Positions 1 through 64,000 of a stretch of 64,000 nucleotides of DNA are shown one piece after another. Numbering within the stretch: the stretch's first letter is position 1; every line of letters starts with the position of its first letter. This stretch comes from Hymenobacter yonginensis. GTDB lineage: Bacteria; Bacteroidota; Bacteroidia; Cytophagales; Hymenobacteraceae. Both the position numbers and the translations under genes were made by a program. Below the pieces are notes generated by a model. That model made no database searches and was not told the origin of the DNA. It saw only the letters and a program-made list of their open reading frames with translations. The stretch spans positions 620,001-684,000 of the forward strand of contig NZ_CP115396.1 in assembly GCF_027625995.1 (NCBI RefSeq), in the 5' to 3' direction.

Positions 1-48
1 GAAATTTATTTTGCTCCCGGAGCGGCAAAGTTTCCGAAAAAAATCCTC

Positions 49-56
49 TAGTTTTG
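49..56 (+). promoter_or_regulatory. Bacteroidota -7 promoter element of the arginine block
   Basis: The octamer TAGTTTTG fits the Bacteroidota -7 consensus TAnnTTTG. Transcription would begin near position 60-63, just before the palindrome at 68-88 and the leader peptide at 124. The matching -33 element (TTG) is weak or missing at the usual distance, which would suit a promoter that depends on a regulator. Confidence 0.5.
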
Positions 57-67
57 CAACGATTTAG

Positions 68-88
68 CGGTTTAAACGATTTAAACCG
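68..88. promoter_or_regulatory. Perfect palindrome at the start of the arginine transcript (operator or 5' hairpin)
   Basis: CGGTTTAAA and TTTAAACCG are perfect 9-base reverse complements separated by CGA. The site begins 12 bases after the -7 element, so it covers roughly +5 to +25 of the predicted transcript. It could be an operator for a dimeric repressor or a 5' RNA hairpin. Which protein might bind it cannot be told from the sequence. Confidence 0.55.
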
Positions 89-123
89 TGAAAACACTCC
101 CTCGCCGCCCCGCGGCACCCGTC

Positions 124-192
124 ATGATTCAACTCTCTTCTATTGCGCTTCTGCGACGACCTAGCATGGTCGTGCGAATCATGCCAGCTTAA
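124..192 (+). CDS. Putative arginine leader peptide (22 aa)
   Basis: This short frame starts with ATG and ends with TAA and lies between the predicted promoter and the first gene of the arginine block. It encodes MIQLSSIALLRRPSMVVRIM followed by Pro-Ala. It has three arginines (residues 11, 12 and 18), and all three use CGA, a codon visibly avoided by the neighbouring genes, which prefer CGC and CGG. A leader rich in rare codons for the pathway's end product is the hallmark of translation-dependent attenuation. The next gene starts 315 bases later. No conventional U-tract terminator was found between them, so the read-out may be Rho-dependent or translational. That the peptide is made is an inference. 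Confidence 0.6.
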   Translation: MIQLSSIALLRRPSMVVRIMPA

Positions 193-507
193 CCGCTGGC
201 TGCAATAGTACGTCCGGGTTCCGCCTCTACCGCGAACCGACGCCGGGTCCTCCCTCCGGAGCCCACCCCAAGAGACACTTTACGAATCAACCGACCTTAG
301 TCCGAGTGTAAGCCTTCGTGTGACGTTGCCCGGTATCCGCCGGGATGCCCCGCTCCCCGGCCTGCTGGCCCCACCTTCTTTTTGGGTTTTTGTCGCTATC
401 GGCGTTGCTGCCTGAGCATAGGCTTTGTCTGGCCCGCGCCGTTCCCCTCCTGCTTTTCGTCTTTCCGAGTCTGCTGCCCAACTCCGGCAGCCCACCGAGC
501 TTTGACC
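193..507 (+). promoter_or_regulatory. Long untranslated leader between leader peptide and acyltransferase
   Basis: These 315 bases hold no convincing gene. Open frames reaching upstream from the acyltransferase are C/T-rich and low-complexity and do not look like protein. Possible hairpins include GGTT(C)CGC/GCGAACC at about 218-240, GGG..CTCC/GGAGCCC at 245-264 and CCCGG/CCGGG at about 329-345. The part from about 345 to 500 is C-rich and G-poor on the sense strand, resembling a Rho loading region. I see no clear intrinsic terminator. Confidence 0.4.
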
Positions 508-1077
508 ATGTTCCTACGAGTCGCCGATGCTGCCGATGCGCAGTATGTGGAAACCCTCTGTCAATGGTACGCAGAATCCGCCAAAACCCGCGGCGTCGGC
601 ATTGCCAAGCGTGATCCTAACTATCTGATTAAGAAGATGGAAAAGGGTGATGCCATCATTGCCTTCATCGATGACCAGCTGGCGGGTTTCTGCTACATCG
701 AAACCTTCGAGGATGCCAAGTTTGTGGTGAACTCGGGGCTGATTGTAAACACCGAGCTGCGCAAAGAGGGCCTGGGCCGCGCCATTAAGCACCGCGTGTT
801 TGAGCTGTCGCGCACCAAGTACCCGGCGGCTAAGATCTTCGGTATCACCACTTCGGCGGCCGTGATGAAGATCAACAACGAGCTGGGCTACCGCCCCGTG
901 ACCTTCCCCGAGCTCACCCAGTCGGACGACTTCTGGAAGGGCTGCTCCAGCTGCAAAAACTACGGTATCCTGATGGAAAACCAGCGCAAAATGTGCCTCT
1001 GCACCGGTATGGTGTACGATACGCTGGACGACAGCTTCACGCAGCAATCCATCGAAATTCTGGAGCAGAAGCACTAA
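508..1077 (+). CDS. GNAT-family N-acyltransferase of the arginine cluster (probable N-acylglutamate synthase)
   Basis: A 189-residue GNAT acyltransferase with an acyl-CoA-binding motif around residues 85-97 (RKEGLGRAIKHRV). Members of this family head the arginine gene clusters of Bacteroidota and are thought to acylate glutamate, the first step of the pathway, replacing classical ArgA or ArgJ. The C-terminal part has four cysteines, C146-x2-C149 and C163-x-C165, suggesting a metal site. I start at the ATG at 508 because recognisable GNAT sequence begins there; the upstream frame is low-complexity Cys/Pro/Arg-rich. It is the first gene after the leader peptide. Whether the donor is acetyl- or succinyl-CoA cannot be told from sequence. 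Confidence 0.75.
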   Translation: MFLRVADAADAQYVETLCQWYAESAKTRGVGIAKRDPNYLIKKMEKGDAIIAFIDDQLAGFCYIETFEDAKFVVNSGLIVNTELRKEGLGRAIKHRVFELSRTKYPAAKIFGITTSAAVMKINNELGYRPVTFPELTQSDDFWKGCSSCKNYGILMENQRKMCLCTGMVYDTLDDSFTQQSIEILEQKH

Positions 1078-1089
1078 TTGGTAGTCACC

Positions 1090-1216
1090 AGAACGTCATG
1101 CTCCATCTGGCGTCCGCTTGCCGAAGCATCTCTACCGCTTCGTTGCAATGGTAATTAATTGGCCAGAGGTAGAGATGCTTCGACTACGCCTCCGGCTTCG
1201 CTCAGCATGACGTTCT
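1090..1216. repeat. Intergenic inverted repeat (GAAGCATCTCTACC family)
   Basis: The outer arms AGAACGTCATGCT (1090-1102) and AGCATGACGTTCT (1204-1216) are perfect reverse complements. So are the inner arms CGAAGCATCTCTACC (1122-1136) and GGTAGAGATGCTTCG (1168-1182). The element begins 13 bases after the acyltransferase stop codon and is followed by Ts and by a half copy of related sequence to about 1267. The same core recurs at 7974-8157 and 58708-58845. It fills the gap to argG and could act as a partial terminator. Confidence 0.75.
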
Positions 1217-1293
1217 TTTTCCCACAACCTCAGCACGCGAGATGCTTCGGCTCCGCCTCTGCATGACGGCCCACTAATACTACACAGCACTCC

Positions 1294-2484
1294 ATGAAAA
1301 AAAAGGTAGTTCTCGCCTATAGCGGCGGCTTGGATACGTCCTATTGCGTGGTGTACCTGACCCGGGAGCTGGGTCTGGAAGTCCACACGGTGATTGTCAA
1401 CTCGGGCGGGTTCTCCCAGGAGGAGCTGGCCGGCATCGAGCAGCGCGCCTACGAAATGGGCTCCACGCGCCACGAGGTGATTGACGTAACCGAGCGGTTC
1501 TACCAGCAGTGCCTGCGCTACCTGCTGGCCGGCAACGTGCTCAAAAACGACACCTACCCGCTGAGCGTGAGTGCCGAGCGCATGTTTCAGAGCCTGGCGC
1601 TGGCCGAATACGCCCGCGAGAACAAGGCCGACTACATTGCCCACGGCAGCACCGGCGCCGGCAACGACCAGGTGCGCTTCGATGTGGCTTTCTCGGTGAT
1701 TTCGCCCGACACCGAAATCATCACGCCCATCCGCGACCTGGGCCTCTCGCGCCAGCAGGAAATCGAGTATCTGCAAGCTAATGGCGTGGAGATGAGCTGG
1801 GAAAAAGCCAAATACTCCATCAACAAAGGCATCTGGGGCACTAGCGTGGGCGGCGTAGAAACCCTGACCTCCCGCCAGGGGCTGCCCGAGTCGGCCTGGC
1901 CGACGCAGCTGAGCCAGCACGAGCCCCAGGAAATCAGCATCACCTTCGAGAAAGGCGAGCCGGTGGCCCTGAACGGCGAAACCATGAAGCCGGTGGACCT
2001 GATTGTGGCCCTCAACGAGCTGGCCGGCCAGTACGCCATCGGCCGCGACACCCACGTGGGCGACACGATTCTGGGCATTAAGGGCCGGGTGGGCTTCGAG
2101 GCGCCCGCGCCGCTGATCCTCATTAAAGGCCACCACTTGCTGGAAAAGCACACTTCCAGCCGCTGGCAGCTACTGCACAAGGATTACATCGCCAACTGGT
2201 ACGGCACGCTGCTGCACGAGGCCCAATACCTCGACCCGGTGATGCGCGACATGGAGGCGTTCCTGGAATCGTCGCAGGAGCGGGTGTCGGGCACGGTGTA
2301 CGTGACGCTGAAGCCGTATCAGTTTGAGCTGCTGGGCGTGGAGTCGCCGTTCGATATGATGCAGTCGAAGGTGGCTACCTACGGCGAGGAGAACAACGCC
2401 TGGGACTCGCGCGACGCGAAAGGCTTCATCAAAATCTTCAGCAACCAGCTGCGGATTCATGGCTCGTTCAACGATGAAAATTAA
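1294..2484 (+). CDS. argG: Argininosuccinate synthase
   Basis: This 396-residue enzyme joins citrulline and aspartate, using ATP, to make argininosuccinate. The N-terminal AYSGGLDTS motif (residues 8-16) is the PP-loop typical of ArgG, and the length matches the family. It lies behind the acyltransferase and overlaps argC by 11 bases, so the two are probably translationally coupled. argH, which would complete the last step, is not in this window. The ATG at 1294 is preceded by AT-rich sequence rather than a Shine-Dalgarno site, as usual in Bacteroidota. Confidence 0.96.
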   Translation: MKKKVVLAYSGGLDTSYCVVYLTRELGLEVHTVIVNSGGFSQEELAGIEQRAYEMGSTRHEVIDVTERFYQQCLRYLLAGNVLKNDTYPLSVSAERMFQSLALAEYARENKADYIAHGSTGAGNDQVRFDVAFSVISPDTEIITPIRDLGLSRQQEIEYLQANGVEMSWEKAKYSINKGIWGTSVGGVETLTSRQGLPESAWPTQLSQHEPQEISITFEKGEPVALNGETMKPVDLIVALNELAGQYAIGRDTHVGDTILGIKGRVGFEAPAPLILIKGHHLLEKHTSSRWQLLHKDYIANWYGTLLHEAQYLDPVMRDMEAFLESSQERVSGTVYVTLKPYQFELLGVESPFDMMQSKVATYGEENNAWDSRDAKGFIKIFSNQLRIHGSFNDEN

Positions 2485-3454
2485 GGCTGGTATCGTCGGC
2501 GGGGCCGGCTACACGGCGGGGGAACTGCTGCGGATTCTGCTGCACCACCAGTTTGTGGAGCTGGGTGGCATCGTGAGTTCTTCCAACGCCGGCAACCCCA
2601 TCTACCAAGTGCACGACGACCTGGTGGGCGACACGGAGCTGCGCTTCGCGGCCGCGCTGCAGGGCGACGAAGACGTGGTGTTCCTGTGCCTGGGCCACGG
2701 CAACTCCAAGGCCTGGCTGACTCAGAACCCGCTGCCCGAAACCACCCACGTCATCGACCTGAGCAACGACTTCCGCCTGGAAGTCGATGCCGAGTTTGCG
2801 GGCCGGGAGTTTGTATACGGGCTGCCGGAGTTGAACCGCAGCCGCATCCAGCAGGCCCAGAGCATTGCCAATCCTGGCTGCTTCGCCACGGCTATCCAGC
2901 TGGCGCTGCTGCCGCTGGCCCAGGCCGGCAAGCTCCAAGACGACGTGCACGTATCGGCCATTACGGGCAGCACGGGCGCGGGGCAGAGCCTGTCGGAGAC
3001 GGTGCATTTCTCGTGGCGCACCAACAACGTGTCCATCTACAAGCCCTTCACGCACCAGCATTTGGGCGAGATAGGGGAGAGCCTGGCGCAGCTGCAGCAC
3101 GAGCTGGACGTGGACATCCACTTTATCCCGTACCGCGGCAACTTCACGCGGGGCATCTTCGCCAGCGTCTACACGCCGTCGGATTTGACCCAGGACGAGG
3201 CTCGCGCGCTGTACCAGCAGTTCTACCAGGACGCCCCGTTTACTACTGTGTCGGACAAGGAAGTGCATCTGAAGCAGGTAGTCAACACCAATAAGTGCCT
3301 GCTGCACGTGCAGAAACTCGGCAAGCAGTTGCTCATCACCTCCGTTATCGATAACCTGGTGAAAGGCGCTTCCGGCCAAGCCGTGCAGAACATGAACCTC
3401 ATCTTCGGCCTGCCCGAAACGACGGGGCTGGGTTTGAAGGCCGGGCTGTTTTAA
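2474..3454 (+). CDS. argC: N-acetyl-gamma-glutamyl-phosphate reductase
   Basis: NADPH-dependent reductase of the third arginine step, converting N-acyl-glutamyl phosphate to the semialdehyde. The Rossmann motif GIVGGAGYTAGEL lies near the N-terminus, and the catalytic cysteine is in NPGCFATA at about residue 136. I prefer the ATG at 2474 (MKIKAGIVGG), giving 326 residues, over an upstream ATG at 2459 that adds five residues, because family members begin just before the dinucleotide-binding motif. It overlaps the 3' end of argG. In a cluster whose transcarbamylase may use succinylornithine, the acyl group handled here could also be succinyl. Confidence 0.93.
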   Translation: MKIKAGIVGGAGYTAGELLRILLHHQFVELGGIVSSSNAGNPIYQVHDDLVGDTELRFAAALQGDEDVVFLCLGHGNSKAWLTQNPLPETTHVIDLSNDFRLEVDAEFAGREFVYGLPELNRSRIQQAQSIANPGCFATAIQLALLPLAQAGKLQDDVHVSAITGSTGAGQSLSETVHFSWRTNNVSIYKPFTHQHLGEIGESLAQLQHELDVDIHFIPYRGNFTRGIFASVYTPSDLTQDEARALYQQFYQDAPFTTVSDKEVHLKQVVNTNKCLLHVQKLGKQLLITSVIDNLVKGASGQAVQNMNLIFGLPETTGLGLKAGLF

Positions 3455-3478
3455 AGGACCAATCAATCCGCCGCCAAA

Positions 3479-3883
3479 ATGCTGAAGGAAATAGGCCGCT
3501 ACTATGCACTACCATTAGTGGGCTGTGCCATTCAGCAGATTAAGTACAACGGCATGATAAGACTGGTCTATGCTGATGCTGACGAACGTGTATTCCTCGA
3601 CCTCCACGGAGAATTTCAGGTAGAAGCATCGGGGCACATAACCACGTTTTCTCCGCGCCAAAAAGAAGCTCTGTTGCTCTTTTTTGACTGGTTTCATGCT
3701 GATGTCACAATTGAGGAAGCAAAAGCTGATAAACAAGGGCAACTGTTTCTGAAGCTTAGTAACCAGCAGGAATTGATAGTTCAGGACGGGCCATTTGAGA
3801 ACTGGCACTTCACCATTCTGAATCGTCAATTTCCCAGCAAAAACCTCTTTGTCCACGGTGGAGTGGGCACTACCTACTTCTAA
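3479..3883 (+). CDS. Hypothetical protein in the arginine operon
   Basis: A 134-residue soluble protein I do not firmly recognise. It starts with a hydrophobic stretch (YYALPLVGCAIQQI), is rich in short beta-type segments and ends with HGGVGTTYF. It weakly recalls DUF6188-type proteins, but that is a guess. Its base composition is visibly more AT-rich than argC and argD on either side and its codon use differs (AAA, TTT and TTG frequent), suggesting acquisition from outside. It begins 24 bases after argC and ends 31 bases before argD, so it is probably co-transcribed with arginine genes without an obvious role in the pathway. Confidence 0.65.
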   Translation: MLKEIGRYYALPLVGCAIQQIKYNGMIRLVYADADERVFLDLHGEFQVEASGHITTFSPRQKEALLLFFDWFHADVTIEEAKADKQGQLFLKLSNQQELIVQDGPFENWHFTILNRQFPSKNLFVHGGVGTTYF

Positions 3884-3914
3884 ATTCTAACCTCTCAGCT
3901 CTCACATCTATACC

Positions 3915-5078
3915 ATGGAGCTTTTCAACGTGTATCCGCTCGTCAACATCACGCCCGTGAAGGCGCTGGGGGCGAAACTCTGGGACGACAAGGGCCAGGA
4001 GTATCTGGATTTTTACGGCGGGCACGCCGTTATCAGCATAGGCCACTCGCACCCGCACTACGTGCAGCGCCTCACCGGGCAGTTGCAGAATATCGGCTTC
4101 TACTCCAACTCGGTGCAGATTCCGATTCAGCGGGAGTTGGCCGAGAAGCTGGGCCGGGTGTCGAGCTACGAGGACTACACGCTGTTTTTGTGCAACTCCG
4201 GGGCCGAGGCCAACGAGAATGCGCTGAAGCTGGCTTCCTTCCACACCGGCAAAAAGCGCGTTATTGCCTTCAAAGGCGCGTTCCACGGCCGCACCTCAGG
4301 CGCGGTAGCCGCTACGGATAACGCCAAAATCGTGGCACCTTTCAACGCCGACCACCACATCAGCTTCCTGGAGTACGACCTGGCGGCGGTGGAGCAGGTG
4401 CTGCAGGGCGGCGACGTGTGCGGGGTCATCATCGAGCCCATCCAGGGCGTGGGTGGCATCATCATGCCCTCCGATGAGTTTCTGCAGGGGCTGGCGGCAC
4501 TGTGCCATCAGTACGGTGCGCTGCTGCTGGCCGACGAGGTGCAGAGCGGCTACGGCCGCAGCGGCAAGTTCTTCGCCCACCAGCACGCCGGCATCCGGCC
4601 CGCCGTTATTTCGGTGGCCAAGGGCATGGGCAACGGCTTCCCCATTGGCGGCATCCTGATTGCGCCCGAACTGAAGGCGTCCTACGGACTGCTGGGTACC
4701 ACCTTCGGCGGCAACCACCTAGCCTGCGCCGCCGCGCTGGCCGTGCTGGAAGTTATTGAGCAGGAAAACCTGGTGCAGCACGCCGCCGAGCTGGGCGACT
4801 ACCTGCGCCTGGAGCTGGAAGCCCACGCCGGGGCCGAGGAAATCCGCGGCCGGGGCCTGATGGTGGGCATCAAGTACGACTTCCCCATCAAAGACTTGCG
4901 CGACCAGCTGCTCTCGGAGCACCACATCTTCGTGGGCAACGCCTCCGACCCCACGGTGCTGCGCCTGCTGCCCCCGCTGAATATCACCAAAGCCGAGGTA
5001 GACCGGTTTTTGCAGGCGCTGTACGCACTGACGGCAAAAGAGGCAGCAGCCATTCCACAAGCCTCGCCCCTGGATTAG
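3915..5078 (+). CDS. argD: Acetylornithine (acylornithine) aminotransferase
   Basis: Class III PLP-dependent aminotransferase of 387 residues that converts N-acylglutamate semialdehyde to N-acylornithine. Visible features are the phosphate-binding NSGAEANENALK stretch, the LADEVQSGYGRSG motif carrying the PLP-pairing Asp, and VAKGMGNGFPIGG, whose Lys (about residue 236) forms the Schiff base. Length is normal for ArgD. It is the last gene of the first arginine unit. About 300 bases of non-coding sequence separate it from the pyrB promoter. Confidence 0.93.
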   Translation: MELFNVYPLVNITPVKALGAKLWDDKGQEYLDFYGGHAVISIGHSHPHYVQRLTGQLQNIGFYSNSVQIPIQRELAEKLGRVSSYEDYTLFLCNSGAEANENALKLASFHTGKKRVIAFKGAFHGRTSGAVAATDNAKIVAPFNADHHISFLEYDLAAVEQVLQGGDVCGVIIEPIQGVGGIIMPSDEFLQGLAALCHQYGALLLADEVQSGYGRSGKFFAHQHAGIRPAVISVAKGMGNGFPIGGILIAPELKASYGLLGTTFGGNHLACAAALAVLEVIEQENLVQHAAELGDYLRLELEAHAGAEEIRGRGLMVGIKYDFPIKDLRDQLLSEHHIFVGNASDPTVLRLLPPLNITKAEVDRFLQALYALTAKEAAAIPQASPLD

Positions 5079-5342
5079 AAGGGGGTAGAGACGCACTAGG
5101 TGGAGTCTCGTCGTTGAACTTCTCCGCCTCGCTTTTTGCCAATGATAGGCTGGCCCCGTTCTGCAGGAGAGGGGGCCAGGAGGTGAGGCACCCGATAGAT
5201 TAAGTACCCTGCTAAGTAGAAAACCCCGGATTGCCGATACACCGGTGGGGGGAATACCGCAGAAAAAGTAACGCATTCAGCCAGACAGGATAACCGAACG
5301 AGTTGAGCAAAGCGGGGTGAAAAAAATAGCCCCGCCGGTATG
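5079..5342. other. Non-coding gap between argD and the pyrB promoter
   Basis: No gene is visible. The left part (5083-5115) resembles a half copy of the GTAGAGACGC...GTCTCGTCGTTG repeat found complete at 52810-52943. Two hairpins follow: TGGCCCC/GGGGCCA at 5151-5178, and GCGGGG/CCCCGC at 5312-5335 with an A-rich loop. Either may end the argD transcript, though neither has a clean U-tract. Confidence 0.5.
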
Positions 5343-5371
5343 TTGCCGAACGTAACAATACCGTAGCTTTG
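5343..5371 (+). promoter_or_regulatory. Promoter of the pyrB-carB-argF' unit
   Basis: TTG at 5343-5345 and TAGCTTTG at 5364-5371 match the Bacteroidota -33 and -7 consensus with an 18-base spacer. Transcription would begin around 5375-5378, almost exactly at the ATG of the leader reading frame at 5376. Confidence 0.65.
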
Positions 5372-5375
5372 CACC

Positions 5376-5579
5376 ATGCTTCAAGCACACAACTTGTTGA
5401 TGAAGCGCGGAACCTTGCTCAACCAGGAACCGCGAGTGGACCGGAAGGTCTTCGATACCATCGGTTTTCCTGATTTTCCTTCTGTCGCTTTCGCTGTTTT
5501 TTCTGGGTATTGCCCCGCCACCGTTTCGGATTCCGAAACGGTTTTTTTATGCCCATTGAGTTCGTCGGCTTTCCTCTAG
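5376..5579 (+). CDS. Putative pyrL-like leader peptide of pyrB (67 aa)
   Basis: This frame starts at, or within a few bases of, the predicted transcription start, reads straight through the intrinsic terminator at 5521-5548 and stops at 5577-5579, 25 bases before pyrB. The coding part before the terminator is very T-rich (about 5462-5512). This is the arrangement of the enterobacterial pyrBI leader: U-rich pause tract, overlapping leader peptide and terminator, where low UTP lets the ribosome catch up and melt the terminator. A second in-frame ATG lies at 5400. The protein is unlike any I know and probably matters only by being translated. Confidence 0.5.
   Translation: MLQAHNLLMKRGTLLNQEPRVDRKVFDTIGFPDFPSVAFAVFSGYCPATVSDSETVFLCPLSSSAFL
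5521..5548 (+). terminator. Intrinsic terminator inside the pyrB leader (attenuator)
   Basis: CCGTTTCGG and CCGAAACGG form a perfect 9-bp stem with a 3-base loop, followed by seven Ts. It lies after the pyrB promoter and 57 bases before the pyrB start codon, so unless bypassed it would stop transcription of the whole pyrimidine unit. Confidence 0.8.
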
Positions 5580-5604
5580 CAGTTCACTTTTTCTTCCTAC
5601 CCGT

Positions 5605-6588
5605 ATGGCCCGTAAAGATTTGCTCGACATCGCCTCCCTGCAGCGTGAGGAAATTGAGCTCCTGCTCGACCAGTCCACTGCCTTCAAGCAGCTGCTCACC
5701 AGCTCCGGGAAAAAGGTGCCCGTTTTGGAAGGTAAGTCGGTGCTGATGCTGTTCTACGAGCCCAGTACCCGTACGCACTCTTCCTTCGAGGTGGCCGCCA
5801 AGCGTCTCTCGGCCGAAGTCACCAACTTCAACGTGGCCCATTCCTCCATCACCAAGGGTGAATCGGTGCGCGAGACGATTGAAACGCTCCAGGCCATGCG
5901 CACCGATTACATCATCGTGCGGCACGGCCGGTCGGGCCTGCCGGGCATGATTGCGCGGCTCACCAAGGCATCGGTTATCAACGCCGGCGACGGGGCGCAC
6001 GAGCACCCCACGCAGGCGTTGCTGGATGCCTTTACGATCAAGGAGAAATTTGCTGACCCCCGGGGCAAGCGCGTGCTCATCATCGGCGACATTCTGCACT
6101 CGCGGGTGGCGCGCTCTACCAGCACGCTGCTGCAGAAGCTGGGCGTGGAGGTGGCCTACCTCGGGCCGGGTTCGTTGGTGCCCAAATACGGCCCGGCCAC
6201 CATCCGCCGCTTCACCAACTACGACGAGGCTATGGCCTGGGGACCCGATTTCGTGTACCTGCTGCGGGTGCAGATGGAGCGCCAGGACGTGCAGTTTTTC
6301 CCGAGCCTGCGCGAGTACCACCGCATCTACGGCATCACCAACACCCGCCTGGAGGACATCCGCCAGCGGGGCCTCTACATCATGCATCCCGGCCCCGTCA
6401 ACCGGGGCGTGGAGCTCTGCGACGCCGTGATGGACTATGAGCGCAGCCTCATCAACAACCAGGCAGAAAACGGCATTGCCGTGCGCATGGCCGTGCTCAA
6501 CTGGCTCACGCCCGGCGGCGACCTGCCCAAGCGCGAACCGGCGTACGCCAGCCGGTCCGGGGCTGCCCCGGCGCTGGTAATGCCCTGA
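5605..6588 (+). CDS. pyrB: Aspartate carbamoyltransferase catalytic subunit
   Basis: Makes carbamoyl-aspartate from carbamoyl phosphate and aspartate, the committed pyrimidine step. The carbamoyl-phosphate motif YEPSTRTHSSFE lies near residue 52, and HPGPVNRGVE near the C-terminus is typical. The 327 residues include a short C-terminal tail. No regulatory subunit gene (pyrI) follows, so allosteric control may be absent and control may rest on the leader attenuator. It begins the pyrB-pyrC-purE-purK-carA-carB-argF' series and shares its carbamoyl phosphate with ArgF'. Confidence 0.95.
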   Translation: MARKDLLDIASLQREEIELLLDQSTAFKQLLTSSGKKVPVLEGKSVLMLFYEPSTRTHSSFEVAAKRLSAEVTNFNVAHSSITKGESVRETIETLQAMRTDYIIVRHGRSGLPGMIARLTKASVINAGDGAHEHPTQALLDAFTIKEKFADPRGKRVLIIGDILHSRVARSTSTLLQKLGVEVAYLGPGSLVPKYGPATIRRFTNYDEAMAWGPDFVYLLRVQMERQDVQFFPSLREYHRIYGITNTRLEDIRQRGLYIMHPGPVNRGVELCDAVMDYERSLINNQAENGIAVRMAVLNWLTPGGDLPKREPAYASRSGAAPALVMP

Positions 6589-6665
6589 GCGCCGCCCGCG
6601 TTTTTTATCTTCTGCTAACCGCATTTCCTTCTCCCACCTTGCCCGCTAACAGCCCTTCTCTCCCC

Positions 6666-7964
6666 ATGATTCTGCTTCAAAACACCCGCATCGCCTCCGA
6701 AAACTCCCCCGTGCTTGTTGAAGGCGATGTGCTGATTGTCGAAGGAGTCATCCAGCAAATCGGCCCCGGCCTGGCCGTGCCGGAGGGTGCCCGCGTCATC
6801 GACGCCCGCGGCCGCATTCTGATGCCGGCCATGTTTGATGCCCACGTGCACTTCCGCGCTCCGGGCTTCGAGAACAAGGAAACCATCACCACGGGCAGCG
6901 AGGCGGCCATCAACGGCGGCGTGACCGGCGTGGTGATGATGCCCAACACCCGCCCGGCCATCGACTCGTCGGCGGTGGTGTCTACGGTGCTGGAAAGCGC
7001 CAAGCGCAAGTCCCGGATTCCGGTGTATACCTCCGGCTGCGTCACCAAAGACCGCGAAGGCAAGGAGCTGGCCGAAATCGACGGCATGCGCCTGCTCGGG
7101 GTGACGATGCTCACCGACGACGGCGACACCACCGGCGACCCGGCCGTGCTGCTGCGGGCCATGCAGTATGCCACCGAGTTCGGCATGTTCTTCGCCAGCC
7201 ACTGCGAGGTGCCGGAGCTGGCCGGGCCGCGCGCCATCAACGAAGGCGTGATGAGCTACCGGCTGGGCATCAAAGGCTCGCCGGCCTGCGCCGAGGAAAT
7301 CATCATCGACCGCGACATCCGGCTGGCCCGGGCGGCAGGGGCGCACGTGCACATCCAGCACGTGTCCAGCAAGATGGGCATGGAAACCATTAAGTGGTGG
7401 AAGTCGCGCGGCGACGTGAAGGTAACGGCCGAGGTAGCCCCGCACCACCTGCTGTTCACCGAGGAGCACATCGGCGACTACGACACCAACTACAAGATGA
7501 ACCCGCCGCTGCGCACCCAGGCCGACTGCGACGCGCTGCTGGAAGGGCTCAAGGAAGGCGTATTCGACCTCATTGCCACCGACCACGCCCCGCACACGCC
7601 CTTCGAAAAAGCCCAGGACTTCATCAGCGCCCCCAACGGCATCACCGGCCTGGAAACGGCCCTGGTGTCGCTCTACCACTTCTTCGTGCGGCCCGAGAAA
7701 TTCGGCTGGGACCTAGTGGTGAAGCGGTACTCCGCGGAGCCCCGCCGCCTGATGGGCCTGCCAGTGCCCACCATCGAAGTGGGCCAGCCGGCCGAGTGCC
7801 TGCTGTTCGACACCGAAGCCGAAACCACTTTCACCAAGGAGTTCATGAAGTCCAAATCCCAGAACACGCCCTTCATCAACCAGACGCTGCAAGGCCGGGT
7901 AGATGTGGTGATTCTGGGCACGGAAATACTGCTGGAGCGGGAAGCCACGGTGGCCGTCGGCTAG
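6666..7964 (+). CDS. pyrC: Dihydroorotase
   Basis: Zinc amidohydrolase that closes carbamoyl-aspartate to dihydroorotate. The metal motif DAHVHFRAPG lies near residue 54, and family motifs MMPNTRP, ATDHAPHTPFEK and APNGITGLE follow. I use the ATG at 6666 (432 residues); an in-frame TTG at 6639 would add nine residues and is less likely, because family members begin at the beta-strand MILLQNTRI. It follows pyrB by 77 bases, probably in the same transcript, and matches the class I (about 430-residue) dihydroorotases. Confidence 0.94.
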   Translation: MILLQNTRIASENSPVLVEGDVLIVEGVIQQIGPGLAVPEGARVIDARGRILMPAMFDAHVHFRAPGFENKETITTGSEAAINGGVTGVVMMPNTRPAIDSSAVVSTVLESAKRKSRIPVYTSGCVTKDREGKELAEIDGMRLLGVTMLTDDGDTTGDPAVLLRAMQYATEFGMFFASHCEVPELAGPRAINEGVMSYRLGIKGSPACAEEIIIDRDIRLARAAGAHVHIQHVSSKMGMETIKWWKSRGDVKVTAEVAPHHLLFTEEHIGDYDTNYKMNPPLRTQADCDALLEGLKEGVFDLIATDHAPHTPFEKAQDFISAPNGITGLETALVSLYHFFVRPEKFGWDLVVKRYSAEPRRLMGLPVPTIEVGQPAECLLFDTEAETTFTKEFMKSKSQNTPFINQTLQGRVDVVILGTEILLEREATVAVG

Positions 7965-7973
7965 TTGAAACAC

Positions 7974-8157
7974 AGAACGTCATACTGAGCGCAGCCGAAG
8001 CATCTCTACCGCTTCGTTGAGCTTAACCAGGTCGTGTCTGAAAACTCCAAAACGGTCATGCTGAGCTTGCCGAAGCATCTCTACCTCATACCAACTCACT
8101 TGTTGAGAACGAAGCGGTAGAGATGCTTCGATAAGCGGACGCCAGATGAGGCATGAC
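7974..8157. repeat. Composite intergenic repeat between pyrC and purE
   Basis: Two direct partial copies of GTCATnCTGAGC..GCCGAAGCATCTCTACC (from 7974 and again from about 8055) are followed by an inverted copy, GAAGCGGTAGAGATGCTTCG (about 8110-8130), ending GGCATGAC at 8157. It is the same family as 1090-1216 and 58708-58845. The element begins nine bases after the pyrC stop codon and ends 15 bases before purE. Confidence 0.75.
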
Positions 8158-8172
8158 AACCAAGTAACCTCT

Positions 8173-8697
8173 ATGAGTAACACCCTTCCTTCTTCCGATA
8201 CTCCCGCCTCCGACAAATCCTTGGTGGGTGTGGTGATGGGCTCCAGCAGCGACTGGGAAACCATGAAACACGCCGTGCAGATTCTCACGCAGTTTGGCGT
8301 AGCCCACGAGGCCCGCGTGGTGTCGGCCCACCGCATGCCCGACGACCTGTTTGCCTACGCCGAGCAGGCCGAGCCGCGGGGCCTGCAGGCCATCATTGCC
8401 GGCGCGGGTGGCGCGGCCCATCTGCCGGGCATGCTGGCCGCCAAAACCACCGTGCCCGTGCTGGGCGTGCCCGTGGCCAGCCGCCACCTGCAGGGCGTCG
8501 ATTCGCTGCACAGCATCGTGCAGATGCCGAAAGGAATTCCCGTGGCCACGTTTGCCATCGGCGAGGCCGGGGCCGCCAACGCGGCGCTGTTTGCCGTGAG
8601 CCAGCTGGCCCTGCACGATGCCCGCTTGGCCGCCAAACTCCACACCTTCCGGGCTGAGCAAACCGCAGCCGCCCGGGCCATGACGCTGCCAGTATGA
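8173..8697 (+). CDS. purE: 5-(carboxyamino)imidazole ribonucleotide mutase
   Basis: Class I PurE of 174 residues, which rearranges N5-CAIR to CAIR in purine synthesis. The [13 protein letters not shown] motif, VVSAHRMP and [12 protein letters not shown] are diagnostic. The ATG at 8173 is chosen because the sequence just upstream is the repeat element. It overlaps purK by four bases (ATGA), so the two are translationally coupled. Purine genes inside a pyrimidine/arginine unit are unusual and suggest coordination of nucleotide synthesis. Confidence 0.94.
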
Positions 8698-9941
8698 GTA
8701 TGAGCAAGGCTCCTGACATGACCCCCGTTTTCCCCGGCAGCACCGACGCCGCCGGCCGGCCGGCCACGCTGGGCGTGCTGGGCGGCGGCCAGCTGGGCCG
8801 CATGCTGGTGCACGCCGCTCAGCGCCTGGGCTACCGCACCGCCGTGCTGGAGCCCGACCCGCAAAGCCCCGCCGGGCTGGTGAGCCACCACCACATTCAG
8901 ACCAGCTACGACGACCCGACCGGGCTGGCACAACTGGCTGACCTGTGCCAGGCCATCACCACCGAGTTTGAAAACGTGCCCGCCGCGGTGCTGCACACGC
9001 TGGCCCAGGCCCGCCCCGTGGCTCCGGCCGCGGCCGCCGTAGCCATTGCCCAGGACCGTATCGAGGAAAAAGCGCACTTCGCGGCCTGCGCCGCCGTGTC
9101 GGGGGTGACGTGCGCGCCCTACGCCGTGCTGGAGACGGAAGCCCAGCTGCAGGCCGTGCAAAACGAGCGGCCCGACCTGCTGCCCGGCATCCTGAAAACG
9201 GCGCGCCTGGGCTACGACGGTAAGGGCCAGATCCGGGTGAAAACCGCGGAGGAGTTGGCCGCCGCCTGGGCGGAGCTGGGCAGCGTGGCTTGCGTGCTGG
9301 AAAAGATGCTGCCACTCACGGCCGAGTGCTCGGTGCTGGTGGCGCGCGGCTGGGACGGGCAGGTAGTGAGCTTTGCGCCCCAGCGCAACATGCACGTGGC
9401 CGGCATTCTGGCCGTGACGCACGCCTACGAAGGCGCATTGCCGCCGGCATTGGCCGAGCAGGCCCGCGCCGCCGCCGTGGCCATTGCCGGGCACATCGGC
9501 TACGTGGGGGTGCTGTGCGTGGAGTTTTTTGTGGTAGCCGATGGCAGTGAGCACGGCGGCCTGGTGGTAAACGAAATGGCCCCGCGTCCCCACAACAGCG
9601 GCCACTACACCATAGATGCCTGCGACGCCTCGCAGTTCGACCTGCAGGTGCGCACCATGGCGGGCCTGCCCTTGCTGCCGCCCCGCCAGCACTCCCCGGC
9701 CATCATGCTCAACCTGCTCGGCGACGTGTGGCTGGACACCCAGGACCAGCAGCAGGAGCCCGACTGGACTGCCGTGCTGGCGCTGCCGGGCACGCACCTG
9801 CACCTCTACGGCAAGCAGCAGGCCCGCGCCGGCCGCAAAATGGGCCACCTGACCATCACTGGCCCGACGGTGGACGGCGTCCGAACCGTGGCGCGCCAGG
9901 CGGCGGCGCTGCTGGGCCTGCCGGGCCAGGACGACATCTAG
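8694..9941 (+). CDS. purK: 5-(carboxyamino)imidazole ribonucleotide synthase
   Basis: ATP-grasp enzyme of 415 residues that carboxylates AIR with bicarbonate and ATP, working just before Pur[13 protein letters not shown] near residue 27 is the PurK signature, and [17 protein letters not shown] lies in the catalytic core. An N-terminal extension of about 25 residues precedes the usual start. It overlaps purE by four bases. A short gap with a degenerate inverted repeat (about 9979-10014) separates it from carA. Confidence 0.94.
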
Positions 9942-10028
9942 CTACCGTTTAGGTCAGCAAAATTTTCAATAAACGAACAGTCAGGCTTCGGCAAGCTCAC
10001 CCTGACGTTCTGCCTACGTTCCTACATC

Positions 10029-11108
10029 ATGACGCAAACAGTAAAACTCATCCTCGAAGACGGCACCGAAATCGAGGGCCAGTCGTTCGGCGCCTTCACC
10101 TCGGCCGCCGGCGAAGTGGTGTTCAGCACGGCCATGACCGGCTACCCCGAAAACCTCACCGACCCGTCGTTCGCCGGCCAGATTCTGGTGCTTACCTACC
10201 CCATGGTGGGCAACTACGGCGTGCCCGGCGAGGAGCTGTATGAGTCGATTTCGAAGATTTTCGAGTCCGACAAAATTCACATTGCCGGGCTGGTAGTGAA
10301 CTACTACTCCGAGGAGCACAGCCACTGGAACGCCGCCAAAAGCCTCGGCGATTGGCTGAAGGAGTACAACATCCCCGGCATCTTCGGCGTCGATACCCGC
10401 ATGCTCACCAAGAAGTTGCGCGAGAAAGGCGCCCTGCTGGGCAAAATCGTGGCTGAAACCGACGTGCCTCTGCACGACCCCAACCTCGACAACCTAGTGG
10501 CGCAGGTGAGCCCGGCCGGCGTGCAGCACTACGGCCACGGCCAACACAAAATCGTGCTCGTGGACTGCGGCACCAAAACCAACATCATCCGCTGCTTTCT
10601 GGAGCGCGACGTGGAGCTGATTCGGGTGCCCTGGGACTACGATTTCACGACCCTCAATTACGATGGCCTGTTCCTGAGCAACGGCCCCGGCGACCCCAAA
10701 ATGTGCGAAGCCACCATTCAGCACCTCCAGAAAGCCCTGCAACAGGACAAGCCGATTTTCGGCATCTGCCTGGGCAGCCAACTCATGGGCCTGGCGGCGG
10801 GCGGCGACACCTTCAAGCTAAAATACGGCCACCGCAGCCACAACCAGCCCGTGAAGCTCACCGGCACCCAGCGCTGCTACATCACCAGCCAAAACCACGG
10901 CTTCGCGGTGGATACCGAAACCCTGCCCGCCGAGTGGGATATGCTGTTCGAAAACCTGAACGACGGCACCTGCGAAGGCATCAAGCACAAAACCAAGCCC
11001 TTCTTCTCCACCCAGTTTCACCCCGAAGCCGCCGGCGGCCCGCAGGACACGGAGTTTCTGTTTGATGACTTTTTGAAAGCGGTAGGGGAGTATAAGGCTG
11101 CTAAATAA
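10029..11108 (+). CDS. carA: Carbamoyl-phosphate synthase small (glutaminase) subunit
   Basis: Releases ammonia from glutamine for CarB. The 359-residue protein has the CarA N-terminal domain followed by a class I glutamine amidotransferase domain. The nucleophile Cys is in FGICLGSQLMG and the catalytic His/Glu pair is in QFHPEAAGG. The residue after GICLG is Ser, where His is common. The large subunit follows after one intervening gene. Product is needed by both PyrB and ArgF' encoded in the same cluster. Confidence 0.95.
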   Translation: MTQTVKLILEDGTEIEGQSFGAFTSAAGEVVFSTAMTGYPENLTDPSFAGQILVLTYPMVGNYGVPGEELYESISKIFESDKIHIAGLVVNYYSEEHSHWNAAKSLGDWLKEYNIPGIFGVDTRMLTKKLREKGALLGKIVAETDVPLHDPNLDNLVAQVSPAGVQHYGHGQHKIVLVDCGTKTNIIRCFLERDVELIRVPWDYDFTTLNYDGLFLSNGPGDPKMCEATIQHLQKALQQDKPIFGICLGSQLMGLAAGGDTFKLKYGHRSHNQPVKLTGTQRCYITSQNHGFAVDTETLPAEWDMLFENLNDGTCEGIKHKTKPFFSTQFHPEAAGGPQDTEFLFDDFLKAVGEYKAAK

Positions 11109-11110
11109 AT

Positions 11111-11482
11111 ATGCGCTTCCTCAAAGTTCGTCCACTGTATTGTTCGCTATTAGTCTCTCTTATAACTATAGTGAATGGCTGTAAACAGGAAACGAAATTT
11201 GACAGGCATCAGTGGTCCTATAGAGGCGATATAGGAAGTTTCCCGCACCGTGAGCGAATGGTTGATGATTTAGTTAAACACCATCAACTAAAGGGACTTA
11301 CTTACGCGCAACTTCTTGATTCGCTGGGTGAGCCTTCAAACTATGGTGAGCCTGAAGGCACACTTCGGTACTTAATCGTCGAAGATTTCGAATCAGATAT
11401 CGACCCTGTACATGGCAAAACACTCGACCTGACACTGGGACCAGATTCAGTTATAACCTCTTATAAAATATCGGAGTGGTAG
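11111..11482 (+). CDS. Small lipoprotein between carA and carB
   Basis: A 123-residue protein with a lipoprotein signal; the lipobox VNGC places the modified cysteine at residue 24. The mature part contains GLTYAQLLDSLGEPSNY and a C-terminal LDLTLGPDSVITSYKI, a pattern recalling the BamE/SmpA fold, but I cannot assign a function. It starts two bases after the carA stop codon and separates carA from carB, normally adjacent genes. Its base composition is clearly more AT-rich than its neighbours, pointing to later insertion. Confidence 0.7.
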   Translation: MRFLKVRPLYCSLLVSLITIVNGCKQETKFDRHQWSYRGDIGSFPHRERMVDDLVKHHQLKGLTYAQLLDSLGEPSNYGEPEGTLRYLIVEDFESDIDPVHGKTLDLTLGPDSVITSYKISEW

Positions 11483-11550
11483 CAGAATTGAATCACGTCT
11501 ACTCAACCTAAACAAAGAGAATGTTGGCGCTTGCGCCTTAACTGCACGAA

Positions 11551-14500
11551 ATGAACAAACCCAACAAAGTTCTCATCCTTGGTTCCGGCGCCCTCAAAAT
11601 TGGCGAAGCCGGGGAGTTCGATTATTCCGGCTCGCAGGCCCTCAAGGCGCTGAAGGAGGAAGGCATCCGCACCATCCTCATCAACCCCAACATTGCCACC
11701 GTGCAGACGTCGGACAACATTGCCGACGACGTATACTTCCTGCCCGTGACGCCCTACTTCGTGGAGGAAGTCATCAAAAAAGAGCAGCCCGATGGCATTC
11801 TGGTGGCCTTTGGCGGCCAAACGGCGCTGAACTGCGCCGTGGCCCTGTACCGCGCCGGCGTGTTCGAGAAGTATAACGTGAAGGTGCTGGGCACGCCTGT
11901 GCAGAGCATCATCGACACCGAGGACCGGGACATCTTCAAGGAGAAGCTGGAGCAGATTGGCGTGCTCTCGGCCCGCAGCGTGGCCGTGACGACGATGGAC
12001 GACGCGCTGGCGGCGGCCGAGAAAATCGGCTTCCCCATCATCGTGCGGGCGGCGTTTGCGCTGGGCGGCCTAGGCAGCGGCTTCGCCAACAATATGGACG
12101 AGCTGCGGGCCCTGGCCCAGAAATCCTTCACCACTTCCGACCAGATTCTGGTGGAAGAATCGCTGAAGGGCTGGAAAGAAGTGGAGTACGAAGTGGTGCG
12201 CGATGCCTATGATAACTGCATCACGGTCTGTAACATGGAGAACTTCGACCCCATCGGCATCCACACCGGCGAGAGTATCGTGGTGGCCCCGTCGCAGACG
12301 CTGAGCAACCGCGAGTACCACAAGCTGCGCAGCATCGGCATCAAGACCATTCGCCACCTGGGCATCGTAGGCGAGTGCAACATTCAGTACGCCCTCGACC
12401 CCGTTTCGGAGGATTACCGCGTGATTGAGGTGAATGCGCGCCTCTCCCGCTCCTCGGCGCTGGCCTCGAAAGCCACGGGCTACCCGCTGGCCTTCGTGGC
12501 TGCCAAGCTGAGCCTGGGCTACTCGCTGGCCGAGCTGAAAAACAGCGTGACGCAGACCACCTCGGCCTTCTTCGAGCCGGCCCTCGACTACGTGGTGGTG
12601 AAACTGCCGCGCTGGGACCTGGGCAAGTTCGCGGGTGTTAACCGCCAGATTGGCAGCGCTATGAAGAGCGTGGGCGAGGTGATGGCCATCGGTAAATCCT
12701 TCGAGGAAGCCATCCAGAAAGGCCTGCGGATGCTGGACACCGGCAAGCGCGGCTTCGTGGCCAACCGCCCCGAGGACGAGCTGAATAACGCCGCCATCGA
12801 CCAGCTCCTAAGCGAGCCGAACGAGGAGCGCATCTTCGCCATCAACAGCGCTTTCGAGGCTGGCTATACGCTGGAGCAGGTGCACGAGCTGACCAAGATT
12901 GACCACTGGTTTTTGCAGCGTTTGCACACTATTTTCGAGCTGGGCAATCAGCTCGCCGCTGGCCGTAGCGCGGGCGTGAATGGGCTGGAAACCAACCTGC
13001 TGCGCGACGTGAAAAAGGCTGGTTTCTCCGACCAGCAGATTGCCGTGAAGCTGCTGGGCGAAGGCGACGCCACGCACGGCACCAAAGCCGACGAGCTGCT
13101 GGTGCGGGCCCGCCGCAAGGCCTTGGGCGTGCTGCCCGTGGTGAAGCAGATTGACACGCTGGCGGCCGAATTCCCGGCCAAAACCAACTACCTCTACACC
13201 ACTTACCACGGCACCGAAAACGACCTGACGCGCGAAACCGAGAAGTCGGTGGTGGTGCTGGGCTCGGGTGTGTACCGCATCGGCTCGTCGGTGGAGTTTG
13301 ACTGGTGCGGCGTGCAGGCCGTGCAAACGGCATCGGCCGAGGGCTACAAAACCATCATCATCAACTACAACCCCGAAACCGTATCGACCGACTACGACGT
13401 GTCGGACCGGCTGTATTTCGAGGAGCTTAGCTTCGAACGGGTGATGGACATCTTGGACTTTGAGCAGCCCGGCGGCGTGATTCTAAGCACCGGCGGCCAG
13501 ATTCCCAACAACCTCGCCACCCGCCTGGCCGATGCCCACGCGCCCATTCTGGGCACCGCGCCGGCCCGTATCGACGAGGCTGAGAACCGCCACAAGTTCT
13601 CCAGCATCATGGACGAGCTGGGCATCGGCCAGCCGCGCTGGAAGGAGCTGACCTCGCTGGCTGCGATGCAGGAATTCGTGCGCGAAGTCGGTTTTCCGGT
13701 GCTCATCCGGCCGAGCTACGTGCTGTCGGGCGCGGCCATGAACGTGGTGTCCAACAACTTCGAGCTGGAAGAATTCCTGAAAACGGCCGTCGAGGTGAGC
13801 GCCGAATACCCGGTGGTGGTATCCGAGTTCATCCAGGAAGCCAAGGAAATCGAGCTAGATGCGGTGGCCGACCACGGCGACATCGTGAGCTACGCCATTT
13901 CCGAGCACGTGGAGTTTGCCGGCGTGCACTCTGGCGACGCCACCATGTACTACCCGCCCCAACGGGTGTACGTGGGCACCATCCGCAAGCTGAAAATCAT
14001 CGCCGAGAAGATTGCCAAGCGCTACGAAATCAGCGGCCCGTTCAACATTCAGTTCCTGGAAAAAAATGGTGAAATCCGGGTGATTGAATGCAACATCCGC
14101 GCCTCGCGCAGCTACCCGTTCGTGTCGAAAATATCGGGCAACAACCTCATCAAAAAGGCTACCCAGGTGCTGCTCGGCAAACACGTAGAACGCGACGAAA
14201 GCGAGCGGGTGTACGACCTGCCCTTCGTGGGCGTGAAGGCCCCGCAGTTCTCCTTCACCCGCCTGCCCGGCGCCGACCCGGTGCTGCGCGTGGACATGGT
14301 GAGCACCGGCGAAGTCGGCTGCCTGGGCGACACCGCCGAGGAAGCGCTACTGAAATCGATGCTGAGCGTGGGCTACAAAATCCCGCAGAAATCGGTACTG
14401 ATTTCCGGCGGCCCCATCATCTCCAAAGTGGCCCTACTCGCGCCCGCCGCGCTGCTCATCAAAAAGGGCTACACCGTGTACGCCACGCAGGGCACGCACC

Positions 14501-14796
14501 GCTTCTTCGCCGAAAACGGCATCCCGAGCAGCCTCCTCTTCTGGCCAGATGAGCTGCAGGAGCCCAACGTGCTGACCTACCTGAAGGAAAAGAAAATCGA
14601 CCTAGTCATCAACATCCCCAAAAACCTGTCGAAAGGCGAGCTGGATAACGACTACAAAATCCGCCGCACGTCCGTGGATTTCGGCGTCGGTTTGCTGACG
14701 AATGCGCGGCTGGCGAAGGCGTTTATTCAGGCTTTCTGCTCGCTGGAAATGAAGGATTTGAAGATTAAGAGCTGGAACGAGTATAAGGCGATGTAG
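11551..14796 (+). CDS. carB: Carbamoyl-phosphate synthase large subunit
   Basis: A 1081-residue enzyme with two homologous ATP-grasp halves and a C-terminal allosteric MGS-like domain. It makes carbamoyl phosphate from bicarbonate, ammonia and two ATP. The N-terminal KVLILGSGALKIGEAGEFDY and the second-half VVVLGSGVYRIGSSVEFDWC mark the two halves. The last 120 residues (VLISGGPIISKVALLAP onward) form the regulatory domain. Length is normal. It is 68 bases downstream of the inserted lipoprotein gene. Confidence 0.96.
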   Translation: MNKPNKVLILGSGALKIGEAGEFDYSGSQALKALKEEGIRTILINPNIATVQTSDNIADDVYFLPVTPYFVEEVIKKEQPDGILVAFGGQTALNCAVALYRAGVFEKYNVKVLGTPVQSIIDTEDRDIFKEKLEQIGVLSARSVAVTTMDDALAAAEKIGFPIIVRAAFALGGLGSGFANNMDELRALAQKSFTTSDQILVEESLKGWKEVEYEVVRDAYDNCITVCNMENFDPIGIHTGESIVVAPSQTLSNREYHKLRSIGIKTIRHLGIVGECNIQYALDPVSEDYRVIEVNARLSRSSALASKATGYPLAFVAAKLSLGYSLAELKNSVTQTTSAFFEPALDYVVVKLPRWDLGKFAGVNRQIGSAMKSVGEVMAIGKSFEEAIQKGLRMLDTGKRGFVANRPEDELNNAAIDQLLSEPNEERIFAINSAFEAGYTLEQVHELTKIDHWFLQRLHTIFELGNQLAAGRSAGVNGLETNLLRDVKKAGFSDQQIAVKLLGEGDATHGTKADELLVRARRKALGVLPVVKQIDTLAAEFPAKTNYLYTTYHGTENDLTRETEKSVVVLGSGVYRIGSSVEFDWCGVQAVQTASAEGYKTIIINYNPETVSTDYDVSDRLYFEELSFERVMDILDFEQPGGVILSTGGQIPNNLATRLADAHAPILGTAPARIDEAENRHKFSSIMDELGIGQPRWKELTSLAAMQEFVREVGFPVLIRPSYVLSGAAMNVVSNNFELEEFLKTAVEVSAEYPVVVSEFIQEAKEIELDAVADHGDIVSYAISEHVEFAGVHSGDATMYYPPQRVYVGTIRKLKIIAEKIAKRYEISGPFNIQFLEKNGEIRVIECNIRASRSYPFVSKISGNNLIKKATQVLLGKHVERDESERVYDLPFVGVKAPQFSFTRLPGADPVLRVDMVSTGEVGCLGDTAEEALLKSMLSVGYKIPQKSVLISGGPIISKVALLAPAALLIKKGYTVYATQGTHRFFAENGIPSSLLFWPDELQEPNVLTYLKEKKIDLVINIPKNLSKGELDNDYKIRRTSVDFGVGLLTNARLAKAFIQAFCSLEMKDLKIKSWNEYKAM

Positions 14797-14828
14797 CGCG
14801 AAGCTCCTGCTTCGCGTATCGTTGCAGT

Positions 14829-15158
14829 ATGGACTCAAGAAACATCTACATTTCAAGCCAACATAAATTAAACGGCCTCACATGGTCCGACTTGATTTAT
14901 GTTGGCTTGAATCATGAAAAGGCGGATGAATACAGAGCGGATAAAGTAGCTGAATACGCTCATGCACTGTTTGATGAGTCGGAAATCCATGTTGTTTTAG
15001 GACGTCACGACTCACATTTAGCGCTGCTGGATGACGCATTGAGAAACGTGAGCACATGGCTAAAAACGACTGATGTGTTGCTTTGCAACAAGTCTTTTTC
15101 CAAGGCGATGAAGCTCTATAAAATCGGCGTCATGGATTACGGCAAAAAGTTGCTTTAA
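14829..15158 (+). CDS. Hypothetical protein downstream of carB
   Basis: A 109-residue soluble protein without a family I recognise. It has a mixed alpha/beta look with HVVLGRHDSHLALLDDAL in the centre and a basic end (MDYGKKLL). It is visibly AT-rich compared with carB and argF'. It is followed 12 bases later by another AT-rich small gene, and both are sandwiched between carB and argF', so they look like a two-gene cassette acquired together. Function unknown. Confidence 0.6.
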   Translation: MDSRNIYISSQHKLNGLTWSDLIYVGLNHEKADEYRADKVAEYAHALFDESEIHVVLGRHDSHLALLDDALRNVSTWLKTTDVLLCNKSFSKAMKLYKIGVMDYGKKLL

Positions 15159-15170
15159 CTCGTTTTTGAT

Positions 15171-15488
15171 ATGGGCCACAAAAATGTCTGTTTCAATTGC
15201 TGCAATGCCTTTAATGTGCCTTATGAAGGTATTCGCGCAATAGTTTGCAATACATGCGGTGTCCCAATGATTCAATTACCGCACAGATTTCGACCACCCA
15301 AAAAGAGTGAAGCTGCTAAATGGGAAACTGTGAAATTCCTGATTGAGAATGGGTTTCCATATCAACACGTTTATCATCGGGACGAGACGCAAAACCATTA
15401 CAATCGGGTCGAATACCCTGAGAGTATGAGAGAAGCAGCGGAATTTATTGTCAAGTATAAATCTCAGGCAAAGAAGCCTACAAAATGA
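15171..15488 (+). CDS. Hypothetical zinc-ribbon protein upstream of argF'
   Basis: A 105-residue protein whose N-terminus has C7-x2-C10 and C26-x2-C29, a likely zinc ribbon, followed by a helical C-terminal part (KWETVKFLIENGFPYQHVY) and a lysine-rich end. Its last four bases overlap the argF' start (ATGA), so it is probably translated in concert with argF'. Like its upstream neighbour it is more AT-rich than the pathway genes. I do not recognise the full-length family. Confidence 0.65.
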   Translation: MGHKNVCFNCCNAFNVPYEGIRAIVCNTCGVPMIQLPHRFRPPKKSEAAKWETVKFLIENGFPYQHVYHRDETQNHYNRVEYPESMREAAEFIVKYKSQAKKPTK

Positions 15489-16429
15489 AAAACTTCACCT
15501 CTTTCGCCGATGCAGGCGACTATAAAGCCCTGTTGCAGCAGGCCCTCGACATCAAGGCCAACCCCTACGGCTACCAGCACATCGGGCGCAACAAAACCGT
15601 CGGCCTCATATTCTTCAACCCCAGCCTACGCACCCGGCTCAGTTCGGTGAAGGCGGCCTACAACCTGGGCGCGCAAGCTTGGGTGCTCAACGCTGGGGCC
15701 GACTCCTGGACCCTGGAAATGGCCGACGGGGCCGTAATGAATGGCGGCACCCAGGAGCACATCAAAGACGCCATTGCGGTGATGAGCCAGTACTGCGACG
15801 TGCTGGGCGTGCGCACTTTCCCCACCCTCAAGGACAAGGCTGAGGACTATGGCGAGGTCGTGTTCAACAAGATTCTGCAGTACGCCACCGTACCCGTCAT
15901 CAGCCTGGAAAGCGCCACCCTGCACCCGCTACAGAGCTTCGCCGACCTGATTACGGTGGCCGAAACCAAGCGGAAAGAGCGCGTGAAAGTAGTGCTCACC
16001 TGGGCTCCGCACGTGCGCGCCCTGCCCCAGTGCGTGCCCAACTCGTTCTGCGACTGGTTCTCGGAAATCGACTGGGTTGACTTCGTCATCACCCACCCCG
16101 AGGGCTACGAGTTGGACCCCAAATTCACCAAAGGCGCCCGCATCGAATACGACCAGAAGAAGGCCCTGGAAGGCGCCGACTACGTGCAGGCCAAAAACTG
16201 GAGCAGCTACCAGCAGTACGGCCAGGTGCTGGGCAACGACCCTGCCTGGATGCTCACCCCCGAGCACATGGCCCTCACCGACAGCGCCAAATTTCTGCAT
16301 TGCCTGCCCGTGCGCCGCAACGTGGAAGTGTCCGACGCCGTGCTCGATGCGCCTGGCTCGCTCATCATCCAAGAAGCCGGCAACCGCACCATTTCCATGC
16401 AAACTGTGCTGCACGAGCTGCTGAAGTAA
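15485..16429 (+). CDS. argF': N-acylornithine carbamoyltransferase (acetyl- or succinyl-ornithine)
   Basis: This 314-residue transcarbamylase belongs to the ArgF' group found in Bacteroidota and Xanthomonas, which carbamoylates N-acylated ornithine rather than ornithine. The carbamoyl-phosphate motif FFNPSLRTR (residues 43-51), HPLQSFADL and HCLPVRRN are present. In characterised enzymes the residue before Glu-His in the loop near position 90 sets specificity: Pro for succinylornithine (Bacteroides fragilis) and Glu for acetylornithine (Xanthomonas). Here it is Gln (residue 90, in NGGTQEHIK), so the natural substrate is uncertain. It is the last gene of the block. Confidence 0.9.
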   Translation: MKNFTSFADAGDYKALLQQALDIKANPYGYQHIGRNKTVGLIFFNPSLRTRLSSVKAAYNLGAQAWVLNAGADSWTLEMADGAVMNGGTQEHIKDAIAVMSQYCDVLGVRTFPTLKDKAEDYGEVVFNKILQYATVPVISLESATLHPLQSFADLITVAETKRKERVKVVLTWAPHVRALPQCVPNSFCDWFSEIDWVDFVITHPEGYELDPKFTKGARIEYDQKKALEGADYVQAKNWSSYQQYGQVLGNDPAWMLTPEHMALTDSAKFLHCLPVRRNVEVSDAVLDAPGSLIIQEAGNRTISMQTVLHELLK

Positions 16430-16524
16430 TGGCAAGCAAGAGAAGTGAATTTTATATAGATTTTTATGTATATTAACAGGCTGGCTGGTTGGTGCCTGCC
16501 TGCGCTTCACTTAACTGCCTAGCC

Positions 16525-16776
16525 ATGAAAATGCCAGCTGTCTGCGTCCTGTTGCTACTGCTAGCCGGGGCTGCCTTCGCGCAAACGGTGCCTCCTCCGC
16601 CAAGCCCACCCGCCACGCCGGTGCTCACAGACTCAGTGCGCAAGCCAACACCGCCCGATGCTACCATGCAGCAGGGAACCATGGCTTCGCCGGCCCCGGC
16701 TGAGCCGCAACCAACTAAAGTGAAGGAGAAGCGCAAACGCACCCGGATGCGCACCACCCCCAACTTTCCGGAATAG
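16525..16776 (+). CDS. Small secreted Pro-rich protein with basic tail
   Basis: An 83-residue protein: signal peptide of about 20 residues ending AFAQ, then a Pro/Thr-rich disordered segment, then a basic tail (KVKEKRKRTRMRT). The ATG at 16525 is chosen because the signal peptide begins there. The next gene has the same plan and similar tail, so the two look like diverged paralogues. An AT-rich tract at about 16440-16475 could hold its promoter. Function unknown. Confidence 0.65.
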   Translation: MKMPAVCVLLLLLAGAAFAQTVPPPPSPPATPVLTDSVRKPTPPDATMQQGTMASPAPAEPQPTKVKEKRKRTRMRTTPNFPE

Positions 16777-17116
16777 ATTAACCTGATTGCCAGCCACCAG
16801 AAAGACCGGGCTACTCTGCGGGGCAGCCCGGCCTTTCTGGTAGAGGTACCGGCTGAATACGGCTGCCCGAGCCGGTGCCAAACGCGTATGGCTGGGCGTT
16901 TGGTGGGTTGAATCAGATGGTTTTTTTTTGCTGGTCAGCTTGGGCGCAAGATGCTGGCTGCATGGCTGTACTGCGGCATTTGAGGTAGCGGTGAGCCGGC
17001 GGCGCCAGGGGCAATGTTCAGCTCAAGCTGAACCATGAGAAGCAAAGTTGCGTTAGAGGCTATTCAAAAGACAGCCAAGCGGCTGACTTAAGTAGTTCAC
17101 CTTCAACTTGATTTAC
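16777..17116. other. Non-coding gap between the two small secreted proteins
   Basis: About 340 bases without a credible gene. It contains a strong hairpin at 16797-16840 (CCAGAAAG-A-CCGGGCT pairing with AGCCCGG-C-CTTTCTGG, one mismatch), lacking a U-tract but placed 20 bases after a stop codon, so possibly a terminator. The rest shows a T-run (about 16920-16929) and nothing else I can assign. Confidence 0.5.
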
Positions 17117-17413
17117 ATGAAAAAGCTACTTGCTATTGCCGCCGTGCTCGTAACCGGTATGTCTGCTGCCAACGCCCAGACCACCAACACCACCACCACG
17201 ACCACGGTGCCGACTCAACAGAGCACGACCACCACGATGCCGGATCCGGCGAACGGAACCATTAACTCCACGACCACTACGGTGCCGGCTACCACCACCA
17301 CCGTTGAAACGCAGTCCAGCACCAGCGTAAGCCCATCGGCTACCACCATCCCGGCGGATGCCAAGGTAAAAGACAAGAAGAAGAAGCGGAAAGTGAAAAC
17401 CGATTCCAACTAA
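17117..17413 (+). CDS. Small secreted Thr-rich protein with basic tail
   Basis: A 98-residue protein with a clear signal peptide (KKLLAIAAVLVTGMSAANAQ), a low-complexity Thr/Ser/Pro-rich middle and a lysine/arginine-rich tail (KVKDKKKKRKVKT). The first ATG in frame (17108) adds three residues; the ATG at 17117 starts the signal peptide. Similar in architecture to the preceding gene. The protein is presumably periplasmic and disordered. A good terminator follows at 17445-17482. Confidence 0.7.
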   Translation: MKKLLAIAAVLVTGMSAANAQTTNTTTTTTVPTQQSTTTTMPDPANGTINSTTTTVPATTTTVETQSSTSVSPSATTIPADAKVKDKKKKRKVKTDSN

Positions 17414-17444
17414 GCAGACCGGATAATTCCCGCGTTCTTGCCTG

Positions 17445-17482
17445 AGCCCGGCTGCATTTAGTGCGGCCGGGCTTTCTTTTTG
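17445..17482 (+). terminator. Intrinsic terminator
   Basis: AGCCCGGC and GCCGGGCT form an 8-bp stem with a 13-base loop, followed by a T-rich tail. It ends the transcript of the Thr-rich secreted protein. Confidence 0.8.
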
Positions 17483-17534
17483 TTTGCCGATGGCCGTTGC
17501 CGTTCGCACCTTTAGCCAGCCAAAACCGGCCCTT

Positions 17535-18209
17535 ATGAACGACCCGGAAATCCGCGCCCTGCTGTACCCACTGCTGCCGGGTGGCGTGTACATTGATGAG
17601 CTGCCCACCGGCACCACCCGCGCCGACGTCGTGCACATCACGCCGGACTTTCTGCATGGCTACGAGGTGAAAGGCGACGCCGACACGCTGCAGCGCGTGC
17701 CCAATCAGTTGCGCTGCTACGCTGAGGTGTATGATTTCGTGACGTTTGTGGTGACGGAAAAGCACCTGCCCAAGCTGCTGCCGCTGCTGCCCGACTGGGT
17801 GGGCGTGCTGGTGGTGGTAGGGGAGGAGCTGCGCCCGCACCGCGCCGCCCGCTACAATGCCACCGTAGAGCCCGCGCCGCTGGCCAGCCTGCTGCTGCTG
17901 GAAGAGGTGAAGCAGTTTCTGCTGGCCCGCGGCCTGCACGGCGTGAGCAGCCTGCGCCGGGCGGAGGTGCTGCATTTTCTGCGCACCACGCAGCTGGTTC
18001 CGCTGTCCAGCCTGGCCCGCTACGTGCGCGAGCGGCTGATGGCGCGCCTACCCGAGCGCATGGCCGCCCGCGCCGAGCGCAAGGAGGAACGGCAGCGGCT
18101 GGCCGGACTGCGCAAGCGGCGCCAGGCCCGCAAAGCTGCCCGCAAGAAAGCCCGACCCGCGCCGGCCGCCACCAAACCTGCCAAAAAGGCCCCCAAGTCT
18201 AAAGGCTGA
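17535..18209 (+). CDS. sce7726-like nuclease-fold protein with basic tail
   Basis: A 224-residue protein. The first 150 residues fit the sce7726 family, which is related to PD-(D/E)xK nucleases; GYEVKGDADTLQR supplies the E-x-K core. The last 45 residues are extremely rich in Arg, Lys and Ala (KKARPAPAATKPAKKAPKSK), resembling a histone H1-type DNA-binding tail. The ATG at 17535 is chosen over an upstream one at 17484 because family similarity begins at MNDPEIRALL. It is convergent with dinB and overlaps its end by 11 bases. Confidence 0.7.
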   Translation: MNDPEIRALLYPLLPGGVYIDELPTGTTRADVVHITPDFLHGYEVKGDADTLQRVPNQLRCYAEVYDFVTFVVTEKHLPKLLPLLPDWVGVLVVVGEELRPHRAARYNATVEPAPLASLLLLEEVKQFLLARGLHGVSSLRRAEVLHFLRTTQLVPLSSLARYVRERLMARLPERMAARAERKEERQRLAGLRKRRQARKAARKKARPAPAATKPAKKAPKSKG

Positions 18210-19281
18210 GCGTGAGCTGCTTGCCGATGAAATCTTCCGGCGTTTCGAGGTTGGACAGCGAAACTCCCAGAAGCCGCACGCCTTTGGGCAGCGGCTGGCA
18301 GCCCTGCACCAGCTCCTGGCTGATCTGAGCCAGAGCGGCCATACTGGCCAGCGGCGCCGGCAGTGTTCGGCTGCGCGTAATCTGCTGGAAGTCGGCGTAC
18401 TTGACCTTGAGTGTGAGCGTGCGGCCCAGCAAGCCGGTGCGCTGGCAGTAGTCCCACACCGAATCCAGGCAGGGCTGCAGGCCTTCGAGTAGCTCTTGCA
18501 GCTTGTGCAGGTCCTCGGCGAAGGTGGTTTCGGAGCCTACCGACTTGCGCACCCGGTCGGGCACGACGGGGCGGTGGTCTTGGGCCCGGGCAATGAGGTA
18601 GTAGTGCCCGCCGGCCTTGCCAAAGTGCTGGCGTAGAAACGCCTCCGACTGCTGCCTCAGGTCCAGCCCGCTGAAGATGCCCAGCTGATTGAGCCGCGCC
18701 GCCGTGGCCGGCCCGATGCCGTGAAACTCGCCCACCCGCAGCTGCGCCACAAACGCCAGCCCCTGCTCGGGCCGAATCACGAACTGACCGTTGGGCTTGC
18801 GGTGGTCGGAGGCCAGCTTCGCCAGAAACTTGTTGTAGCTGACGCCCGCCGAGGCCGTCAGCTGGGTCTGGCGCAGGATTTCGGCCCGGATTTCGCGCGC
18901 CACCTGTGTAGCCAGCGCAATGCCTTTCAGGTTCTCGGTGACGTCGAGGTAGGCTTCATCCAACGAAAGCGGCTCGATGAGCGGCGTGTATTCGGCAAAA
19001 ATGGCCCGAATCTGCCGCGACACTTCCTTGTACACCTCGAAGCGCGGCTTCACGAACACCAGCTCCGGGCACTTGCGCAGCGCCGTGCTGGAGGGCATGG
19101 CCGAGCGCACCCCAAACTGCCGGGCCTCGTAACTCGCCGCCGCCACCACGCCCCGGGCCCGCGAGCCACCCACGGCCACGGGCTTGCCGCGCAGCGCCGG
19201 GTTGTCGCGCTGCTCCACGGAAGCGTAAAACGCGTCCATGTCGAGGTGAATGATTTTGCGGTTTTCGGACGAGGTGTCCAC
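18199..19281 (-). CDS. dinB: DNA polymerase IV
   Basis: Y-family translesion polymerase of 360 residues. HLDMDAFYASVEQRD near the N-terminus and LSLDEAYLDVT in the palm carry the catalytic acidic residues, and a little-finger domain follows. Length is normal for DinB. It has no C-terminal clamp-binding motif that I can identify with certainty. It converges on the sce7726-like gene with an 11-base overlap and lies 10 bases downstream of the lipoprotein gene at 19292, so those two may be co-transcribed. Confidence 0.95.
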   Translation of the reverse strand: MDTSSENRKIIHLDMDAFYASVEQRDNPALRGKPVAVGGSRARGVVAAASYEARQFGVRSAMPSSTALRKCPELVFVKPRFEVYKEVSRQIRAIFAEYTPLIEPLSLDEAYLDVTENLKGIALATQVAREIRAEILRQTQLTASAGVSYNKFLAKLASDHRKPNGQFVIRPEQGLAFVAQLRVGEFHGIGPATAARLNQLGIFSGLDLRQQSEAFLRQHFGKAGGHYYLIARAQDHRPVVPDRVRKSVGSETTFAEDLHKLQELLEGLQPCLDSVWDYCQRTGLLGRTLTLKVKYADFQQITRSRTLPAPLASMAALAQISQELVQGCQPLPKGVRLLGVSLSNLETPEDFIGKQLTLSL

Positions 19282-19291
19282 GGCTGATACC

Positions 19292-19915
19292 TTACGGCTT
19301 GGTCTTAAAATACATGGTGCCCGGGCGCAATTGTCGCTGTAGAGGTTCCAGTTTCATGGTACGGCGGCGCTCGTCCAGCTTGTCGAACTCCGCTGTCGGC
19401 AACAACGAGTCTACGGTTTCGCCGGAAGGGCGCACTACCCGGGCCGACTGCGTGCCATACTGCTGAGGCTGCCCTTGATTGAGCAATGCCCGGTCAAGGT
19501 AAGTGGCGTAATCGGCGGCCGGCAGCCCTTTGGCTTTATAAAGGGCCTCTACGCAGGGCAAATACCGCAGCTGTACGGAATCCGGAGCATGCTGGAGCAA
19601 TAGAAAAGCAGTTCCGGCTGCTTCGGCACCGGCCTGGGTTAGTGCGGGCCAGCCGTGGCGGCGCTCCAGCTGCTGAAAGGCCGCCAGCCGCGCAGCATCC
19701 TGCCGCAGCAGCCAGCGGTTGGCCGTATCCGCTGCGGTTGAGTTGAATCCATGTTGCCGGAACACTGCAAAAATAGCCTGGCGGTCTTGCCAGTCAGCGG
19801 CGCTGAGCGAGTCGAGTGTGGCCGCAAGAGCCGGAGACGCCAAACGGGCTGCGTGCCGGGTCGGCCGGGTGCAGGCCGCCAGCAGCAGGGTTATAACAAG
19901 CAAGCGGGCAGTCAT
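19292..19915 (-). CDS. DUF6624-like lipoprotein
   Basis: A 207-residue lipoprotein with lipobox LAAC (Cys at residue 15). The mature part has DWQDRQAIFAVF, RRHGWPALTQAGAEAAGTAFLLLQHA and YGTQ motifs matching DUF6624, a Bacteroidota family without known function. It precedes dinB on the same strand with a 10-base gap. Probably attached to a periplasm-facing membrane. Confidence 0.7.
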   Translation of the reverse strand: MTARLLVITLLLAACTRPTRHAARLASPALAATLDSLSAADWQDRQAIFAVFRQHGFNSTAADTANRWLLRQDAARLAAFQQLERRHGWPALTQAGAEAAGTAFLLLQHAPDSVQLRYLPCVEALYKAKGLPAADYATYLDRALLNQGQPQQYGTQSARVVRPSGETVDSLLPTAEFDKLDERRRTMKLEPLQRQLRPGTMYFKTKP

Positions 19916-19986
19916 GGGGAAAACATAAAAATCGGCTCGGTTTATCTGAAGTAGCGGCTAAACTTAGGAGCCGCTGGTTGTGCGCG

Positions 19987-20916
19987 TCAGTCCTGCACCG
20001 GCTCCAGCGGTACCGGCTGCGGCGCGGCTTTCGGCTTGCGGCTCACCAGGAACACGCCCCCGAAAATCAGCAGCGCCTGCCAGGCCCGGTCCCAGGTCAG
20101 CACGTCTTTGCCCAGGCTCACGGCAATGAGTACGGCCAGAGCCGGCTGCAGGTAGATGTAGGCGCCCAGCAGGGCAGGGGAGGCGTATTTCAGGGCCCAG
20201 TTGTTGAGCAGGTAGGCCAGAATCGTGAGGCAAATCACCATGTAGGCAATGGCGGCCCAGATGCTGGCTGGGAAGCTGGCGTAGTCGGGCTGCTGCACCT
20301 GCTGCCAGCCGGCCGGCACCGCCAGGAAGGCGCCCACCAGAAAGATGCGCGCCAGCACCGTGAACGGGTGGTACTTGCGCATCAGCGGCATCACCAGCAC
20401 TAGATACACCCCAAATGCGGTGGCGTTGAGCAGAATGTAGACGTTGCCCAACAGCCCGTCCTGCCCGCCGGCCGCCACCGGGCCTTTGCTCAGGATAATG
20501 CTGGCCGCGCCGGCGCCCGCCAGAGCTATGCCCGCCAGTCGGGGCAGCGTCAGCCGCTCGCCTAGCAGCACCGCCGAGGCCAGCACCGTCACGACCGGTG
20601 CAATGGTCTGGATGAGCGAGGCGTTGATGGGCGAGGTCAGGTTGAGGCCCGAGAAGAACAGCAGCTGGTTCAGCCCGATGCCCAGGATGCCGCACGCCAC
20701 GGCTCGCAGCTGGTCGGCGCGGCCGGTGATGCGGTCCTGCGGCGCCACCAGCCGGCTCAGGATGCCGAAAAACACCGTCGCGCCCACCACGCGCAGCAGC
20801 ACCAGCCCAAACGGGCCCATGTACTGCGGCATCACATCCTTGGAAATACTGTAGTTGGCGGCGTAGATCAGCGCCACCACAAAGAGGGCCGAGTGGACCT
20901 TAGCGGAATTTTTCAT
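19987..20916 (-). CDS. EamA/DMT-family transporter
   Basis: A 309-residue membrane protein with about ten hydrophobic helices arranged as two EamA repeats, typical of drug/metabolite exporters of the RhaT/YdcZ type. A glycine-rich LGIGLNQLLFFSGLNLTSP segment joins helices 3 and 4. Substrate unknown. It is transcribed away from rarA; the intervening 119 bases are occupied by an inverted repeat. Confidence 0.85.
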   Translation of the reverse strand: MKNSAKVHSALFVVALIYAANYSISKDVMPQYMGPFGLVLLRVVGATVFFGILSRLVAPQDRITGRADQLRAVACGILGIGLNQLLFFSGLNLTSPINASLIQTIAPVVTVLASAVLLGERLTLPRLAGIALAGAGAASIILSKGPVAAGGQDGLLGNVYILLNATAFGVYLVLVMPLMRKYHPFTVLARIFLVGAFLAVPAGWQQVQQPDYASFPASIWAAIAYMVICLTILAYLLNNWALKYASPALLGAYIYLQPALAVLIAVSLGKDVLTWDRAWQALLIFGGVFLVSRKPKAAPQPVPLEPVQD

Positions 20917-20929
20917 TGGGGCGAATGTA

Positions 20930-21024
20930 GCGTAAGCTTTAGCTTGCGCCGTAACCCATACGTACTAGGGCAAACCCACGGCCACGCCGTTTCATCTCCT
21001 TCCGGCGCAAGCTGAAGCTTACGC
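20930..21024. repeat. Inverted repeat between the EamA transporter and rarA
   Basis: GCGTAAGCTTTAGCTTGCGC (with CG) at 20930-20951 pairs with its reverse complement at 21003-21024 with one mismatch; each 22-base arm is itself nearly palindromic. It lies between divergent start codons, 12 bases before rarA. A related GCACAGGCTTCAGCCTGTGC palindrome is at about 25343-25362. Confidence 0.75.
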
Positions 21025-21035
21025 CCCCCTCTACT

Positions 21036-22367
21036 ATGTCCACCGGTTCCCTTTTCGATTCTGACCCCACGCCGGCCTTTATTCCGCCGGCTGCGGCCAA
21101 CGCGCCGTTGGCCGAGCGCCGCCGCCCCCGCACGCTTGAGGAATATGCCGGGCAGCAGCACCTCATCGGGCCCGAGGGCGTGCTGCGTCGCTACCTCAAT
21201 GCCGGCCGCCTGCCCAGCCTGATTCTGTGGGGCCCGCCTGGCGTGGGTAAAACCACCCTGGCCAACCTGCTGGCGCAGGAGTTGGGCAAGCCGTTTGCCT
21301 CGCTCAGCGCCGTGAATGCCGGCGTGAAAGACGTGCGCGAGGTGATAGAGCGCGCCCGCAAGCAGCGCGGTACGGTGCTGTTTATTGATGAAATCCACCG
21401 CTTCAGCAAAAGCCAGCAGGACGCCCTGCTGGGTGCCGTAGAGCAGGGCATCGTCACGCTCATCGGGGCCACCACCGAAAACCCCTCGTTTGAGGTGATT
21501 CCGGCCGTGCTGAGCCGGGCGCAGGTGTACGTGTTGGAGCCCCTGAGCAAGGAAGTGCTGACCGGCCTGGTCGATAAGGCCCTGGCCGAGGACGCGCAGC
21601 TGCAGCAGCGCAAGGTGCGGATGCAGGAGTACGGCGCGCTGCTCACCATCTCGGGTGGTGATGCGCGCAAGCTGCTCAACCTGCTGGAAATTGTGGTGGA
21701 AGCCAGCCGCCCCGACCCCCAAACCGGCGAAGTCGTCATCACCGACGAGGGCGTGCAGCAGCTGGCCCAGCAGCACCTCGCCCGCTACGACAAAGGCGGC
21801 GAAATGCACTACGACGTCATTTCGGCCTTCATCAAGAGCATCCGCGGCTCCGACCCTAACGCCGCGCTCTACTACCTGGCCGTGATGCTGGAAGGCGGCG
21901 AGGATGCCAAGTTCATTGCCCGCCGCCTGCTCATCCTGGCTTCTGAAGACGTGGGCCTGGCCAACCCCAACGCCCTGATTCTGGCCCAGAGCTGCTTCCA
22001 GGCCATTGCCGTGATTGGCATGCCCGAGGGTGACATTATCCTGGGGCAGACCGTGGTGTACCTCGCCACCTCGCCCAAGAGCAATGCCAGCTACAAGGCC
22101 ATCCGGGAGGCGCGGGCGCTGGTGCGGCAGCAGGGCGTGCAGCCGGTGCCCATTCCGCTGCGCAACGCGCCCACCAAACTCATGAAAGACCTCGGCTACG
22201 GCGGCCAGTACCAGTACTCGCACGACTACCCCGGCAATTTTGCCTATCAGGAGTTCTTGCCCGAGGCCCTCAGCGGCACCGTGTTCTACCACCCCGGCCA
22301 CAACCCCGCCGAAGCCAAAGCCCAAGAGCGCCTGCGCCAGCTCTGGGGCGAGAAATACGGCTATTAA
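21036..22367 (+). CDS. rarA: Replication-associated recombination ATPase RarA
   Basis: A 443-residue AAA+ ATPase of the RarA/MgsA/WRNIP1 family, which acts at stalled replication forks. Walker A is GPPGVGKTT (residues 66-74) and Walker B is LFIDEIHRF. The clamp-loader-like AAA domain is followed by the C-terminal tetramerisation region typical of the family (EDVGLANPNAL, YLATSPKSN). The stop codon lies inside the left end of a long inverted repeat. Confidence 0.94.
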   Translation: MSTGSLFDSDPTPAFIPPAAANAPLAERRRPRTLEEYAGQQHLIGPEGVLRRYLNAGRLPSLILWGPPGVGKTTLANLLAQELGKPFASLSAVNAGVKDVREVIERARKQRGTVLFIDEIHRFSKSQQDALLGAVEQGIVTLIGATTENPSFEVIPAVLSRAQVYVLEPLSKEVLTGLVDKALAEDAQLQQRKVRMQEYGALLTISGGDARKLLNLLEIVVEASRPDPQTGEVVITDEGVQQLAQQHLARYDKGGEMHYDVISAFIKSIRGSDPNAALYYLAVMLEGGEDAKFIARRLLILASEDVGLANPNALILAQSCFQAIAVIGMPEGDIILGQTVVYLATSPKSNASYKAIREARALVRQQGVQPVPIPLRNAPTKLMKDLGYGGQYQYSHDYPGNFAYQEFLPEALSGTVFYHPGHNPAEAKAQERLRQLWGEKYGY

Positions 22368-22495
22368 TCACAGATTTTGCAGATTTTTCGCTGATTACGC
22401 AGATGTAGGATCGATATAGAACAGCCCTAATCTGGCGGCTTTTACATCAATCCTACATCTGCGTAATCAGCGAAAAATCTGCAAAATCTGTGATT
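22366..22495. repeat. Long perfect inverted repeat after rarA (45-base arms)
   Basis: The arms 22366-22410 and 22451-22495 are perfect 45-base reverse complements, starting within the rarA stop codon. The core includes GCAGATTTTTCGCTGATTAC. A third copy of about 40 bases in the right-arm orientation is at 22589-22629, ending at the sppA start codon. A related, diverged form (ATCCGTGCAATCCG... ending TGATT) is at 26904-26944, at the TonB receptor stop codon. Confidence 0.9.
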
Positions 22496-22588
22496 TAAAA
22501 GCCACCAATCCAAGCCACACAGGCAGCCGAATCAATATCTTGCCGTCTGGTTGTTATATCGAAAGCAAAACGCTGTGTGCGCCGTCTG

Positions 22589-22629
22589 CATCTGCGTAAT
22601 CAGCGAAAAATCTGCAAAACCTGTGATTC
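22589..22629. repeat. Third copy of the CAGATTTTTCGCTGATTACG repeat, abutting sppA
   Basis: CATCTGCGTAATCAGCGAAA and onward repeats the right arm of the element at 22451-22495 with one difference (AAACC for AAATC) and ends at the base before the sppA ATG, so it forms the sppA 5' untranslated region. Confidence 0.85.
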
Positions 22630-24387
22630 ATGAGACAATTCTTTAAGTACGTGCTGGCCACGCTCACCGGCCTGTTCGTGTTCGGGGTGCTGGGCTTTGT
22701 GCTGCTGATCGGCTTCGTGGCCGCGCTGGCCTCGTCCGACACCGAAGTAACCGTGGCCAGCGACTCGGTGCTGGAGCTCAAGCTCGACAAGCCGATTGCC
22801 GAGCGCGAAAGCCGCACCTCGTTCGGCTCCATCGTCAGCTCCCAGGCCGATAACATCGGCCTCGACAACCTGAAAGCCACCCTGCGCCGCGCCAAAAACG
22901 ACTCCGACATCAAGGGCATTTTCCTGAATGTAGAGCTGGTGCAGGCCGGCATGGCTTCGCTGGAGGAAGTGCGCGACGCGCTGCTGGACTTCAAGAAGTC
23001 GGGCAAGTTTGTGGTGGCCTACGCCGATGCGCAGTCGGAGAAGAGCTACTACCTCACGTCCGTCGCCGACCGCATCTACCTCAATCCGCAGGGCACGCTG
23101 GAGTTCAACGGCCTCAGCTCCGAGACGATGTACTACAAAAACCTGTTCGAGAAGGCCGGCATTCAGCCCCAGATCTTCCGGGTGGGCTCGTTTAAGAGCG
23201 CCGTGGAGCCGTTTTTCCGCGAAAACATGTCGGATTCGGCCCGCCTGCAGACTTCGTCGTTCCTGAACTCCATCAACGACTTCATGCTGGGCCACATTGC
23301 CACGGCCCGCAAAATCGCGCCCCAGCGCCTGAAAACCATCAGCGACTCGATGCTGGTGCACAACGCCGACGACGCCAAGCGCCTCGGCCTCGTTACCAAC
23401 CTCGGCTACTACGACCAGGCCCTCGACTACATGAAGGGCAAGCTGGGCGTGGAGAAAGACGAGAAGCTGAGCCTCGTAAGCCTCACCGACTATAGTAAGG
23501 CCGACGACGAGGAAAGCAGCAGCGGCAGCAGCCGGATTGCCGTTATCTACGCCGAGGGTGACATCGTGACCGGAAAGGGCGGCAGTAGCAGCATCGGCAG
23601 CACCCGCTTCGCCGAGGCTATCCGCAAAGCCCGTCTCGACGACAAGGTGAAGGCCGTGGTGCTGCGCGTGAACTCGCCCGGCGGCTCATCGCTGGCTTCC
23701 GACATTATCTACCGCGAAGTGCTGCTCACCAAGAAGGTGAAGCCGATTATCTGCTCGATGTCGGATGTGGCGGCTTCGGGCGGCTACTTCATTGCCATGG
23801 GCTGCGACACCATTGTGGCCCACCCGAATACCATCACCGGCAGCATCGGCGTATTCGGCGTGCTGCCTAACATTCAGCCTCTGCTGCGCGACAAGCTGGG
23901 CGTGACGACGGACCGCGTTACAACGGGCAAATTCTCGGATTTCCCCACCATCACGCGCCCGCTCACGGCCTTCGAGCAGAGCCAGTTCCAGAACGAAATC
24001 AACCGCATTTACGCCGACTTCACCACAAAAGCCGCCCAGGGCCGCAACATGCCCGTGGAGCGGCTGCGCGGCTATGCTTCCGGCCGCGTATGGTCGGGCT
24101 CCGAAGCCAAGGCCCGCGGCCTCGTTGACGTGCTCGGCTCCATGGACGACGCGCTGCGTATTGCGGCCCGCCGCGCCAAGCTCAAGGAAGGCGACTACAC
24201 GCTGCAGGCGCTGCCACGCCAGAAGTCGTTCATGGAAAACATCTTCAGCGGCATCAACGAGGAAGTGCGCATGAGCCTGGTAAAGCAGGAAATGGGCCCG
24301 CTGTTTCCGGTGTACGAGCAGTACAAGAAACTCTCGGAAATGAAAGGCGCCCAGGCGCGCATGCCGTTTGAGCTGAATATCCAGTAA
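22630..24387 (+). CDS. sppA: Signal peptide peptidase SppA, long (67K) type
   Basis: Membrane-bound serine/lysine protease that degrades cleaved signal peptides. The 585 residues comprise an N-terminal membrane helix (about residues 5-35) and two tandem ClpP-like domains. The catalytic lysine is likely K189 in [11 protein letters not shown] and the nucleophile S383 in [10 protein letters not shown], the split arrangement known for the E. coli enzyme. The start codon directly follows a repeat copy, and a very stable palindrome follows the stop codon. Confidence 0.93.
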
Positions 24388-24394
24388 CCCTGTT

Positions 24395-24484
24395 GACCGT
24401 CATGCAGAGCGGAGCGAAGCATCTCGCCAGTGTAGTAATTCTACCACACTGGCGAGATGCTTCGCTCCGCTCTGCATGACGGTC
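24395..24484. repeat. Perfect 39-base inverted repeat after sppA, with T-run
   Basis: The arms 24395-24433 and 24446-24484 are perfect reverse complements over 39 bases around a 12-base centre. The core is GAGCGAAGCATCTCGCCAGT. It begins eight bases after the sppA stop codon and is followed by Ts (24485-24490), so read rightward it is an oversized intrinsic terminator. It shares GTCATGC and GAAGCATCTC with the repeats at 1090, 7974 and 58708. Confidence 0.92.
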
Positions 24485-24508
24485 TTTTTTACATACGACA
24501 TACCCACA

Positions 24509-25330
24509 ATGCAACACCTCCACGAAGCCGCCAACCATATCCGCCCGCTGCTGCAGGGCTTTGAGCCCGAGTTCGGCATCATCCTCGGCACTGGTCTGGG
24601 CGCGCTGGTCAAGGACCTGACCATTCACCACACCATCCCGTACGCCAGCATCCCGAACTTTCCGGTTTCGACGGTGGAAAGCCACTCCGGCAACCTGCTG
24701 GCCGCCGAGCTGGGCGGCCGTAAGGTGCTGGTGATGCAGGGCCGCTTTCACTTCTACGAAGGCTACACCATGGAGCAGGTGGTGCTGCCCGTGCGCGTGA
24801 TGAAGATGCTGGGCATCCGGAAGCTGTTCGTGAGCAACGCCGCCGGCGGTCTGCACCCCGACATGAACTACTCGGACCTGATGCTCATCGACGACCACAT
24901 CAACCTGCAGCCTAGCAACCCGCTCATCGGCAAAAACCTCGACGAGCTAGGCGCCCGCTTCCCCGACATGCTGGAGCCCTACGATGCCCGCCTGCTGCGC
25001 CAGGCTGAGGAAGCGGCCCGCAGCCTCGGCTTCGCTGATAAGGTGCGGCGCGGCGTGTACGTGAGCGTACCCGGCCCCATGCTGGAAACGCCCGCCGAGT
25101 ACCGCTACTTGCGCACCATCGGGGCCGATGCGGTGGGCATGAGCACCGTGCCCGAGGTGATTGCTGCCGTGCACATGGGTTTGCCGGTGCTGGCCATCAG
25201 CGTCATCACCGACCTGTGCTCGCCGGGCAAGCTCAAGCGGGTGGAAATAGCCGACATCCTGCGCGTAGCCGCCGACGCCGAGCCCCGCCTCACGGCGCTG
25301 CTACAGGCCGTCATCGCGCAGCAGGACTAA
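24509..25330 (+). CDS. Purine nucleoside phosphorylase
   Basis: A 273-residue trimeric-type (PNP/MTAP family) phosphorylase that splits inosine or guanosine with phosphate. Motifs are [34 protein letters not shown] and [13 protein letters not shown]. The ATG at 24509 is chosen; the frame extends back into the palindrome, but family similarity begins after it. A bidirectional terminator follows. Confidence 0.93.
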
Positions 25331-25392
25331 CGCGTATGTAGCACAGGCTTCAGCCTGTGCCCGCTGGCGCCCGGAACTGCCATAAGGGCAAC

Positions 25393-25429
25393 AAAAAACG
25401 GCCGCTGCATGATGCAGCGGCCGTTTTTG
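25393..25429. terminator. Bidirectional intrinsic terminator
   Basis: A near-perfect palindrome, ACGGCCGCTGCAT/ATGCAGCGGCCGT, flanked by six As and five Ts. It separates the purine nucleoside phosphorylase and the convergent lipocalin-like gene and can serve both. Confidence 0.88.
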
Positions 25430-25449
25430 TGTCGTAGGGTCGGGCAGCG

Positions 25450-25875
25450 TTAAGGCTGGGCGGAGAAGGTATACACTTCCTGTTGATTGTTCTTGTTGAG
25501 CGCGCCGTACTGCAGGCCGGTTTCGGAGATGCTGACGAGGTTGTACTGGTGGTCGTCGCCTTTTTGGTCGGTGAAGTGCAGGATGGTGTTGCCGCTCATC
25601 AGCATCCAAGTGCCGGCGTAGGTGGTGCCGTTCACGAACTGGTTTTCGGTGTAGGTGCCATCGGTACGGAACGTGAGGCTAAACCGGTCTTTGATGGCCG
25701 TGCCGGTGCTGGTGACCTGGTTGTTTTCCCGGATTTCATCGAGGCGCCAGCTGCCGGTTGTGAGGGTTTTGATGGGGTCGAAGGAGGGCGTGGGGTCGTC
25801 TTCCTGGCAGCTGCTAAAGGCAAAGCTGAGTACGGCCAGTAAGCAGATCAGTCGGGTAATGTAAGGTAAGCGCAT
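25450..25875 (-). CDS. Lipocalin-like lipoprotein
   Basis: A 141-residue lipoprotein (lipobox FSSC, Cys at residue 23). The mature part reads like the small Bacteroidota lipocalin-like families: TGSWRLDEI, then SLTFRTDGTYTEN, then GTWMLMSGNTILHF, i.e. successive beta-strands of a small barrel. Ligand unknown. Convergent with the phosphorylase gene. Confidence 0.75.
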   Translation of the reverse strand: MRLPYITRLICLLAVLSFAFSSCQEDDPTPSFDPIKTLTTGSWRLDEIRENNQVTSTGTAIKDRFSLTFRTDGTYTENQFVNGTTYAGTWMLMSGNTILHFTDQKGDDHQYNLVSISETGLQYGALNKNNQQEVYTFSAQP

Positions 25876-25976
25876 CGGGCAAGGAATGGATAGAAGTGGA
25901 AGGATATAACGTAGAGTAAGTCTGGCTCAGGAACGTTGTATGCCGACGAATTTTTATTGCCGCCGTGCGCCGGCCG

Positions 25977-26810
25977 CTACGGAATAATAATCTGCTTCCG
26001 GTCATAGCTGAGTACCGTGAACACGCCCACGCCGCCCTGCACCGTGCTTTTGATGGCCGAGGGCTGCGCAAACGGGTTGCCGTTGGCGTTGCGCGCATCG
26101 TTCACCGACTGCCGGAACAGGAAGTAAGGCCGGTCGAGGTGGTAGAGCGTGACCAGCAGTGTGTCGCCAGGATCGAAGCGGTAGCTGGTACCGAGCGTGT
26201 ACGTTTTGCCGTCGTTGAGGCGGTCTTCCACGTCATAGTCGATTTCCGGCTCCCGGGAGATACTGTCGCGGTGAATCTGCAGGCGGTAGTAGTCGCCCAG
26301 GCCGGCCGGGTCGCGGAAGTTGGTGAGGACGTAAGCCTCGCGGCGGGCGGGCGGCAGGTCGTTGAACTTGTATTCCAGCGAGTCGATGGGCACGCGCGTG
26401 GGCACGGTGGCCGTGCCGGTGAGGCGGCGGCCCTTGGTGTCGACCACTTCCAGGCTGAACACGTCGCCGGGGCGGGCCACTAGTGGCCGCCGGCCCATGT
26501 GGGTGTAGCCTTTACCGGTTACGGGGTCGACGCCTGGGAAGAAGCGCATCACCTCTACCTGCCCGTTGGCCAGGGTAAGGCGCACGGTCACGTCAGCGGG
26601 CAGCACAGGCTCGGGGCTGGCCAGGTAGGGCACGGTTTCTGTCACGGTGAGGCGCGGAATCTGGCCGTCTTCGAGGTAGCACTCGGCCACCAGCTGGGCT
26701 GGAATGGCAGGCAGCTCCACGTCGATATCCTTCTGCAGGTCGCAGGAGGCCGTGAGCCCGGCCAGCGCCAGCAAACCGGCGGTGGTGCGCAAAGCGGATA
26801 AGCGGTTCAT
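25977..26810 (-). CDS. DUF4249-family lipoprotein
   Basis: A 277-residue lipoprotein with lipobox TASC. The mature start (DIDVELPAIPAQLVAECYLED) is characteristic of DUF4249, a family almost always encoded next to a TonB-dependent receptor in Bacteroidota and probably working with it at the outer membrane. I use the ATG at 26810; an upstream in-frame ATG would precede the signal sequence. The receptor is directly upstream on the same strand, 133 bases away. Confidence 0.85.
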   Translation of the reverse strand: MNRLSALRTTAGLLALAGLTASCDLQKDIDVELPAIPAQLVAECYLEDGQIPRLTVTETVPYLASPEPVLPADVTVRLTLANGQVEVMRFFPGVDPVTGKGYTHMGRRPLVARPGDVFSLEVVDTKGRRLTGTATVPTRVPIDSLEYKFNDLPPARREAYVLTNFRDPAGLGDYYRLQIHRDSISREPEIDYDVEDRLNDGKTYTLGTSYRFDPGDTLLVTLYHLDRPYFLFRQSVNDARNANGNPFAQPSAIKSTVQGGVGVFTVLSYDRKQIIIP

Positions 26811-26943
26811 AATACCAAGCATAAGCGAAGAGCGAAGAAGAACAGGAGCGAGCGGCAAAGCGGCAGCAGCAGCGAAGCAACTCAGCCCAAAACGAGCCGC
26901 CTACAAAATCCGTGCAATCCGAAAAATCCGGTTGAATCCGTGA

Positions 26944-29289
26944 TTAGAACTTGAAGTTGTAGGTGACGGCCGGAATGGTTGGGAACAGCGACACCTGCCG
27001 GGCGCGGTAGCTGGTAACTGGCGTGTTGTCGCCACCGGCCCGCACCTGGTCGAAGTACACGAAATAGGGGTTGCGGCGGTTGTAGGCATTGTAGACGCTG
27101 AATGTCAGGTCGGATTCCGGCACCCAGCGGTTGGGCTTCAGCTTCCACACCACCCCCAAATCCAGGCGGTTATAGGGCGCGAGGCGGTAGGTGTTGCGGT
27201 CGGGGTACACCGGCACCGCCGACAGGTCGCCGCCGAAGATGTCCTGCACGGCAAAGCGGGCGGCGGGCAGGGTGGTGGCGTTGCCGGTGGTGTACACAAA
27301 CGAGCCGGTGAGGTTGAGGCGCTCTGTGAGCTGGTGCAGCACCACCACCGTCAGGTTGTGGCGGCGGTCGTAGCTGGGGTAGAACACGCGGCCCTCGTTG
27401 ATACCGGTGGTGCCGCGCTGGGGCAGAAACTGGCGCTTGCTCCAGCTGAGCGTATAGCCAATCCAGCCGGTGGTGCGGCCGGTTTTCTTTTCCAGGTACA
27501 GCTCGTTGCCGTAGGCCCAGCCCTTGCCGAACAGGAACTCCGAGTCCAGGTCGGGGTTCACGAACAGCTGGGCGCCGTCCTTGAAATCCACCTGGTTCTG
27601 CGCCCACTTGTAGTACACCTCGTTGGTGAGTAGGTATTTGCCGCTTCCAAGAAGGAAGCTCACGCCGCCGGCCACCTGCTGGGCCCGCTGCGGCTTCACC
27701 GATAGCCTTGACGGGTACCAGATATCCGTTGGCAGCGTGGCGCCGGAGTTCGTGACGAGGTGCACGTACTGGTACATCAGGGCGTAGCTGGCCTTGAGCG
27801 AGGTTTTGGGCGTAAGTGAGTAGCGCGCCGACCCACGCGGCTCCAGCCCGCCGTAGCTGTTGGAGCCGCTCTGGAAACCGCTCAGGCGCAGGCCGTATTC
27901 CAGCTGCAGCTTGTCGGTGGCCTTGAAGTTGTCGGAGGCGTAGAGGCCGCCTTCCAGGCCGCGGTAGGCCACGTCGGAGCCGATGCTCAGGCGCCCATCT
28001 GAAGAGCCGGCCTGTAAGCGGCCCACCCCGAAGCGGTGATTGATGAGCTGGGCCCCAAACTTGAAAGCGTGCCGGTCGTTGGGCGTGTAGTCGAGGTCGG
28101 AGCGCAGGGCCAGGTCCCGGATGTCGGAGGCCAGGTTGAAGCTGAACTGGTCGAGCTTGTTGGTGACGTCGTACTTGTAGTTGGTGTAGGAGGCGGTGGT
28201 ATTCAGAAACAGGCGTTTATTGAACACATGGCTCCAGCGGGCGGCGCCCAGCGTGTTGCCCCAGCTGAAGTTGAAGTCAAAACCGCCCTGCGAGCCGAAC
28301 CCGAAGACGTCGCGCCCCAGGTAGCCGCTCAGAAACACCTGGTCTTTGTCGCCGAGCGTGTAGTTGGCCTTGGCGTTGAAATCGTAGAAGTAGTAATCGG
28401 GAATGGGGTTGAAGTCGGGATTGTCTTCGCTGGCTTTGTTGATCTGGCGCGTGAAAACGTCGAAGTACGTGCGCCGCCCCGAGAGCAGAAACGAGCCTTT
28501 GTCTTTCACAATCGGTCCTTCCACAGTTAAGCGCGACGAAATCAGGCCAATGCCGCCGCTCGTGACGGTTTTCTGCTTGTTGCCCTCACGCATCTTCACG
28601 TCAATCACCGACGACAGGCGCCCGCCATACTGCGCCGGGAAGCCGCCTTTGTACAGATCCACGCTCTGCACGGCATCGGGGTTGAATACCGAAAACAGCC
28701 CGAACAAGTGAGCCGGGTTGTACACTACGGCATCGTCGACGAGCACCAGGTTCTGGTCGGAGGAGCCGCCGCGCACGAACAGGCCGGAAGTGCCTTCGCC
28801 GCCGTTTTGCACGCCAGGCTTGAGCTGCAGGGTTTTCAAAAGGTCCACTTCCCCAAATAAGGCGGGCAGCAGCTTGGCCTCGGCGGCCGTGAGGCGCTCC
28901 ACGCTCATCTGGGTGGTTTGCAGCTTCTGCTCCAGCGTGCCCGAGCCTTCCACCACCACCTCGCCCAGCGTGTTGCTGCTCTCGGCCAGCGTGAACGAGA
29001 GGCGCTGGGCGCGCGTCAGGTTTAGGTCGCGGGTCTGGCTCTGGTAGCCGATGAAGGAGATGACCAGCTGATGCCGGCCTGCTGGCAACAGGAATGAGTA
29101 GAAGCCGGTGGAATCGGCCGTGGCACCGGAAGCCAGGGCCGGCACGGCTACCGAAGCGCCCGGCAGCGGGCCGCGGCTGGCGTCGCGGATGTAGCCGCTA
29201 AGCCGGTACCGCTCCTGGGCCTGCGCCGCCGAACTGCCCGCCACGCTCCACAACCATAGTATTCCAATCAGATATGAAAAGTAGCGCAT
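26944..29289 (-). CDS. TonB-dependent receptor with carboxypeptidase-like N-terminal domain
   Basis: A 781-residue outer-membrane receptor. After a signal peptide ending AQAQ comes a carboxypeptidase-regulatory-like domain (about residues 25-105), then the plug (about 115-220, with GGEGTSGLFVRGGSSDQNLVLVDD) and a long beta-barrel ending in NFKF, the aromatic C-terminus expected for outer-membrane insertion. It is paired with the DUF4249 lipoprotein. Substrate unknown; no SusD homologue or regulator is adjacent. A good promoter lies 25 bases upstream. Confidence 0.92.
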   Translation of the reverse strand: MRYFSYLIGILWLWSVAGSSAAQAQERYRLSGYIRDASRGPLPGASVAVPALASGATADSTGFYSFLLPAGRHQLVISFIGYQSQTRDLNLTRAQRLSFTLAESSNTLGEVVVEGSGTLEQKLQTTQMSVERLTAAEAKLLPALFGEVDLLKTLQLKPGVQNGGEGTSGLFVRGGSSDQNLVLVDDAVVYNPAHLFGLFSVFNPDAVQSVDLYKGGFPAQYGGRLSSVIDVKMREGNKQKTVTSGGIGLISSRLTVEGPIVKDKGSFLLSGRRTYFDVFTRQINKASEDNPDFNPIPDYYFYDFNAKANYTLGDKDQVFLSGYLGRDVFGFGSQGGFDFNFSWGNTLGAARWSHVFNKRLFLNTTASYTNYKYDVTNKLDQFSFNLASDIRDLALRSDLDYTPNDRHAFKFGAQLINHRFGVGRLQAGSSDGRLSIGSDVAYRGLEGGLYASDNFKATDKLQLEYGLRLSGFQSGSNSYGGLEPRGSARYSLTPKTSLKASYALMYQYVHLVTNSGATLPTDIWYPSRLSVKPQRAQQVAGGVSFLLGSGKYLLTNEVYYKWAQNQVDFKDGAQLFVNPDLDSEFLFGKGWAYGNELYLEKKTGRTTGWIGYTLSWSKRQFLPQRGTTGINEGRVFYPSYDRRHNLTVVVLHQLTERLNLTGSFVYTTGNATTLPAARFAVQDIFGGDLSAVPVYPDRNTYRLAPYNRLDLGVVWKLKPNRWVPESDLTFSVYNAYNRRNPYFVYFDQVRAGGDNTPVTSYRARQVSLFPTIPAVTYNFKF

Positions 29290-29313
29290 AGGTGAAAAGC
29301 AGGACGGAGGCAG

Positions 29314-29340
29314 CAAAGGTACGCGCCCCGCACTGCCCAA
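29314..29340 (-). promoter_or_regulatory. Promoter of the TonB receptor gene
   Basis: On the minus strand TTG (29340-29338) and TACCTTTG (29321-29314) match the Bacteroidota -33 and -7 elements with a 16-base spacer, slightly short. Transcription would begin about 20 bases before the ATG at 29289. Confidence 0.6.
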
Positions 29341-29398
29341 CACCGGGCCCTACCAGATGGTTTGTCGGCGGGCTTCCCCTCACCCGCTTAGGATGCGC

Positions 29399-29707
29399 CT
29401 AACTTAGAAAAGGTTGTACGGCCTGCGTCAGCTGGCCAGCCGGCACGGCACCAGCCTGCCGCCACACCGGCTGGCCCTTATGAAATAGAATCAGCGTGGG
29501 GATGCTCTGCACGCGGAACTGCTGGGCCGCGGCGGGGTTGCGGTCTACATCAATCTTGATGACTTTGAGCTTGCCCTGGTGCTGCTGCGCTACCTGCTCC
29601 AGCACGGGGGCCATAGTTTTGCACGGGCCGCACCAGTCGGCGTAAAAATCTACCAGCACGGGCATGCCGGGGCTGTTTATGAGCTCGGAGAATGATTTCT
29701 TAGGCAT
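29399..29707 (-). CDS. Thioredoxin
   Basis: A 102-residue cytoplasmic thioredoxin with WCGPC at residues 25-29, the conserved Asp20 and the cis-Pro in IPTLILF. Length and lack of signal peptide fit a general thiol-disulfide reductant. Stands alone between the TonB receptor and an exported protein on the same strand. Confidence 0.93.
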   Translation of the reverse strand: MPKKSFSELINSPGMPVLVDFYADWCGPCKTMAPVLEQVAQQHQGKLKVIKIDVDRNPAAAQQFRVQSIPTLILFHKGQPVWRQAGAVPAGQLTQAVQPFLS

Positions 29708-29795
29708 GAGGAAAAGACGGAAAGTAAATGGGAAGCGGCAACTGCTGCCAACGCTCTGATACGTAATCCGGCGTCCGGTGGCAAACCTCAGCCAT

Positions 29796-29828
29796 AAAAA
29801 AGGCCCGCAGCCGAAGCTGCGGGCCTTT
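29796..29828 (-). terminator. Intrinsic terminator
   Basis: GGCCCGCAGC/GCTGCGGGCC, a 10-bp stem with a 4-base loop, followed on the minus strand by six Ts. It ends the exported-protein gene at 29852. Confidence 0.88.
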
Positions 29829-29851
29829 ACGCACAGTAGCCTGCCGGGCGG

Positions 29852-30304
29852 CTAAGGCTTTTTCTGCTCGATTACGGACACGTCGTTGGCAGTTTCAGGC
29901 AGCGAGAACTTGCCACCCACCACTTTCTTGCCACCCACTTGGCATTCCCAGCTGTAGCGCCCGGGCAGGGCCCGCGCCGCCTCGCCGGTCTGGGTTTTGA
30001 AATAGTCGGGCTCCGAGGGCTCGGAAGGGAAGATAACATCGACGCCATTCTGGCCACCTGCCACCTGCTTCACCAAAATGTATTCTTTGCCGGTGGTCTG
30101 GTTGGTCACTACGAACTTGGCCGTGTAGCCTCCCAATTGCCCAAACTTGTCCATGACGCCCAGCTTAAGGTAGGGGTCAGTGGATACCATCCAGGTCTGG
30201 GCATGCGCCTCGGAAGGAGCCAGGCACCACAGCGCCACCAGCAGGCCCGCCCCCCGCAGCAGCGACGACAGATGATGGAAAGGAGAGGAAGTAGAAATGC
30301 GCAT
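29852..30304 (-). CDS. Exported protein of unknown function
   Basis: A 150-residue protein with an N-terminal signal sequence ending AHAQ. The mature part has beta-type segments (YTAKFVVTNQTTGKEYILV, PGRYSWECQVGGKKV) suggesting an immunoglobulin-like or similar beta-sandwich; I recognise no family. The ATG at 30304 is used because the signal peptide starts there. A -7 element lies about 91 bases upstream and a strong terminator downstream, so it is a single-gene transcript. Confidence 0.7.
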   Translation of the reverse strand: MRISTSSPFHHLSSLLRGAGLLVALWCLAPSEAHAQTWMVSTDPYLKLGVMDKFGQLGGYTAKFVVTNQTTGKEYILVKQVAGGQNGVDVIFPSEPSEPDYFKTQTGEAARALPGRYSWECQVGGKKVVGGKFSLPETANDVSVIEQKKP

Positions 30305-30394
30305 GGGCAACAAGGTAAAAGTGAAGTGTATCAAAGGAAGATGCCAAAAGGGAAAAAAACGAGAATACAGCCTTCTGACTGTCTGTATCCCAAT

Positions 30395-30402
30395 CAAATA
30401 TA
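30395..30402 (-). promoter_or_regulatory. Candidate -7 element for the exported protein
   Basis: On the minus strand TATATTTG fits TAnnTTTG. It lies 91 bases before the ATG at 30304. A matching -33 TTG is not at the normal spacing; the nearest (30432-30430) is 27 bases away. Confidence 0.4.
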
Positions 30403-30509
30403 GAAGTATTTCGACACGTGCTGTATGACCAAATTTTATTTTTCAGAGTTTTTTTATCTCTGCTGTCTTCGGAAACCGGTCCTGGTTTTTGGCGGTTTCA
30501 CAGCTGTCT

Positions 30510-30842
30510 ATGTCCCGTCGTCGTCGCCAAGTTGCTCCCCTTCCGTTGCCAGGCCCGCGTGCTGAGGCTGTTGAAACCCGCTGCGGACTTTGCGAGCGGG
30601 AAGTGCAGCACACCTCGCGCCATCATCTGGTGCCGCGCGAGGAAGGAGGCCGCCACGGCCCCACCGTACCGCTCTGCCAGCCGTGCCACAGCACCGTCCA
30701 TCTGCTGCTCGACAACCGCGAGCTGGCCCGCCGCTACTGCACTATCGAGCTGCTGCAAGGCGCCGAGGAGCTGCAGAAGTACCTGCACTGGGTGCGCCGC
30801 AGCAAAGTGGAGCGCATCCGCAACCGGCGGGGCAGGAGGTGA
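30510..30842 (+). CDS. HNH-type zinc-binding protein
   Basis: A 110-residue protein with a central HNH-like core: CGLCEREVQHTSRHHLVPR followed by PLCQPCHSTVHLLL. The two Cys-x2-Cys pairs probably hold a structural zinc, and the HH and final His form the beta-beta-alpha metal active site of HNH nucleases. Both ends are very rich in arginine, suiting nucleic acid binding. It could be a DNA endonuclease; no partner indicates a restriction or phage role. An in-frame TTG at 30489 is a less likely start. Confidence 0.75.
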   Translation: MSRRRRQVAPLPLPGPRAEAVETRCGLCEREVQHTSRHHLVPREEGGRHGPTVPLCQPCHSTVHLLLDNRELARRYCTIELLQGAEELQKYLHWVRRSKVERIRNRRGRR

Positions 30843-30847
30843 TTTTT

Positions 30848-31153
30848 GGGATGGGGGTGATGGGGTAATGAGGGGATGGGATGATGAGGTGGAACGTCAT
30901 TCCGAGCTTGCGAGGAATCTCGCGTGCTGACGTTGAGGGCGTGTCCGGCGTTTGTGGATAGGCCAGCTTACTCATGCAGCCGCTATGCATTATCGGGGGG
31001 TGAGCAGCCCGTTTCACGTCCCAACGTGGCTAGGCGTGTAGATTTGCCCCACAACGTCAGCACGCGAGATTCCTCGCAAGCTCGGAATGACGGTCTTCCT
31101 TTACCTGTCACCTCATCACCTCATCCCCTCATCACCTCATCCCCTCATCACTA
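30848..31153. repeat. Nested inverted repeat (GA-rich outer arms, 39-base perfect inner arms)
   Basis: The outer arms are G/A-rich repeats of GATGAGGTG/GATGGGG type (30848-30893) and their complement CACCTCATC/CCCCTCATC (31107-31153). Inside, 30896-30934 and 31053-31091 are perfect 39-base reverse complements (core GAGGAATCTCGCGTGCTGAC) around a 118-base non-coding centre. The inner family also appears as a partial copy inside 58708-58845 and near 1230. No gene is visible in the gap. Confidence 0.88.
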
Positions 31154-31155
31154 TT

Positions 31156-32214
31156 TTGCATCCCCGATACTTCGTTCCGTTTCAGCAGCTGCGGCAGCAG
31201 CCGACCATTGTAGTGGACAGCACCGGGCTGGGGGCGTCCCTCACGCTGGCGCACTGGCGCGGCGCGGCCACGCCCGAGCCCCTGCGCGACGACACCAGCG
31301 CCGGCTCGGTGCTTCGGGCCCTGCGCCAGCCTCACACGCCCGGGCTGGCCGCCGCCGCCGTCACGGCCAATCATTTTGACGTGGATGGCTTTGTGGGCGT
31401 CTGGGCGCTGCTGAACCCGGAGCTGGCGCTGCAGCACGAGGAATTATTGCGCCTGGTGGCTACGCTGGGCGATTTTCGGGAGCTGGACTGGCAGCACCCG
31501 CAGGCGCACCACGCCCTGCAGCTGGTATGCTGGCTGAATGCTGAGGAGAAAGCCCGGTTCTATGAGCCGTTTGGCGCCCCGGCCCGCCGCCGCCGCGAAG
31601 ATGAGGCTTCGGCCGAGAAGTTTGCATGGTTTCTGCCCCGTTTCGCGGCCGTGCTGCACAACCCGGCCCCGTACCGGGCCGTCTGGGAGCCGGAATACCA
31701 GCGGGTGCTGCAGGCCGTAGCCGTGCTGCACAGCGCCGCCACCACCGTGCGCCGCTACCCGCAAATCGGGCTGACGGTGGTGCACACGCCGGAGCCGCTG
31801 CCGTACTACGCCCTGTTCAGCGCCAGCCGTGGCACTGATATGGTGCTGAGCCTCTACGACGGCCAGCGCTACGAATTCGAGTACAAATACACCACCTGGA
31901 TCGACCTGGAAAGCCGCCCGACGCTGCCGCGCCTGCCCCTGGATGCCCTAGCGGCCCGCCTCAATGCGCTGGAAGCCACCCCGCGCCGCTGGACCCATGA
32001 CGGCATCACCGACACCGGCCCGCTATTGCGCCTGAGCGGCAAAGGCCTCACCAAGCCCCAGCGCTACGCCGACCCCGACCAGCGCCCGATTTATGCTTCG
32101 TCTATTCCTGCCGAAGAACTGGAGCAGGAAGTAGTACGGTTTTTCGAGGCCGGCTACGCCGATATCGAACCCCGGCGGTACTGGAGTTGGGCGGAGATAA
32201 GGGCGGTAAAATAG
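31156..32214 (+). CDS. DUF6687-family protein
   Basis: A protein of about 352 residues. The conserved start RYFVPF, then PTIVVDSTGLGASLTLAHW and NHFDVDGFVGVWALLNPE match DUF6687, a family whose Asp/His motifs recall DHH-type phosphoesterases, although activity is not established. I use the TTG at 31156, where family similarity begins. The in-frame ATG at 31087 lies in the inverted repeat and would add 23 repeat-derived residues. It is convergent with sbcC. Confidence 0.7.
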   Translation: MHPRYFVPFQQLRQQPTIVVDSTGLGASLTLAHWRGAATPEPLRDDTSAGSVLRALRQPHTPGLAAAAVTANHFDVDGFVGVWALLNPELALQHEELLRLVATLGDFRELDWQHPQAHHALQLVCWLNAEEKARFYEPFGAPARRRREDEASAEKFAWFLPRFAAVLHNPAPYRAVWEPEYQRVLQAVAVLHSAATTVRRYPQIGLTVVHTPEPLPYYALFSASRGTDMVLSLYDGQRYEFEYKYTTWIDLESRPTLPRLPLDALAARLNALEATPRRWTHDGITDTGPLLRLSGKGLTKPQRYADPDQRPIYASSIPAEELEQEVVRFFEAGYADIEPRRYWSWAEIRAVK

Positions 32215-32220
32215 CCAACT

Positions 32221-32300
32221 GTCATTCCGAGCGGAGCGAGGAATCTGGGATTATGTCGCTGAACGGCATTTCTCGGATTCCTCACTCGACCCGGGATGAC
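32221..32300. repeat. Inverted repeat filling the DUF6687/sbcC gap
   Basis: GTCATTCCGAGCGGAGCGAG (plus GAATC) at 32221-32245 and the imperfect reverse complement at 32276-32300 occupy almost all of the 89 bases between two convergent stop codons, six bases from one and three from the other. Probably serves as a shared transcript end. Confidence 0.75.
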
Positions 32301-32303
32301 AGG

Positions 32304-35300
32304 CTACAATGCTCCATTGAACCCCACGACCTGCAGGGAGCTGATGCCGCCGGCCCCTTTCCGCACGCTGATCTGGGTGCTGACGCGCTCCTGCAGGGCC
32401 TCCACGTGCGAGATGATGCCGATGGTTTTGCCGGTGCCCTGCAGCATTTCCAGCGCCGAAAGCGCAATGTCCAGCGTGTCGGGGTCGAGGGTGCCGAAGC
32501 CTTCGTCAATGAACAGCGTGTCGATCTGGGTTTTGCGGCCGGCCAGCTCCGAGAGGCCCAGCGCCAGCGCCAGACTCACCAGAAAACTTTCCCCACCCGA
32601 CAGCGAATTCATGGTGCGCACCGCGCCGGCCTGGTACTCGTCCTGGATGAGCAGGTCGAGGTGCTGGTCGGGGTTGCGCAGGATGCGGTAGCGGTCGGAG
32701 AAGCGGTGCAGGTGGCGGTTGGCCAGGTCCACGAGGCGGGCCAGGGTAAGGCCCTGGGCAAACTCGCTGAACTTCTTGCCGTCGGCCGAGCCAATCAGCT
32801 CGGCCAGCTGCCGCCAGCGGCGCGCTTCCTGCTGCTGGGTTTCCAGCTGGGCGGCCAGCGTGGCGTGGCGCTCCTGGCCGGCGCGGTGGCTGCCCAGGCG
32901 CTCCTGGCGCTGGCCCAGTTGCTGATTGAGCGTAGCCAACTGCTGGCTGCTGGTTTCCAGGTGATGGTTCAGAGCGTCTAGCGGCTCGATGGTGAGGGCA
33001 CGGGCTTCTTCCTGCTGCAACTGCTGCTCGGTTTCCAGCAGGGTGCGGGCGGCCAAAGCCACTTCCTGATCGTGGCGGCTGAGCTGCGCCTGCAGGGTGG
33101 CCGCTTCAGATTCGGGCAAAAGCAGGGCCGGCAGGGTGGCCGGGTCGGGGGAGAGGCCGGCGGCCTGCAGGGCCTGCGTGAGGGCCGCCGTGCTGGCGGC
33201 GTGAGCCTGCTGCTGCTGCCGGGTGTCGTGGGTGAGCTGCTGCAGGCGGGCCGCCGCCACGGTGGCGGCCGTGTCGTGCTGCTGAAACTGCTGCTCGGCC
33301 TGCTGGCGCTGGGTTTCGGTGGTGCGCACAGCCTGCTCCAGGCGCTGGCGCACGGCGGCAAGGTCGGCATCGGGCAGTAGGGCGTGGCGCTGCTGCTGCC
33401 GGGCCTGCATAGCGGCGTTCTGGTCCAGCAAGGCCTGCTTGCGGGCGCTCAGCCAAGCCTGCAGCTCCTGCCGGGCAGCCTCCGAGGTGTCGGCTTCCAC
33501 GCTCACGCCACTCAGCTCCTGCCGCGACTGGGCCAGCTGCTGCTTTGTCGTTTCAAACTCGCTGATGCGTTGGCGGGCTTGCTCCATCAGAGCGCGGCCG
33601 TTCTCGTCGGCAAACGGCAGCCCGAAGCTCTGTGCCTGGCTTACCACCATGTCGCGGGCGGCGGGCATGCGCTCTTCGGCATCTTGGAGCTCCTTTTCCA
33701 GCTGCGCTACGGCCTGGGCGTAGTCATGGTGCTGGCGCTGAGCAGCCTCCTGGTGGGTGTGGGCCTGCTGCACCTGCTGCTCGGCGGTGGCGCACTGCTG
33801 CTGCAGATGCTTGAGCTGTTGCAGCAGTTGCTTGATGGTTTCGGCGGCTTCCTTCTCGGCCGTTTCGGGGAGTAGCTGAATGGTAGCTGAGGTGCCAGGA
33901 GCCGTTTCGGGCACTGCCTGCTCCAGCATCGTGACGTAGGTGTTAAGGCGGTTGAAGCGGGTGCCCAGGGCCCGCACGCGCTGGCTGAGCTCTTCTTCCC
34001 GCTGCCGCTCCCGCTGAAATGAGTCTTCGCTCACGCCCAGCACGCCCGCCAGATACGGGTGCTCCAGGGAACCGCACACCGGGCAGGGCTGGCCAGCTTC
34101 CAGCAGCTGGCGGGTGTCGGTGTGCGACAGGATGAGCTGCTGCATGTGCAGGCTGCGGCGCAAATCGTCCCAATGCTGCTGCTCACGCTCCTGTTGCTGG
34201 TGAAGCGCCTGCACGTGGTGGCGCAGCTGTAGCAGCCAGTTGTGGCAGGCGGTGGCGGTAGAGTGGTACTGCGTTGCCGAGGCGGCCAACTGGCCGCGGG
34301 CCGCCTCAGCAGCCTGCTGATGCGTGGCCGCCTGCGTGGCCGCCTGCCCAGCCCGCAGCCGGGCTTCGTGCAGGCGCTGGCGTAGCTGGCCCAGCTCCGC
34401 CTTGAGGTATTCCCAGTGCTGCAGGTTAGCGGAAAGTTCAGGCAGGCCATTGGCCAGCTCACCAACGGTAGCGTGCAGCAGCAGCCATTTGTCGAGGTCC
34501 CGGACTTGCTCCTGCAGCAAGCGCGCCCTTGTGCCAGCCTGCTCGGCTGCTGCTTTCAGACGTTTGCACTGCTCGTTTTGAGCTTCATACTCGGTTTTGC
34601 CCTGTCCCAACAGGCGGCGTGCTTCCGCTATCTGGTGGTCCAGTAGCTCGGCTTCGCGCAGCTTAGGGTCCTGCTCGGAGCGGAGGTGGGTGGCCTGATC
34701 GTAGGCGAGGCGGGCGGCAGTGCGGGTGGCTTCGGCGGTGGCGCGGCGCAGCTCCAGCTGCGGCAGCTGCGTCTGGAGCTGCTGGGTTTCCTGGTGCAGG
34801 CGGCCGAGTTGGGCTTCCAACTGGCGCAATAGGGCGTAGTCGGTGGCGAAGGGCGCGGCTTGCTGATGCAGGGCCAGGCGCTGGCGCAGCGGGGCCAGCG
34901 TTTCGGCCTGCCCATTTAGCTGGTGCTGGCGCTGCTGGGTGGCCAGCACGCTGCGGTGCAGCTCCTGCAGCCGCAGGTGCCACTGCCGCGCCTCGCGCAG
35001 CTGCTCCTGGGCGGCGGTGGCGGTGGCCAGCTGCTGGGTGAGCTCCTGCGCTTCGCCTTCCAGAAACGCCACTTCCTCCGCCGATAGCAGCGTGACGCCC
35101 GCCAGCCCGGCGCGCAGCTGCTCTACCTGCTGGGTTTCCTGCTTGGCCCGCTCGAAGGCCGCCCGCGAGATGTCGGAGTACTTTTTGGTGTCGGTGATTT
35201 TCTCCAGCAGCTGAGCCCGCTCGCCGGCCGGCGCCTTCAGAAAGCGGGTGAAGTCGCCTTGGGCCAGCAGTACCGAGCGCAGAAACTGCTTGTATTCCAG

Positions 35301-35738
35301 GCCGCTCAGCTCGGCTACGCGCACGGGTACCTGCCGCTTCATTTCCTCGATGAGGGGCCAGGTTTCGGTGCCGTCGTCGGCCGTTTTTCGCTCGCTCAGC
35401 TCCATGCTGGGGGGCTGCAGATTGCCTTCGGGCCGCTTGCGGGCCCGGTACTGGCCCCACTTGGAGCGGTAGTGCTGGCCGTTCACCTCAAACTCCACTT
35501 CGGCCCAGCTCTCGCCGGTGCCGTGGCTCATCACGTGCTCGGGGCCGGTGGCCTCGTGGCGCGGCACCTGCCCGTAGAGGGCCAGCGTAATGGCGTCGAG
35601 GATGGTGGTTTTGCCCGCGCCGGTCGGCCCGGTGATGGCAAACAAGCCCGCGTCCGAGAGGGGCGTCTGGCTGAAATCTACGGTATGCTCGCCGCGCAGG
35701 GAGTTGAGGTTGAAGAAACGGACGCGGAGGATTTTCAT
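32304..35738 (-). CDS. sbcC: Exonuclease SbcC (Rad50-like ATPase subunit)
   Basis: A 1144-residue SMC-like ATPase that works with SbcD on hairpins and blocked DNA ends. Walker A GPTGAGKTT is at residues 37-45. Long coiled coils, very rich in Gln and Ala, flank the zinc hook CPVC at about residue 551. The ABC signature LSGGES and Walker B TLFIDEGFGTLD lie near 1046 and 1080. I use the ATG at 35738 (MKILRVRFFNLNSL); the frame extends 48 codons upstream without family similarity. sbcD lies 1.55 kb upstream, separated by three genes. Confidence 0.95.
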   Translation of the reverse strand: MKILRVRFFNLNSLRGEHTVDFSQTPLSDAGLFAITGPTGAGKTTILDAITLALYGQVPRHEATGPEHVMSHGTGESWAEVEFEVNGQHYRSKWGQYRARKRPEGNLQPPSMELSERKTADDGTETWPLIEEMKRQVPVRVAELSGLEYKQFLRSVLLAQGDFTRFLKAPAGERAQLLEKITDTKKYSDISRAAFERAKQETQQVEQLRAGLAGVTLLSAEEVAFLEGEAQELTQQLATATAAQEQLREARQWHLRLQELHRSVLATQQRQHQLNGQAETLAPLRQRLALHQQAAPFATDYALLRQLEAQLGRLHQETQQLQTQLPQLELRRATAEATRTAARLAYDQATHLRSEQDPKLREAELLDHQIAEARRLLGQGKTEYEAQNEQCKRLKAAAEQAGTRARLLQEQVRDLDKWLLLHATVGELANGLPELSANLQHWEYLKAELGQLRQRLHEARLRAGQAATQAATHQQAAEAARGQLAASATQYHSTATACHNWLLQLRHHVQALHQQQEREQQHWDDLRRSLHMQQLILSHTDTRQLLEAGQPCPVCGSLEHPYLAGVLGVSEDSFQRERQREEELSQRVRALGTRFNRLNTYVTMLEQAVPETAPGTSATIQLLPETAEKEAAETIKQLLQQLKHLQQQCATAEQQVQQAHTHQEAAQRQHHDYAQAVAQLEKELQDAEERMPAARDMVVSQAQSFGLPFADENGRALMEQARQRISEFETTKQQLAQSRQELSGVSVEADTSEAARQELQAWLSARKQALLDQNAAMQARQQQRHALLPDADLAAVRQRLEQAVRTTETQRQQAEQQFQQHDTAATVAAARLQQLTHDTRQQQQAHAASTAALTQALQAAGLSPDPATLPALLLPESEAATLQAQLSRHDQEVALAARTLLETEQQLQQEEARALTIEPLDALNHHLETSSQQLATLNQQLGQRQERLGSHRAGQERHATLAAQLETQQQEARRWRQLAELIGSADGKKFSEFAQGLTLARLVDLANRHLHRFSDRYRILRNPDQHLDLLIQDEYQAGAVRTMNSLSGGESFLVSLALALGLSELAGRKTQIDTLFIDEGFGTLDPDTLDIALSALEMLQGTGKTIGIISHVEALQERVSTQISVRKGAGGISSLQVVGFNGAL

Positions 35739-35898
35739 GAGAAAGCAAAGCCAGGGCCGGCACGGTAGTTCACCAAGCCCAATTAGCCGGCAAGATACGG
35801 CTTGCAGGCCAGGGTAGGGCCTGAATGTTGGTTGCTTTCCGTTTGTGCAAGCACCGCCGACACACGTTATTTGAACCTCCACCCAGCCTCAGACTCAC

Positions 35899-36255
35899 AT
35901 GGCCAAAAAGCAGGAAGACCTCAAAAACGAAGCAGTCAGGAAGTATGCTTTCCTGCAGGAAATGACGGAGGATACCTATTTCCCCAAACAGCTGGTAGAC
36001 AAGGGTAAAGCGGTTTTGGTGGCGCTGTGCTTTTCCATCGAACAGCAGCAACCCAAGGAGCTGGATGAACTATACGAACTGACCCACGCGGCCACCGACA
36101 AATTCAACGATCTGCAGGAGGCATTCGAGGAGGCGGATAGTGAGATAGAGACGGGGGCAAGAGAATGTATTGCAGCGGATTTCGACTTCATCGCAAAGGC
36201 GTACGGCTTCGCTGAGGCGGATCTGGAAGAGCTGATTGCTACCAGAGAATGGTAG
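35899..36255 (+). CDS. DUF5713-family protein
   Basis: A 118-residue soluble, acidic, probably all-helical protein. TYFPKQLVDKGKAVLVALC, ELYELTHAATDKFN, EIETGARECIAADFDFI and AYGFADADLEELI-like motifs fit DUF5713, a family without known function. It is divergent from sbcC and interrupts the sbcD-sbcC arrangement. Confidence 0.75.
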   Translation: MAKKQEDLKNEAVRKYAFLQEMTEDTYFPKQLVDKGKAVLVALCFSIEQQQPKELDELYELTHAATDKFNDLQEAFEEADSEIETGARECIAADFDFIAKAYGFAEADLEELIATREW

Positions 36256-36361
36256 CGCCCTTAAGCTGCGTCCACCTGCGTCTGCCCGGAGCGAAACATG
36301 CGGGCCTAGTGAATCGGAAGCTTTCTGCTTTTTCACGAACTCACTGCCTTCCCCAAAGCCG

Positions 36362-36853
36362 ATGAACCGTCTACCGCTTGCCATGTTGCTTTTGCTGCTT
36401 GCTGGGGCCTGTGCGCCGGTGCGTCCCGTTTCGGCCGTCGCTACATCGGCTTACGCGCCGGTTTCGCCGGAGCTCTACGCCACCATTGCCCGGCAGGACA
36501 GCCTCCTGTTCGCGGCGTTCAACCGCCACGACCTCGCGCAGCTGCAAACCTACTTCGCCGAAGACTTGGAGTTCTATCACGACAAAGGCGGCCTGGCTGA
36601 TTTCCAGCAATCCATGGAGGGCTTCCGGCGCCTGTTCGAGCAAAACAAAACCACCGGCCTGAACCGCCAGCTGATGCCCGGCACCCTGGAAGTGTATCCC
36701 ATCAACGGCTATGGCGCCGTAGAAACCTACCAGCACCGGTTCTGCCACGTCGAAAACGGCAAGGACGACTGTGGCACGTTCAAGAACATGATGGTGTGGC
36801 GCCTGAATGAGGGGCGGTGGCAGGTGACGCGGGTAGTGAGCTACAACCACTAA
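36362..36853 (+). CDS. NTF2-like (DUF4440-type) lipoprotein
   Basis: A 163-residue lipoprotein (lipobox LAGAC). The mature part looks like a SnoaL/DUF4440 NTF2-fold domain: DSLLFAAFNRHDLAQLQTYF, AEDLEFYHDKGG, then GAVETYQHRF and WRLNEGRWQVTRVVSY, the usual helix-then-sheet pattern ending in a final strand. Function probably ligand binding or enzymatic in the periplasm; not assignable. The ATG at 36362 starts the signal peptide. Confidence 0.75.
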   Translation: MNRLPLAMLLLLLAGACAPVRPVSAVATSAYAPVSPELYATIARQDSLLFAAFNRHDLAQLQTYFAEDLEFYHDKGGLADFQQSMEGFRRLFEQNKTTGLNRQLMPGTLEVYPINGYGAVETYQHRFCHVENGKDDCGTFKNMMVWRLNEGRWQVTRVVSYNH

Positions 36854-36917
36854 GGCGCCCGGCCGCACGCCTGCCAGTGCACCTGCCCGGCACGGCCGCG
36901 CGGCCGCAATCAGCCAC

Positions 36918-36964
36918 AAAAAAGCCCCACTCCGAAGCCAATGGCAATCCAGAGTGGGGCTTTT
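36918..36964. terminator. Bidirectional intrinsic terminator
   Basis: AAAAGCCCCACTC and GAGTGGGGCTTTT form a 13-bp stem flanked by A and T runs, between two convergent genes. Confidence 0.85.
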
Positions 36965-36984
36965 CTGTATAGGCAGCAGGCTGC

Positions 36985-37221
36985 TTACAGATTCGGATTG
37001 AAGCTGGGGGCGCTGACGCCCTTCTTTTTGTTGCGGTTGTAGAGGTACGCCGCGCCGGCGGCCAGCAGCGCGCCGGTAGCCAGCTTGCGGCCAACGCCAC
37101 CCGACCGGGCAACATTGCCATACGTGTCGGAAGTGGGGTGCACGGCTTTTCTGCTGCCGAACAGGCCTGCTAGCAGGCCACCTAATGTACCGCTGGGGCG
37201 GTCAGAACCGAAGATGCTCAT
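36985..37221 (-). CDS. Small Gly-rich membrane-associated protein
   Basis: A 78-residue protein with a glycine-rich start, a central hydrophobic stretch (KLATGALLAAGAAYLYN) that could span a membrane once, then a basic NRNKKKG segment. I recognise no family. It lies between sbcD and the NTF2-like gene on the sbcD strand, with a terminator after it. Confidence 0.6.
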   Translation of the reverse strand: MSIFGSDRPSGTLGGLLAGLFGSRKAVHPTSDTYGNVARSGGVGRKLATGALLAAGAAYLYNRNKKKGVSAPSFNPNL

Positions 37222-37292
37222 GAGTCACAGGAAAATGAGTGGAGGCTGTATAACGCAAGCCAGCGGCCGGCGGTTGCTCCTTGCCATCGTAT

Positions 37293-38525
37293 TCACATAC
37301 TCTCCAGCAGCTCATCAAAGGTGCGCAGCAGCTCGGCGCGGCCGGCTTCGGGCTCGGCGGCGAGGCGCTGGCCGAACACTTCGCGCTCCGTGAAGTCATG
37401 CAGGCTGGGCGTGAGGGGTTCGTCGGTGTCGGTGTCGTCAGGGCCGAGGGCGCGGAGCTTGATCAGACGCAGGTGGCGGCGGGCCAGCACCTCCAGTTGC
37501 TGGCGGTCCAGGGTCTGAATAACCTGCAGCAGCGCGTCGGCCACTTCCAGCTGCGTAAGCTCTGAGTGGATCTGCACATCGGCCCAGGCCGGGAGCAGGT
37601 AGCCGGCGTTGTCGTAGGTGGTGAGGCCCTGCGTGACTTCCTCCAGTGTGCCGTGGAAGCGCACCAGCCGCCGGGCGCCCGGCACCAGCAACGGCTGCAG
37701 ACCCGCCAGCTTGCCCCCAGCAAAATCCAGCAGCAGCACTTCCTTCGGATGATCCAGCTCGGAAAACGACAACGCAATTGGGGAGCCCGAGTAGCGGATA
37801 TGCTCCCGCCCGCCCACGCGCTGCGGCCGGTGCAGGTGGCCCAGCGCCACGTAGTCGAACACGGCAGGGAAGTGGTCGGCCGTCACCTGGCCCAGGTTGC
37901 CGACGTGGATGGTGCGCTCGGAGTCGGAGGGGGCGGCGCCGGCGGCGTAGAGGTGGCCGGTAGCCAGCACGGGCAGGCCCAGGTCTTTAAGCTGCCACAC
38001 TTTCTCTACTTCGGCGAGGCGGGCGTAGTGGTCGGCAATGCCTTGTTTGATGCGGGCTTCGCGCTCTTCGGCGGTTTCGCCGGGCACCGAGAGGCGCACA
38101 TCCCGGTCGCGCAGGAAAGGCACGGCGCACACCACCAGGCCGGGCTGGCCGGCGGCGTCATCCAGCACCAGCACTTGGTCGTCGAAGCAGTCGGGCACGC
38201 AGCCGACTACGTGCACACGCAGGTGGCGCAGCAGCCGGGCCGGGGCGTTGAGCGTAGCCGGCGAATCGTGGTTGCCGCCCACCACCACAATGTCGCGGCA
38301 GCCGGTGTCGCGGATGTTGAGCAGAAAGGAGTAGTACAGCTCCAGGGCCTGATTGGAAGGCGAGCCGGTATCAAAAATGTCGCCGGCAATCACCAGCACT
38401 TCCACCTGCTGCTCCCGGATGGTCGTCACCAGCCAGTTCAGGAAGTGGCGGTGCTCGTCGGTGCGCTCGTGGCCCTGGATGAAGCGCTGGCCCAAGTGCC
38501 AGTCGGCGGTGTGTAGTACGCGCAT
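37293..38525 (-). CDS. sbcD: Exonuclease SbcD (Mre11-like nuclease subunit)
   Basis: A 410-residue calcineurin-like phosphoesterase, the nuclease partner of SbcC. The metal-binding motifs are HTADWHLGQ at the N-terminus, AGDIFDTGSPSN, GGNHDS and later LATGHLY and VALGHLHRPQ. The ATG at 38525 begins MRVLHTADWH. It precedes sbcC on the same strand, but three other genes (one co-oriented, two opposed) lie between, so the usual two-gene operon is broken here. Confidence 0.95.
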   Translation of the reverse strand: MRVLHTADWHLGQRFIQGHERTDEHRHFLNWLVTTIREQQVEVLVIAGDIFDTGSPSNQALELYYSFLLNIRDTGCRDIVVVGGNHDSPATLNAPARLLRHLRVHVVGCVPDCFDDQVLVLDDAAGQPGLVVCAVPFLRDRDVRLSVPGETAEEREARIKQGIADHYARLAEVEKVWQLKDLGLPVLATGHLYAAGAAPSDSERTIHVGNLGQVTADHFPAVFDYVALGHLHRPQRVGGREHIRYSGSPIALSFSELDHPKEVLLLDFAGGKLAGLQPLLVPGARRLVRFHGTLEEVTQGLTTYDNAGYLLPAWADVQIHSELTQLEVADALLQVIQTLDRQQLEVLARRHLRLIKLRALGPDDTDTDEPLTPSLHDFTEREVFGQRLAAEPEAGRAELLRTFDELLESM

Positions 38526-38557
38526 ATATCGAAGTCCCACAACAAAGTAGTGGCCAT

Positions 38558-38607
38558 AAAACGCAAAGGCCCGCGGAGGTCGTTCCCCCTGCGAGCCTCT
38601 GCGTTTT
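38558..38607 (-). terminator. Hairpin terminator between the CstB-like gene and sbcD
   Basis: AAAACGCA..GGC and GCC..TGCGTTTT pair around a GC-rich interior. It lies just after the stop codon of the minus-strand dioxygenase gene, with a T-run in the correct direction. Confidence 0.65.
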
Positions 38608-38635
38608 GTTGCCGCTACTCTATTGCGGGAGAAAT

Positions 38636-40012
38636 TTAGTGAACTGCCTGAGGCTGAAATGACGTAATAGCCTCCCCCAGATCATATACCGTAGTTCCGG
38701 GCAGAGCCGCCTGCACGATGCTGGAGCCGGCCGCCGAGCGGTAGCCGCCAGCGCAGTGCACCAGCACGGGCTTATCGGTTGGGATTTCTTGGGCCCGCTC
38801 GCGCAGCTCGGGCAGCGGAATCACTAGGGCATTGTCGAAAACGGGCTGCTGGGCTTCGGTGCGGTTGCGGATATCCACGATGGTGAAGTCCTGAGGCTGC
38901 TGGCGTACTTGCTCAACCTTCACGGCCGGCGAAGTAGCCGGCATCTCACGTGGCGTCAGAATAGCGCCACGCACGTTGCCTTCATAACCGATTTTGGCGG
39001 TTTTGCGGATCACGGTGTCCAGCGCAATCTGCGAATCGGCCAGCAGGTAGAACGGCTCCTGCGGCCCGATGATGGAGCCCAGCCAGGTTTCAAACTTGCC
39101 GCCGTCCATCAGGTTGATGGCGCCGGGCAGGTGGCCGGCCCGGAACTCGGCGGCGGGCCGGGTGTCAATCAGCAAAACGCCCGGCTCCAGCTCGGCATCC
39201 GGAAACAGCCGCGGCACAGCCCGCACGCTGTCCTCGAAGGGCAGCGCGCCCAAGCGGTTGAGCACCACGTCGTGCCCGAAGTACTTGGGCATGAACGGCT
39301 GGTCTTCAAGCAGCACTTTGATAAACTCGGCCTCCGACATCGGCTGCAGGGCGTAGTTGGTTTTCACCTCCTTGCCGATGGTGCTGTCGAGGTCGGTGCT
39401 GGTGGTTTTGCCGCACAGCGAGCCGGGGCCGTGCGCCGGGTAGACCTTGGTGGTGGCGGGCAGGGTCATGAGTTTCTCGCGGGTGCTGTGGTAGAGCTGG
39501 GCCGCCAGGGCCTCGCGGCTGTGGCCGCCCACCAGGTCAGACTCGCGCAGGTCGGGGCGGCCTACGTCGCCCACAAACAGGGTGTCGCCGGTGAATACGG
39601 CACGGGTCTGGGCCAGCTCGTCCATGAGCAGCACGCTGATGGAGTCAGGCGAGTGGCCGGGGGTGTTGAGGGCGTGCAGCTCCATGGTGCCCAGCGTAAT
39701 CCGGTCACCATCGTCGAAGGTTTCGTGCGGATACGTGGCCTTCACCAGCTTGCTTACATAGATAGTGGCGCCGGTTTCCTGGGAGATTTCCAGGTGGCTG
39801 CTCACGAAGTCGGCGTGGGGGTGGGTTTCAATAACGGCCACGATCTGGGCGTCGTGCTCGTCGGCGAAATCGTAGTAGGGCTGCGGGTCGCGGGCCGGGT
39901 CGATGATGGCTACCTGGCGGCCGCTGCGGATGGCGTAGCTGGCGTGGGCCAGGCCTTTGTCGTAGAACTGCTGAATTTGTACCGAGCCGGTACTACTGGG
40001 CAGAGGACTCAT
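38636..40012 (-). CDS. CstB-like persulfide dioxygenase-rhodanese fusion
   Basis: A 458-residue protein. An N-terminal metallo-beta-lactamase domain (about 1-245) has THPHADFVSSH, FTGDTLFVGDVGRPDL and VYPAHGPGS metal ligands, as in persulfide dioxygenases. It is followed by a rhodanese domain without the catalytic Cys (about 265-350, LLADSQIALD in its loop) and a final rhodanese with Cys in VHCAGGYRSAAGS. This MBL/pseudo-rhodanese/rhodanese order is that of CstB, which oxidises persulfides and makes thiosulfate. No sulfide sensor is adjacent. Its own promoter is visible upstream. Confidence 0.85.
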   Translation of the reverse strand: MSPLPSSTGSVQIQQFYDKGLAHASYAIRSGRQVAIIDPARDPQPYYDFADEHDAQIVAVIETHPHADFVSSHLEISQETGATIYVSKLVKATYPHETFDDGDRITLGTMELHALNTPGHSPDSISVLLMDELAQTRAVFTGDTLFVGDVGRPDLRESDLVGGHSREALAAQLYHSTREKLMTLPATTKVYPAHGPGSLCGKTTSTDLDSTIGKEVKTNYALQPMSEAEFIKVLLEDQPFMPKYFGHDVVLNRLGALPFEDSVRAVPRLFPDAELEPGVLLIDTRPAAEFRAGHLPGAINLMDGGKFETWLGSIIGPQEPFYLLADSQIALDTVIRKTAKIGYEGNVRGAILTPREMPATSPAVKVEQVRQQPQDFTIVDIRNRTEAQQPVFDNALVIPLPELRERAQEIPTDKPVLVHCAGGYRSAAGSSIVQAALPGTTVYDLGEAITSFQPQAVH

Positions 40013-40055
40013 GGGGTGGAGGATGTGGTGGAGCCGCCACGAAGGCGTACTTCTT

Positions 40056-40086
40056 CAAATATATCACCCGAAGGTAAGTGGAACAA
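40056..40086 (-). promoter_or_regulatory. Promoter of the CstB-like gene
   Basis: On the minus strand TTG (40086-40084) and TATATTTG (40063-40056) fit the Bacteroidota -33 and -7 elements with a 20-base spacer. Predicted start about 40 bases before the ATG at 40012. Confidence 0.65.
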
Positions 40087-40165
40087 GCAGAAGCCGGCCG
40101 GGGCCGCCGCTGGCGGCGGGCGTTTTCGGGGCCGAAAGCCAGCCGGGCGGGCATTCGGCCAGTAC

Positions 40166-40201
40166 AAAAAAATCCCCGGCCGGTGTGGGTCGGGGATTTT
40201 T
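40166..40201 (-). terminator. Intrinsic terminator
   Basis: AATCCCCG and CGGGGATT stem flanked by As and Ts; read on the minus strand it ends in seven Ts just after the gene at 40220. Confidence 0.82.
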
Positions 40202-40219
40202 GAGCGGTTTACCAGCGGC

Positions 40220-40645
40220 TTAGCTTTTTTGCTTGGTGCGGCCTTCCTTGCGCTTTTCCTGGCGGTCTTCGCGCATTTGGCTGTACTTGGCGTATTGCTC
40301 GGCCGTGAACACGCCTTTCAACTGGGCATCGTATTTTTCCTGCACGGCTTTCAGCTCCTGGCCGGCTCCTTTGCGGTTGTCAGCGGAGGCGTATTTGCCG
40401 CGCAGGGCCTGCAGCTCTTGGTTTTCGGCCAGGGCAATGGTCTGCACTTTGGCGCTCTGCTCGGCGGAAAGGGCCAGTTGCTGGGTGAGGCGCTTGGTTT
40501 GCATTTCGGCCCGCTGCTCGGGCGTGCGGGCGGCGTCCTGCATGCGGCCCGCGCCCATGCGGGAGGTGGGAGCGGGAGTGGTTTGGGCGGAAGCAGCGCT
40601 GGCCGACAGGGCAACGGCGGCAAGCAGAACAAGCATCTTTTTCAT
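40220..40645 (-). CDS. Periplasmic Spy/LTXXQ-like protein
   Basis: A 141-residue exported protein: signal peptide ending ASAQ, then a helical, Gln- and Lys-rich chain. LTQQLALSAEQSAKVQTIAL and FTAEQYAKYSQM are the two characteristic LTxxQ-like helices of the Spy/CpxP group, periplasmic chaperones or envelope-stress factors. The C-terminal tail is strongly basic (EDRQEKRKEGRTKQKS). Exact role unknown. Confidence 0.72.
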   Translation of the reverse strand: MKKMLVLLAAVALSASAASAQTTPAPTSRMGAGRMQDAARTPEQRAEMQTKRLTQQLALSAEQSAKVQTIALAENQELQALRGKYASADNRKGAGQELKAVQEKYDAQLKGVFTAEQYAKYSQMREDRQEKRKEGRTKQKS

Positions 40646-40847
40646 GGCAGTGAAGTCTATGTGGGCGGTTACGGCCGGTTAGAGTGGCGGCGGGCGCCGG
40701 AGTTTAATCCGGCCCCTGCCGCGCCTGCTAATCGGGAGTTGCTAGCTTACCAAGCACAGAATCGCCTATATTCGGGGCCTCGCAACGGCTTGCAGGCCGT
40801 TGGTATCATGGTTACACCTCTACACTTTCCTCTCTCTCCAAACCTGT

Positions 40848-42431
40848 ATGGCAAATATTTTCGCCAAAAAACCGCTGGCCCAGCTGCTGGGCGAGGCTAA
40901 TTCCACCGGGCACGGCACGCTGAAGCGCACGCTGGGCGCCGGCAACCTGGTGGCCCTGGGCGTGGGTGCCATCATCGGCGCCGGCCTGTTTGTGCGCACG
41001 GCCGCCGCCGCTGCTCAGGCCTCTGGTCCGGGCGTGACGCTGGCCTTCATCGTGGCCGCCATCGGCTGCGTATTTGCCGGCCTCTGCTACGCCGAGTTTG
41101 CCGCCATGATTCCGATTGCCGGCTCGGCCTACACCTACGCCTACACCACCATGGGCGAGTTTGTGGCCTGGATTATCGGCTGGGCCCTGATCATGGAATA
41201 CGCCCTCGGGGCCGCCACCGTGAGTATTGCCTGGAGTGAATACCTCAATAAGCTGCTGGAAGTCTTTGGCACCAGTATACCGTACAACCTAAGCCACTCG
41301 CCCTTCGAAAGCGCGGTAGTTGACGGCGTAATGCAGCACGGCATCATCAACCTGCCGGCGCTGCTGGTGATTGTGGCTCTGTCGCTGCTGCTCATCAAAG
41401 GCACCCAGGAGTCGGCCATGTTCAACGCCATTGTGGTGTTCCTGAAAGTGGCTATCGTGCTGGTATTCATTGCGGTGGGCTGGCAGTTTATCAACCCCGC
41501 CAACCACTCGCCGTACCTGATTCCCGACAATGCCGAGCCTGTGAAAAACGCAGCCGGCGTGGTAGTACGCGAGTACACTGCTTGGAACAAGCATGGCTGG
41601 GGTGGCGTGCTGGGTGGCGCGGCCATCGTGTTCTTCGCCTTCATCGGGTTTGATGCCGTGAGCACCGCGGCCCAGGAAGCCAAGAATCCTAAGCGCGACA
41701 TGCCCATCGGTATCCTCGGCTCGCTGGCCGTGTGCACCGTGCTCTACATCCTGTTCGGCCACGTGCTGACGGGCGTTGCCAACTGGCGCGAATTTGCCGA
41801 CCCGGCCCTTGGCGGCGAGGCTTCCGTAACCTACGCCATCAAGGCCCACATGCCCGGCTACGAGTGGCTGAGCACGGCCGTGACGGTGGCTATTCTGCTG
41901 GGTTTCTCGTCCGTAATTCTGGTGATGTTGATGGGCCAGAGCCGCGTGTTCTTCTCGATGGCTAAGGATGGCCTGATGCCCAAAGCATTTTCCGAGCTGC
42001 ACCCGCGCTTCGGTACGCCTTACAAATCCAACATTGCGCTGCTGATCTTCGTGGGTGGTTTTGCGGCCTTCGTACCCGGCTCCCTAGCCGGCGACCTGAC
42101 CTCGTTCGGTACGCTGCTGGCCTTCGTGCTGGTATCGGCCGGCATCTGGATCATGCGCCGCTCCGACCCCGCGCAGCACCGTCCGTTCCGGGCGCCGCTT
42201 TCGTCGCCGTCGTTCCCGCTGGTGCCCGTGATGGGTGTGCTGGTGTGCACGAGCATGATTCTGGCCCTCGACTCGTTCACGCTGAAAGTGGCGTTGGGCT
42301 GGATGATCCTCGGCTTCATCGTGTACTTCCTCTACGGCAAGCGCAACTCCATGCTGCAGAAAGGCATTGTGGTAATGCCAACTGAAATGGACGAGCAAGC
42401 CTTCATCGAGCCTGACAAAGACAACCGCTAA
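40848..42431 (+). CDS. APC-family amino acid permease
   Basis: A 527-residue membrane protein with 12 or more hydrophobic helices. GNLVALGVGAIIGAGLFVRTA near the N-terminus is the substrate-binding GAIIGAG motif of APC transporters. The large periplasmic loop (about residues 220-255) and the overall form resemble cationic amino acid transporters. Substrate unproven; lysine/arginine-type import would suit. The ATG at 40848 is used (MANIFAKKPLAQLL). A strong terminator follows. Confidence 0.88.
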   Translation: MANIFAKKPLAQLLGEANSTGHGTLKRTLGAGNLVALGVGAIIGAGLFVRTAAAAAQASGPGVTLAFIVAAIGCVFAGLCYAEFAAMIPIAGSAYTYAYTTMGEFVAWIIGWALIMEYALGAATVSIAWSEYLNKLLEVFGTSIPYNLSHSPFESAVVDGVMQHGIINLPALLVIVALSLLLIKGTQESAMFNAIVVFLKVAIVLVFIAVGWQFINPANHSPYLIPDNAEPVKNAAGVVVREYTAWNKHGWGGVLGGAAIVFFAFIGFDAVSTAAQEAKNPKRDMPIGILGSLAVCTVLYILFGHVLTGVANWREFADPALGGEASVTYAIKAHMPGYEWLSTAVTVAILLGFSSVILVMLMGQSRVFFSMAKDGLMPKAFSELHPRFGTPYKSNIALLIFVGGFAAFVPGSLAGDLTSFGTLLAFVLVSAGIWIMRRSDPAQHRPFRAPLSSPSFPLVPVMGVLVCTSMILALDSFTLKVALGWMILGFIVYFLYGKRNSMLQKGIVVMPTEMDEQAFIEPDKDNR

Positions 42432-42448
42432 CCTTGCGCTTGTAAACT

Positions 42449-42489
42449 AAAAAAGCCTGCCCGGATGTGCATCCGGGCAGGCTTTTTTT
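42449..42489. terminator. Bidirectional intrinsic terminator
   Basis: GCCTGCCCGGAT and ATCCGGGCAGGC form a 12-bp stem with a 4-base loop, flanked by six As and seven Ts, between the convergent permease and DUF2945 genes. Confidence 0.92.
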
Positions 42490-42513
42490 ATGCTCTTCGC
42501 TTATCTGAAGCGC

Positions 42514-42738
42514 CTATTTCTTGTCGGCTGCCGAGGCCGCTTTTACCTCGCTTTGCAGCTTGAGCACCCGGTCGCCGTTGTCCTGCACGATAACTAAAGC
42601 TGGATTTTCCGGCGTGCCATTGCGGGTTATTTCGGCGCCCTTCAACTTGCGCGTGACGCTTTCCTTGTGGGTTTCCTCGATTTTGCCGGTGGCCGTACCG
42701 GTGCCGTATTTCCAGGTGACAGTGGTGCCTTTACGCAT
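42514..42738 (-). CDS. DUF2945 (Tudor-like) small protein
   Basis: A 74-residue protein beginning KGTTVTWKYGTGTATGKIEE, the conserved start of the DUF2945 / hypervirulence-associated Tudor-like domain, ending with a lysine/alanine tail. The family is common in bacteria and fungi as a small beta-barrel; its function is not established. Confidence 0.82.
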   Translation of the reverse strand: MRKGTTVTWKYGTGTATGKIEETHKESVTRKLKGAEITRNGTPENPALVIVQDNGDRVLKLQSEVKAASAADKK

Positions 42739-43048
42739 AATGGGAGAGGGGCAGAAGTGAGAACAGGAAGCAGGCGCCCCGCCGCAGCGGGCGGGCCTGT
42801 TGCAGGAGTGTACTGCGGAGCGAAGACAGATGTTGCCGGCCGGGTCCGGCTTTTAATCGCGAAAGTTGTATATATGCCTGTTAGTTTGATGCTTGCAGGG
42901 TGGGCCGCCTGAGCTGATGGCCGTTGCGTTGGTCGGGTTGCCGCTGCCGGGCCCCGCTGCCAGCACTGCCGCCCTGGCCCTGGCTTTTGCCATCTGCCCG
43001 GCCCGCCGCGGCAGATGGTTTCATCACGGTACGCTCGTCCACGATGCT
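42739..43048. other. Non-coding gap upstream of the histidine kinase
   Basis: About 310 bases between divergent genes. An in-frame extension of the kinase (from a TTG at 42893) is Pro/Ala-rich and unlikely to be translated. A perfect 9-bp stem, CCATCTGCC/GGCAGATGG (42990-43018), lies 30 bases before the kinase ATG. A weak promoter-like TTG...TTAGTTTG occurs at about 42866-42888. Confidence 0.45.
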
Positions 43049-44923
43049 ATGCGCGAATCCTTAGTCGTTATCTGGCTTTTGTGCAGCACTGCCGTGGGCA
43101 GCCTGGCGGCCCGGCAGCCCAGCGCCCGCGCCGACAGCCTGCAGCGCCTGCTAGCCACCACGCCCCCCGACACCACGCGGGTACACCTGCTGATGCTGCT
43201 GGCCTGGGACCGGACCGACGACGACCCGCTGGCCGCCGTGCGCTACGGCCGCCAGTGCCTGCGCCTGGCCCGGCAGCTTGGGTTCAAAACCGGAGAATGC
43301 CGGGCGCTGCTTATGCTGGGCTGGGCCTTTCTGCGCAGCGGCAACTACCCCACGGCCGTGCAGACGCAGCTGCAGGCGCGGCGTCTGGCCGAGGCAATTC
43401 CATACGCGGGCGGCATCATCCACGCGGATAATGCGCTGGGCTACGCCTACGCCGAACAGGGCCGGTACCCGTCGGCGCTGCGTTACTACTTCCGGGCCAT
43501 TGCCTTGGCCCGGCAGCGCCATGACCACGTACTGCTTACCCCGATTCTGGGCAACGTGGGGCAGGCCTACCTGGAGCAGGGCCGGCTGGATTCGGCGTGG
43601 CATTACACTTGGGAAGGCTACCGCTACGACCTGCGCTACCACGACCAGCACAGCGAAATCGGCGACCTGTCGCTGCTGGGCGACATTGCGGCGCGGCGTG
43701 GGCAGCAGCTGGAGGCCCGGCGCTACTACCTGCGCTCCATTGCCCGGTCGGTGGGAATGCCGGTGTCGTACGCGCTGTGCCGCTCCTATCTGGGGCTGGC
43801 CCGGCTGGCGCAGGTGCAGCAGCCCCACCAGATGCTGGCCTACGCCCGGCAGGCGCTGCTGGCCAGTGAGCAGGGGCGCTACGCCAAAGGCGTGTTCGAG
43901 GCCAGCGGCTACCTGGCCCAGATGATGGCCGCCCGCGGCGACAGCGCCCAGGCCTACCGGTATCTGGCAATGGCGGCCGGCACCCGCGATAGTCTGTTCA
44001 GCCACAGCCGGCAGGTGCAGATTCAGGCCCTGGATTTCAGCGAATATCTGCGGCAGCAGACCCTAGCCGAGCAAAGCCGCCAAGCCACGGCGGCCCGCCG
44101 GCAGTACTGGGGGCGGGTGGCGCTGCTGCTGCTGGCGGGCAGTATCGGGGGAATTTATCTGCTGCTGAACCGGCGCCGGCTGCAGCAGCAGGTGGCGTTT
44201 GCGCAGGAGCGCCAGCAGCTGGAGCGGCGGCGGGCAGAGGAAGTGCTGGCCGCCGAAGAGCGGGAGCGAAGACGCATCGGCGCCGACCTGCACGATGGGC
44301 TGGGCCAGCTGCTGAGCGTGGTGAAGCTCAACCTGGGCGCCCTGCGCAACGAGCTGGAACCCAGCCTCCGGAAAAGCCAGCGGCAGCAGTTTGGGGCGGC
44401 GCTGGATGTGGTGGACGAGTCGGTGCGGGAGGTGCGCGGCATCTCGCACAACCTCGCGCCCTACGTGCTCATCAAGCGCGGCCTGGCCGAAGCCGTGCGC
44501 AGCTTCCTTGACAAAATCGGCTGTGCCAGCCGCCTCCATATCGAGTTTGAAGCGCTGGGCCTAGAAGAGCGGCTCGACCCGGCCGTAGAGCTAGTGGTGT
44601 TTCGGGTGGTGCAGGAGCTGGTGCAGAACATCCTCAAGCACGCCCAGGCTACCACCCTGTCGGTGCAGCTGCTGCGCCAGCCGCACCGCCTGACGGTGCT
44701 GGTGGAAGACAACGGCGTGGGCTTTTGCCCAACCAGCCTGGCGGGCCAGCCGAATGCCGGTATCGGCCTGCGCAATATCGAGTCCCGCGTGGCGTACCTA
44801 TCGGGCACGGTACATATCGACTCCCGACCCGGCCGAGGCACCAGCACCACGGTGGAAATACCGCTGGGCCCGGCAGGTGCCGCCGGACGCGGGCAGGCGC
44901 GGCCGGACAGGTTGAAAACGTAG
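43049..44923 (+). CDS. TPR-containing sensor histidine kinase (HisKA_3 type)
   Basis: A 624-residue kinase. After a signal-type N-terminus, residues about 30-340 are helical TPR-like repeats predicted to face the periplasm. A single membrane helix (about 355-375, ALLLLAGSIGGIYLLL) and a coiled coil lead to a HisKA_3 domain with the phospho-acceptor His in RRRIGADLHDGLGQLL (about residue 410), then a HATPase_c domain with VQELVQNILKHA (N-box) and VEDNGVGF. This NarX/DesK-like plan pairs with LuxR-type regulators, and one follows 101 bases downstream. Signal unknown. Confidence 0.9.
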   Translation: MRESLVVIWLLCSTAVGSLAARQPSARADSLQRLLATTPPDTTRVHLLMLLAWDRTDDDPLAAVRYGRQCLRLARQLGFKTGECRALLMLGWAFLRSGNYPTAVQTQLQARRLAEAIPYAGGIIHADNALGYAYAEQGRYPSALRYYFRAIALARQRHDHVLLTPILGNVGQAYLEQGRLDSAWHYTWEGYRYDLRYHDQHSEIGDLSLLGDIAARRGQQLEARRYYLRSIARSVGMPVSYALCRSYLGLARLAQVQQPHQMLAYARQALLASEQGRYAKGVFEASGYLAQMMAARGDSAQAYRYLAMAAGTRDSLFSHSRQVQIQALDFSEYLRQQTLAEQSRQATAARRQYWGRVALLLLAGSIGGIYLLLNRRRLQQQVAFAQERQQLERRRAEEVLAAEERERRRIGADLHDGLGQLLSVVKLNLGALRNELEPSLRKSQRQQFGAALDVVDESVREVRGISHNLAPYVLIKRGLAEAVRSFLDKIGCASRLHIEFEALGLEERLDPAVELVVFRVVQELVQNILKHAQATTLSVQLLRQPHRLTVLVEDNGVGFCPTSLAGQPNAGIGLRNIESRVAYLSGTVHIDSRPGRGTSTTVEIPLGPAGAAGRGQARPDRLKT

Positions 44924-45024
44924 TCTGATTCCCGTATCTTCCTTGATTACGGTGCTTTACCTGCCGGCTCAGGCACCACTGCCGATAAACCCGTTCGGCG
45001 GCAGGTCTGCTGCAATCTGCTCCT

Positions 45025-45705
45025 ATGAACGACTCCCTGCTTTCCCCCGCCCGTACGCATGTGCTGCTGGCCGACGACCATCCGCTGGTGATTGAAGGCA
45101 TCAAGATGCTGCTGCGGCAGGAGCATGATATCCGGGTAGTGGCCCAGGCAACCACCGGTGCCGAGGCCCTGCGCTGCCTGCACAGCCACCCCGAGGTAAG
45201 CGTGGCCATCGTAGACCTGAACATGCCCAACATGAGCGGCGTGGAGCTTACCCGCCAGATTCACCGCCAGCGCCCCGATGTGCGGGTGCTGGCCCTGAGC
45301 ATGTTCTACGATCATGCCTCCGTGACGGAGGTGCTGGAGGCCGGCGGGGCGGGGTATCTGCTGAAGAATACCAGCAAAGCCGAGCTGAGCGAGGCCATTC
45401 GGGTGGTGGCGGCCGGCAACACCTTTTTCAGCCCGGAGGTGGGGGCCATGCTGCTGCAGAACATGCAGGCATCTGCCAAAAAGCGCGCTACCGCCGCCGC
45501 CGGCCAGCCGGTGGAGCTCACCAGCCGCGAGAAAGAAGTGCTGCAGCTCGTGGCCCGCGAGTTTTCCAACGCTCACATTGCCGAGCAGCTCTTTATCAGT
45601 GAGCGAACCGTGGAAACCCACCGCAGAAATATCCTGGCCAAAACCAACTGCAAGTCGGTGGTGGGGCTGATCCAGTATGCGCTGCGCCACCGGCTGATCA
45701 GTTAG
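45025..45705 (+). CDS. NarL/LuxR-type response regulator
   Basis: A 226-residue regulator: receiver domain (residues about 12-130) with phospho-acceptor Asp64 in VAIVDLNMPNMSG and acidic pair ADDH, then a LuxR helix-turn-helix (LTSREKEVLQLVAREFSNAH onward, with ISERTVETHRRNIL recognition helix). Presumed partner of the upstream TPR kinase. Targets are unknown; the promoter-like region at 45938-45971 downstream is a candidate. Confidence 0.93.
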   Translation: MNDSLLSPARTHVLLADDHPLVIEGIKMLLRQEHDIRVVAQATTGAEALRCLHSHPEVSVAIVDLNMPNMSGVELTRQIHRQRPDVRVLALSMFYDHASVTEVLEAGGAGYLLKNTSKAELSEAIRVVAAGNTFFSPEVGAMLLQNMQASAKKRATAAAGQPVELTSREKEVLQLVAREFSNAHIAEQLFISERTVETHRRNILAKTNCKSVVGLIQYALRHRLIS

Positions 45706-45840
45706 CGCCCCTGGTTTTTTCGGGCATGGTAGGAGGCGCAAGGTGATGTAAAGGCTGCATAAAGCATATCCGAAATCGGGAGGGAGGCCGGTTGGCAGCG
45801 CGTAAAGTGCATGAATTGAGCTGTATGGGACTTTGTTAAG

Positions 45841-45880
45841 TCCGTGCCAGCACGTAGCCACGCCTACGTGCTGGCACGGA
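45841..45880. terminator. Perfect 17-bp hairpin
   Basis: TCCGTGCCAGCACGTAG and its exact reverse complement CTACGTGCTGGCACGGA surround a 6-base loop. It follows the response regulator by 135 bases and precedes AT-rich sequence; no strict U-tract, so terminator activity is probable rather than sure. Confidence 0.65.
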
Positions 45881-45937
45881 GAATAATATACGGGAGAGTC
45901 GGTATTTATACTTATTTGATAAAAAATTTACCTTAGC

Positions 45938-45955
45938 ATCATTCAATCGAATGAT
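45938..45955. promoter_or_regulatory. Palindrome just upstream of a -7 element (possible operator)
   Basis: ATCATTC-AATC-GAATGAT is a perfect 7-base inverted repeat ending nine bases before the -7 element at 45964, exactly where a regulator would overlap the polymerase site. Confidence 0.45.
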
Positions 45956-45963
45956 AATATCTT

Positions 45964-45971
45964 TACATTTG
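45964..45971 (+). promoter_or_regulatory. -7 promoter element for the small protein at 46063
   Basis: TACATTTG matches TAnnTTTG. No clear TTG at the -33 distance; the palindrome at 45938-45955 sits there instead. Start predicted near 45976, giving an 87-base leader. Confidence 0.5.
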
Positions 45972-46062
45972 AAACGATGATCAGAAAAAGCGTCTGCTGC
46001 GTCTGATCGGTTGCTTTCCCTCCGCTCAAACCTCTCTGCACCACGAAAACAAACTTTACACC

Positions 46063-46257
46063 ATGGCTTCAAAAATCCTCTCCTTCATCTGTCACGTCCC
46101 CGGCATGATGCCCGGGATTTACCCATCTACTTCTATGCCCGCCACACCAAAGCCCGAGCGCAAAGCCGAACAGAAGCCCCAGAGCAGCGGCCATTTTACC
46201 GCCATTTATGAGAACGACCGGTTCGTTCGCTTCAAGTATATCCACAACGCTCAGTAG
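46063..46257 (+). CDS. Small hypothetical protein (64 aa)
   Basis: A 64-residue protein, hydrophobic at the start (KILSFICHVPGMMPGIY), Pro/Lys-rich in the middle, with a conserved-looking end (HFTAIYENDRFVRFKYIHNAQ). It has its own -7 element and AT-rich leader and is followed by a hairpin with a T-run (about 46293-46332), which supports a real short transcript. I know no family. An alternative overlapping frame (46011-46211) looks less protein-like. Confidence 0.5.
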   Translation: MASKILSFICHVPGMMPGIYPSTSMPATPKPERKAEQKPQSSGHFTAIYENDRFVRFKYIHNAQ

Positions 46258-46292
46258 TCGCTCCGGGCCAGCGCCCGTAGCTTGATTGAGAT

Positions 46293-46332
46293 GCGCCGCA
46301 CTCCTGCTGAAGGGGGGCGGCGCGCTGCTTTT
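46293..46332 (+). terminator. Probable terminator of the small-protein transcript
   Basis: GCGCCGC (46293-46299) and GCGGCGC (46317-46323) form a 7-bp stem, followed by GCTGCTTTTC. Confidence 0.5.
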
Positions 46333-46388
46333 CGGCGGCCGCAGGGTTTTGCCCTAACTTGCGGGCCCTACCTTCCGTTCTGTTGCCC

Positions 46389-48440
46389 ATGATTCAGCTG
46401 TCGTTCCGTTTCTCTCTGGTTGCTTTCTTGATTTCATGGCTGTGCGCTGGCCCGCTTCAGGCCCAGTACGCCGAAACCGCCCCCGAGGAAAACGCCTGGT
46501 ACGGCATTGTGGCCCGCAGCAGCGGCCGCTCGCTCGATGTCAGCAAAGGCTCGCAGGACCCCGGCGCCGCGGTGGTGCAGTGGGAGTTCACCCATCCCAA
46601 CAGCCAGCAATGGCGCTTTGTGCGGGTGGCGGCCGGCAGCGACTACTACCGCATCGAGGCGCGCCACAGCGGCAAGTGCCTGACCGTAGACAAGCCCGAC
46701 GAAAACGCGCCGCTGGTGCAGCGGCCGTGGTCGGGCAGCTTCTACCAGCAGTGGAAGCTGGTGCCCGGCGGCCCCATTGGCAGCGTGCAGCTGGTGGTGC
46801 GCGGCAACGAGAAGTGCGCCGCCATTGCCAATTCCGACAAGTTCAACGGCACACCAGTGGTGGTGCAGCGCCCCCAAAACCGCGCTACGCAGCAATGGCG
46901 GCTGTTCAAGCTGCGCCTCAACGTGGATGCCTCGCAGCCTGGCTACGGCACTCCCGAGCCGGTGGCGGCCCTGAACACGCCCGGCAACGAACTGCACCCG
47001 GTGCTGGCCCCGGATGGCAGCGCGCTGTACTTCACCCGCACCCGCTTCGCCGGCAACACCGAGGGCAACACCGAGTCGGGCGACGCCTGGGTGAGTGCCT
47101 CCGCCGACCAGGGCCGCACCTGGGGCCCGGCCACCCGCCTCGACGCCCTCAATACGCCCCAGCACAACGGCGTGATGGCCGTGATGGGGCCGCAGGGCAG
47201 CCGGCTGCTGGTGCGTGGCACGTATGAGCGCGACAACAGCTTCCGCGACGAAAGCGCCTCAACAGTGGCGCGTAGCTTGGGCAAGGGCAGCCGGCCGGCT
47301 CCGCTGGAAATAGCCAACTACTACACCACCGGCCCGGCCACGTCGTTTTTTATGACGCCCGATGAGAAGGTGCTGCTGCTCTCGCTGGAGCGCAGCGACT
47401 CGCAGGGCGCCAACGACCTGTACGTCAGCCAGCCCGCCGCCGACGGCATCTGGAGTGAGCCGCGCAGCCTAGGCAGCGCCATCAACTCGCCGGGCTTCGA
47501 GTTTGCGCCCTGGCTGGCGCCCGATGGCAAAACGCTTTACTTCAGCTCCTACGGCCACGCTGGTTTCGGCAGCTCCGATATTTTCGTGAGCACCCGCCTC
47601 GACGACTCCTGGACGCGCTGGAGCGAGCCGCGTAACCTCGGCACGCCGCTCAACGGGCCCGGCTTCGACGCCTACTTCTCGCTCACGGCCGACGGCAAGC
47701 AGGCGTACTACGCCTCGGCCCGCACGCCCAACGGCCCCGCCGACCTCTACCGCACTGCCGCCGGCGTGCCCCCCACAGCCGCGCCTGCCGACTCTACGGC
47801 GCCGGCAGTGGCCGTGACGCCGCCCGCTGCCGCGCCGCGCACCCTGCTGACCGGCCGCGTGCTCAACGCCAAAACCCGCGAGCTGCTGGCTGCCGAAGTG
47901 AAAGTCATCCGGCTCGACAACGACATTGCCTTCAACGCCACCGGCCGCAGCGCGGCGGGCAGCGGCGCGTTTCAGCTGACGTTGCCAGCGGGCCGCTACC
48001 GGGTGGCGGCCACCAGCCCCGGCTTCCTCACGGCCACCGACACGGTACGCATGACTGGCTCGCGCACCATTGATCTGCTGCTGGTGCCGGCCGCCGTGGG
48101 CTCCAGCCTGGAGCTGCCCACGTTGATTTTCGCCCAGGGCAAGTACACCATGCTGCCGGCCTCCTACGCCGAGCTCAACCGCCTGGCCCGCACCCTGGCC
48201 GACAACCCCACCGTGAACATCCGTCTGGAAGGCCACACCGACAACCAGGGCAACGCCGACCTCAACCAGAAGCTCTCCGAAGACCGGGTGGCTGAGGTGC
48301 GCCGCTACCTCATCACGCGCGGCGTGCCCGAGCGCCGCCTCAGCGTGGTAGGCTACGGCGGCAGCAAGCCCCGCGCCAGCAACGACAAAGAAGAAACCCG
48401 CCGCCTCAACCGCCGCGTAGAATTCACGATTGTGAAGTAA
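46389..48440 (+). CDS. Ricin-lectin / PD40 / OmpA outer-membrane-associated protein
   Basis: A 683-residue exported protein. After the signal peptide (ending LQAQ) come a ricin-type beta-trefoil region (about 35-180; repeated QQWRF, QQWKL, QQWRL), PD40/WD40-like beta-propeller repeats (about 205-450; LAPDGSALYFTR, LAPDGKTLYFSS, LTADGKQAYYAS), a carboxypeptidase-like domain (about 475-560) and a C-terminal OmpA peptidoglycan-binding domain (LEGHTDNQGNADLNQKLSED). The last three occur together in many Bacteroidota envelope proteins; the N-terminal lectin is the unusual addition. Probably links peptidoglycan with a surface or sugar ligand. Confidence 0.85.
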   Translation: MIQLSFRFSLVAFLISWLCAGPLQAQYAETAPEENAWYGIVARSSGRSLDVSKGSQDPGAAVVQWEFTHPNSQQWRFVRVAAGSDYYRIEARHSGKCLTVDKPDENAPLVQRPWSGSFYQQWKLVPGGPIGSVQLVVRGNEKCAAIANSDKFNGTPVVVQRPQNRATQQWRLFKLRLNVDASQPGYGTPEPVAALNTPGNELHPVLAPDGSALYFTRTRFAGNTEGNTESGDAWVSASADQGRTWGPATRLDALNTPQHNGVMAVMGPQGSRLLVRGTYERDNSFRDESASTVARSLGKGSRPAPLEIANYYTTGPATSFFMTPDEKVLLLSLERSDSQGANDLYVSQPAADGIWSEPRSLGSAINSPGFEFAPWLAPDGKTLYFSSYGHAGFGSSDIFVSTRLDDSWTRWSEPRNLGTPLNGPGFDAYFSLTADGKQAYYASARTPNGPADLYRTAAGVPPTAAPADSTAPAVAVTPPAAAPRTLLTGRVLNAKTRELLAAEVKVIRLDNDIAFNATGRSAAGSGAFQLTLPAGRYRVAATSPGFLTATDTVRMTGSRTIDLLLVPAAVGSSLELPTLIFAQGKYTMLPASYAELNRLARTLADNPTVNIRLEGHTDNQGNADLNQKLSEDRVAEVRRYLITRGVPERRLSVVGYGGSKPRASNDKEETRRLNRRVEFTIVK

Positions 48441-48529
48441 GCTGGATGAGTGGAGTGATGGGTTGGTGGGTTTTCAAGTAGCCGAACAACTGAACATTCG
48501 TTATCCGACCACAATCCGCCATCCACCAC

Positions 48530-49441
48530 ATGCGCGCTACCATTCTTCGCCAGCTTGATCTGCCTAATCTGCCGTCCGCGTCGGGGGTGGAAATAGTGGG
48601 CGGTACGGTGTACGTTATCGGCGACGACTCGCCTTTGCTGTATCAGTTTGAGGCGGCGGAGCTGCAGCCCGGCCAGCACATCACGTTGTTCGATACGGCG
48701 CACTTCAGCACCGGGCGTATTGCCAAAACCCTCAAGCCCGACCTGGAGTGCCTGACGGCCCTGACCGACCCGCGCACCCATGAAACGGGGCTGCTAGCCT
48801 TTGGCTCGGGCGCTACCTCGGCGCGGGAAGGCGGTTTCTGGGTGCCGCTGGCAGACCAGCAGGCAGCCAGCACGGTGTATCCGGTGAGTATGGCCGGCCT
48901 GTATGCACGGCTGCGGGAGCTGCTGCCAGCGGGCGTCACGCTCAACCTGGAGGCGGCGGCGGCCAGCGCCACGGAGCTGCTGCTGTTTCAGCGTACGGTG
49001 GGGTCGGCGGCCGGCAACCTGCTGTTCCGGCTACCGCTAGCGGCCGTGCTCGATTACCTGCACCACCGCACTGCCCAGGTGCCGCCCGTGCAGGCCACCC
49101 ACGTAGCGCTGCCAACTATTGAGGGACTGCCGGCCGGCTTTTCCGGCGGCACATTCCTCGAAGAGCTGCTGTTCGTGACGGCTTCGGTGGAAGACACCCA
49201 GGATGCCGTGCTGGATGGCACCGTGCTGGGCAGCTTCGTGGGGGTGCTGGATGCGCGGCACCCGGGCACCAAACCCGCCACGTTTGTGCAGCTGGCGCTG
49301 CCCGACGGCCAGCCTTACCGGGGCAAGGTGGAAAGCGTAGCCGTACGCCGCCGCTCCGGTCCCGGCCGCTACGAGCTGCTGCTCGTCACCGACGACGACC
49401 AGGGCGGCTCCACGGCCGTCATCGTGGACTTTCAGGCCTGA
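48530..49441 (+). CDS. DUF6929-family protein (beta-propeller-like)
   Basis: A 303-residue protein without signal peptide. LPSASGVEIVGGTVYVIGDD, LLYQFEAAEL, KPDLECLTAL and GKVESVAVRRRS are the spaced motifs of DUF6929, which look like successive blades of a beta-propeller. Function unknown. Follows the OmpA-type gene by 89 bases, so may be co-transcribed. Confidence 0.7.
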   Translation: MRATILRQLDLPNLPSASGVEIVGGTVYVIGDDSPLLYQFEAAELQPGQHITLFDTAHFSTGRIAKTLKPDLECLTALTDPRTHETGLLAFGSGATSAREGGFWVPLADQQAASTVYPVSMAGLYARLRELLPAGVTLNLEAAAASATELLLFQRTVGSAAGNLLFRLPLAAVLDYLHHRTAQVPPVQATHVALPTIEGLPAGFSGGTFLEELLFVTASVEDTQDAVLDGTVLGSFVGVLDARHPGTKPATFVQLALPDGQPYRGKVESVAVRRRSGPGRYELLLVTDDDQGGSTAVIVDFQA

Positions 49442-49569
49442 AAAAGTAGGACTTTTGGGGAGGAGAAAGAAGACGGTAATTTATCTGACGGATAGTGCTT
49501 TGGCGGGAATTTGCAGGGGGGGGATGGTGTTGAAATTCAGTGCTGTTTTTCGCCTGAAATTTCTCTTCG

Positions 49570-49848
49570 ATGATTGTCTTCAACACCTGTTTTCTGTACC
49601 CAGTGAGTGCCGTGCAGCTGCAGGAGCAGCAGGGGATTCTGCCCCGGGAGTTTCTGCAGAGCATTGAGCTGCTGCGGCCCTTTCTGGAAAAGGAAAAAGC
49701 CTACGGCGACGTGTGCGCCACCACCGTAACCTCGCCTCTGGGCCGCAACCTGCTGGTGTACTACCGCAAATCGTACTCTTCCGACAGCGGTTTCGTGGTC
49801 GAGATTCTGGACGCGGAGGTAGTACAGCCGCTGGCCCAGGTGGCGTAA
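49570..49848 (+). CDS. Small hypothetical protein (92 aa)
   Basis: A 92-residue cytoplasmic protein with an amphipathic helix (LPREFLQSIELLRPFLEKEK) followed by beta-type sequence (GRNLLVYYRKSYSSDSGFVV). I recognise no family. Codon use is like that of its neighbours. An inverted repeat follows 20 bases after its stop codon. Confidence 0.55.
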   Translation: MIVFNTCFLYPVSAVQLQEQQGILPREFLQSIELLRPFLEKEKAYGDVCATTVTSPLGRNLLVYYRKSYSSDSGFVVEILDAEVVQPLAQVA

Positions 49849-49868
49849 ACGCCCGTCTTTTTACAAAT

Positions 49869-49965
49869 GTCATCCTGAGTGAAGCGAAGGACCTCGTCAC
49901 GCCTGTATAACTGCCGCAAACAGTTGTTCAAGCGTGGTAAGGTCCTTTGCTTCACTCAGGATGAC
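49869..49965. repeat. Inverted repeat (GTCATCCTGAGTGAAGCGAA family)
   Basis: The arms 49869-49893 and 49941-49965 are 25-base reverse complements with one mismatch around a 47-base centre. It lies between convergent genes, 20 bases from each stop codon, and probably ends both transcripts. Confidence 0.82.
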
Positions 49966-49983
49966 GGTTGCTTTTGGGCTGAT

Positions 49984-51054
49984 TCAGGACCCGCGCTTCC
50001 AGATGAAGCCGTCCAGCACGTAGTGCGTGGCCTGGGGCAGGGCCAGCAGCGGCACCAGCAGCGTGAGGCCCCAGGCGTCGGATACGGTCGGCAGCTGCTG
50101 AAACCACCCGAACACGCCGGCATGCTCGCGCCACACCAGCCCGTCCCAGAGGCCCTCTTCCAGTAGCGCCAGCCCAGCCAGCACGCCCAGAAACAGGGCC
50201 ACGCCGTAGCGCCCGTGCCACCAGGCCCGCGCCGCCGGAGCCGTAGTGGGCGCCGGCTCACTGGCCGCCCACACCAGCGCCAGGTACGGAATGCCGTGCG
50301 CCACCACGTTGAGTAGGGTAAAGGTCAGGTCGCCGTTGAAGAGCACGATGCCGACGTACCATGATGCGGCCGTGCCGAGCAACAGCAGGTTGCGGGGCCA
50401 GTTGACGACACTCGAGCGGCGCCACAGCCACAGCTCTTTGATGGCGTAAGCAGTCAGCAGGGCCAGGTACAGGCCGGTCAGCAGCTGGCGGCCGGCTGGC
50501 CAGTCGGCTTGCACGAAGTCGCCGGGCACGAACCAGTTGAAGTGGCGCCCCGGCGCCAGGTGCCACCACAGCAGCGGGTAGAGCGTGGCAGCGTAAATCA
50601 GCACCGTGTCGAGGTGGCGGGCGAGGGGCGGGGCGGGCTCGTGGCGGGCATAGAGGCGCAGGAAGCCGTACTGCTGGCGCACGAAGTGAAACACGGCCGC
50701 GTAGGCCAGCACCCGCCAGAACCACAGCGCGCCGCCCAGCCCGTACAAGGCCACGCCGGCCGCGTAACAACCTAGCGGCACCGTCCACAGCAGCGTGCGG
50801 AACCGCTGCCGCCGCGCCCAATCGAAATAGGTACGAAACAGGGTGCTGTACACGTGCGCCACATCTACCAGCACCACCAGCGCCACCCAGGCCCACACTG
50901 GCATCTGGGTGGTGGTGCGGGCCGTGGTGGGCAGGGCCGCCACGGCCGCCAGCGCCAGAAACGGCGGCCCCAGAATCCAGAGTCCATCAAACGCCGCAGA
51001 GCGAATCCAGGGCTGGCGGCGGGGCGCAACGGCAGGCGGTGACAGTACGGGCAT
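49984..51054 (-). CDS. Histidine-motif multipass membrane protein of the polyamine cluster
   Basis: A 356-residue membrane protein with about nine hydrophobic helices. Conserved-looking His motifs lie in or beside helices: DVAHVYSTLFRTY (H67), FHFVRQQYGFLRLY (H123), NVVAHGIPYLALVW and QATHYVLDGFIWKR near the C-terminus. Such spacing suggests a membrane metal site, as in desaturases or carotenoid-cleaving Brp/Blh proteins, but I cannot match a family. It is the last gene of the polyamine-type cluster, 71 bases after the FAD oxidoreductase, whose substrate it might share. Confidence 0.75.
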   Translation of the reverse strand: MPVLSPPAVAPRRQPWIRSAAFDGLWILGPPFLALAAVAALPTTARTTTQMPVWAWVALVVLVDVAHVYSTLFRTYFDWARRQRFRTLLWTVPLGCYAAGVALYGLGGALWFWRVLAYAAVFHFVRQQYGFLRLYARHEPAPPLARHLDTVLIYAATLYPLLWWHLAPGRHFNWFVPGDFVQADWPAGRQLLTGLYLALLTAYAIKELWLWRRSSVVNWPRNLLLLGTAASWYVGIVLFNGDLTFTLLNVVAHGIPYLALVWAASEPAPTTAPAARAWWHGRYGVALFLGVLAGLALLEEGLWDGLVWREHAGVFGWFQQLPTVSDAWGLTLLVPLLALPQATHYVLDGFIWKRGS

Positions 51055-51125
51055 GATGGCAGAAAACCAGAAGGTGGCCGAAAATACGGCTTTTTGAACA
51101 GGCTGGTGGGTAGAAATCGGCGTGC

Positions 51126-52766
51126 CTAACTGGCCGCCAGCACCTCCCCGGCAGCGCGCAGCCCCTGGTAGAAGCCTTCCTCGAAGATGGACATGCCACT
51201 GAGGTCAGTGTGGGCGAAAAACAGCTTATGCTGCCAGGGCTGCGCGGCCGCCGGCCGGGCCACACCCCACACGAACCCGGGCGTGGGCGCCACCATGCCG
51301 TGGCCCCACACCCACACGTCGGCGCGCTGCACTAAAGGCGTGAGGCCGGGATGGGCGGTTTCCAGCTCGGTGAGGGCGCGGCGCACCCATTCGTCATAGC
51401 TGGTTTGGTAGGCCTGGCGGCGGGCCGCAATGGGGTCAGCGGCGGGCAGCGGCAGATACCAGGTGAGCACCAGCAGCTCGGCTCCGGGCTGGCGCAGCTC
51501 CTGGTGGCGGGCACTTACGTAGCCCACCGAAGCGGTGCCGTAGAGCACGTTGTCCCAGCTTAGCGGCTGGCCGGGGCCTTGCGGCAGCTCCGTCACGGTC
51601 AGGTTCACGACCACCCACGGCGCCCGGTGGCAGGGCAGGGCGCGGTGCGCGGCGGCGGGCAGCGTGGTCAGCAGCCGCTCGGTGATGAACAGCGGCGTGG
51701 CTATGATGACGCGGCGCGCCTGCACGCGGGTGCTGCGGTGCTGCACCACGTCGTAGCAATCCACGGCCAAACCCTCAGCGGTGTCGTGCAAAGCGTAGGC
51801 GACGGTGTTGGGCAGGATGGGGGAGGTGGCCTGGCGGCGCAGCTGCTCGGCCAGGAAGCCGTTGCCCTCGGGCCAGGTCAGCACGTCGGCGGCGGTGGCG
51901 TTGTGGGCGCGGCCCTTGCGCGCCGCAAAGTAGTGCAGCCCCGCCCACGCCGACACCTGGGCCGTGGTGGCGCCGTAGTCGTCCTGGCAGCTGTAGTTGA
52001 GGTACCAGCGCAGGTGCGGGCTGCTGAAGCCCTGTGCGTCCAGGTAGGCGTCAAACGGCTGCTCGTCGAGGCGCTGAAACTGCGGGTCCTGGGAGCATTC
52101 CTGCACCGGAATCCGAAAGGCGTCGCGCCCATCCTGCCCCACAGCTTTGCGCAACTCCTCAATCAGCTGGAAGAAGCGGGTAATCTGCTGCTTTTCCTCG
52201 GCGGGCACGCCCAGCTCCGGCACCAGGCCGTTTTGCCATTGACCGCGCAGGTACAGGCGTTCCTCGGGGTCGTGGCAGAGGTGGTACTCGTTGTAGATGG
52301 GCAGGCCCGAGGCTGGGTGCGTGCCGGTGATGACGCTGGCTTCCTGCAGAAACCCCAGCAGCGCGTGGTTGCGCGGGTCGGGCACGGGCAGGTAGTGGGC
52401 GCCCCAGGGGTAGGCGGCGCTGGCGTTGCGGCCGGCGCGGGAGTTGCCGCCGGGCGCTTCATCCAGCTCCACCAGCAGCACCTGCTCGGGGCGCAAGCCT
52501 TGGCGCTGCAGCTCGCGCCGGGCCGCCAGACCGGCAATGCCGCCGCCCACAATCAGCACATCCACGGTCTGGGTGCGGGTGGGCGCGGGCAGGCGGGCGG
52601 AGTCGCGCAGGAGGTGGCCGGTGGCGTGGTTGGCGCCGTGCAGACTGCCCCGGATGTGGCTGCGCCCGGTGCCCGGCGCGCAGGAGTGCAGCCCCGCCAG
52701 CGGCGCCAGCAGCAGCCCCGCCCCACTCAGCGCGGCCCGTTGCAGAAAGTGTCGGCGGGAAGACAT
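51126..52766 (-). CDS. Tat-exported FAD-dependent amine-oxidase-like protein
   Basis: A 546-residue flavoprotein. The N-terminus SSRRHFLQRAALSGAGLLL is a twin-arginine signal, followed by a possible lipobox-like LHSC. The Rossmann FAD motif VLIVGGGIAGLAARRELQRQ begins near residue 68, and further flavin contacts (GGNSRAGRNASAAYPWGAHY) and a C-terminal TDLSGMSIFEEGFYQG segment fit flavin-containing amine oxidases. Export by Tat implies that it folds with FAD inside and acts in the periplasm. The context (spermidine synthase, SpeD) suggests a polyamine or related amine as substrate; unproven. Confidence 0.82.
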   Translation of the reverse strand: MSSRRHFLQRAALSGAGLLLAPLAGLHSCAPGTGRSHIRGSLHGANHATGHLLRDSARLPAPTRTQTVDVLIVGGGIAGLAARRELQRQGLRPEQVLLVELDEAPGGNSRAGRNASAAYPWGAHYLPVPDPRNHALLGFLQEASVITGTHPASGLPIYNEYHLCHDPEERLYLRGQWQNGLVPELGVPAEEKQQITRFFQLIEELRKAVGQDGRDAFRIPVQECSQDPQFQRLDEQPFDAYLDAQGFSSPHLRWYLNYSCQDDYGATTAQVSAWAGLHYFAARKGRAHNATAADVLTWPEGNGFLAEQLRRQATSPILPNTVAYALHDTAEGLAVDCYDVVQHRSTRVQARRVIIATPLFITERLLTTLPAAAHRALPCHRAPWVVVNLTVTELPQGPGQPLSWDNVLYGTASVGYVSARHQELRQPGAELLVLTWYLPLPAADPIAARRQAYQTSYDEWVRRALTELETAHPGLTPLVQRADVWVWGHGMVAPTPGFVWGVARPAAAQPWQHKLFFAHTDLSGMSIFEEGFYQGLRAAGEVLAAS

Positions 52767-52809
52767 TTTTTAGTGCTTGGTGCTTAGTTGTTAGTGCTTA
52801 GGGAATAGG

Positions 52810-52943
52810 CACGGTGTAGAGACGCAATATTTCGCGTCTCGTCGTTGCTGAGGTTGGCCGTTCTACGCCGTCGTTGCTGATTGCTGGCCGTTGTATGCCG
52901 CCGTTCAACGACGAGACTCCAACTATTGCCTCTCTACACCGTG
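52810..52943. repeat. Inverted repeat between the oxidase and spermidine synthase-like genes
   Basis: The arms 52810-52847 and 52906-52943 are imperfect 38-base reverse complements; CACGGTGTAGAGA and CTCGTCGTTG ends match exactly. The centre has three more copies of GCCGTyGTTGC-like sequence. A half copy is at about 5083-5115. It lies inside the polyamine cluster and may reduce read-through into the oxidase gene. Confidence 0.75.
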
Positions 52944-52973
52944 CCTAAGCCCCAGGCCCTAAACCCTAAAAAT

Positions 52974-54536
52974 TCAATGCGTGTACGGCCCCCAGTCTTC
53001 CTCAAAATAGCGGACCAGGGCCTGGTTGTTGAGCTGATTGATATCGGTGGGGACTTCGGCCATGTCGGGTGGGAAGTCCAGCATCTGGCGGATGGTGACG
53101 GGCGTGACGTAGCGCAGGCCGCGCGGCAGCGGACCGGCGTCGGGGCGCCAGTGGGCGTTTTCGCCCGCCAGTACGTAGCCCCATTCGCCAAAGGAAGGCA
53201 CGTAGCAATGGTAGGGCGTGGTGTGGAAGCCGGCCGCCTGCAGCGTGTGCGCAATGCACCAGAAAGACTGCCGCGCCACGTAGGGCGAGGTGCTTTGCAC
53301 CACCAGCTTACCGCCCGGCGCCAGCAGCCGGTGCAACTCCTGGTAGAACGCCGCCGAGTACAGCTTGCCGATGGAGTAGTTGGCCGGGTCCGGGAAGTCG
53401 ATGATCAGGCAGTCGTAGCGGGTGGTGTCCTGGCGCACCCACTGGTAGGCGTCGCCGTTGATGACTTCCACCCGGGGGCTGAAAAAGGCGCGCTTGTTCA
53501 GGGCCGTCAGCAGCTGATTCTGCTTGAATAGCTGAGTCATGCCCGCGTCCAGGTCCACGAGGCGGATTTTCAGCTGCGGGTACTTGAGCAGCTCGCGCAC
53601 CGCCAGGCCGTCGCCGCCGCCCAGCACCAGCACGCGGCGCGCCTTGGGCAGGGCTTGCATGGCGGGGTGCACCAGGGCCTCGTGGTAGCGGTACTCGTCC
53701 TGGGAGCTGAACTGCAGGTTGCCGTTCAGAAACAGGCGCAGCTCGCGCTGGTTTTTGGTGAGTACGATGCGCTGATACTGCGTGCTTTTGGCGTAAATCA
53801 CTTGGTCCTGAAAGGCCAGGGTTTCGGTGTAGCGCTGGATGCGGCCGGCGTAGGCGAACGTGACGGCCAGCGCCAGCAGCGCCACGCCCATCAGGGCGGC
53901 GAAGCCGCGGCGGTAGGGGCGGGTTTCGGGGAAGCGGTACAGCGCCACGGCCGCCACCACCACGTTCAGCGTGCCAAACAGCAGCGACGTGCGCATCAGC
54001 CCCAGCTGCGGCACCAGCACCAATGGGAAAATCAATGAGGCCAGCAGCGCCCCGATGTAGTCGACGGTGAACACGCGCGACACTAGGTCCTTGAACTCGT
54101 AGCGGTTTTCCAGAATCCGCATCAGCAGCGGAATTTCCAGCCCCACCAGAATGCCCGTGAGGCCCACCAGCGCGTACAGAATCAGCCGGAACGAGGCTAC
54201 GTATTCGAACAGCACGAACAGCAGCGGCGCCGAAAAGCCGCCCACCAGCCCCACCAGAATTTCCAGCTGGATAAACCACTTCAGCAGCGGCCCGCCCAGG
54301 TACCTCGACAGCCACGAGCCTACGCCCATCGAAAACAGGTAGGCCCCGATGATGGTGGAAAACTGCGTGACCGAGTCGCCGAGCAGGTACGAGGCCAGCG
54401 TGCCCGCAATCAACTCGTAAATCAGCCCGCAGGTGGCAATGACGAACACCGAGCCCAGCAACAGCACCGACTGCGCCTCCTGCCGCGCCGTGCCGCGCCG
54501 CACCGGTCCGGGCGCTTCGGCGGTGGCGTTACCCAT
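52974..54536 (-). CDS. Membrane-fused spermidine synthase-like aminopropyltransferase
   Basis: A 520-residue fusion: seven or so membrane helices (residues about 25-230) followed by a spermidine-synthase fold. The SAM-binding motif VLVLGGGDGLAVRELLKY (near residue 300), the acidic VDLDAG, NGDAYQW and the catalytic IIDFPDPANYSIGKLYSAAFY are present. The conserved DSSDP-type loop is DFPDP, still with two Asp. It probably transfers an aminopropyl group, or a related group, at the membrane. Its start overlaps the end of the DUF350 gene by eight bases. Confidence 0.88.
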   Translation of the reverse strand: MGNATAEAPGPVRRGTARQEAQSVLLLGSVFVIATCGLIYELIAGTLASYLLGDSVTQFSTIIGAYLFSMGVGSWLSRYLGGPLLKWFIQLEILVGLVGGFSAPLLFVLFEYVASFRLILYALVGLTGILVGLEIPLLMRILENRYEFKDLVSRVFTVDYIGALLASLIFPLVLVPQLGLMRTSLLFGTLNVVVAAVALYRFPETRPYRRGFAALMGVALLALAVTFAYAGRIQRYTETLAFQDQVIYAKSTQYQRIVLTKNQRELRLFLNGNLQFSSQDEYRYHEALVHPAMQALPKARRVLVLGGGDGLAVRELLKYPQLKIRLVDLDAGMTQLFKQNQLLTALNKRAFFSPRVEVINGDAYQWVRQDTTRYDCLIIDFPDPANYSIGKLYSAAFYQELHRLLAPGGKLVVQSTSPYVARQSFWCIAHTLQAAGFHTTPYHCYVPSFGEWGYVLAGENAHWRPDAGPLPRGLRYVTPVTIRQMLDFPPDMAEVPTDINQLNNQALVRYFEEDWGPYTH

Positions 54537-54744
54537 GAATGGCCGAGCTGATAATCAACGCCACGGCAATCATAAACGCCGCGCCCAGAATGGCCAGGGC
54601 CGTGTTGTGCTCCTCCACAATCTCCTTCCAGAGCATGCGGGGCGAGAGTTTTTCGATGACAACGAACGACAGCACCAGAATCAGAATGCCCAGCACCGAA
54701 TAGATGACGGAGGCAATGATAAGCTTGAAGTTGAGGTATTCCAT
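54529..54744 (-). CDS. DUF350-family membrane protein
   Basis: A 71-residue protein with two membrane helices (IIASVIYSVLGILILVLSFV and NTALAILGAAFMIAVALIIS), matching one DUF350 repeat; many relatives have two or more. E. coli YjfL is a member, encoded with PspA-like and glutathionylspermidine-synthase-like genes, so the link with polyamine enzymes recurs. The ATG at 54744 is used; the upstream frame is repeat-derived. It overlaps the spermidine synthase-like gene. Confidence 0.85.
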   Translation of the reverse strand: MEYLNFKLIIASVIYSVLGILILVLSFVVIEKLSPRMLWKEIVEEHNTALAILGAAFMIAVALIISSAIHG

Positions 54745-54761
54745 GAATCTAGGTGATTTTT

Positions 54762-55011
54762 GGTGATGAGGTGATGAGGTGAATGGGGATGAGGTGACAC
54801 ATGCTAGGGGAGTGGTATGGGGGGATGAGGTGACACGTGGTAGGCAGAGTCTGTGCGACTTTGAGTGGGGTGCTGTGACGACGCCGGTGAAAAAATGATA
54901 GCCCGGCTGATTGGCTCCGCAGACGAGCCCAACTCTGCACAGCCCTGTCACCCCATCACCTCATCCCCATTCACCCCATCACCTCATCCCAATTCACCTC
55001 ATCACCTAATT
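54762..55011. repeat. GA-rich inverted repeat inside the polyamine cluster
   Basis: GTGATGAGGTGATGAGGTGA-type sequence (about 54762-54840) and its C/T-rich complement CACCTCATCCCCATTCACCC (about 54946-55011) flank a 105-base non-coding centre. Same family as the outer arms at 30848-31153. The right arm ends at the stop codon of the small membrane protein gene. Confidence 0.78.
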
Positions 55012-55192
55012 ACTTATGATAAAATCGGGCGTGGCCGCCGCGGGAGCTGGTGGTGCGGCTGCCTTCGGGATTTTCGTTGTCGTCGCCGAGCAGGCGCACG
55101 CCGTTGAGGCCGGCCCACAGAAACACGCCGTAAATCAGCAGCGCCACCACCGCGTAGTAGCGGATGGCCGATAGGGAGCGGAGAAAGTCCAT
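55010..55192 (-). CDS. Small single-pass membrane protein of the polyamine cluster
   Basis: A 60-residue protein: one membrane helix (YYAVVALLIYGVFLWAGLN), then a polar, Arg/Ser-rich tail. It lies 12 bases after the DUF4178 gene and in the same direction as the cluster, so probably belongs to the same operon. No family recognised. Confidence 0.6.
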   Translation of the reverse strand: MDFLRSLSAIRYYAVVALLIYGVFLWAGLNGVRLLGDDNENPEGSRTTSSRGGHARFYHK

Positions 55193-55204
55193 AGGAAGCG
55201 GGCG

Positions 55205-56560
55205 TTAGGAGTTGTCGGTGGGGCCGTAGTCGCTGTTTTGCCAGCGGGTGGCGTCGTGGGAGTGGCGCCGCCAGTACTGCACGGCCGGGTACAGCGCCAG
55301 CAGCAGCAGCGCCAGTATCCCGTTGGATTGCAGCGGTGTGTGCTGGCTGGCCGTGAGGCGCAGCGGCAAATCCATGCCGTTTTCCGTGACGGGGTAGAGC
55401 GTGAGGTGGTAGCGGCCCGACGGGATGCCCGCCAGCGTGGCTTCCTGGTCGGTGTCGCCTTCGCGCCAGGTTTCGCCTTGCTCCACGCCGGTGTAGAACT
55501 CCAGGTTTTTGGTGAATTCGTAGCTCTGGCCGGTGCGCTCGTTTACCAGCGTCACGGGCACTTCCAGCCACTGGTTGTAGAGCGTTGTGGAGGCCAGCTC
55601 GAACTGCAGCGCCGCCGGCCCCGTCACCTCAAACGGCTTCGACACCAACACCGTGTTGCTGCCCGCGGCCATGGCCTCGGAGGCCGCCGGGCTCACCTCG
55701 CCGCCTGGCGACGCCCGGCCCGTGGAAAACTCCTCGCGCAGCAGCTGCTTTTCGGGTTTGATGAACAGCAGCGCCAGCTGCGTAAGTACCACCAGCAGCA
55801 TCATCAGCAAGCTGAAAGTGCGCAGCGTCGGCCAGGTAGTCTGGCCCGGCGCGGGTTGCACAGCGCCCACGCCACTGCGGTACGGCAATGAGTCGCGCGG
55901 CACGCCGAAAGCCGTGGCTACTTCGCCGGGTTCCAGATGTTCGCCCTTGTACCATTTTGCCGGGCCTTTGCCAGGTTCTTTCTCCCGTACCAGCATCCGA
56001 GGCGGCGCAATGTATTCGGTGATGGTCAGATGCGCATCGTCGCGAAAGTCCCAGTCGAACTCACCGGCCGCGTACAATACTCTCGGCTGATAGCTGTTGT
56101 AGATGTGGTAGTCGTCCTCCACCTCATCAATGTACGCGCCGCGGCCGGTAGCGTGGCCGATGACCCGGTAGTCGCGGCCGGCGGGCTCCAGCAGCAGCCA
56201 GTGACCCTCGTACACGGCCAGCTGGCAGTAAGCGCCCGTTTGCTCGTGGCGCAGCATATACTCCTGCCACTGGTAGGCGGCGTGTTTTTCGCGGCGCAGT
56301 TGGAAGCCCAGCACCCGGTAGGGCTGGCCCCGCAAGGTGCCTACCGTGCCCAGTGGCAGCATAATGGGCAGCGTGGAGTCGCCTTGAAACTTCCCCAGAA
56401 TCAGAGGTTTTGCGGCGCGGTCGTCGGCCTCGAAATAGGTGTGGCACTCCGGGCACACGAAAAAGGCGCTGTTGAGCTGGTCGAAGTAGGGCACGCTGTG
56501 CTGGCAGCGCGGGCACGGCAGCTGGGCCGGCGCGACAGGGGCGGTAGTGGTTTCGCTCAT
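55205..56560 (-). CDS. DUF4178-domain protein with zinc ribbon and membrane helices
   Basis: A 451-residue protein. It begins with a zinc ribbon (C16-x2-C19 and C36-x2-C39), continues with DUF4178-type beta-rich sequence (LGTVGTLRGQPYRVLGFQL, WQEYMLRH) that appears twice, then a membrane helix (TFSLLMMLLVVLTQLALLFI), an extracytoplasmic domain and a final helix (NGILALLLLALYPAVQYW). DUF4178 genes recur next to DUF350, SpeD and spermidine synthase-like genes in many bacteria. Biochemical role unknown; its start overlaps the end of the SpeD gene by four bases. Confidence 0.82.
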   Translation of the reverse strand: MSETTTAPVAPAQLPCPRCQHSVPYFDQLNSAFFVCPECHTYFEADDRAAKPLILGKFQGDSTLPIMLPLGTVGTLRGQPYRVLGFQLRREKHAAYQWQEYMLRHEQTGAYCQLAVYEGHWLLLEPAGRDYRVIGHATGRGAYIDEVEDDYHIYNSYQPRVLYAAGEFDWDFRDDAHLTITEYIAPPRMLVREKEPGKGPAKWYKGEHLEPGEVATAFGVPRDSLPYRSGVGAVQPAPGQTTWPTLRTFSLLMMLLVVLTQLALLFIKPEKQLLREEFSTGRASPGGEVSPAASEAMAAGSNTVLVSKPFEVTGPAALQFELASTTLYNQWLEVPVTLVNERTGQSYEFTKNLEFYTGVEQGETWREGDTDQEATLAGIPSGRYHLTLYPVTENGMDLPLRLTASQHTPLQSNGILALLLLALYPAVQYWRRHSHDATRWQNSDYGPTDNS

Positions 56561-56910
56561 CGGCGCACTTCCGTTTTGGTGAGTTCGGTGCCCTCGAAGA
56601 ACGAGAGTGTGGCGGCGTATAGCTGCCGGGCGCGGTCGGCGTTGTCGCGCTGGTAGTTGCTTAGAAACACGTCGAAGGTGGCGCGGCCGTGCTCGGGCCA
56701 GGTGTGGATGCTCAGGTGCGACTCGGTGAGGGCCAGCACGGCCGTAAACGAGCTATTCGGGAACCGGTGGTAGGCGGCGCCCACCTCCTGCAAGCCCAGC
56801 GCCGCCACCTGCGCCTCGAAGAAGCGGCGGCAGGCGTCCATATCGGTGAGAGGGCCGGCGGCGGCCGCAAAGGTGGCCAGCACGTGCAGGCCCGGGGAAT
56901 AGTCAGACAT
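56557..56910 (-). CDS. SpeD-like pyruvoyl-dependent decarboxylase (variant)
   Basis: A 117-residue proenzyme of the bacterial SpeD class. ALTESHLSIHTWPEHG contains the Glu63-Ser64 self-cleavage site, where Ser64 becomes the pyruvoyl group, and His69. In typical S-adenosylmethionine decarboxylases a Cys follows in VDVFTCG; here the equivalent is FDVFLSN, with Ser84 at the Cys position. SpeD homologues that lack AdoMetDC features have been reported to decarboxylate arginine or ornithine instead, so the substrate is open. The ATG at 56910 is chosen for similarity. First gene of the cluster. Confidence 0.85.
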   Translation of the reverse strand: MSDYSPGLHVLATFAAAAGPLTDMDACRRFFEAQVAALGLQEVGAAYHRFPNSSFTAVLALTESHLSIHTWPEHGRATFDVFLSNYQRDNADRARQLYAATLSFFEGTELTKTEVRR

Positions 56911-57030
56911 AGAGTATAATGCGGCCAGGATGGCCGAGTGCCCCGCGTGGCGGCGCCCGGCTACGGGCAATATTACACAGTTGGCCCTGAACCGCCCAAG
57001 GCCCGCGCCGTATTTGTGGAGCGTTGCCAG

Positions 57031-57170
57031 TAGCGCGAAGCTTTTGCTTCGCGCATCGTTGGAGTATTCGCGCATAGTTGGCGTAACTGAGCAAGTACAC
57101 ATTGCCCAAGTAAGCTGGGCTGTTCAACGACCCGCGACGCAAACGCTTTGCGCTCCACTACCTTTCGGCC
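57031..57170. repeat. Degenerate inverted repeat (GCGCGAAGC..TTGCTTCGCG family)
   Basis: AGTAGCGCGAAGCTTTTGCT (from 57031), ending TCGTTG, is loosely reverse-complementary to CAACGACCCGCGACGCAAAC (from about 57124) onward. Related short palindromes are at 14796-14822 and 61138-61285. It fills the gap between the divergent speD-like and aspA genes. Confidence 0.55.
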
Positions 57171-57206
57171 CTCAAACTCCTCCACCCATCCCAATACCCA
57201 CTTTTT

Positions 57207-58616
57207 ATGCAGCAGAACTTCCGGCTTGAGCACGACTTTCTGGGCGAGCGTGAAATTCCCGCCACCGCCTACTACGGCATCCAGACGCTGCGGGCCCTCG
57301 AAAACTTCTACATCACGGGCATTCCGCTGAAAGTGGAGCCGCTGTTTGTGCAGGCGCTGGCCTTCGTGAAAAAAGCCGCCGCTCTCACCAACCGCGACTT
57401 GGGCGTGCTGCCCGCGCCCATTGCTGACGCCATTGCCCAGGCCTGCGACCGGGTAGCCACCGGCGAGTTCGACGGCGAGTTCCTGACTGACATGATTCAG
57501 GGCGGGGCCGGCACTTCCGTGAACATGAACGCCAACGAGGTGATTGCCAACGTGGCGCTGGAAATCATGGGCCACGAGAAAGGCCAGTACGAGTTCTGCC
57601 ACCCCAACAACCACGTCAACTGCTCGCAAAGCACCAACGACGCCTACCCCACGGCCTTTCGTATTGCGCTCAGCAACAAGCTGGTGGGCTACAGCGCCGT
57701 GCTCGGGGAGCTGGCCGAAGCCTTTGCCGCCAAAGGCACCGAGTTCCGCGACATCCTCAAAATGGGCCGCACCCAACTCCAAGACGCCGTGCCGATGAGC
57801 ATGGGCGACGAGTTCCGGGCCTTCGCCACCAACCTGCGCGAGGAGCTGCTGCGCATCGAAGACTCGCGCCGCCTGATTTCGGAAATCAACATGGGCGCCA
57901 CCGCCATCGGCACCCGCGTGAATGCCCCGGAAGGCTACGCCGAGCTGGTGACGGAGCACCTGCGCACCATCACCGGCCTCGACCTGAGCCTGGCCGGCGA
58001 CTTGATTGAAGCCACCTACGATACCGGCGCCTACGTGCAGCTCTCGGGCGTGCTGAAGCGCACGGCCGTGAAGCTGAGCAAGATCTGCAACGATTTGCGC
58101 CTGCTGTCCTCGGGCCCGCGCTGCGGCATCAACGAAATCAATTTGCCGGCGCTGCAGCCCGGCTCCAGCATCATGCCCGGCAAAGTGAACCCCGTGGTGC
58201 CCGAGGTGGTGAACCAGACGGCGTTCTACGTCATCGGGGCCGACCTCACGGTGACCATGGCCGCCGAGGCCGGCCAGCTGCAACTCAACGTCATGGAGCC
58301 GGTTATCAGCTTCGCGCTCTTCACCAGCATCAGCTACATGACCAACGCCTGCCGCACCCTGCGCGAGAAGTGCGTGGTGGGCATCACGGCCAACAAGGAG
58401 CACGCCGAAAGCCTCGTGCGCAACAGCATCGGCATCGTCACGCAGCTCAACCCCGTGCTGGGCTACGAGGCTTCGGCCGAAATTGCCAAAGAGGCCCTCA
58501 AAACCGGCAAATCCGTCTACGATATTGCCGTTACGGAGCGCCAGCTGCTCACGCAGGAGAAGTGGGACGAAATCTTCACCTTCGAAAACCTGATCCGGCC
58601 GGGCTTCATTCGCTAG
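57207..58616 (+). CDS. aspA: Aspartate ammonia-lyase
   Basis: A 469-residue member of the fumarase/aspartase superfamily that deaminates aspartate to fumarate. The flexible catalytic loop GSSIMPGKVNPVVPE is present, with GRTQLQDAVPM and NQTAFYVIGADLTV. Absence of the fumarase class II signature details and overall similarity favour aspartase; fumarase activity cannot be fully ruled out from sequence. Divergent from the polyamine cluster. Confidence 0.88.
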   Translation: MQQNFRLEHDFLGEREIPATAYYGIQTLRALENFYITGIPLKVEPLFVQALAFVKKAAALTNRDLGVLPAPIADAIAQACDRVATGEFDGEFLTDMIQGGAGTSVNMNANEVIANVALEIMGHEKGQYEFCHPNNHVNCSQSTNDAYPTAFRIALSNKLVGYSAVLGELAEAFAAKGTEFRDILKMGRTQLQDAVPMSMGDEFRAFATNLREELLRIEDSRRLISEINMGATAIGTRVNAPEGYAELVTEHLRTITGLDLSLAGDLIEATYDTGAYVQLSGVLKRTAVKLSKICNDLRLLSSGPRCGINEINLPALQPGSSIMPGKVNPVVPEVVNQTAFYVIGADLTVTMAAEAGQLQLNVMEPVISFALFTSISYMTNACRTLREKCVVGITANKEHAESLVRNSIGIVTQLNPVLGYEASAEIAKEALKTGKSVYDIAVTERQLLTQEKWDEIFTFENLIRPGFIR

Positions 58617-58707
58617 CCCGGGTTGCGGAGGTCTGCCGGTCCGGCGGCTTTTCCAGTCGTCGGACCGGCCGCGGGGTGTCTTAAAAGTCGATTGAAGCTC
58701 CTTGACC

Positions 58708-58845
58708 GTCATGCTGAGCTTGTCGAAGCATCTCTACCGCTTCGTTGCAGCGCCATTTACCAACGTCAGCACGCGAGATTCTTTGCGCTGCTCGGAATGA
58801 CGTACCAACGAAGCGGTAGAGATGCTTCGGCAGGCTCAGCATGAC
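58708..58845. repeat. Inverted repeat with another family's copy nested inside
   Basis: The arms 58708-58747 and 58806-58845 are 40-base reverse complements with two mismatches (core CGAAGCATCTCTACCGCTTC, family of 1090 and 7974). The centre contains CAACGTCAGCACGCGAGATT followed by CTTTGCGCTGCTCGGAATGA, a diverged half of the 31053-31091 arm, so one palindrome family seems to have been inserted into another. Confidence 0.88.
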
Positions 58846-58901
58846 GTTCTGGAGTTTCCAGACACAGTAATGGTTTTCTCTCTCTCGCCAATTCGTTTCT
58901 G

Positions 58902-60011
58902 ATGGCTGCTTCCATTTCCTCCACAAACCCTGCTGCCTCCGCCGGCCAGCCGGAACCGGTTCGCGTGACCGACTTTGGCCGCACGGCGGAAGGCGCCACG
59001 GCCCAGCTCTACACGCTCCGCAATGCGCACGGCCTGCAGGTGAGCATCACGAATTACGGCGGCACCATCACGCAGCTGCTCGTACCCGACAGGGCCGGGC
59101 AGCTGAGCGACGTGGTGCTGGGGTTCGACAGTCTGGCCGGCTACCAGAGCCCGGCGTACCGCAAGGCCGGCCCGTATTTCGGCGCGCTGATCGGGCGCTA
59201 CGCCAACCGCATTGCCGGCGGCCGGTTTCAGCTCAACGGCCAGCAGTATACGCTGGCCACCAACAACAACGGCAACGCCCTGCACGGCGGCCTCCGCGGC
59301 TTCGACAAGGTGCTGTGGCAGGCCGAGCCCGGCAGCAGCCCCGCCGGCCCGACGCTGCGCCTGACCTACCTGAGCCCCAACGGCGAGGAAGGCTACCCTG
59401 GCAATTTGCGCGTAACGGTGACCTACACGCTCACCCACGACAACGCCCTGCAGCTCGACTACACCGCCATCACCGACCAGGCCACGCCCGTCAACCTCAC
59501 CAACCACACCTATTTCAATCTGGCGCTGGGGCGTAATGCGGACGTGCTGAACCACGAAGTGCAGTTAGCGGCTGACCGTTACACGGTGGTGAATGACAGC
59601 CAGATTCCGACCGGCGAGCAGCGCCCGGTGGCCGGTACGCCCTTCGACTTCACCGCACCCCAGGCCATCGGCAGCCGGATTGCGCAGGTGCCCGGCGGCT
59701 ACGACCACAACTGGGTGTTGCGCCAGCCCGCCGGCCTGCACCCGGCAGCTTCCGTGTACGAGCCCACCACCGGCCGCACGCTGGAGGTAACCACCAGCCA
59801 GCCCGGCGTGCAGTTCTACACCGCCAATTTTCTGGATGGCTCTCTGACCGGCAAAGCCGGCATTACCTACGGCCAGCACGCCGGCCTGTGCCTGGAAACC
59901 CAGCATTTCCCCGATTCGCCCAACCAGCCCACGTTCCCGAACACCATCCTGGAGCCGGGCCAGACGTTTTCCGCCACCACCGTCTACCGCTTTGGCGTGC
60001 GCTCTAAATAA
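58902..60011 (+). CDS. galM: Aldose 1-epimerase (galactose mutarotase)
   Basis: A 369-residue mutarotase that interconverts alpha and beta anomers of galactose or glucose. NNNGNALHGGLRGFDKV and LTNHTYFNLA carry the two catalytic histidines, and CLETQHFPDSPN the catalytic Glu. No signal peptide is apparent. It is near the galT, symporter and LacI genes, consistent with galactose catabolism, and converges with the LacI gene. Confidence 0.92.
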   Translation: MAASISSTNPAASAGQPEPVRVTDFGRTAEGATAQLYTLRNAHGLQVSITNYGGTITQLLVPDRAGQLSDVVLGFDSLAGYQSPAYRKAGPYFGALIGRYANRIAGGRFQLNGQQYTLATNNNGNALHGGLRGFDKVLWQAEPGSSPAGPTLRLTYLSPNGEEGYPGNLRVTVTYTLTHDNALQLDYTAITDQATPVNLTNHTYFNLALGRNADVLNHEVQLAADRYTVVNDSQIPTGEQRPVAGTPFDFTAPQAIGSRIAQVPGGYDHNWVLRQPAGLHPAASVYEPTTGRTLEVTTSQPGVQFYTANFLDGSLTGKAGITYGQHAGLCLETQHFPDSPNQPTFPNTILEPGQTFSATTVYRFGVRSK

Positions 60012-60023
60012 AACAGGCACCCG

Positions 60024-61052
60024 CTACGGCCGTACCGACGACTCGCGGGGCAGCAGCTGGGGCGGCAGCACCACGCGGCGGGGCTGATGCTCGACGGTGC
60101 CTACTTCCAGAATCTCCAGAAACAGCCGCACCGCTTCCTGGCCCATTTGCTCGCAGCGCTGGTCTACGGAAGTCAGGCGAGGCTCGGTGAAGGAGGTGAA
60201 GATTTCGTTGCTGAAGCCGGCCAGCAGCATATCCTGCGGCACTTGCAGGCCATGCGCCTTAAGCGTTTGCAGCGCCCCGACCAGAGAAAAGTCGCTGGCC
60301 GAGAACAGGCCGTCGGGGCGCTGGGCGGGCGGCAAAGCCAGCAGCTGGGCCATGCCGGCGGTGCCGTCGGCCAGCTTCATGTCGGAGGTGATGACGAGGG
60401 CGTCGTCTTCGGGCAGGCCGTAGGTGTTCAGGGCTGCCAGGTAGCCCAGGCGGCGGTTGCGGTAGATGTTCAGGTGCTGGGGGCCGGCAAAGTGGGCAAT
60501 GCGGCGGCAGCCCTGCTCGATGAGGTGCGTGGTGGCCTGGTAGGCGCCCTGGTAGTCGTCGAGCACCACGGCGTTGACGTTGGGTGTTTCCAGCATCCTA
60601 TCGAAAAACACCAGCGGAATGCCGCGCTTACGGACTTTTTCGAAGTGGCGCGTGTCGTGGGTGGTGCGCGACAACGACACCAGAATGCCCTCCACCTGCG
60701 CGTTGATCAGCGTGTCTATGTTGCTCTTTTCCTGCTCTACTTCCTCGTTCGACTGGCAGATCATCACCCGGAAGCCGGCCTTGCTGGCCACCGTTTCGAT
60801 GCCGTGCACCACCGACGCGAAGAACGTGCCCTCAATGTGCGGCACCAGCACGCCCAGCAGCTTGCTGCGCCCGGTGCGCAGGCTGGCCGCCAAGTGGTTG
60901 GGGTGGTAGTTGAACTGCTCCGCCAGCTCCTGCACCCGCTGCCGGGTGGCCGCGCTGATGGTGGTGTGGTTGTTGAGCGCCCGCGAAACAGTGGAGGGCG
61001 ACAAGTTCAGCGCCTTGGCCAGATCGGCAATAGAAGCGCGGTGGTTCTGCAC
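60024..61052 (-). CDS. LacI-family transcription regulator
   Basis: A 342-residue repressor. The N-terminal helix-turn-helix (ASIADLAKALNLSPSTVSRA) and hinge are followed by a periplasmic-binding-protein-like sugar domain (LLGVLVPHIEGTFFASVVHG, PLVFFDRML, DGLFSASDFSLVGAL). No ATG is available near the family start; the GTG at 61052 gives the expected N-terminus (VQNHRASIADLAKALN). The frame further upstream runs into repeats. It lies between galM and the symporter and probably controls the galactose genes. Confidence 0.88.
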   Translation of the reverse strand: MQNHRASIADLAKALNLSPSTVSRALNNHTTISAATRQRVQELAEQFNYHPNHLAASLRTGRSKLLGVLVPHIEGTFFASVVHGIETVASKAGFRVMICQSNEEVEQEKSNIDTLINAQVEGILVSLSRTTHDTRHFEKVRKRGIPLVFFDRMLETPNVNAVVLDDYQGAYQATTHLIEQGCRRIAHFAGPQHLNIYRNRRLGYLAALNTYGLPEDDALVITSDMKLADGTAGMAQLLALPPAQRPDGLFSASDFSLVGALQTLKAHGLQVPQDMLLAGFSNEIFTSFTEPRLTSVDQRCEQMGQEAVRLFLEILEVGTVEHQPRRVVLPPQLLPRESSVRP

Positions 61053-61137
61053 GGCAAGCGAGGGAAAGGGAAGAGAATTAAAGATTAAAAATGAAGAATT
61101 AAAAATAAACCGGCGGCCGGGCAAGTAGCGCGAACCT

Positions 61138-61285
61138 GTAGCGCGAAGCCTTTGCTTCGCGTTTTGTTGCGAAAATAGCTTCCGGTTTCCGGCCACGAAG
61201 AGCTGTAGCGCGAAGCCTTTGCTTCGCGTTTCGCTGCCCGATGCTGCGTTGCTCAACGAAACGCGAAGCAAAGGCTTCGCGCTAC
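61138..61285. repeat. Inverted repeat pair between LacI and symporter genes
   Basis: GTAGCGCGAAGCCTTTGCTT (extended to 29 bases, 61205-61233) and 61257-61285 are perfect reverse complements around a 23-base centre. An extra direct copy is at 61138-61171. The right end lies five bases beyond the symporter stop codon, so it probably acts as that gene's transcript end. Confidence 0.88.
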
Positions 61286-61289
61286 TTAG

Positions 61290-63002
61290 CTACCAGAACT
61301 TCACGTACAGGGCCGAAATCAGCAGCAGGATTACGGTGATGAGGGCCAGCTGCCGCGGCGCCACCCGGAACATGCCTTTCTCCAGGTGCAGGGCCTTGGG
61401 GTTCACGGCCGGGCCGGTCAGGCTGATGAGCGCCATCAGGGCCACGGTCAGGAAAAACGACCAGCCCATGCTCACCAGAAACGGCACTTCCAGCATGCCT
61501 TTGGCATTGCGGAAAGCGGTGTAGAAGATGGTTTCGGCGCCCAGCAGGCGCGGAGCCAGGTCGTTGAAGAACAGCGAGAAGCCGAAGCCGCCCAGCATGC
61601 CCGCCACGGCCGCCGTAGCGGTGGTGCGCTTCCAGAACATACCCAGCAGAAACACCGCCACGATGCCGGGCGAAATGTAGCCGGTGTACTTCTGCACGAA
61701 CGTGAAGCCGCCGTTGCCGCCCACGCCCAGCAAATCTTCCCAGGTGAAGCTGATGGCCAGCAGCATGGCCAGCAGCACCGTCAGGCGGCCCACCCACACC
61801 AGCTTCGCCTCCGTGGCCTGCGGGTTGAGGTAGCGGCGGTAGATGTCGAGGGTGAAGATGGTGGAAATGGAGTTGGCTTTGCCGGCCAGCGAGGCCACAA
61901 TGGCCGCTGTGAGGGCCGCCAGCGAAAGTCCCTTCAACCCATTCGGCAGGAAGGTGAGGATGGCCGAGTAGGCGTTGTCGGGATTCACGCCGGCCCCGCC
62001 GGCGCTCATTTCGGCCTGCAGGCTGCCGTTCTGGTGCAGCACGTAGGCCGCAATGCCGGGCAGCACCACCACCAGCGGCATAATCAGCTTCAGTAGGGCC
62101 GCGAACAGGATGCCGGTGCGGGCCGTGTTGAGGTTGGCACCCAACGCCCGCTGCGTGATGTACTGGTTGCAGCCCCAGTAGTTGAGGTTGGCCACCCACT
62201 GGCCGCCGGCGTACATCACCAAACCCGGCAGCGCCAAGTACTTGCTCACGTATTCCTGCGACGAGTTGGGCGTGGGCTTGGCGAAAATCATGTGAAAATG
62301 GTCGTCGGCGGAGTGCAGCAACGTCTGGAAGCCGGCAATGGCGCTGTGGCCCAGCCCGAACTTCTCGCTCACCAGCGTGAGAGCCAGGTAGCTGGTGGCC
62401 AGGCCGCCGAGCAGCAGCACCGCCACCTGAATCACGTCGGTGTAGCCCACCACCTTCATGCCGCCCAGCGTGATGATGAGCGCAAACACGGCCAGCCCCA
62501 CCAGAATCAGGTGGAAGCTGCCGCCGTCGGCGCTACCCACCAGGTTGTTGATGGCCAGGGCTCCGAGGTAGAGAATCACGGTCAGGTTCACGGCCACGTA
62601 CAGAAACAGCCAGAAGATGCTCATAATCAGGCTGAGCGTGGCGTTGTAGCGCTGCTCCAGAAACTGCGGCATCGTGTAGATTTTCTGCCGCAGGTAAATC
62701 GGCATAAAGAACACGGCCACGAACAGCAGCACAATGGCTGCCACCCACTCGTAGGCCGCCACCGCCAGCCCCTGCGTGAAGCCCGCCCCGGAAGTGCCGA
62801 TAAACTGCTCGGCTGAGATGTTGGAGGCAATCATGCTGGCCCCGATGGCCCACCACGTCAGCGAGCCTTCGGCCAGGAAGTAGTCCTTGGAATCCAGCTC
62901 CTTGCTTTGCTTGCGCTTGTAGATATAATACCCGTAGCCCGACACCCCCAGCAGGTAGAACAGGAACACTAGAAGGTCGAAAGTTGTCAGGCCGTTGCGC
63001 AT
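61290..63002 (-). CDS. SLC5-family sodium/sugar symporter
   Basis: A 570-residue sodium:solute symporter with about 14 membrane helices. EGSLTWWAIGASMIASNISA and QFIGTSGAGFTQGLAVAAYE are SLC5 helix 1 motifs; NLNYWGCNQYITQRALGA and LVVVLPGIAAYVL are typical of the SGLT/vSGLT-like branch. Neighbouring galT and galM suggest galactose as substrate. It follows galT on the same strand after about 90 bases. Confidence 0.88.
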   Translation of the reverse strand: MRNGLTTFDLLVFLFYLLGVSGYGYYIYKRKQSKELDSKDYFLAEGSLTWWAIGASMIASNISAEQFIGTSGAGFTQGLAVAAYEWVAAIVLLFVAVFFMPIYLRQKIYTMPQFLEQRYNATLSLIMSIFWLFLYVAVNLTVILYLGALAINNLVGSADGGSFHLILVGLAVFALIITLGGMKVVGYTDVIQVAVLLLGGLATSYLALTLVSEKFGLGHSAIAGFQTLLHSADDHFHMIFAKPTPNSSQEYVSKYLALPGLVMYAGGQWVANLNYWGCNQYITQRALGANLNTARTGILFAALLKLIMPLVVVLPGIAAYVLHQNGSLQAEMSAGGAGVNPDNAYSAILTFLPNGLKGLSLAALTAAIVASLAGKANSISTIFTLDIYRRYLNPQATEAKLVWVGRLTVLLAMLLAISFTWEDLLGVGGNGGFTFVQKYTGYISPGIVAVFLLGMFWKRTTATAAVAGMLGGFGFSLFFNDLAPRLLGAETIFYTAFRNAKGMLEVPFLVSMGWSFFLTVALMALISLTGPAVNPKALHLEKGMFRVAPRQLALITVILLLISALYVKFW

Positions 63003-63092
63003 CAGAGAGGAAGGGTGGGAAACAGGGGAGGGGAGAAGGGAAGCAGAGCAGGGACAGCGCAGTTTGCGCTACGCTGCGGGACGGTACTAGTG

Positions 63093-64000
63093 CTAAGTAA
63101 CAGAATTAGCGGCAGCTGCCTTGTAGTGCACTTCCGGCTGGGCCCGCAGCTGCTCGGCGGCCCATTCCGGCGTGATGTCGCGCTGGGCGTTGGCCAGCAG
63201 CTCGTAGCCCACCATAAACTTGCGCACCGTGGCCGAGCGCAGCAGCGGCGGGAAGAAGTGCATGTGCAGGTGCCACTCGGGGTACGCCGGGCCATCGGTG
63301 GGCCGCTGGTGCAAGCCGGCCGAGTACGGAAACGAGGTCTGGAACAGGTTGTCGTAGCGGATGGTGAGGCGCTGGAGGGCGTCGGCGAAGGCGTCTTTCT
63401 CGGCTTCGCTGAGCTGGGTGAGGTCCTGCACGGCGCGGCGCGGCAGTAGCAGCGCCTCGAAGGGCCAGCTGGCCCAGAACGGCACCAGCGCCACCCAGTG
63501 CGCGTTTTCCAGCACCACGCGGCTTTGCTCGGCCAGCTCCAGGGCCAGGTAGTCGGCGAGCAGCGTGCGGCCGTGCTCCTGGAAATAGGCCAGCTGCTGG
63601 CGGCTCTCCTTGGCCGGCTCGCCGGGCACGGTGCGCTGCGCCCATATCTGGCCGTGCGGGTGCGGGTTCGAGCAGCCCATCACGGCGCCCTTGTTCTCGA
63701 AAATCTGCACGTAGCCGATATCGGGGCGGGCGGCCAGCTCCCGGAACTGCTCGGTCCAGACGTCCACCACGCGGCGCAGGTCGGCTACCGGCATTTCGGG
63801 CAGCGTCAGGTCGTGGCGGGGCGAAAAGCAGATGACACGGCCCAGGCCACTCTCGGCCTCGGCCCGCAGCAGTCCGCCTTGGTTGAGCGAACCAGCCGGC
63901 GCATCCTCGCGCAGGGCCGCAAAGTCGTTGTCGAACACGAAGGTGCCGCGGTAGTCGGGGTTCTGGTCGCCGTTCACGCGGCCGTTGCCGGGGCAGAGGT
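63093..64000 (-). CDS. galT: Galactose-1-phosphate uridylyltransferase (5' end beyond the window)
   Basis: Leloir-pathway enzyme exchanging UMP between UDP-glucose and galactose-1-phosphate. The visible 300 or so residues include the active-site [10 protein letters not shown] (His-x-His), [11 protein letters not shown] and the early CPGN.R.NG..NPDY-type segment at the window edge. The frame stays open to position 64000; the GTG at 63977 lies within this conserved early motif and is not the start. Upstream of the symporter and probably in one operon. Confidence 0.9.

Follow-up and report, generated by a model that had tools for sequence, protein, structure and literature searches.

Seven genes, all on the minus strand, occupy positions 49984-56910 of the window, the 64,000-nucleotide stretch of Hymenobacter yonginensis DNA that was analysed (Table 1). 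The list of open reading frames (ORFs) and the sequence agree on this arrangement, as a first-pass annotation had proposed. In gene order the intergenic gaps are -4, 12, 265, -8, 207 and 71 nt, and the values of -4 and -8 bear out the overlaps earlier reported at speD/DUF4178 and DUF350/synthase. The first-pass annotation counted the gene of the HK microprotein among the seven without describing its product. A single transcript is putative; the gaps of 265 nt (microprotein to DUF350) and 207 nt (synthase to oxidase) weigh against it. The cluster goes beyond chance, because the same gene order recurs in most of 80 loci, which are the best 80 of 525 confirmed relatives and not a random sample.

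Table 1. Genes of the seven-gene locus, with positions in the window.
Gene or product	Position	Strand	Features
speD	56557..56910	-	117 aa; AdoMet-decarboxylase homologue, class 1b size; AdoMet_dc 5e-19
DUF4178 protein	55205..56560	-	451 aa; PF13785 6.6e-14
HK microprotein	55010..55192	-	60 aa; single helix; Gly/Ser tail with His-Lys end
DUF350 protein	54529..54744	-	71 aa; two helices; PF03994 2.9e-12
Membrane-fused aminopropyltransferase	52974..54536	-	520 aa; PF01564 Spermine_synth 1.3e-33
Flavin amine oxidase, Tat (lipo)protein	51126..52766	-	546 aa; Amino_oxidase PF01593 2.2e-9
His membrane protein, multi-helix	49984..51054	-	356 aa; no named family

The set is fixed in many soil Bacteroidota, H. 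yonginensis included. A phylum sample of 345 genomes contains the synthase in 25, a strong oxidase match in 13 and a strong His-protein match in 10, and these occurrences are nested and adjacent: all 13 oxidases adjoin a membrane synthase and all 10 His proteins adjoin an oxidase, with gaps measured from one match to the next and not from gene to gene. Among the loci retrieved with the His protein (the best 80 of 525), the oxidase is present in 79 of 80 and the synthase in 78. The oxidase and His-protein genes are thus conserved neighbours of the core. Among 120 Hymenobacter genomes, 63 carry the synthase, every one of them together with SpeD and the oxidase, and only one genome lacking the synthase (G013) has SpeD or the oxidase, as remnants. 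At two loci, L041 and L042, the core and the HK protein occur without the oxidase and His protein, so those two genes are not indispensable. No additional ORF family of at least 110 aa in at least 5 genera lies beside the operon in the best 80 of 525 loci, shadow ORFs apart, and the PspA-type envelope-stress partner that had been suggested does not recur among such families. Recurrent ORF clusters on the opposite strand or in another frame, within the operon's own genes, were taken for shadow ORFs.

The SpeD of the window scores 69.1 bits against PF02675 (cut-off 25; scored on a longer ORF) and does not reach the equivalog cut-off of NCBIfam TIGR03330 (62.2 versus 75.65 bits). In its motif ESHxxxHTWPE, S64 and H69 align with S63 and H68 of PDB 1tlu; we take these to be the pyruvoyl-forming serine and the neighbouring histidine. 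When aligned to 1tlu and 2iii, Ser84 stands at the position of Cys83 of 1tlu, the active-site cysteine. Serine replaces this cysteine in 71 of 73 rows of operon SpeD, and the cysteine is retained in 10 operon rows (L033-L042). Passages in PMC10407285 state that the active-site cysteine is needed for decarboxylation by SpeD, and that some SpeD homologues decarboxylate ornithine or arginine. The earlier designation as a pyruvoyl decarboxylase is modified by this lack of the usual catalytic cysteine; with serine in its place AdoMet decarboxylation by the operon enzyme may be weak or absent. SpeD is single in 62 of the 63 Hymenobacter genomes with the synthase. Where the operon has no speD (L134, L143, L153, L154 and L160), a Cys-type SpeD is encoded elsewhere in the genome in 5 of 5 searched, which argues that the job of the operon SpeD is to supply decarboxylated AdoMet (dcAdoMet).

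The membrane-fused synthase scores 676.3 bits against the family model NF002956 (cut-off 472) and misses the cut-off of TIGR00417, speE (122.9 versus 249.55 bits). Its motifs DEYRYHEALVHP, GGGDG and DFPDP, presumably those of the donor and amine sites, have aligned counterparts in 6bq2 and 1uir and show conservation across 79 rows, so the synthase retains the aminopropyltransferase motifs; in ACL5 and 1uir, GGGEG and DLADP or DLTDP stand in place of GGGDG and DFPDP. The best PDB sequence matches are thermospermine synthase and polyamine aminopropyltransferase. In a tree of 67 rows, the 59 operon synthases form one clade with support 100/100, apart from 8 core-only sequences.

The loops of the synthase differ in charge. 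Mean K+R is 2.08 at the N-terminus, 0.00 in loop 1, 4.19 in loop 4 and 2.01 in loop 6, and the stretch after helix 7 has a net negative charge (79 clade rows). With the helix bounds chosen, loops 3 and 5 each have a length of two residues, and the topology argument is therefore carried by the N-terminus and loops 1, 4 and 6. The alternation corresponds to N-in with seven helices in the 79 clade rows and likewise in 14 core-only rows, in which the acidic character past helix 7 is less marked (K+R 2.21, D+E 2.57). Seven helices followed by a spermidine-synthase-type domain in the periplasm are accordingly predicted. With a periplasmic catalytic domain, dcAdoMet, rather than a finished product, would have to cross the membrane. 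We know of no precedent for dcAdoMet export, which a periplasmic aminopropyltransferase would need. The first-pass annotation had proposed synthesis, then export, then oxidation outside; a membrane system resembling polyamine enzymes stands, but this order does not sit well with a synthase domain that is itself predicted to be periplasmic. Bacterial homologues of a fungal membrane-aminopropyltransferase fusion are described in passages of PMC12803844 as uninvolved in spermidine or spermine synthesis, and from its architecture we infer that the window synthase belongs with those fusions.

The HK microprotein marks the synthase clade of this operon. A search by position detected it at 98 of 103 operon-clade loci, and all 98 copies end in His-Lys. 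The count was drawn from 104 loci with a synthase of at least 600 bits, L080 being skipped because no DUF4178 was found; split-synthase loci such as L145 score below 600 bits and fall outside it. Candidates had a methionine start, 40-120 aa, a mean hydropathy above 1.3 and a start at most 260 nt away, and DUF350-like ends were dropped. The 103 loci are not independent, as many come from congeners and L030 and L082 are the same record. Five loci had no microprotein by position (L040, L136, L150, L153 and L160); a looser scan, itself demanding the HK ending, gave an ORF in all of these except L150. An HMM search had detected the microprotein in 44 of the best 80 of 525 loci, an undercount due to the hypervariable tail, and is superseded by the position count. 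The microprotein was not found beside the 14 core-only membrane synthases. It has no Pfam family above cut-off, and its identity with DltX finds no backing: PF12459 reached 10.9 bits (versus 25; E 0.33) in one scanned microprotein, and the window copy gave no match. Among 92 copies the N-terminal flank is the more positive in 73, the reverse holds in 3 and 16 are ties. These charges suggest an N-in/C-out orientation, with the tail facing the periplasm.

Pfam places the DUF4178 domain at residues 70-211, whereas the hydropathy peaks lie outside it, at about 255 and 423 (79 rows), so DUF4178 is not the membrane domain it had been called. The protein is built of cysteine pairs (four conserved residues, of zinc-ribbon type), the DUF4178 domain, a helix, an intervening domain and a second helix. 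The charge bias at the helix flanks is weak; it points to a probably periplasmic location of the domain between the helices. DUF350, which had been counted as a core member, is present here but went undetected in 12 of the 78 operons having both DUF4178 and the synthase.

The oxidase scores above the PF01593 cut-off and has a MAO/PAO fold of the monoamine/putrescine-oxidase type. Its structural matches include SpdH and putrescine oxidase, as well as protoporphyrinogen oxidase and others, and it is predicted to act on an amine. RR-x-[FL] is present near the start in 58 of 79 rows, a cysteine follows 12-32 residues past the RR in 60 of 79, and a strict lipobox occurs in 20 of 79. The start is thus of the Tat type, as first described, but resembles that of a Tat lipoprotein rather than of a simply exported enzyme. 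The His protein matches no Pfam or NCBIfam family. With 10 His in 356 residues, it hardly deserves the label His-rich, although five are invariant; the full invariant set is D64, H67, H123, H165, H253, H344 and D348 (55 rows). Its structure is predicted with a pLDDT of 91.4, and the invariant residues in its helices are a candidate metal or heme site. A Brp/Blh carotene dioxygenase was considered and rejected: 14 rows, searched up to E 5, gave no match to PF15461, and a shallow comparison of profiles that used five untrimmed rows of PF15461 gave a probability of 0.3%.

We favor, with a probability of about 0.45, a self-contained envelope-modification operon in which a non-polyamine acceptor would be aminopropylated from dcAdoMet at the periplasmic face and then oxidized. 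SpeD would generate dcAdoMet in the cytoplasm, and delivery outward might use the transporter-like helices of the synthase. The synthase, whose chemistry is suggested by its motifs, would act on an acceptor that is not a free polyamine, a restriction taken from what is published on like fusions. The catalytic domain of the synthase, the HK tail and the inter-helix domain of the DUF4178 protein would all face the periplasm, as judged from charge bias, which is weakest for DUF4178. There the Tat-anchored oxidase would act on the product, yielding an aldehyde or an imine. The His protein, with its probable intramembrane metal or heme site, might speculatively finish the step or accept electrons. 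The order of these reactions is conjectural.

A bolder version, which we hold to be a long shot, has the aminopropyl groups received, or covalently relayed, by the His-Lys at the C-terminus of the microprotein. The synthase would then be a periplasmic protein aminopropyltransferase using exported dcAdoMet, and the oxidase would convert the added amine to an aldehyde that serves to cross-link the envelope or is passed on. In favor of this version, the HK tail follows the synthase clade even in L041 and L042, where the oxidase and His protein are missing, was not found beside the 14 core-only membrane synthases and, by charge, faces outward like the synthase domain; against it, so strictly kept a terminus may equally be a docking motif.

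AdoMet is a metabolite of the cytoplasm, which speaks for a more ordinary topology: a cytoplasmic synthase domain would aminopropylate a lipid or small amine, and the product would be flipped or exported through the transporter-like helices or DUF350 and oxidized outside. The apparent export of the oxidase fits this scheme, and passages in PMC11237479 term the N-terminal part of such fusions transporter-like. The N-in, seven-helix charge pattern, shared by clade and core-only rows, and the operons in which DUF350 was not found run counter to it, and we consider it rather unlikely. A neofunctionalized SpeD, decarboxylating ornithine, arginine or another substrate and so giving the synthase a different donor or acceptor, would account for the serine in 71 of 73 rows and has precedent in the homologues of PMC10407285. 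It would, however, leave most genomes without a source of dcAdoMet, given the single SpeD in 62 of 63, and it agrees poorly with the Cys-type SpeD in otherwise similar operons (L033-L039) or elsewhere in genomes whose operon has no speD; we judge it improbable. Less credible still is that the operon simply makes spermidine or thermospermine and has a catabolic oxidase as an accessory, which would be a polyamine system of the cell surface resembling the SpeD2-SpeE2/SpdH case of Pseudomonas aeruginosa discussed in part of PMC11107197. The NCBIfam name (polyamine aminopropyltransferase), the best PDB matches of the synthase and the presence of SpdH and putrescine oxidase among the structural matches of the oxidase agree with it. 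The missed speE cut-off and the account of like fusions in passages of PMC12803844 do not, and this reading would give no reason for a dedicated microprotein and His protein.

The variant combines a full, compact gene set with a marker microprotein, a surprising topology prediction and a candidate acceptor some 60 residues long, and bears on what DUF350/DUF4178/membrane-aminopropyltransferase clusters do. It would also account for SpeD genes in bacteria that perhaps do not make spermidine that way, which lead polyamine annotation into error. In the D-alanylation (dlt) operon, DltX is likewise a very small protein with one helix and a conserved C-terminal motif that faces outward, next to a membrane transferase. 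The HK microprotein would be like it in working only, without homology and with a different motif and chemistry. If the acceptor reading were true, proteins would be aminopropylated outside the cytoplasm, in a way somewhat DltX-like in working and with a chemistry that resembles deoxyhypusine or silaffin modification. Li et al. (2019, Biochem J 476:2579), cited in PMC12803844, reportedly described MFS/spermidine-synthase fusions with class 1b AdoMetDC and DUF350, and proposed an acceptor other than putrescine. Synthase architecture and SpeD linkage are the same as here, whereas the oxidase, the His protein, the HK microprotein, a SpeD of Ser type and a periplasmic topology are not known to be part of that account. 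From the putrescine oxidase/monoamine oxidase family the Hymenobacter oxidase differs in being a Tat (lipo)protein, with 18% identity and tied matches that do not predict a substrate. The CesT/Tir-PspA operon, as presented in parts of PMC11237479, shares the membrane-fused synthase, DUF350 and DUF4178, but no PspA/CesT partner recurs beside the Hymenobacter-type operon (best 80 of 525 loci), which adds SpeD, the HK microprotein, the Tat oxidase and the His protein. The 100/100 synthase clade likewise stands apart from the 8 core-only sequences, among which that paper's own example is not included. The core of SpeD, DUF4178, DUF350 and membrane-fused synthase is already in print; new are the distinct synthase clade with its HK microprotein, the periplasmic catalytic domain predicted from loop charge, and the Ser-type, usually sole, SpeD.

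The first-pass annotation had read seven genes on the minus strand of the window as a polyamine-like membrane system, and its gene reading is correct. Their order is listed in the table below, with other features that have coordinates. The synthase, a membrane-fused protein of the spermidine synthase type and a predicted aminopropyltransferase, is 99% identical to that of G001, the closest genome compared. The genus is Hymenobacter: SpeD coordinates in the genomes of named Hymenobacter loci L142, L150 and L151 agree with those in genus members G075, G078 and G068. The palindromic element has inverted arms of 33-35 nt that are complementary at 91-97%, and a 13-mer from it (at most one mismatch) occurs in 10 copies in the window, where chance predicts 0.04; three of these copies are near 31.1 kb. 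The same junction in the nearest relative (L050) also holds a palindrome, but a different one. Several Hymenobacter loci also have a gene like the lectin/PD40/OmpA neighbor close to the operon.

Features of the operon, its surroundings and two other Hymenobacter genomes
Feature	Location	Strand	Description	Basis
Seven-gene operon	window 56910-49984	-	in order: speD, DUF4178 protein, 60-aa membrane microprotein, DUF350, synthase, flavin amine oxidase, His protein	ORFs, sequence, profile matches
Palindromic repeat element	window 54743-55013		between microprotein and DUF350 genes	
Ricin-type lectin + PD40 propeller + OmpA gene	window 46359-48440		operon neighbor	domain matches
Solitary full-length His gene	G128, L061:8238-9332		usual flanking genes either side	
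Second SpeD-like match	G025:C21:87900-88088		sole such genome among 120 Hymenobacter	

Among 120 Hymenobacter genomes, the synthase is present in 63, the flavin amine oxidase and SpeD in 64 each, and the His protein, a membrane protein with multiple helices that matches no named family, in 68 (E 1e-5). All 63 synthase-bearing genomes have both oxidase and SpeD, in a set comparison that counts genomes as they stand, kinship included. The only genome with these two and no synthase, G013, retains the oxidase, His gene and SpeD as remnants. The His protein is absent from one of the 63 synthase genomes, G072, where the synthase also contains a stop, and is found without a synthase in six genomes, as partial or interrupted remnants in five (G013, G041, G054, G096 and G097) and at full length in G128, where the remaining operon genes were looked for and not found. 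Both the synthase and the His gene are split in G106. The operon is in decay or lost in several genomes (L059 in G013, L060 in G041, L076 in G054, L058 in G106 and L075 in G072); a His-gene remnant is all that was found of it in G041 and G054.

The phylum sample comprised 345 genomes, searched at E 1e-40 for the synthase (25 genomes), 1e-20 for the oxidase (15 genomes; 13 strong matches at E < 1e-100, two weak) and 1e-3 for the His protein (15 genomes; 10 strong, five remote). Measured between match ends, the distance to the synthase is 4-764 nt for every one of the 13 strong oxidases, and the distance to the oxidase is 1-78 nt for every one of the 10 strong His genes. The parts are nested: a strong His protein is accompanied by the oxidase in every case, and a strong oxidase by the synthase; a strong oxidase match is lacking from 12 of the 25 genomes that have a synthase. 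A contig scan over genomes of 84,980 species returned at least 525 relatives of the His protein. The best 80 of these are mainly from Pedobacter, Mucilaginibacter, Chitinophaga, Dyadobacter, Spirosoma, Hymenobacter, Pontibacter and their kin, with single MAGs labeled Acidobacteria, Melainabacteria, Leptospiraceae and Verrucomicrobia. Partners at these best 80 loci are the oxidase (79), synthase (78), DUF4178 (78), SpeD (72) and DUF350 (66); the two loci without a synthase, L113 and L155, are short contigs. Of the 78 loci that have both DUF4178 and synthase, 12 yielded no DUF350, either as a separate gene or fused to the synthase. Apart from shadow ORFs inside the operon, no further ORF family of at least 110 aa in at least five genera was found at the best 80 loci. 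Co-occurrence of the oxidase and His genes with the core, which the first-pass annotation had named as a test, is borne out.

Some operons (L095, L103, L134, L139, L143, L153 and L154) carry DUF4178 matches in duplicate, and L095 repeats the microprotein and DUF350 as well. Pontibacter-type genomes (L162-L165) have, separate from the operon, a single ORF that joins a SpeD of the Cys type to a synthase domain. Solitary membrane proteins with the D..H, H..RQ.YG and HY..D motifs of the His protein form a broader family (L070-L073); an NCBIfam scan of L070 and L073 gave no name.

Of 67 synthases chosen for a tree, which is rooted at the midpoint and has several long branches outside the main group, 59 group together with 100/100 support; the length of their branch is 1.37 changes per column. 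This group takes in all 54 rows with oxidase and His protein, three with the oxidase only (L031, L032 and L040) and two with neither (L041 and L042); the eight rows outside it have neither. The tree departs from the species in places, with Dyadobacter L107 amid Chitinophagaceae and Taibaiella scattered over several positions, which suggests that the operon was transferred as a unit.

The microprotein (HK microprotein) is a single-helix protein ending in His-Lys. When its ORF was chosen by position, ending ignored, at the 103 operon-clade loci (synthase match of at least 600 bits, kinship not removed), it was found at 98, and every one of these proteins (97 distinct) has His-Lys as its last two residues. 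A variable Gly/Ser-rich stretch precedes this ending, which often reads Phe-Tyr-His-Lys. Among 5547 M-start ORFs of 40-120 aa at the same loci, 106 end this way, 99 of them on the synthase strand and at most 900 nt upstream of the synthase, the other seven elsewhere. The microprotein is present at two loci with neither oxidase nor His protein (L041 and L042), and was found beside none of the 14 core-only synthases (other membrane synthases, from outside the operon clade). A Pfam scan gave no family at its cut-off. Flank charges favor an N-in/C-out orientation (73 for versus 3 against, with 16 ties; n = 92).

Mean K+R over 79 synthases (the window and 78 loci) is 2.08 at the N-terminus and 0.00, 0.63, 0.03, 4.19, 0 and 2.01 in loops 1 to 6, loops 3 and 5 being too short to count in the charge argument; past helix 7, K+R is 1.00 and D+E 2.97. 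The 14 core-only synthases alternate likewise (2.93, then 0, 0.79, 0, 2.50, 0 and 2.07), with K+R 2.21 and D+E 2.57 past helix 7. The simplest reading of these sequences is a synthase predicted to be N-in, with seven helices and its catalytic domain outside. Helix-flank charges of the DUF4178 protein are weak, the clearest being K+R 3.06 past the second helix. Our best model would move the chemistry to the periplasmic face and would make the HK microprotein a central part.

In titles and abstract openings of the open-access literature on DUF4178, DUF350 or membrane-fused synthases, the oxidase/His/HK set was not found described. PMC11237479 places a fused synthase, DUF350 and DUF4178 in PspA operons, and SpeD with a polyamine oxidase in other operons. 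Polyamine enzymes of P. aeruginosa are discussed in PMC11107197, and ornithine or arginine appears as a substrate for SpeD homologs in PMC10407285. According to PMC12803844, citing Li 2019, a fungal membrane-APT fusion has bacterial homologs that take no part in making spermidine or spermine.
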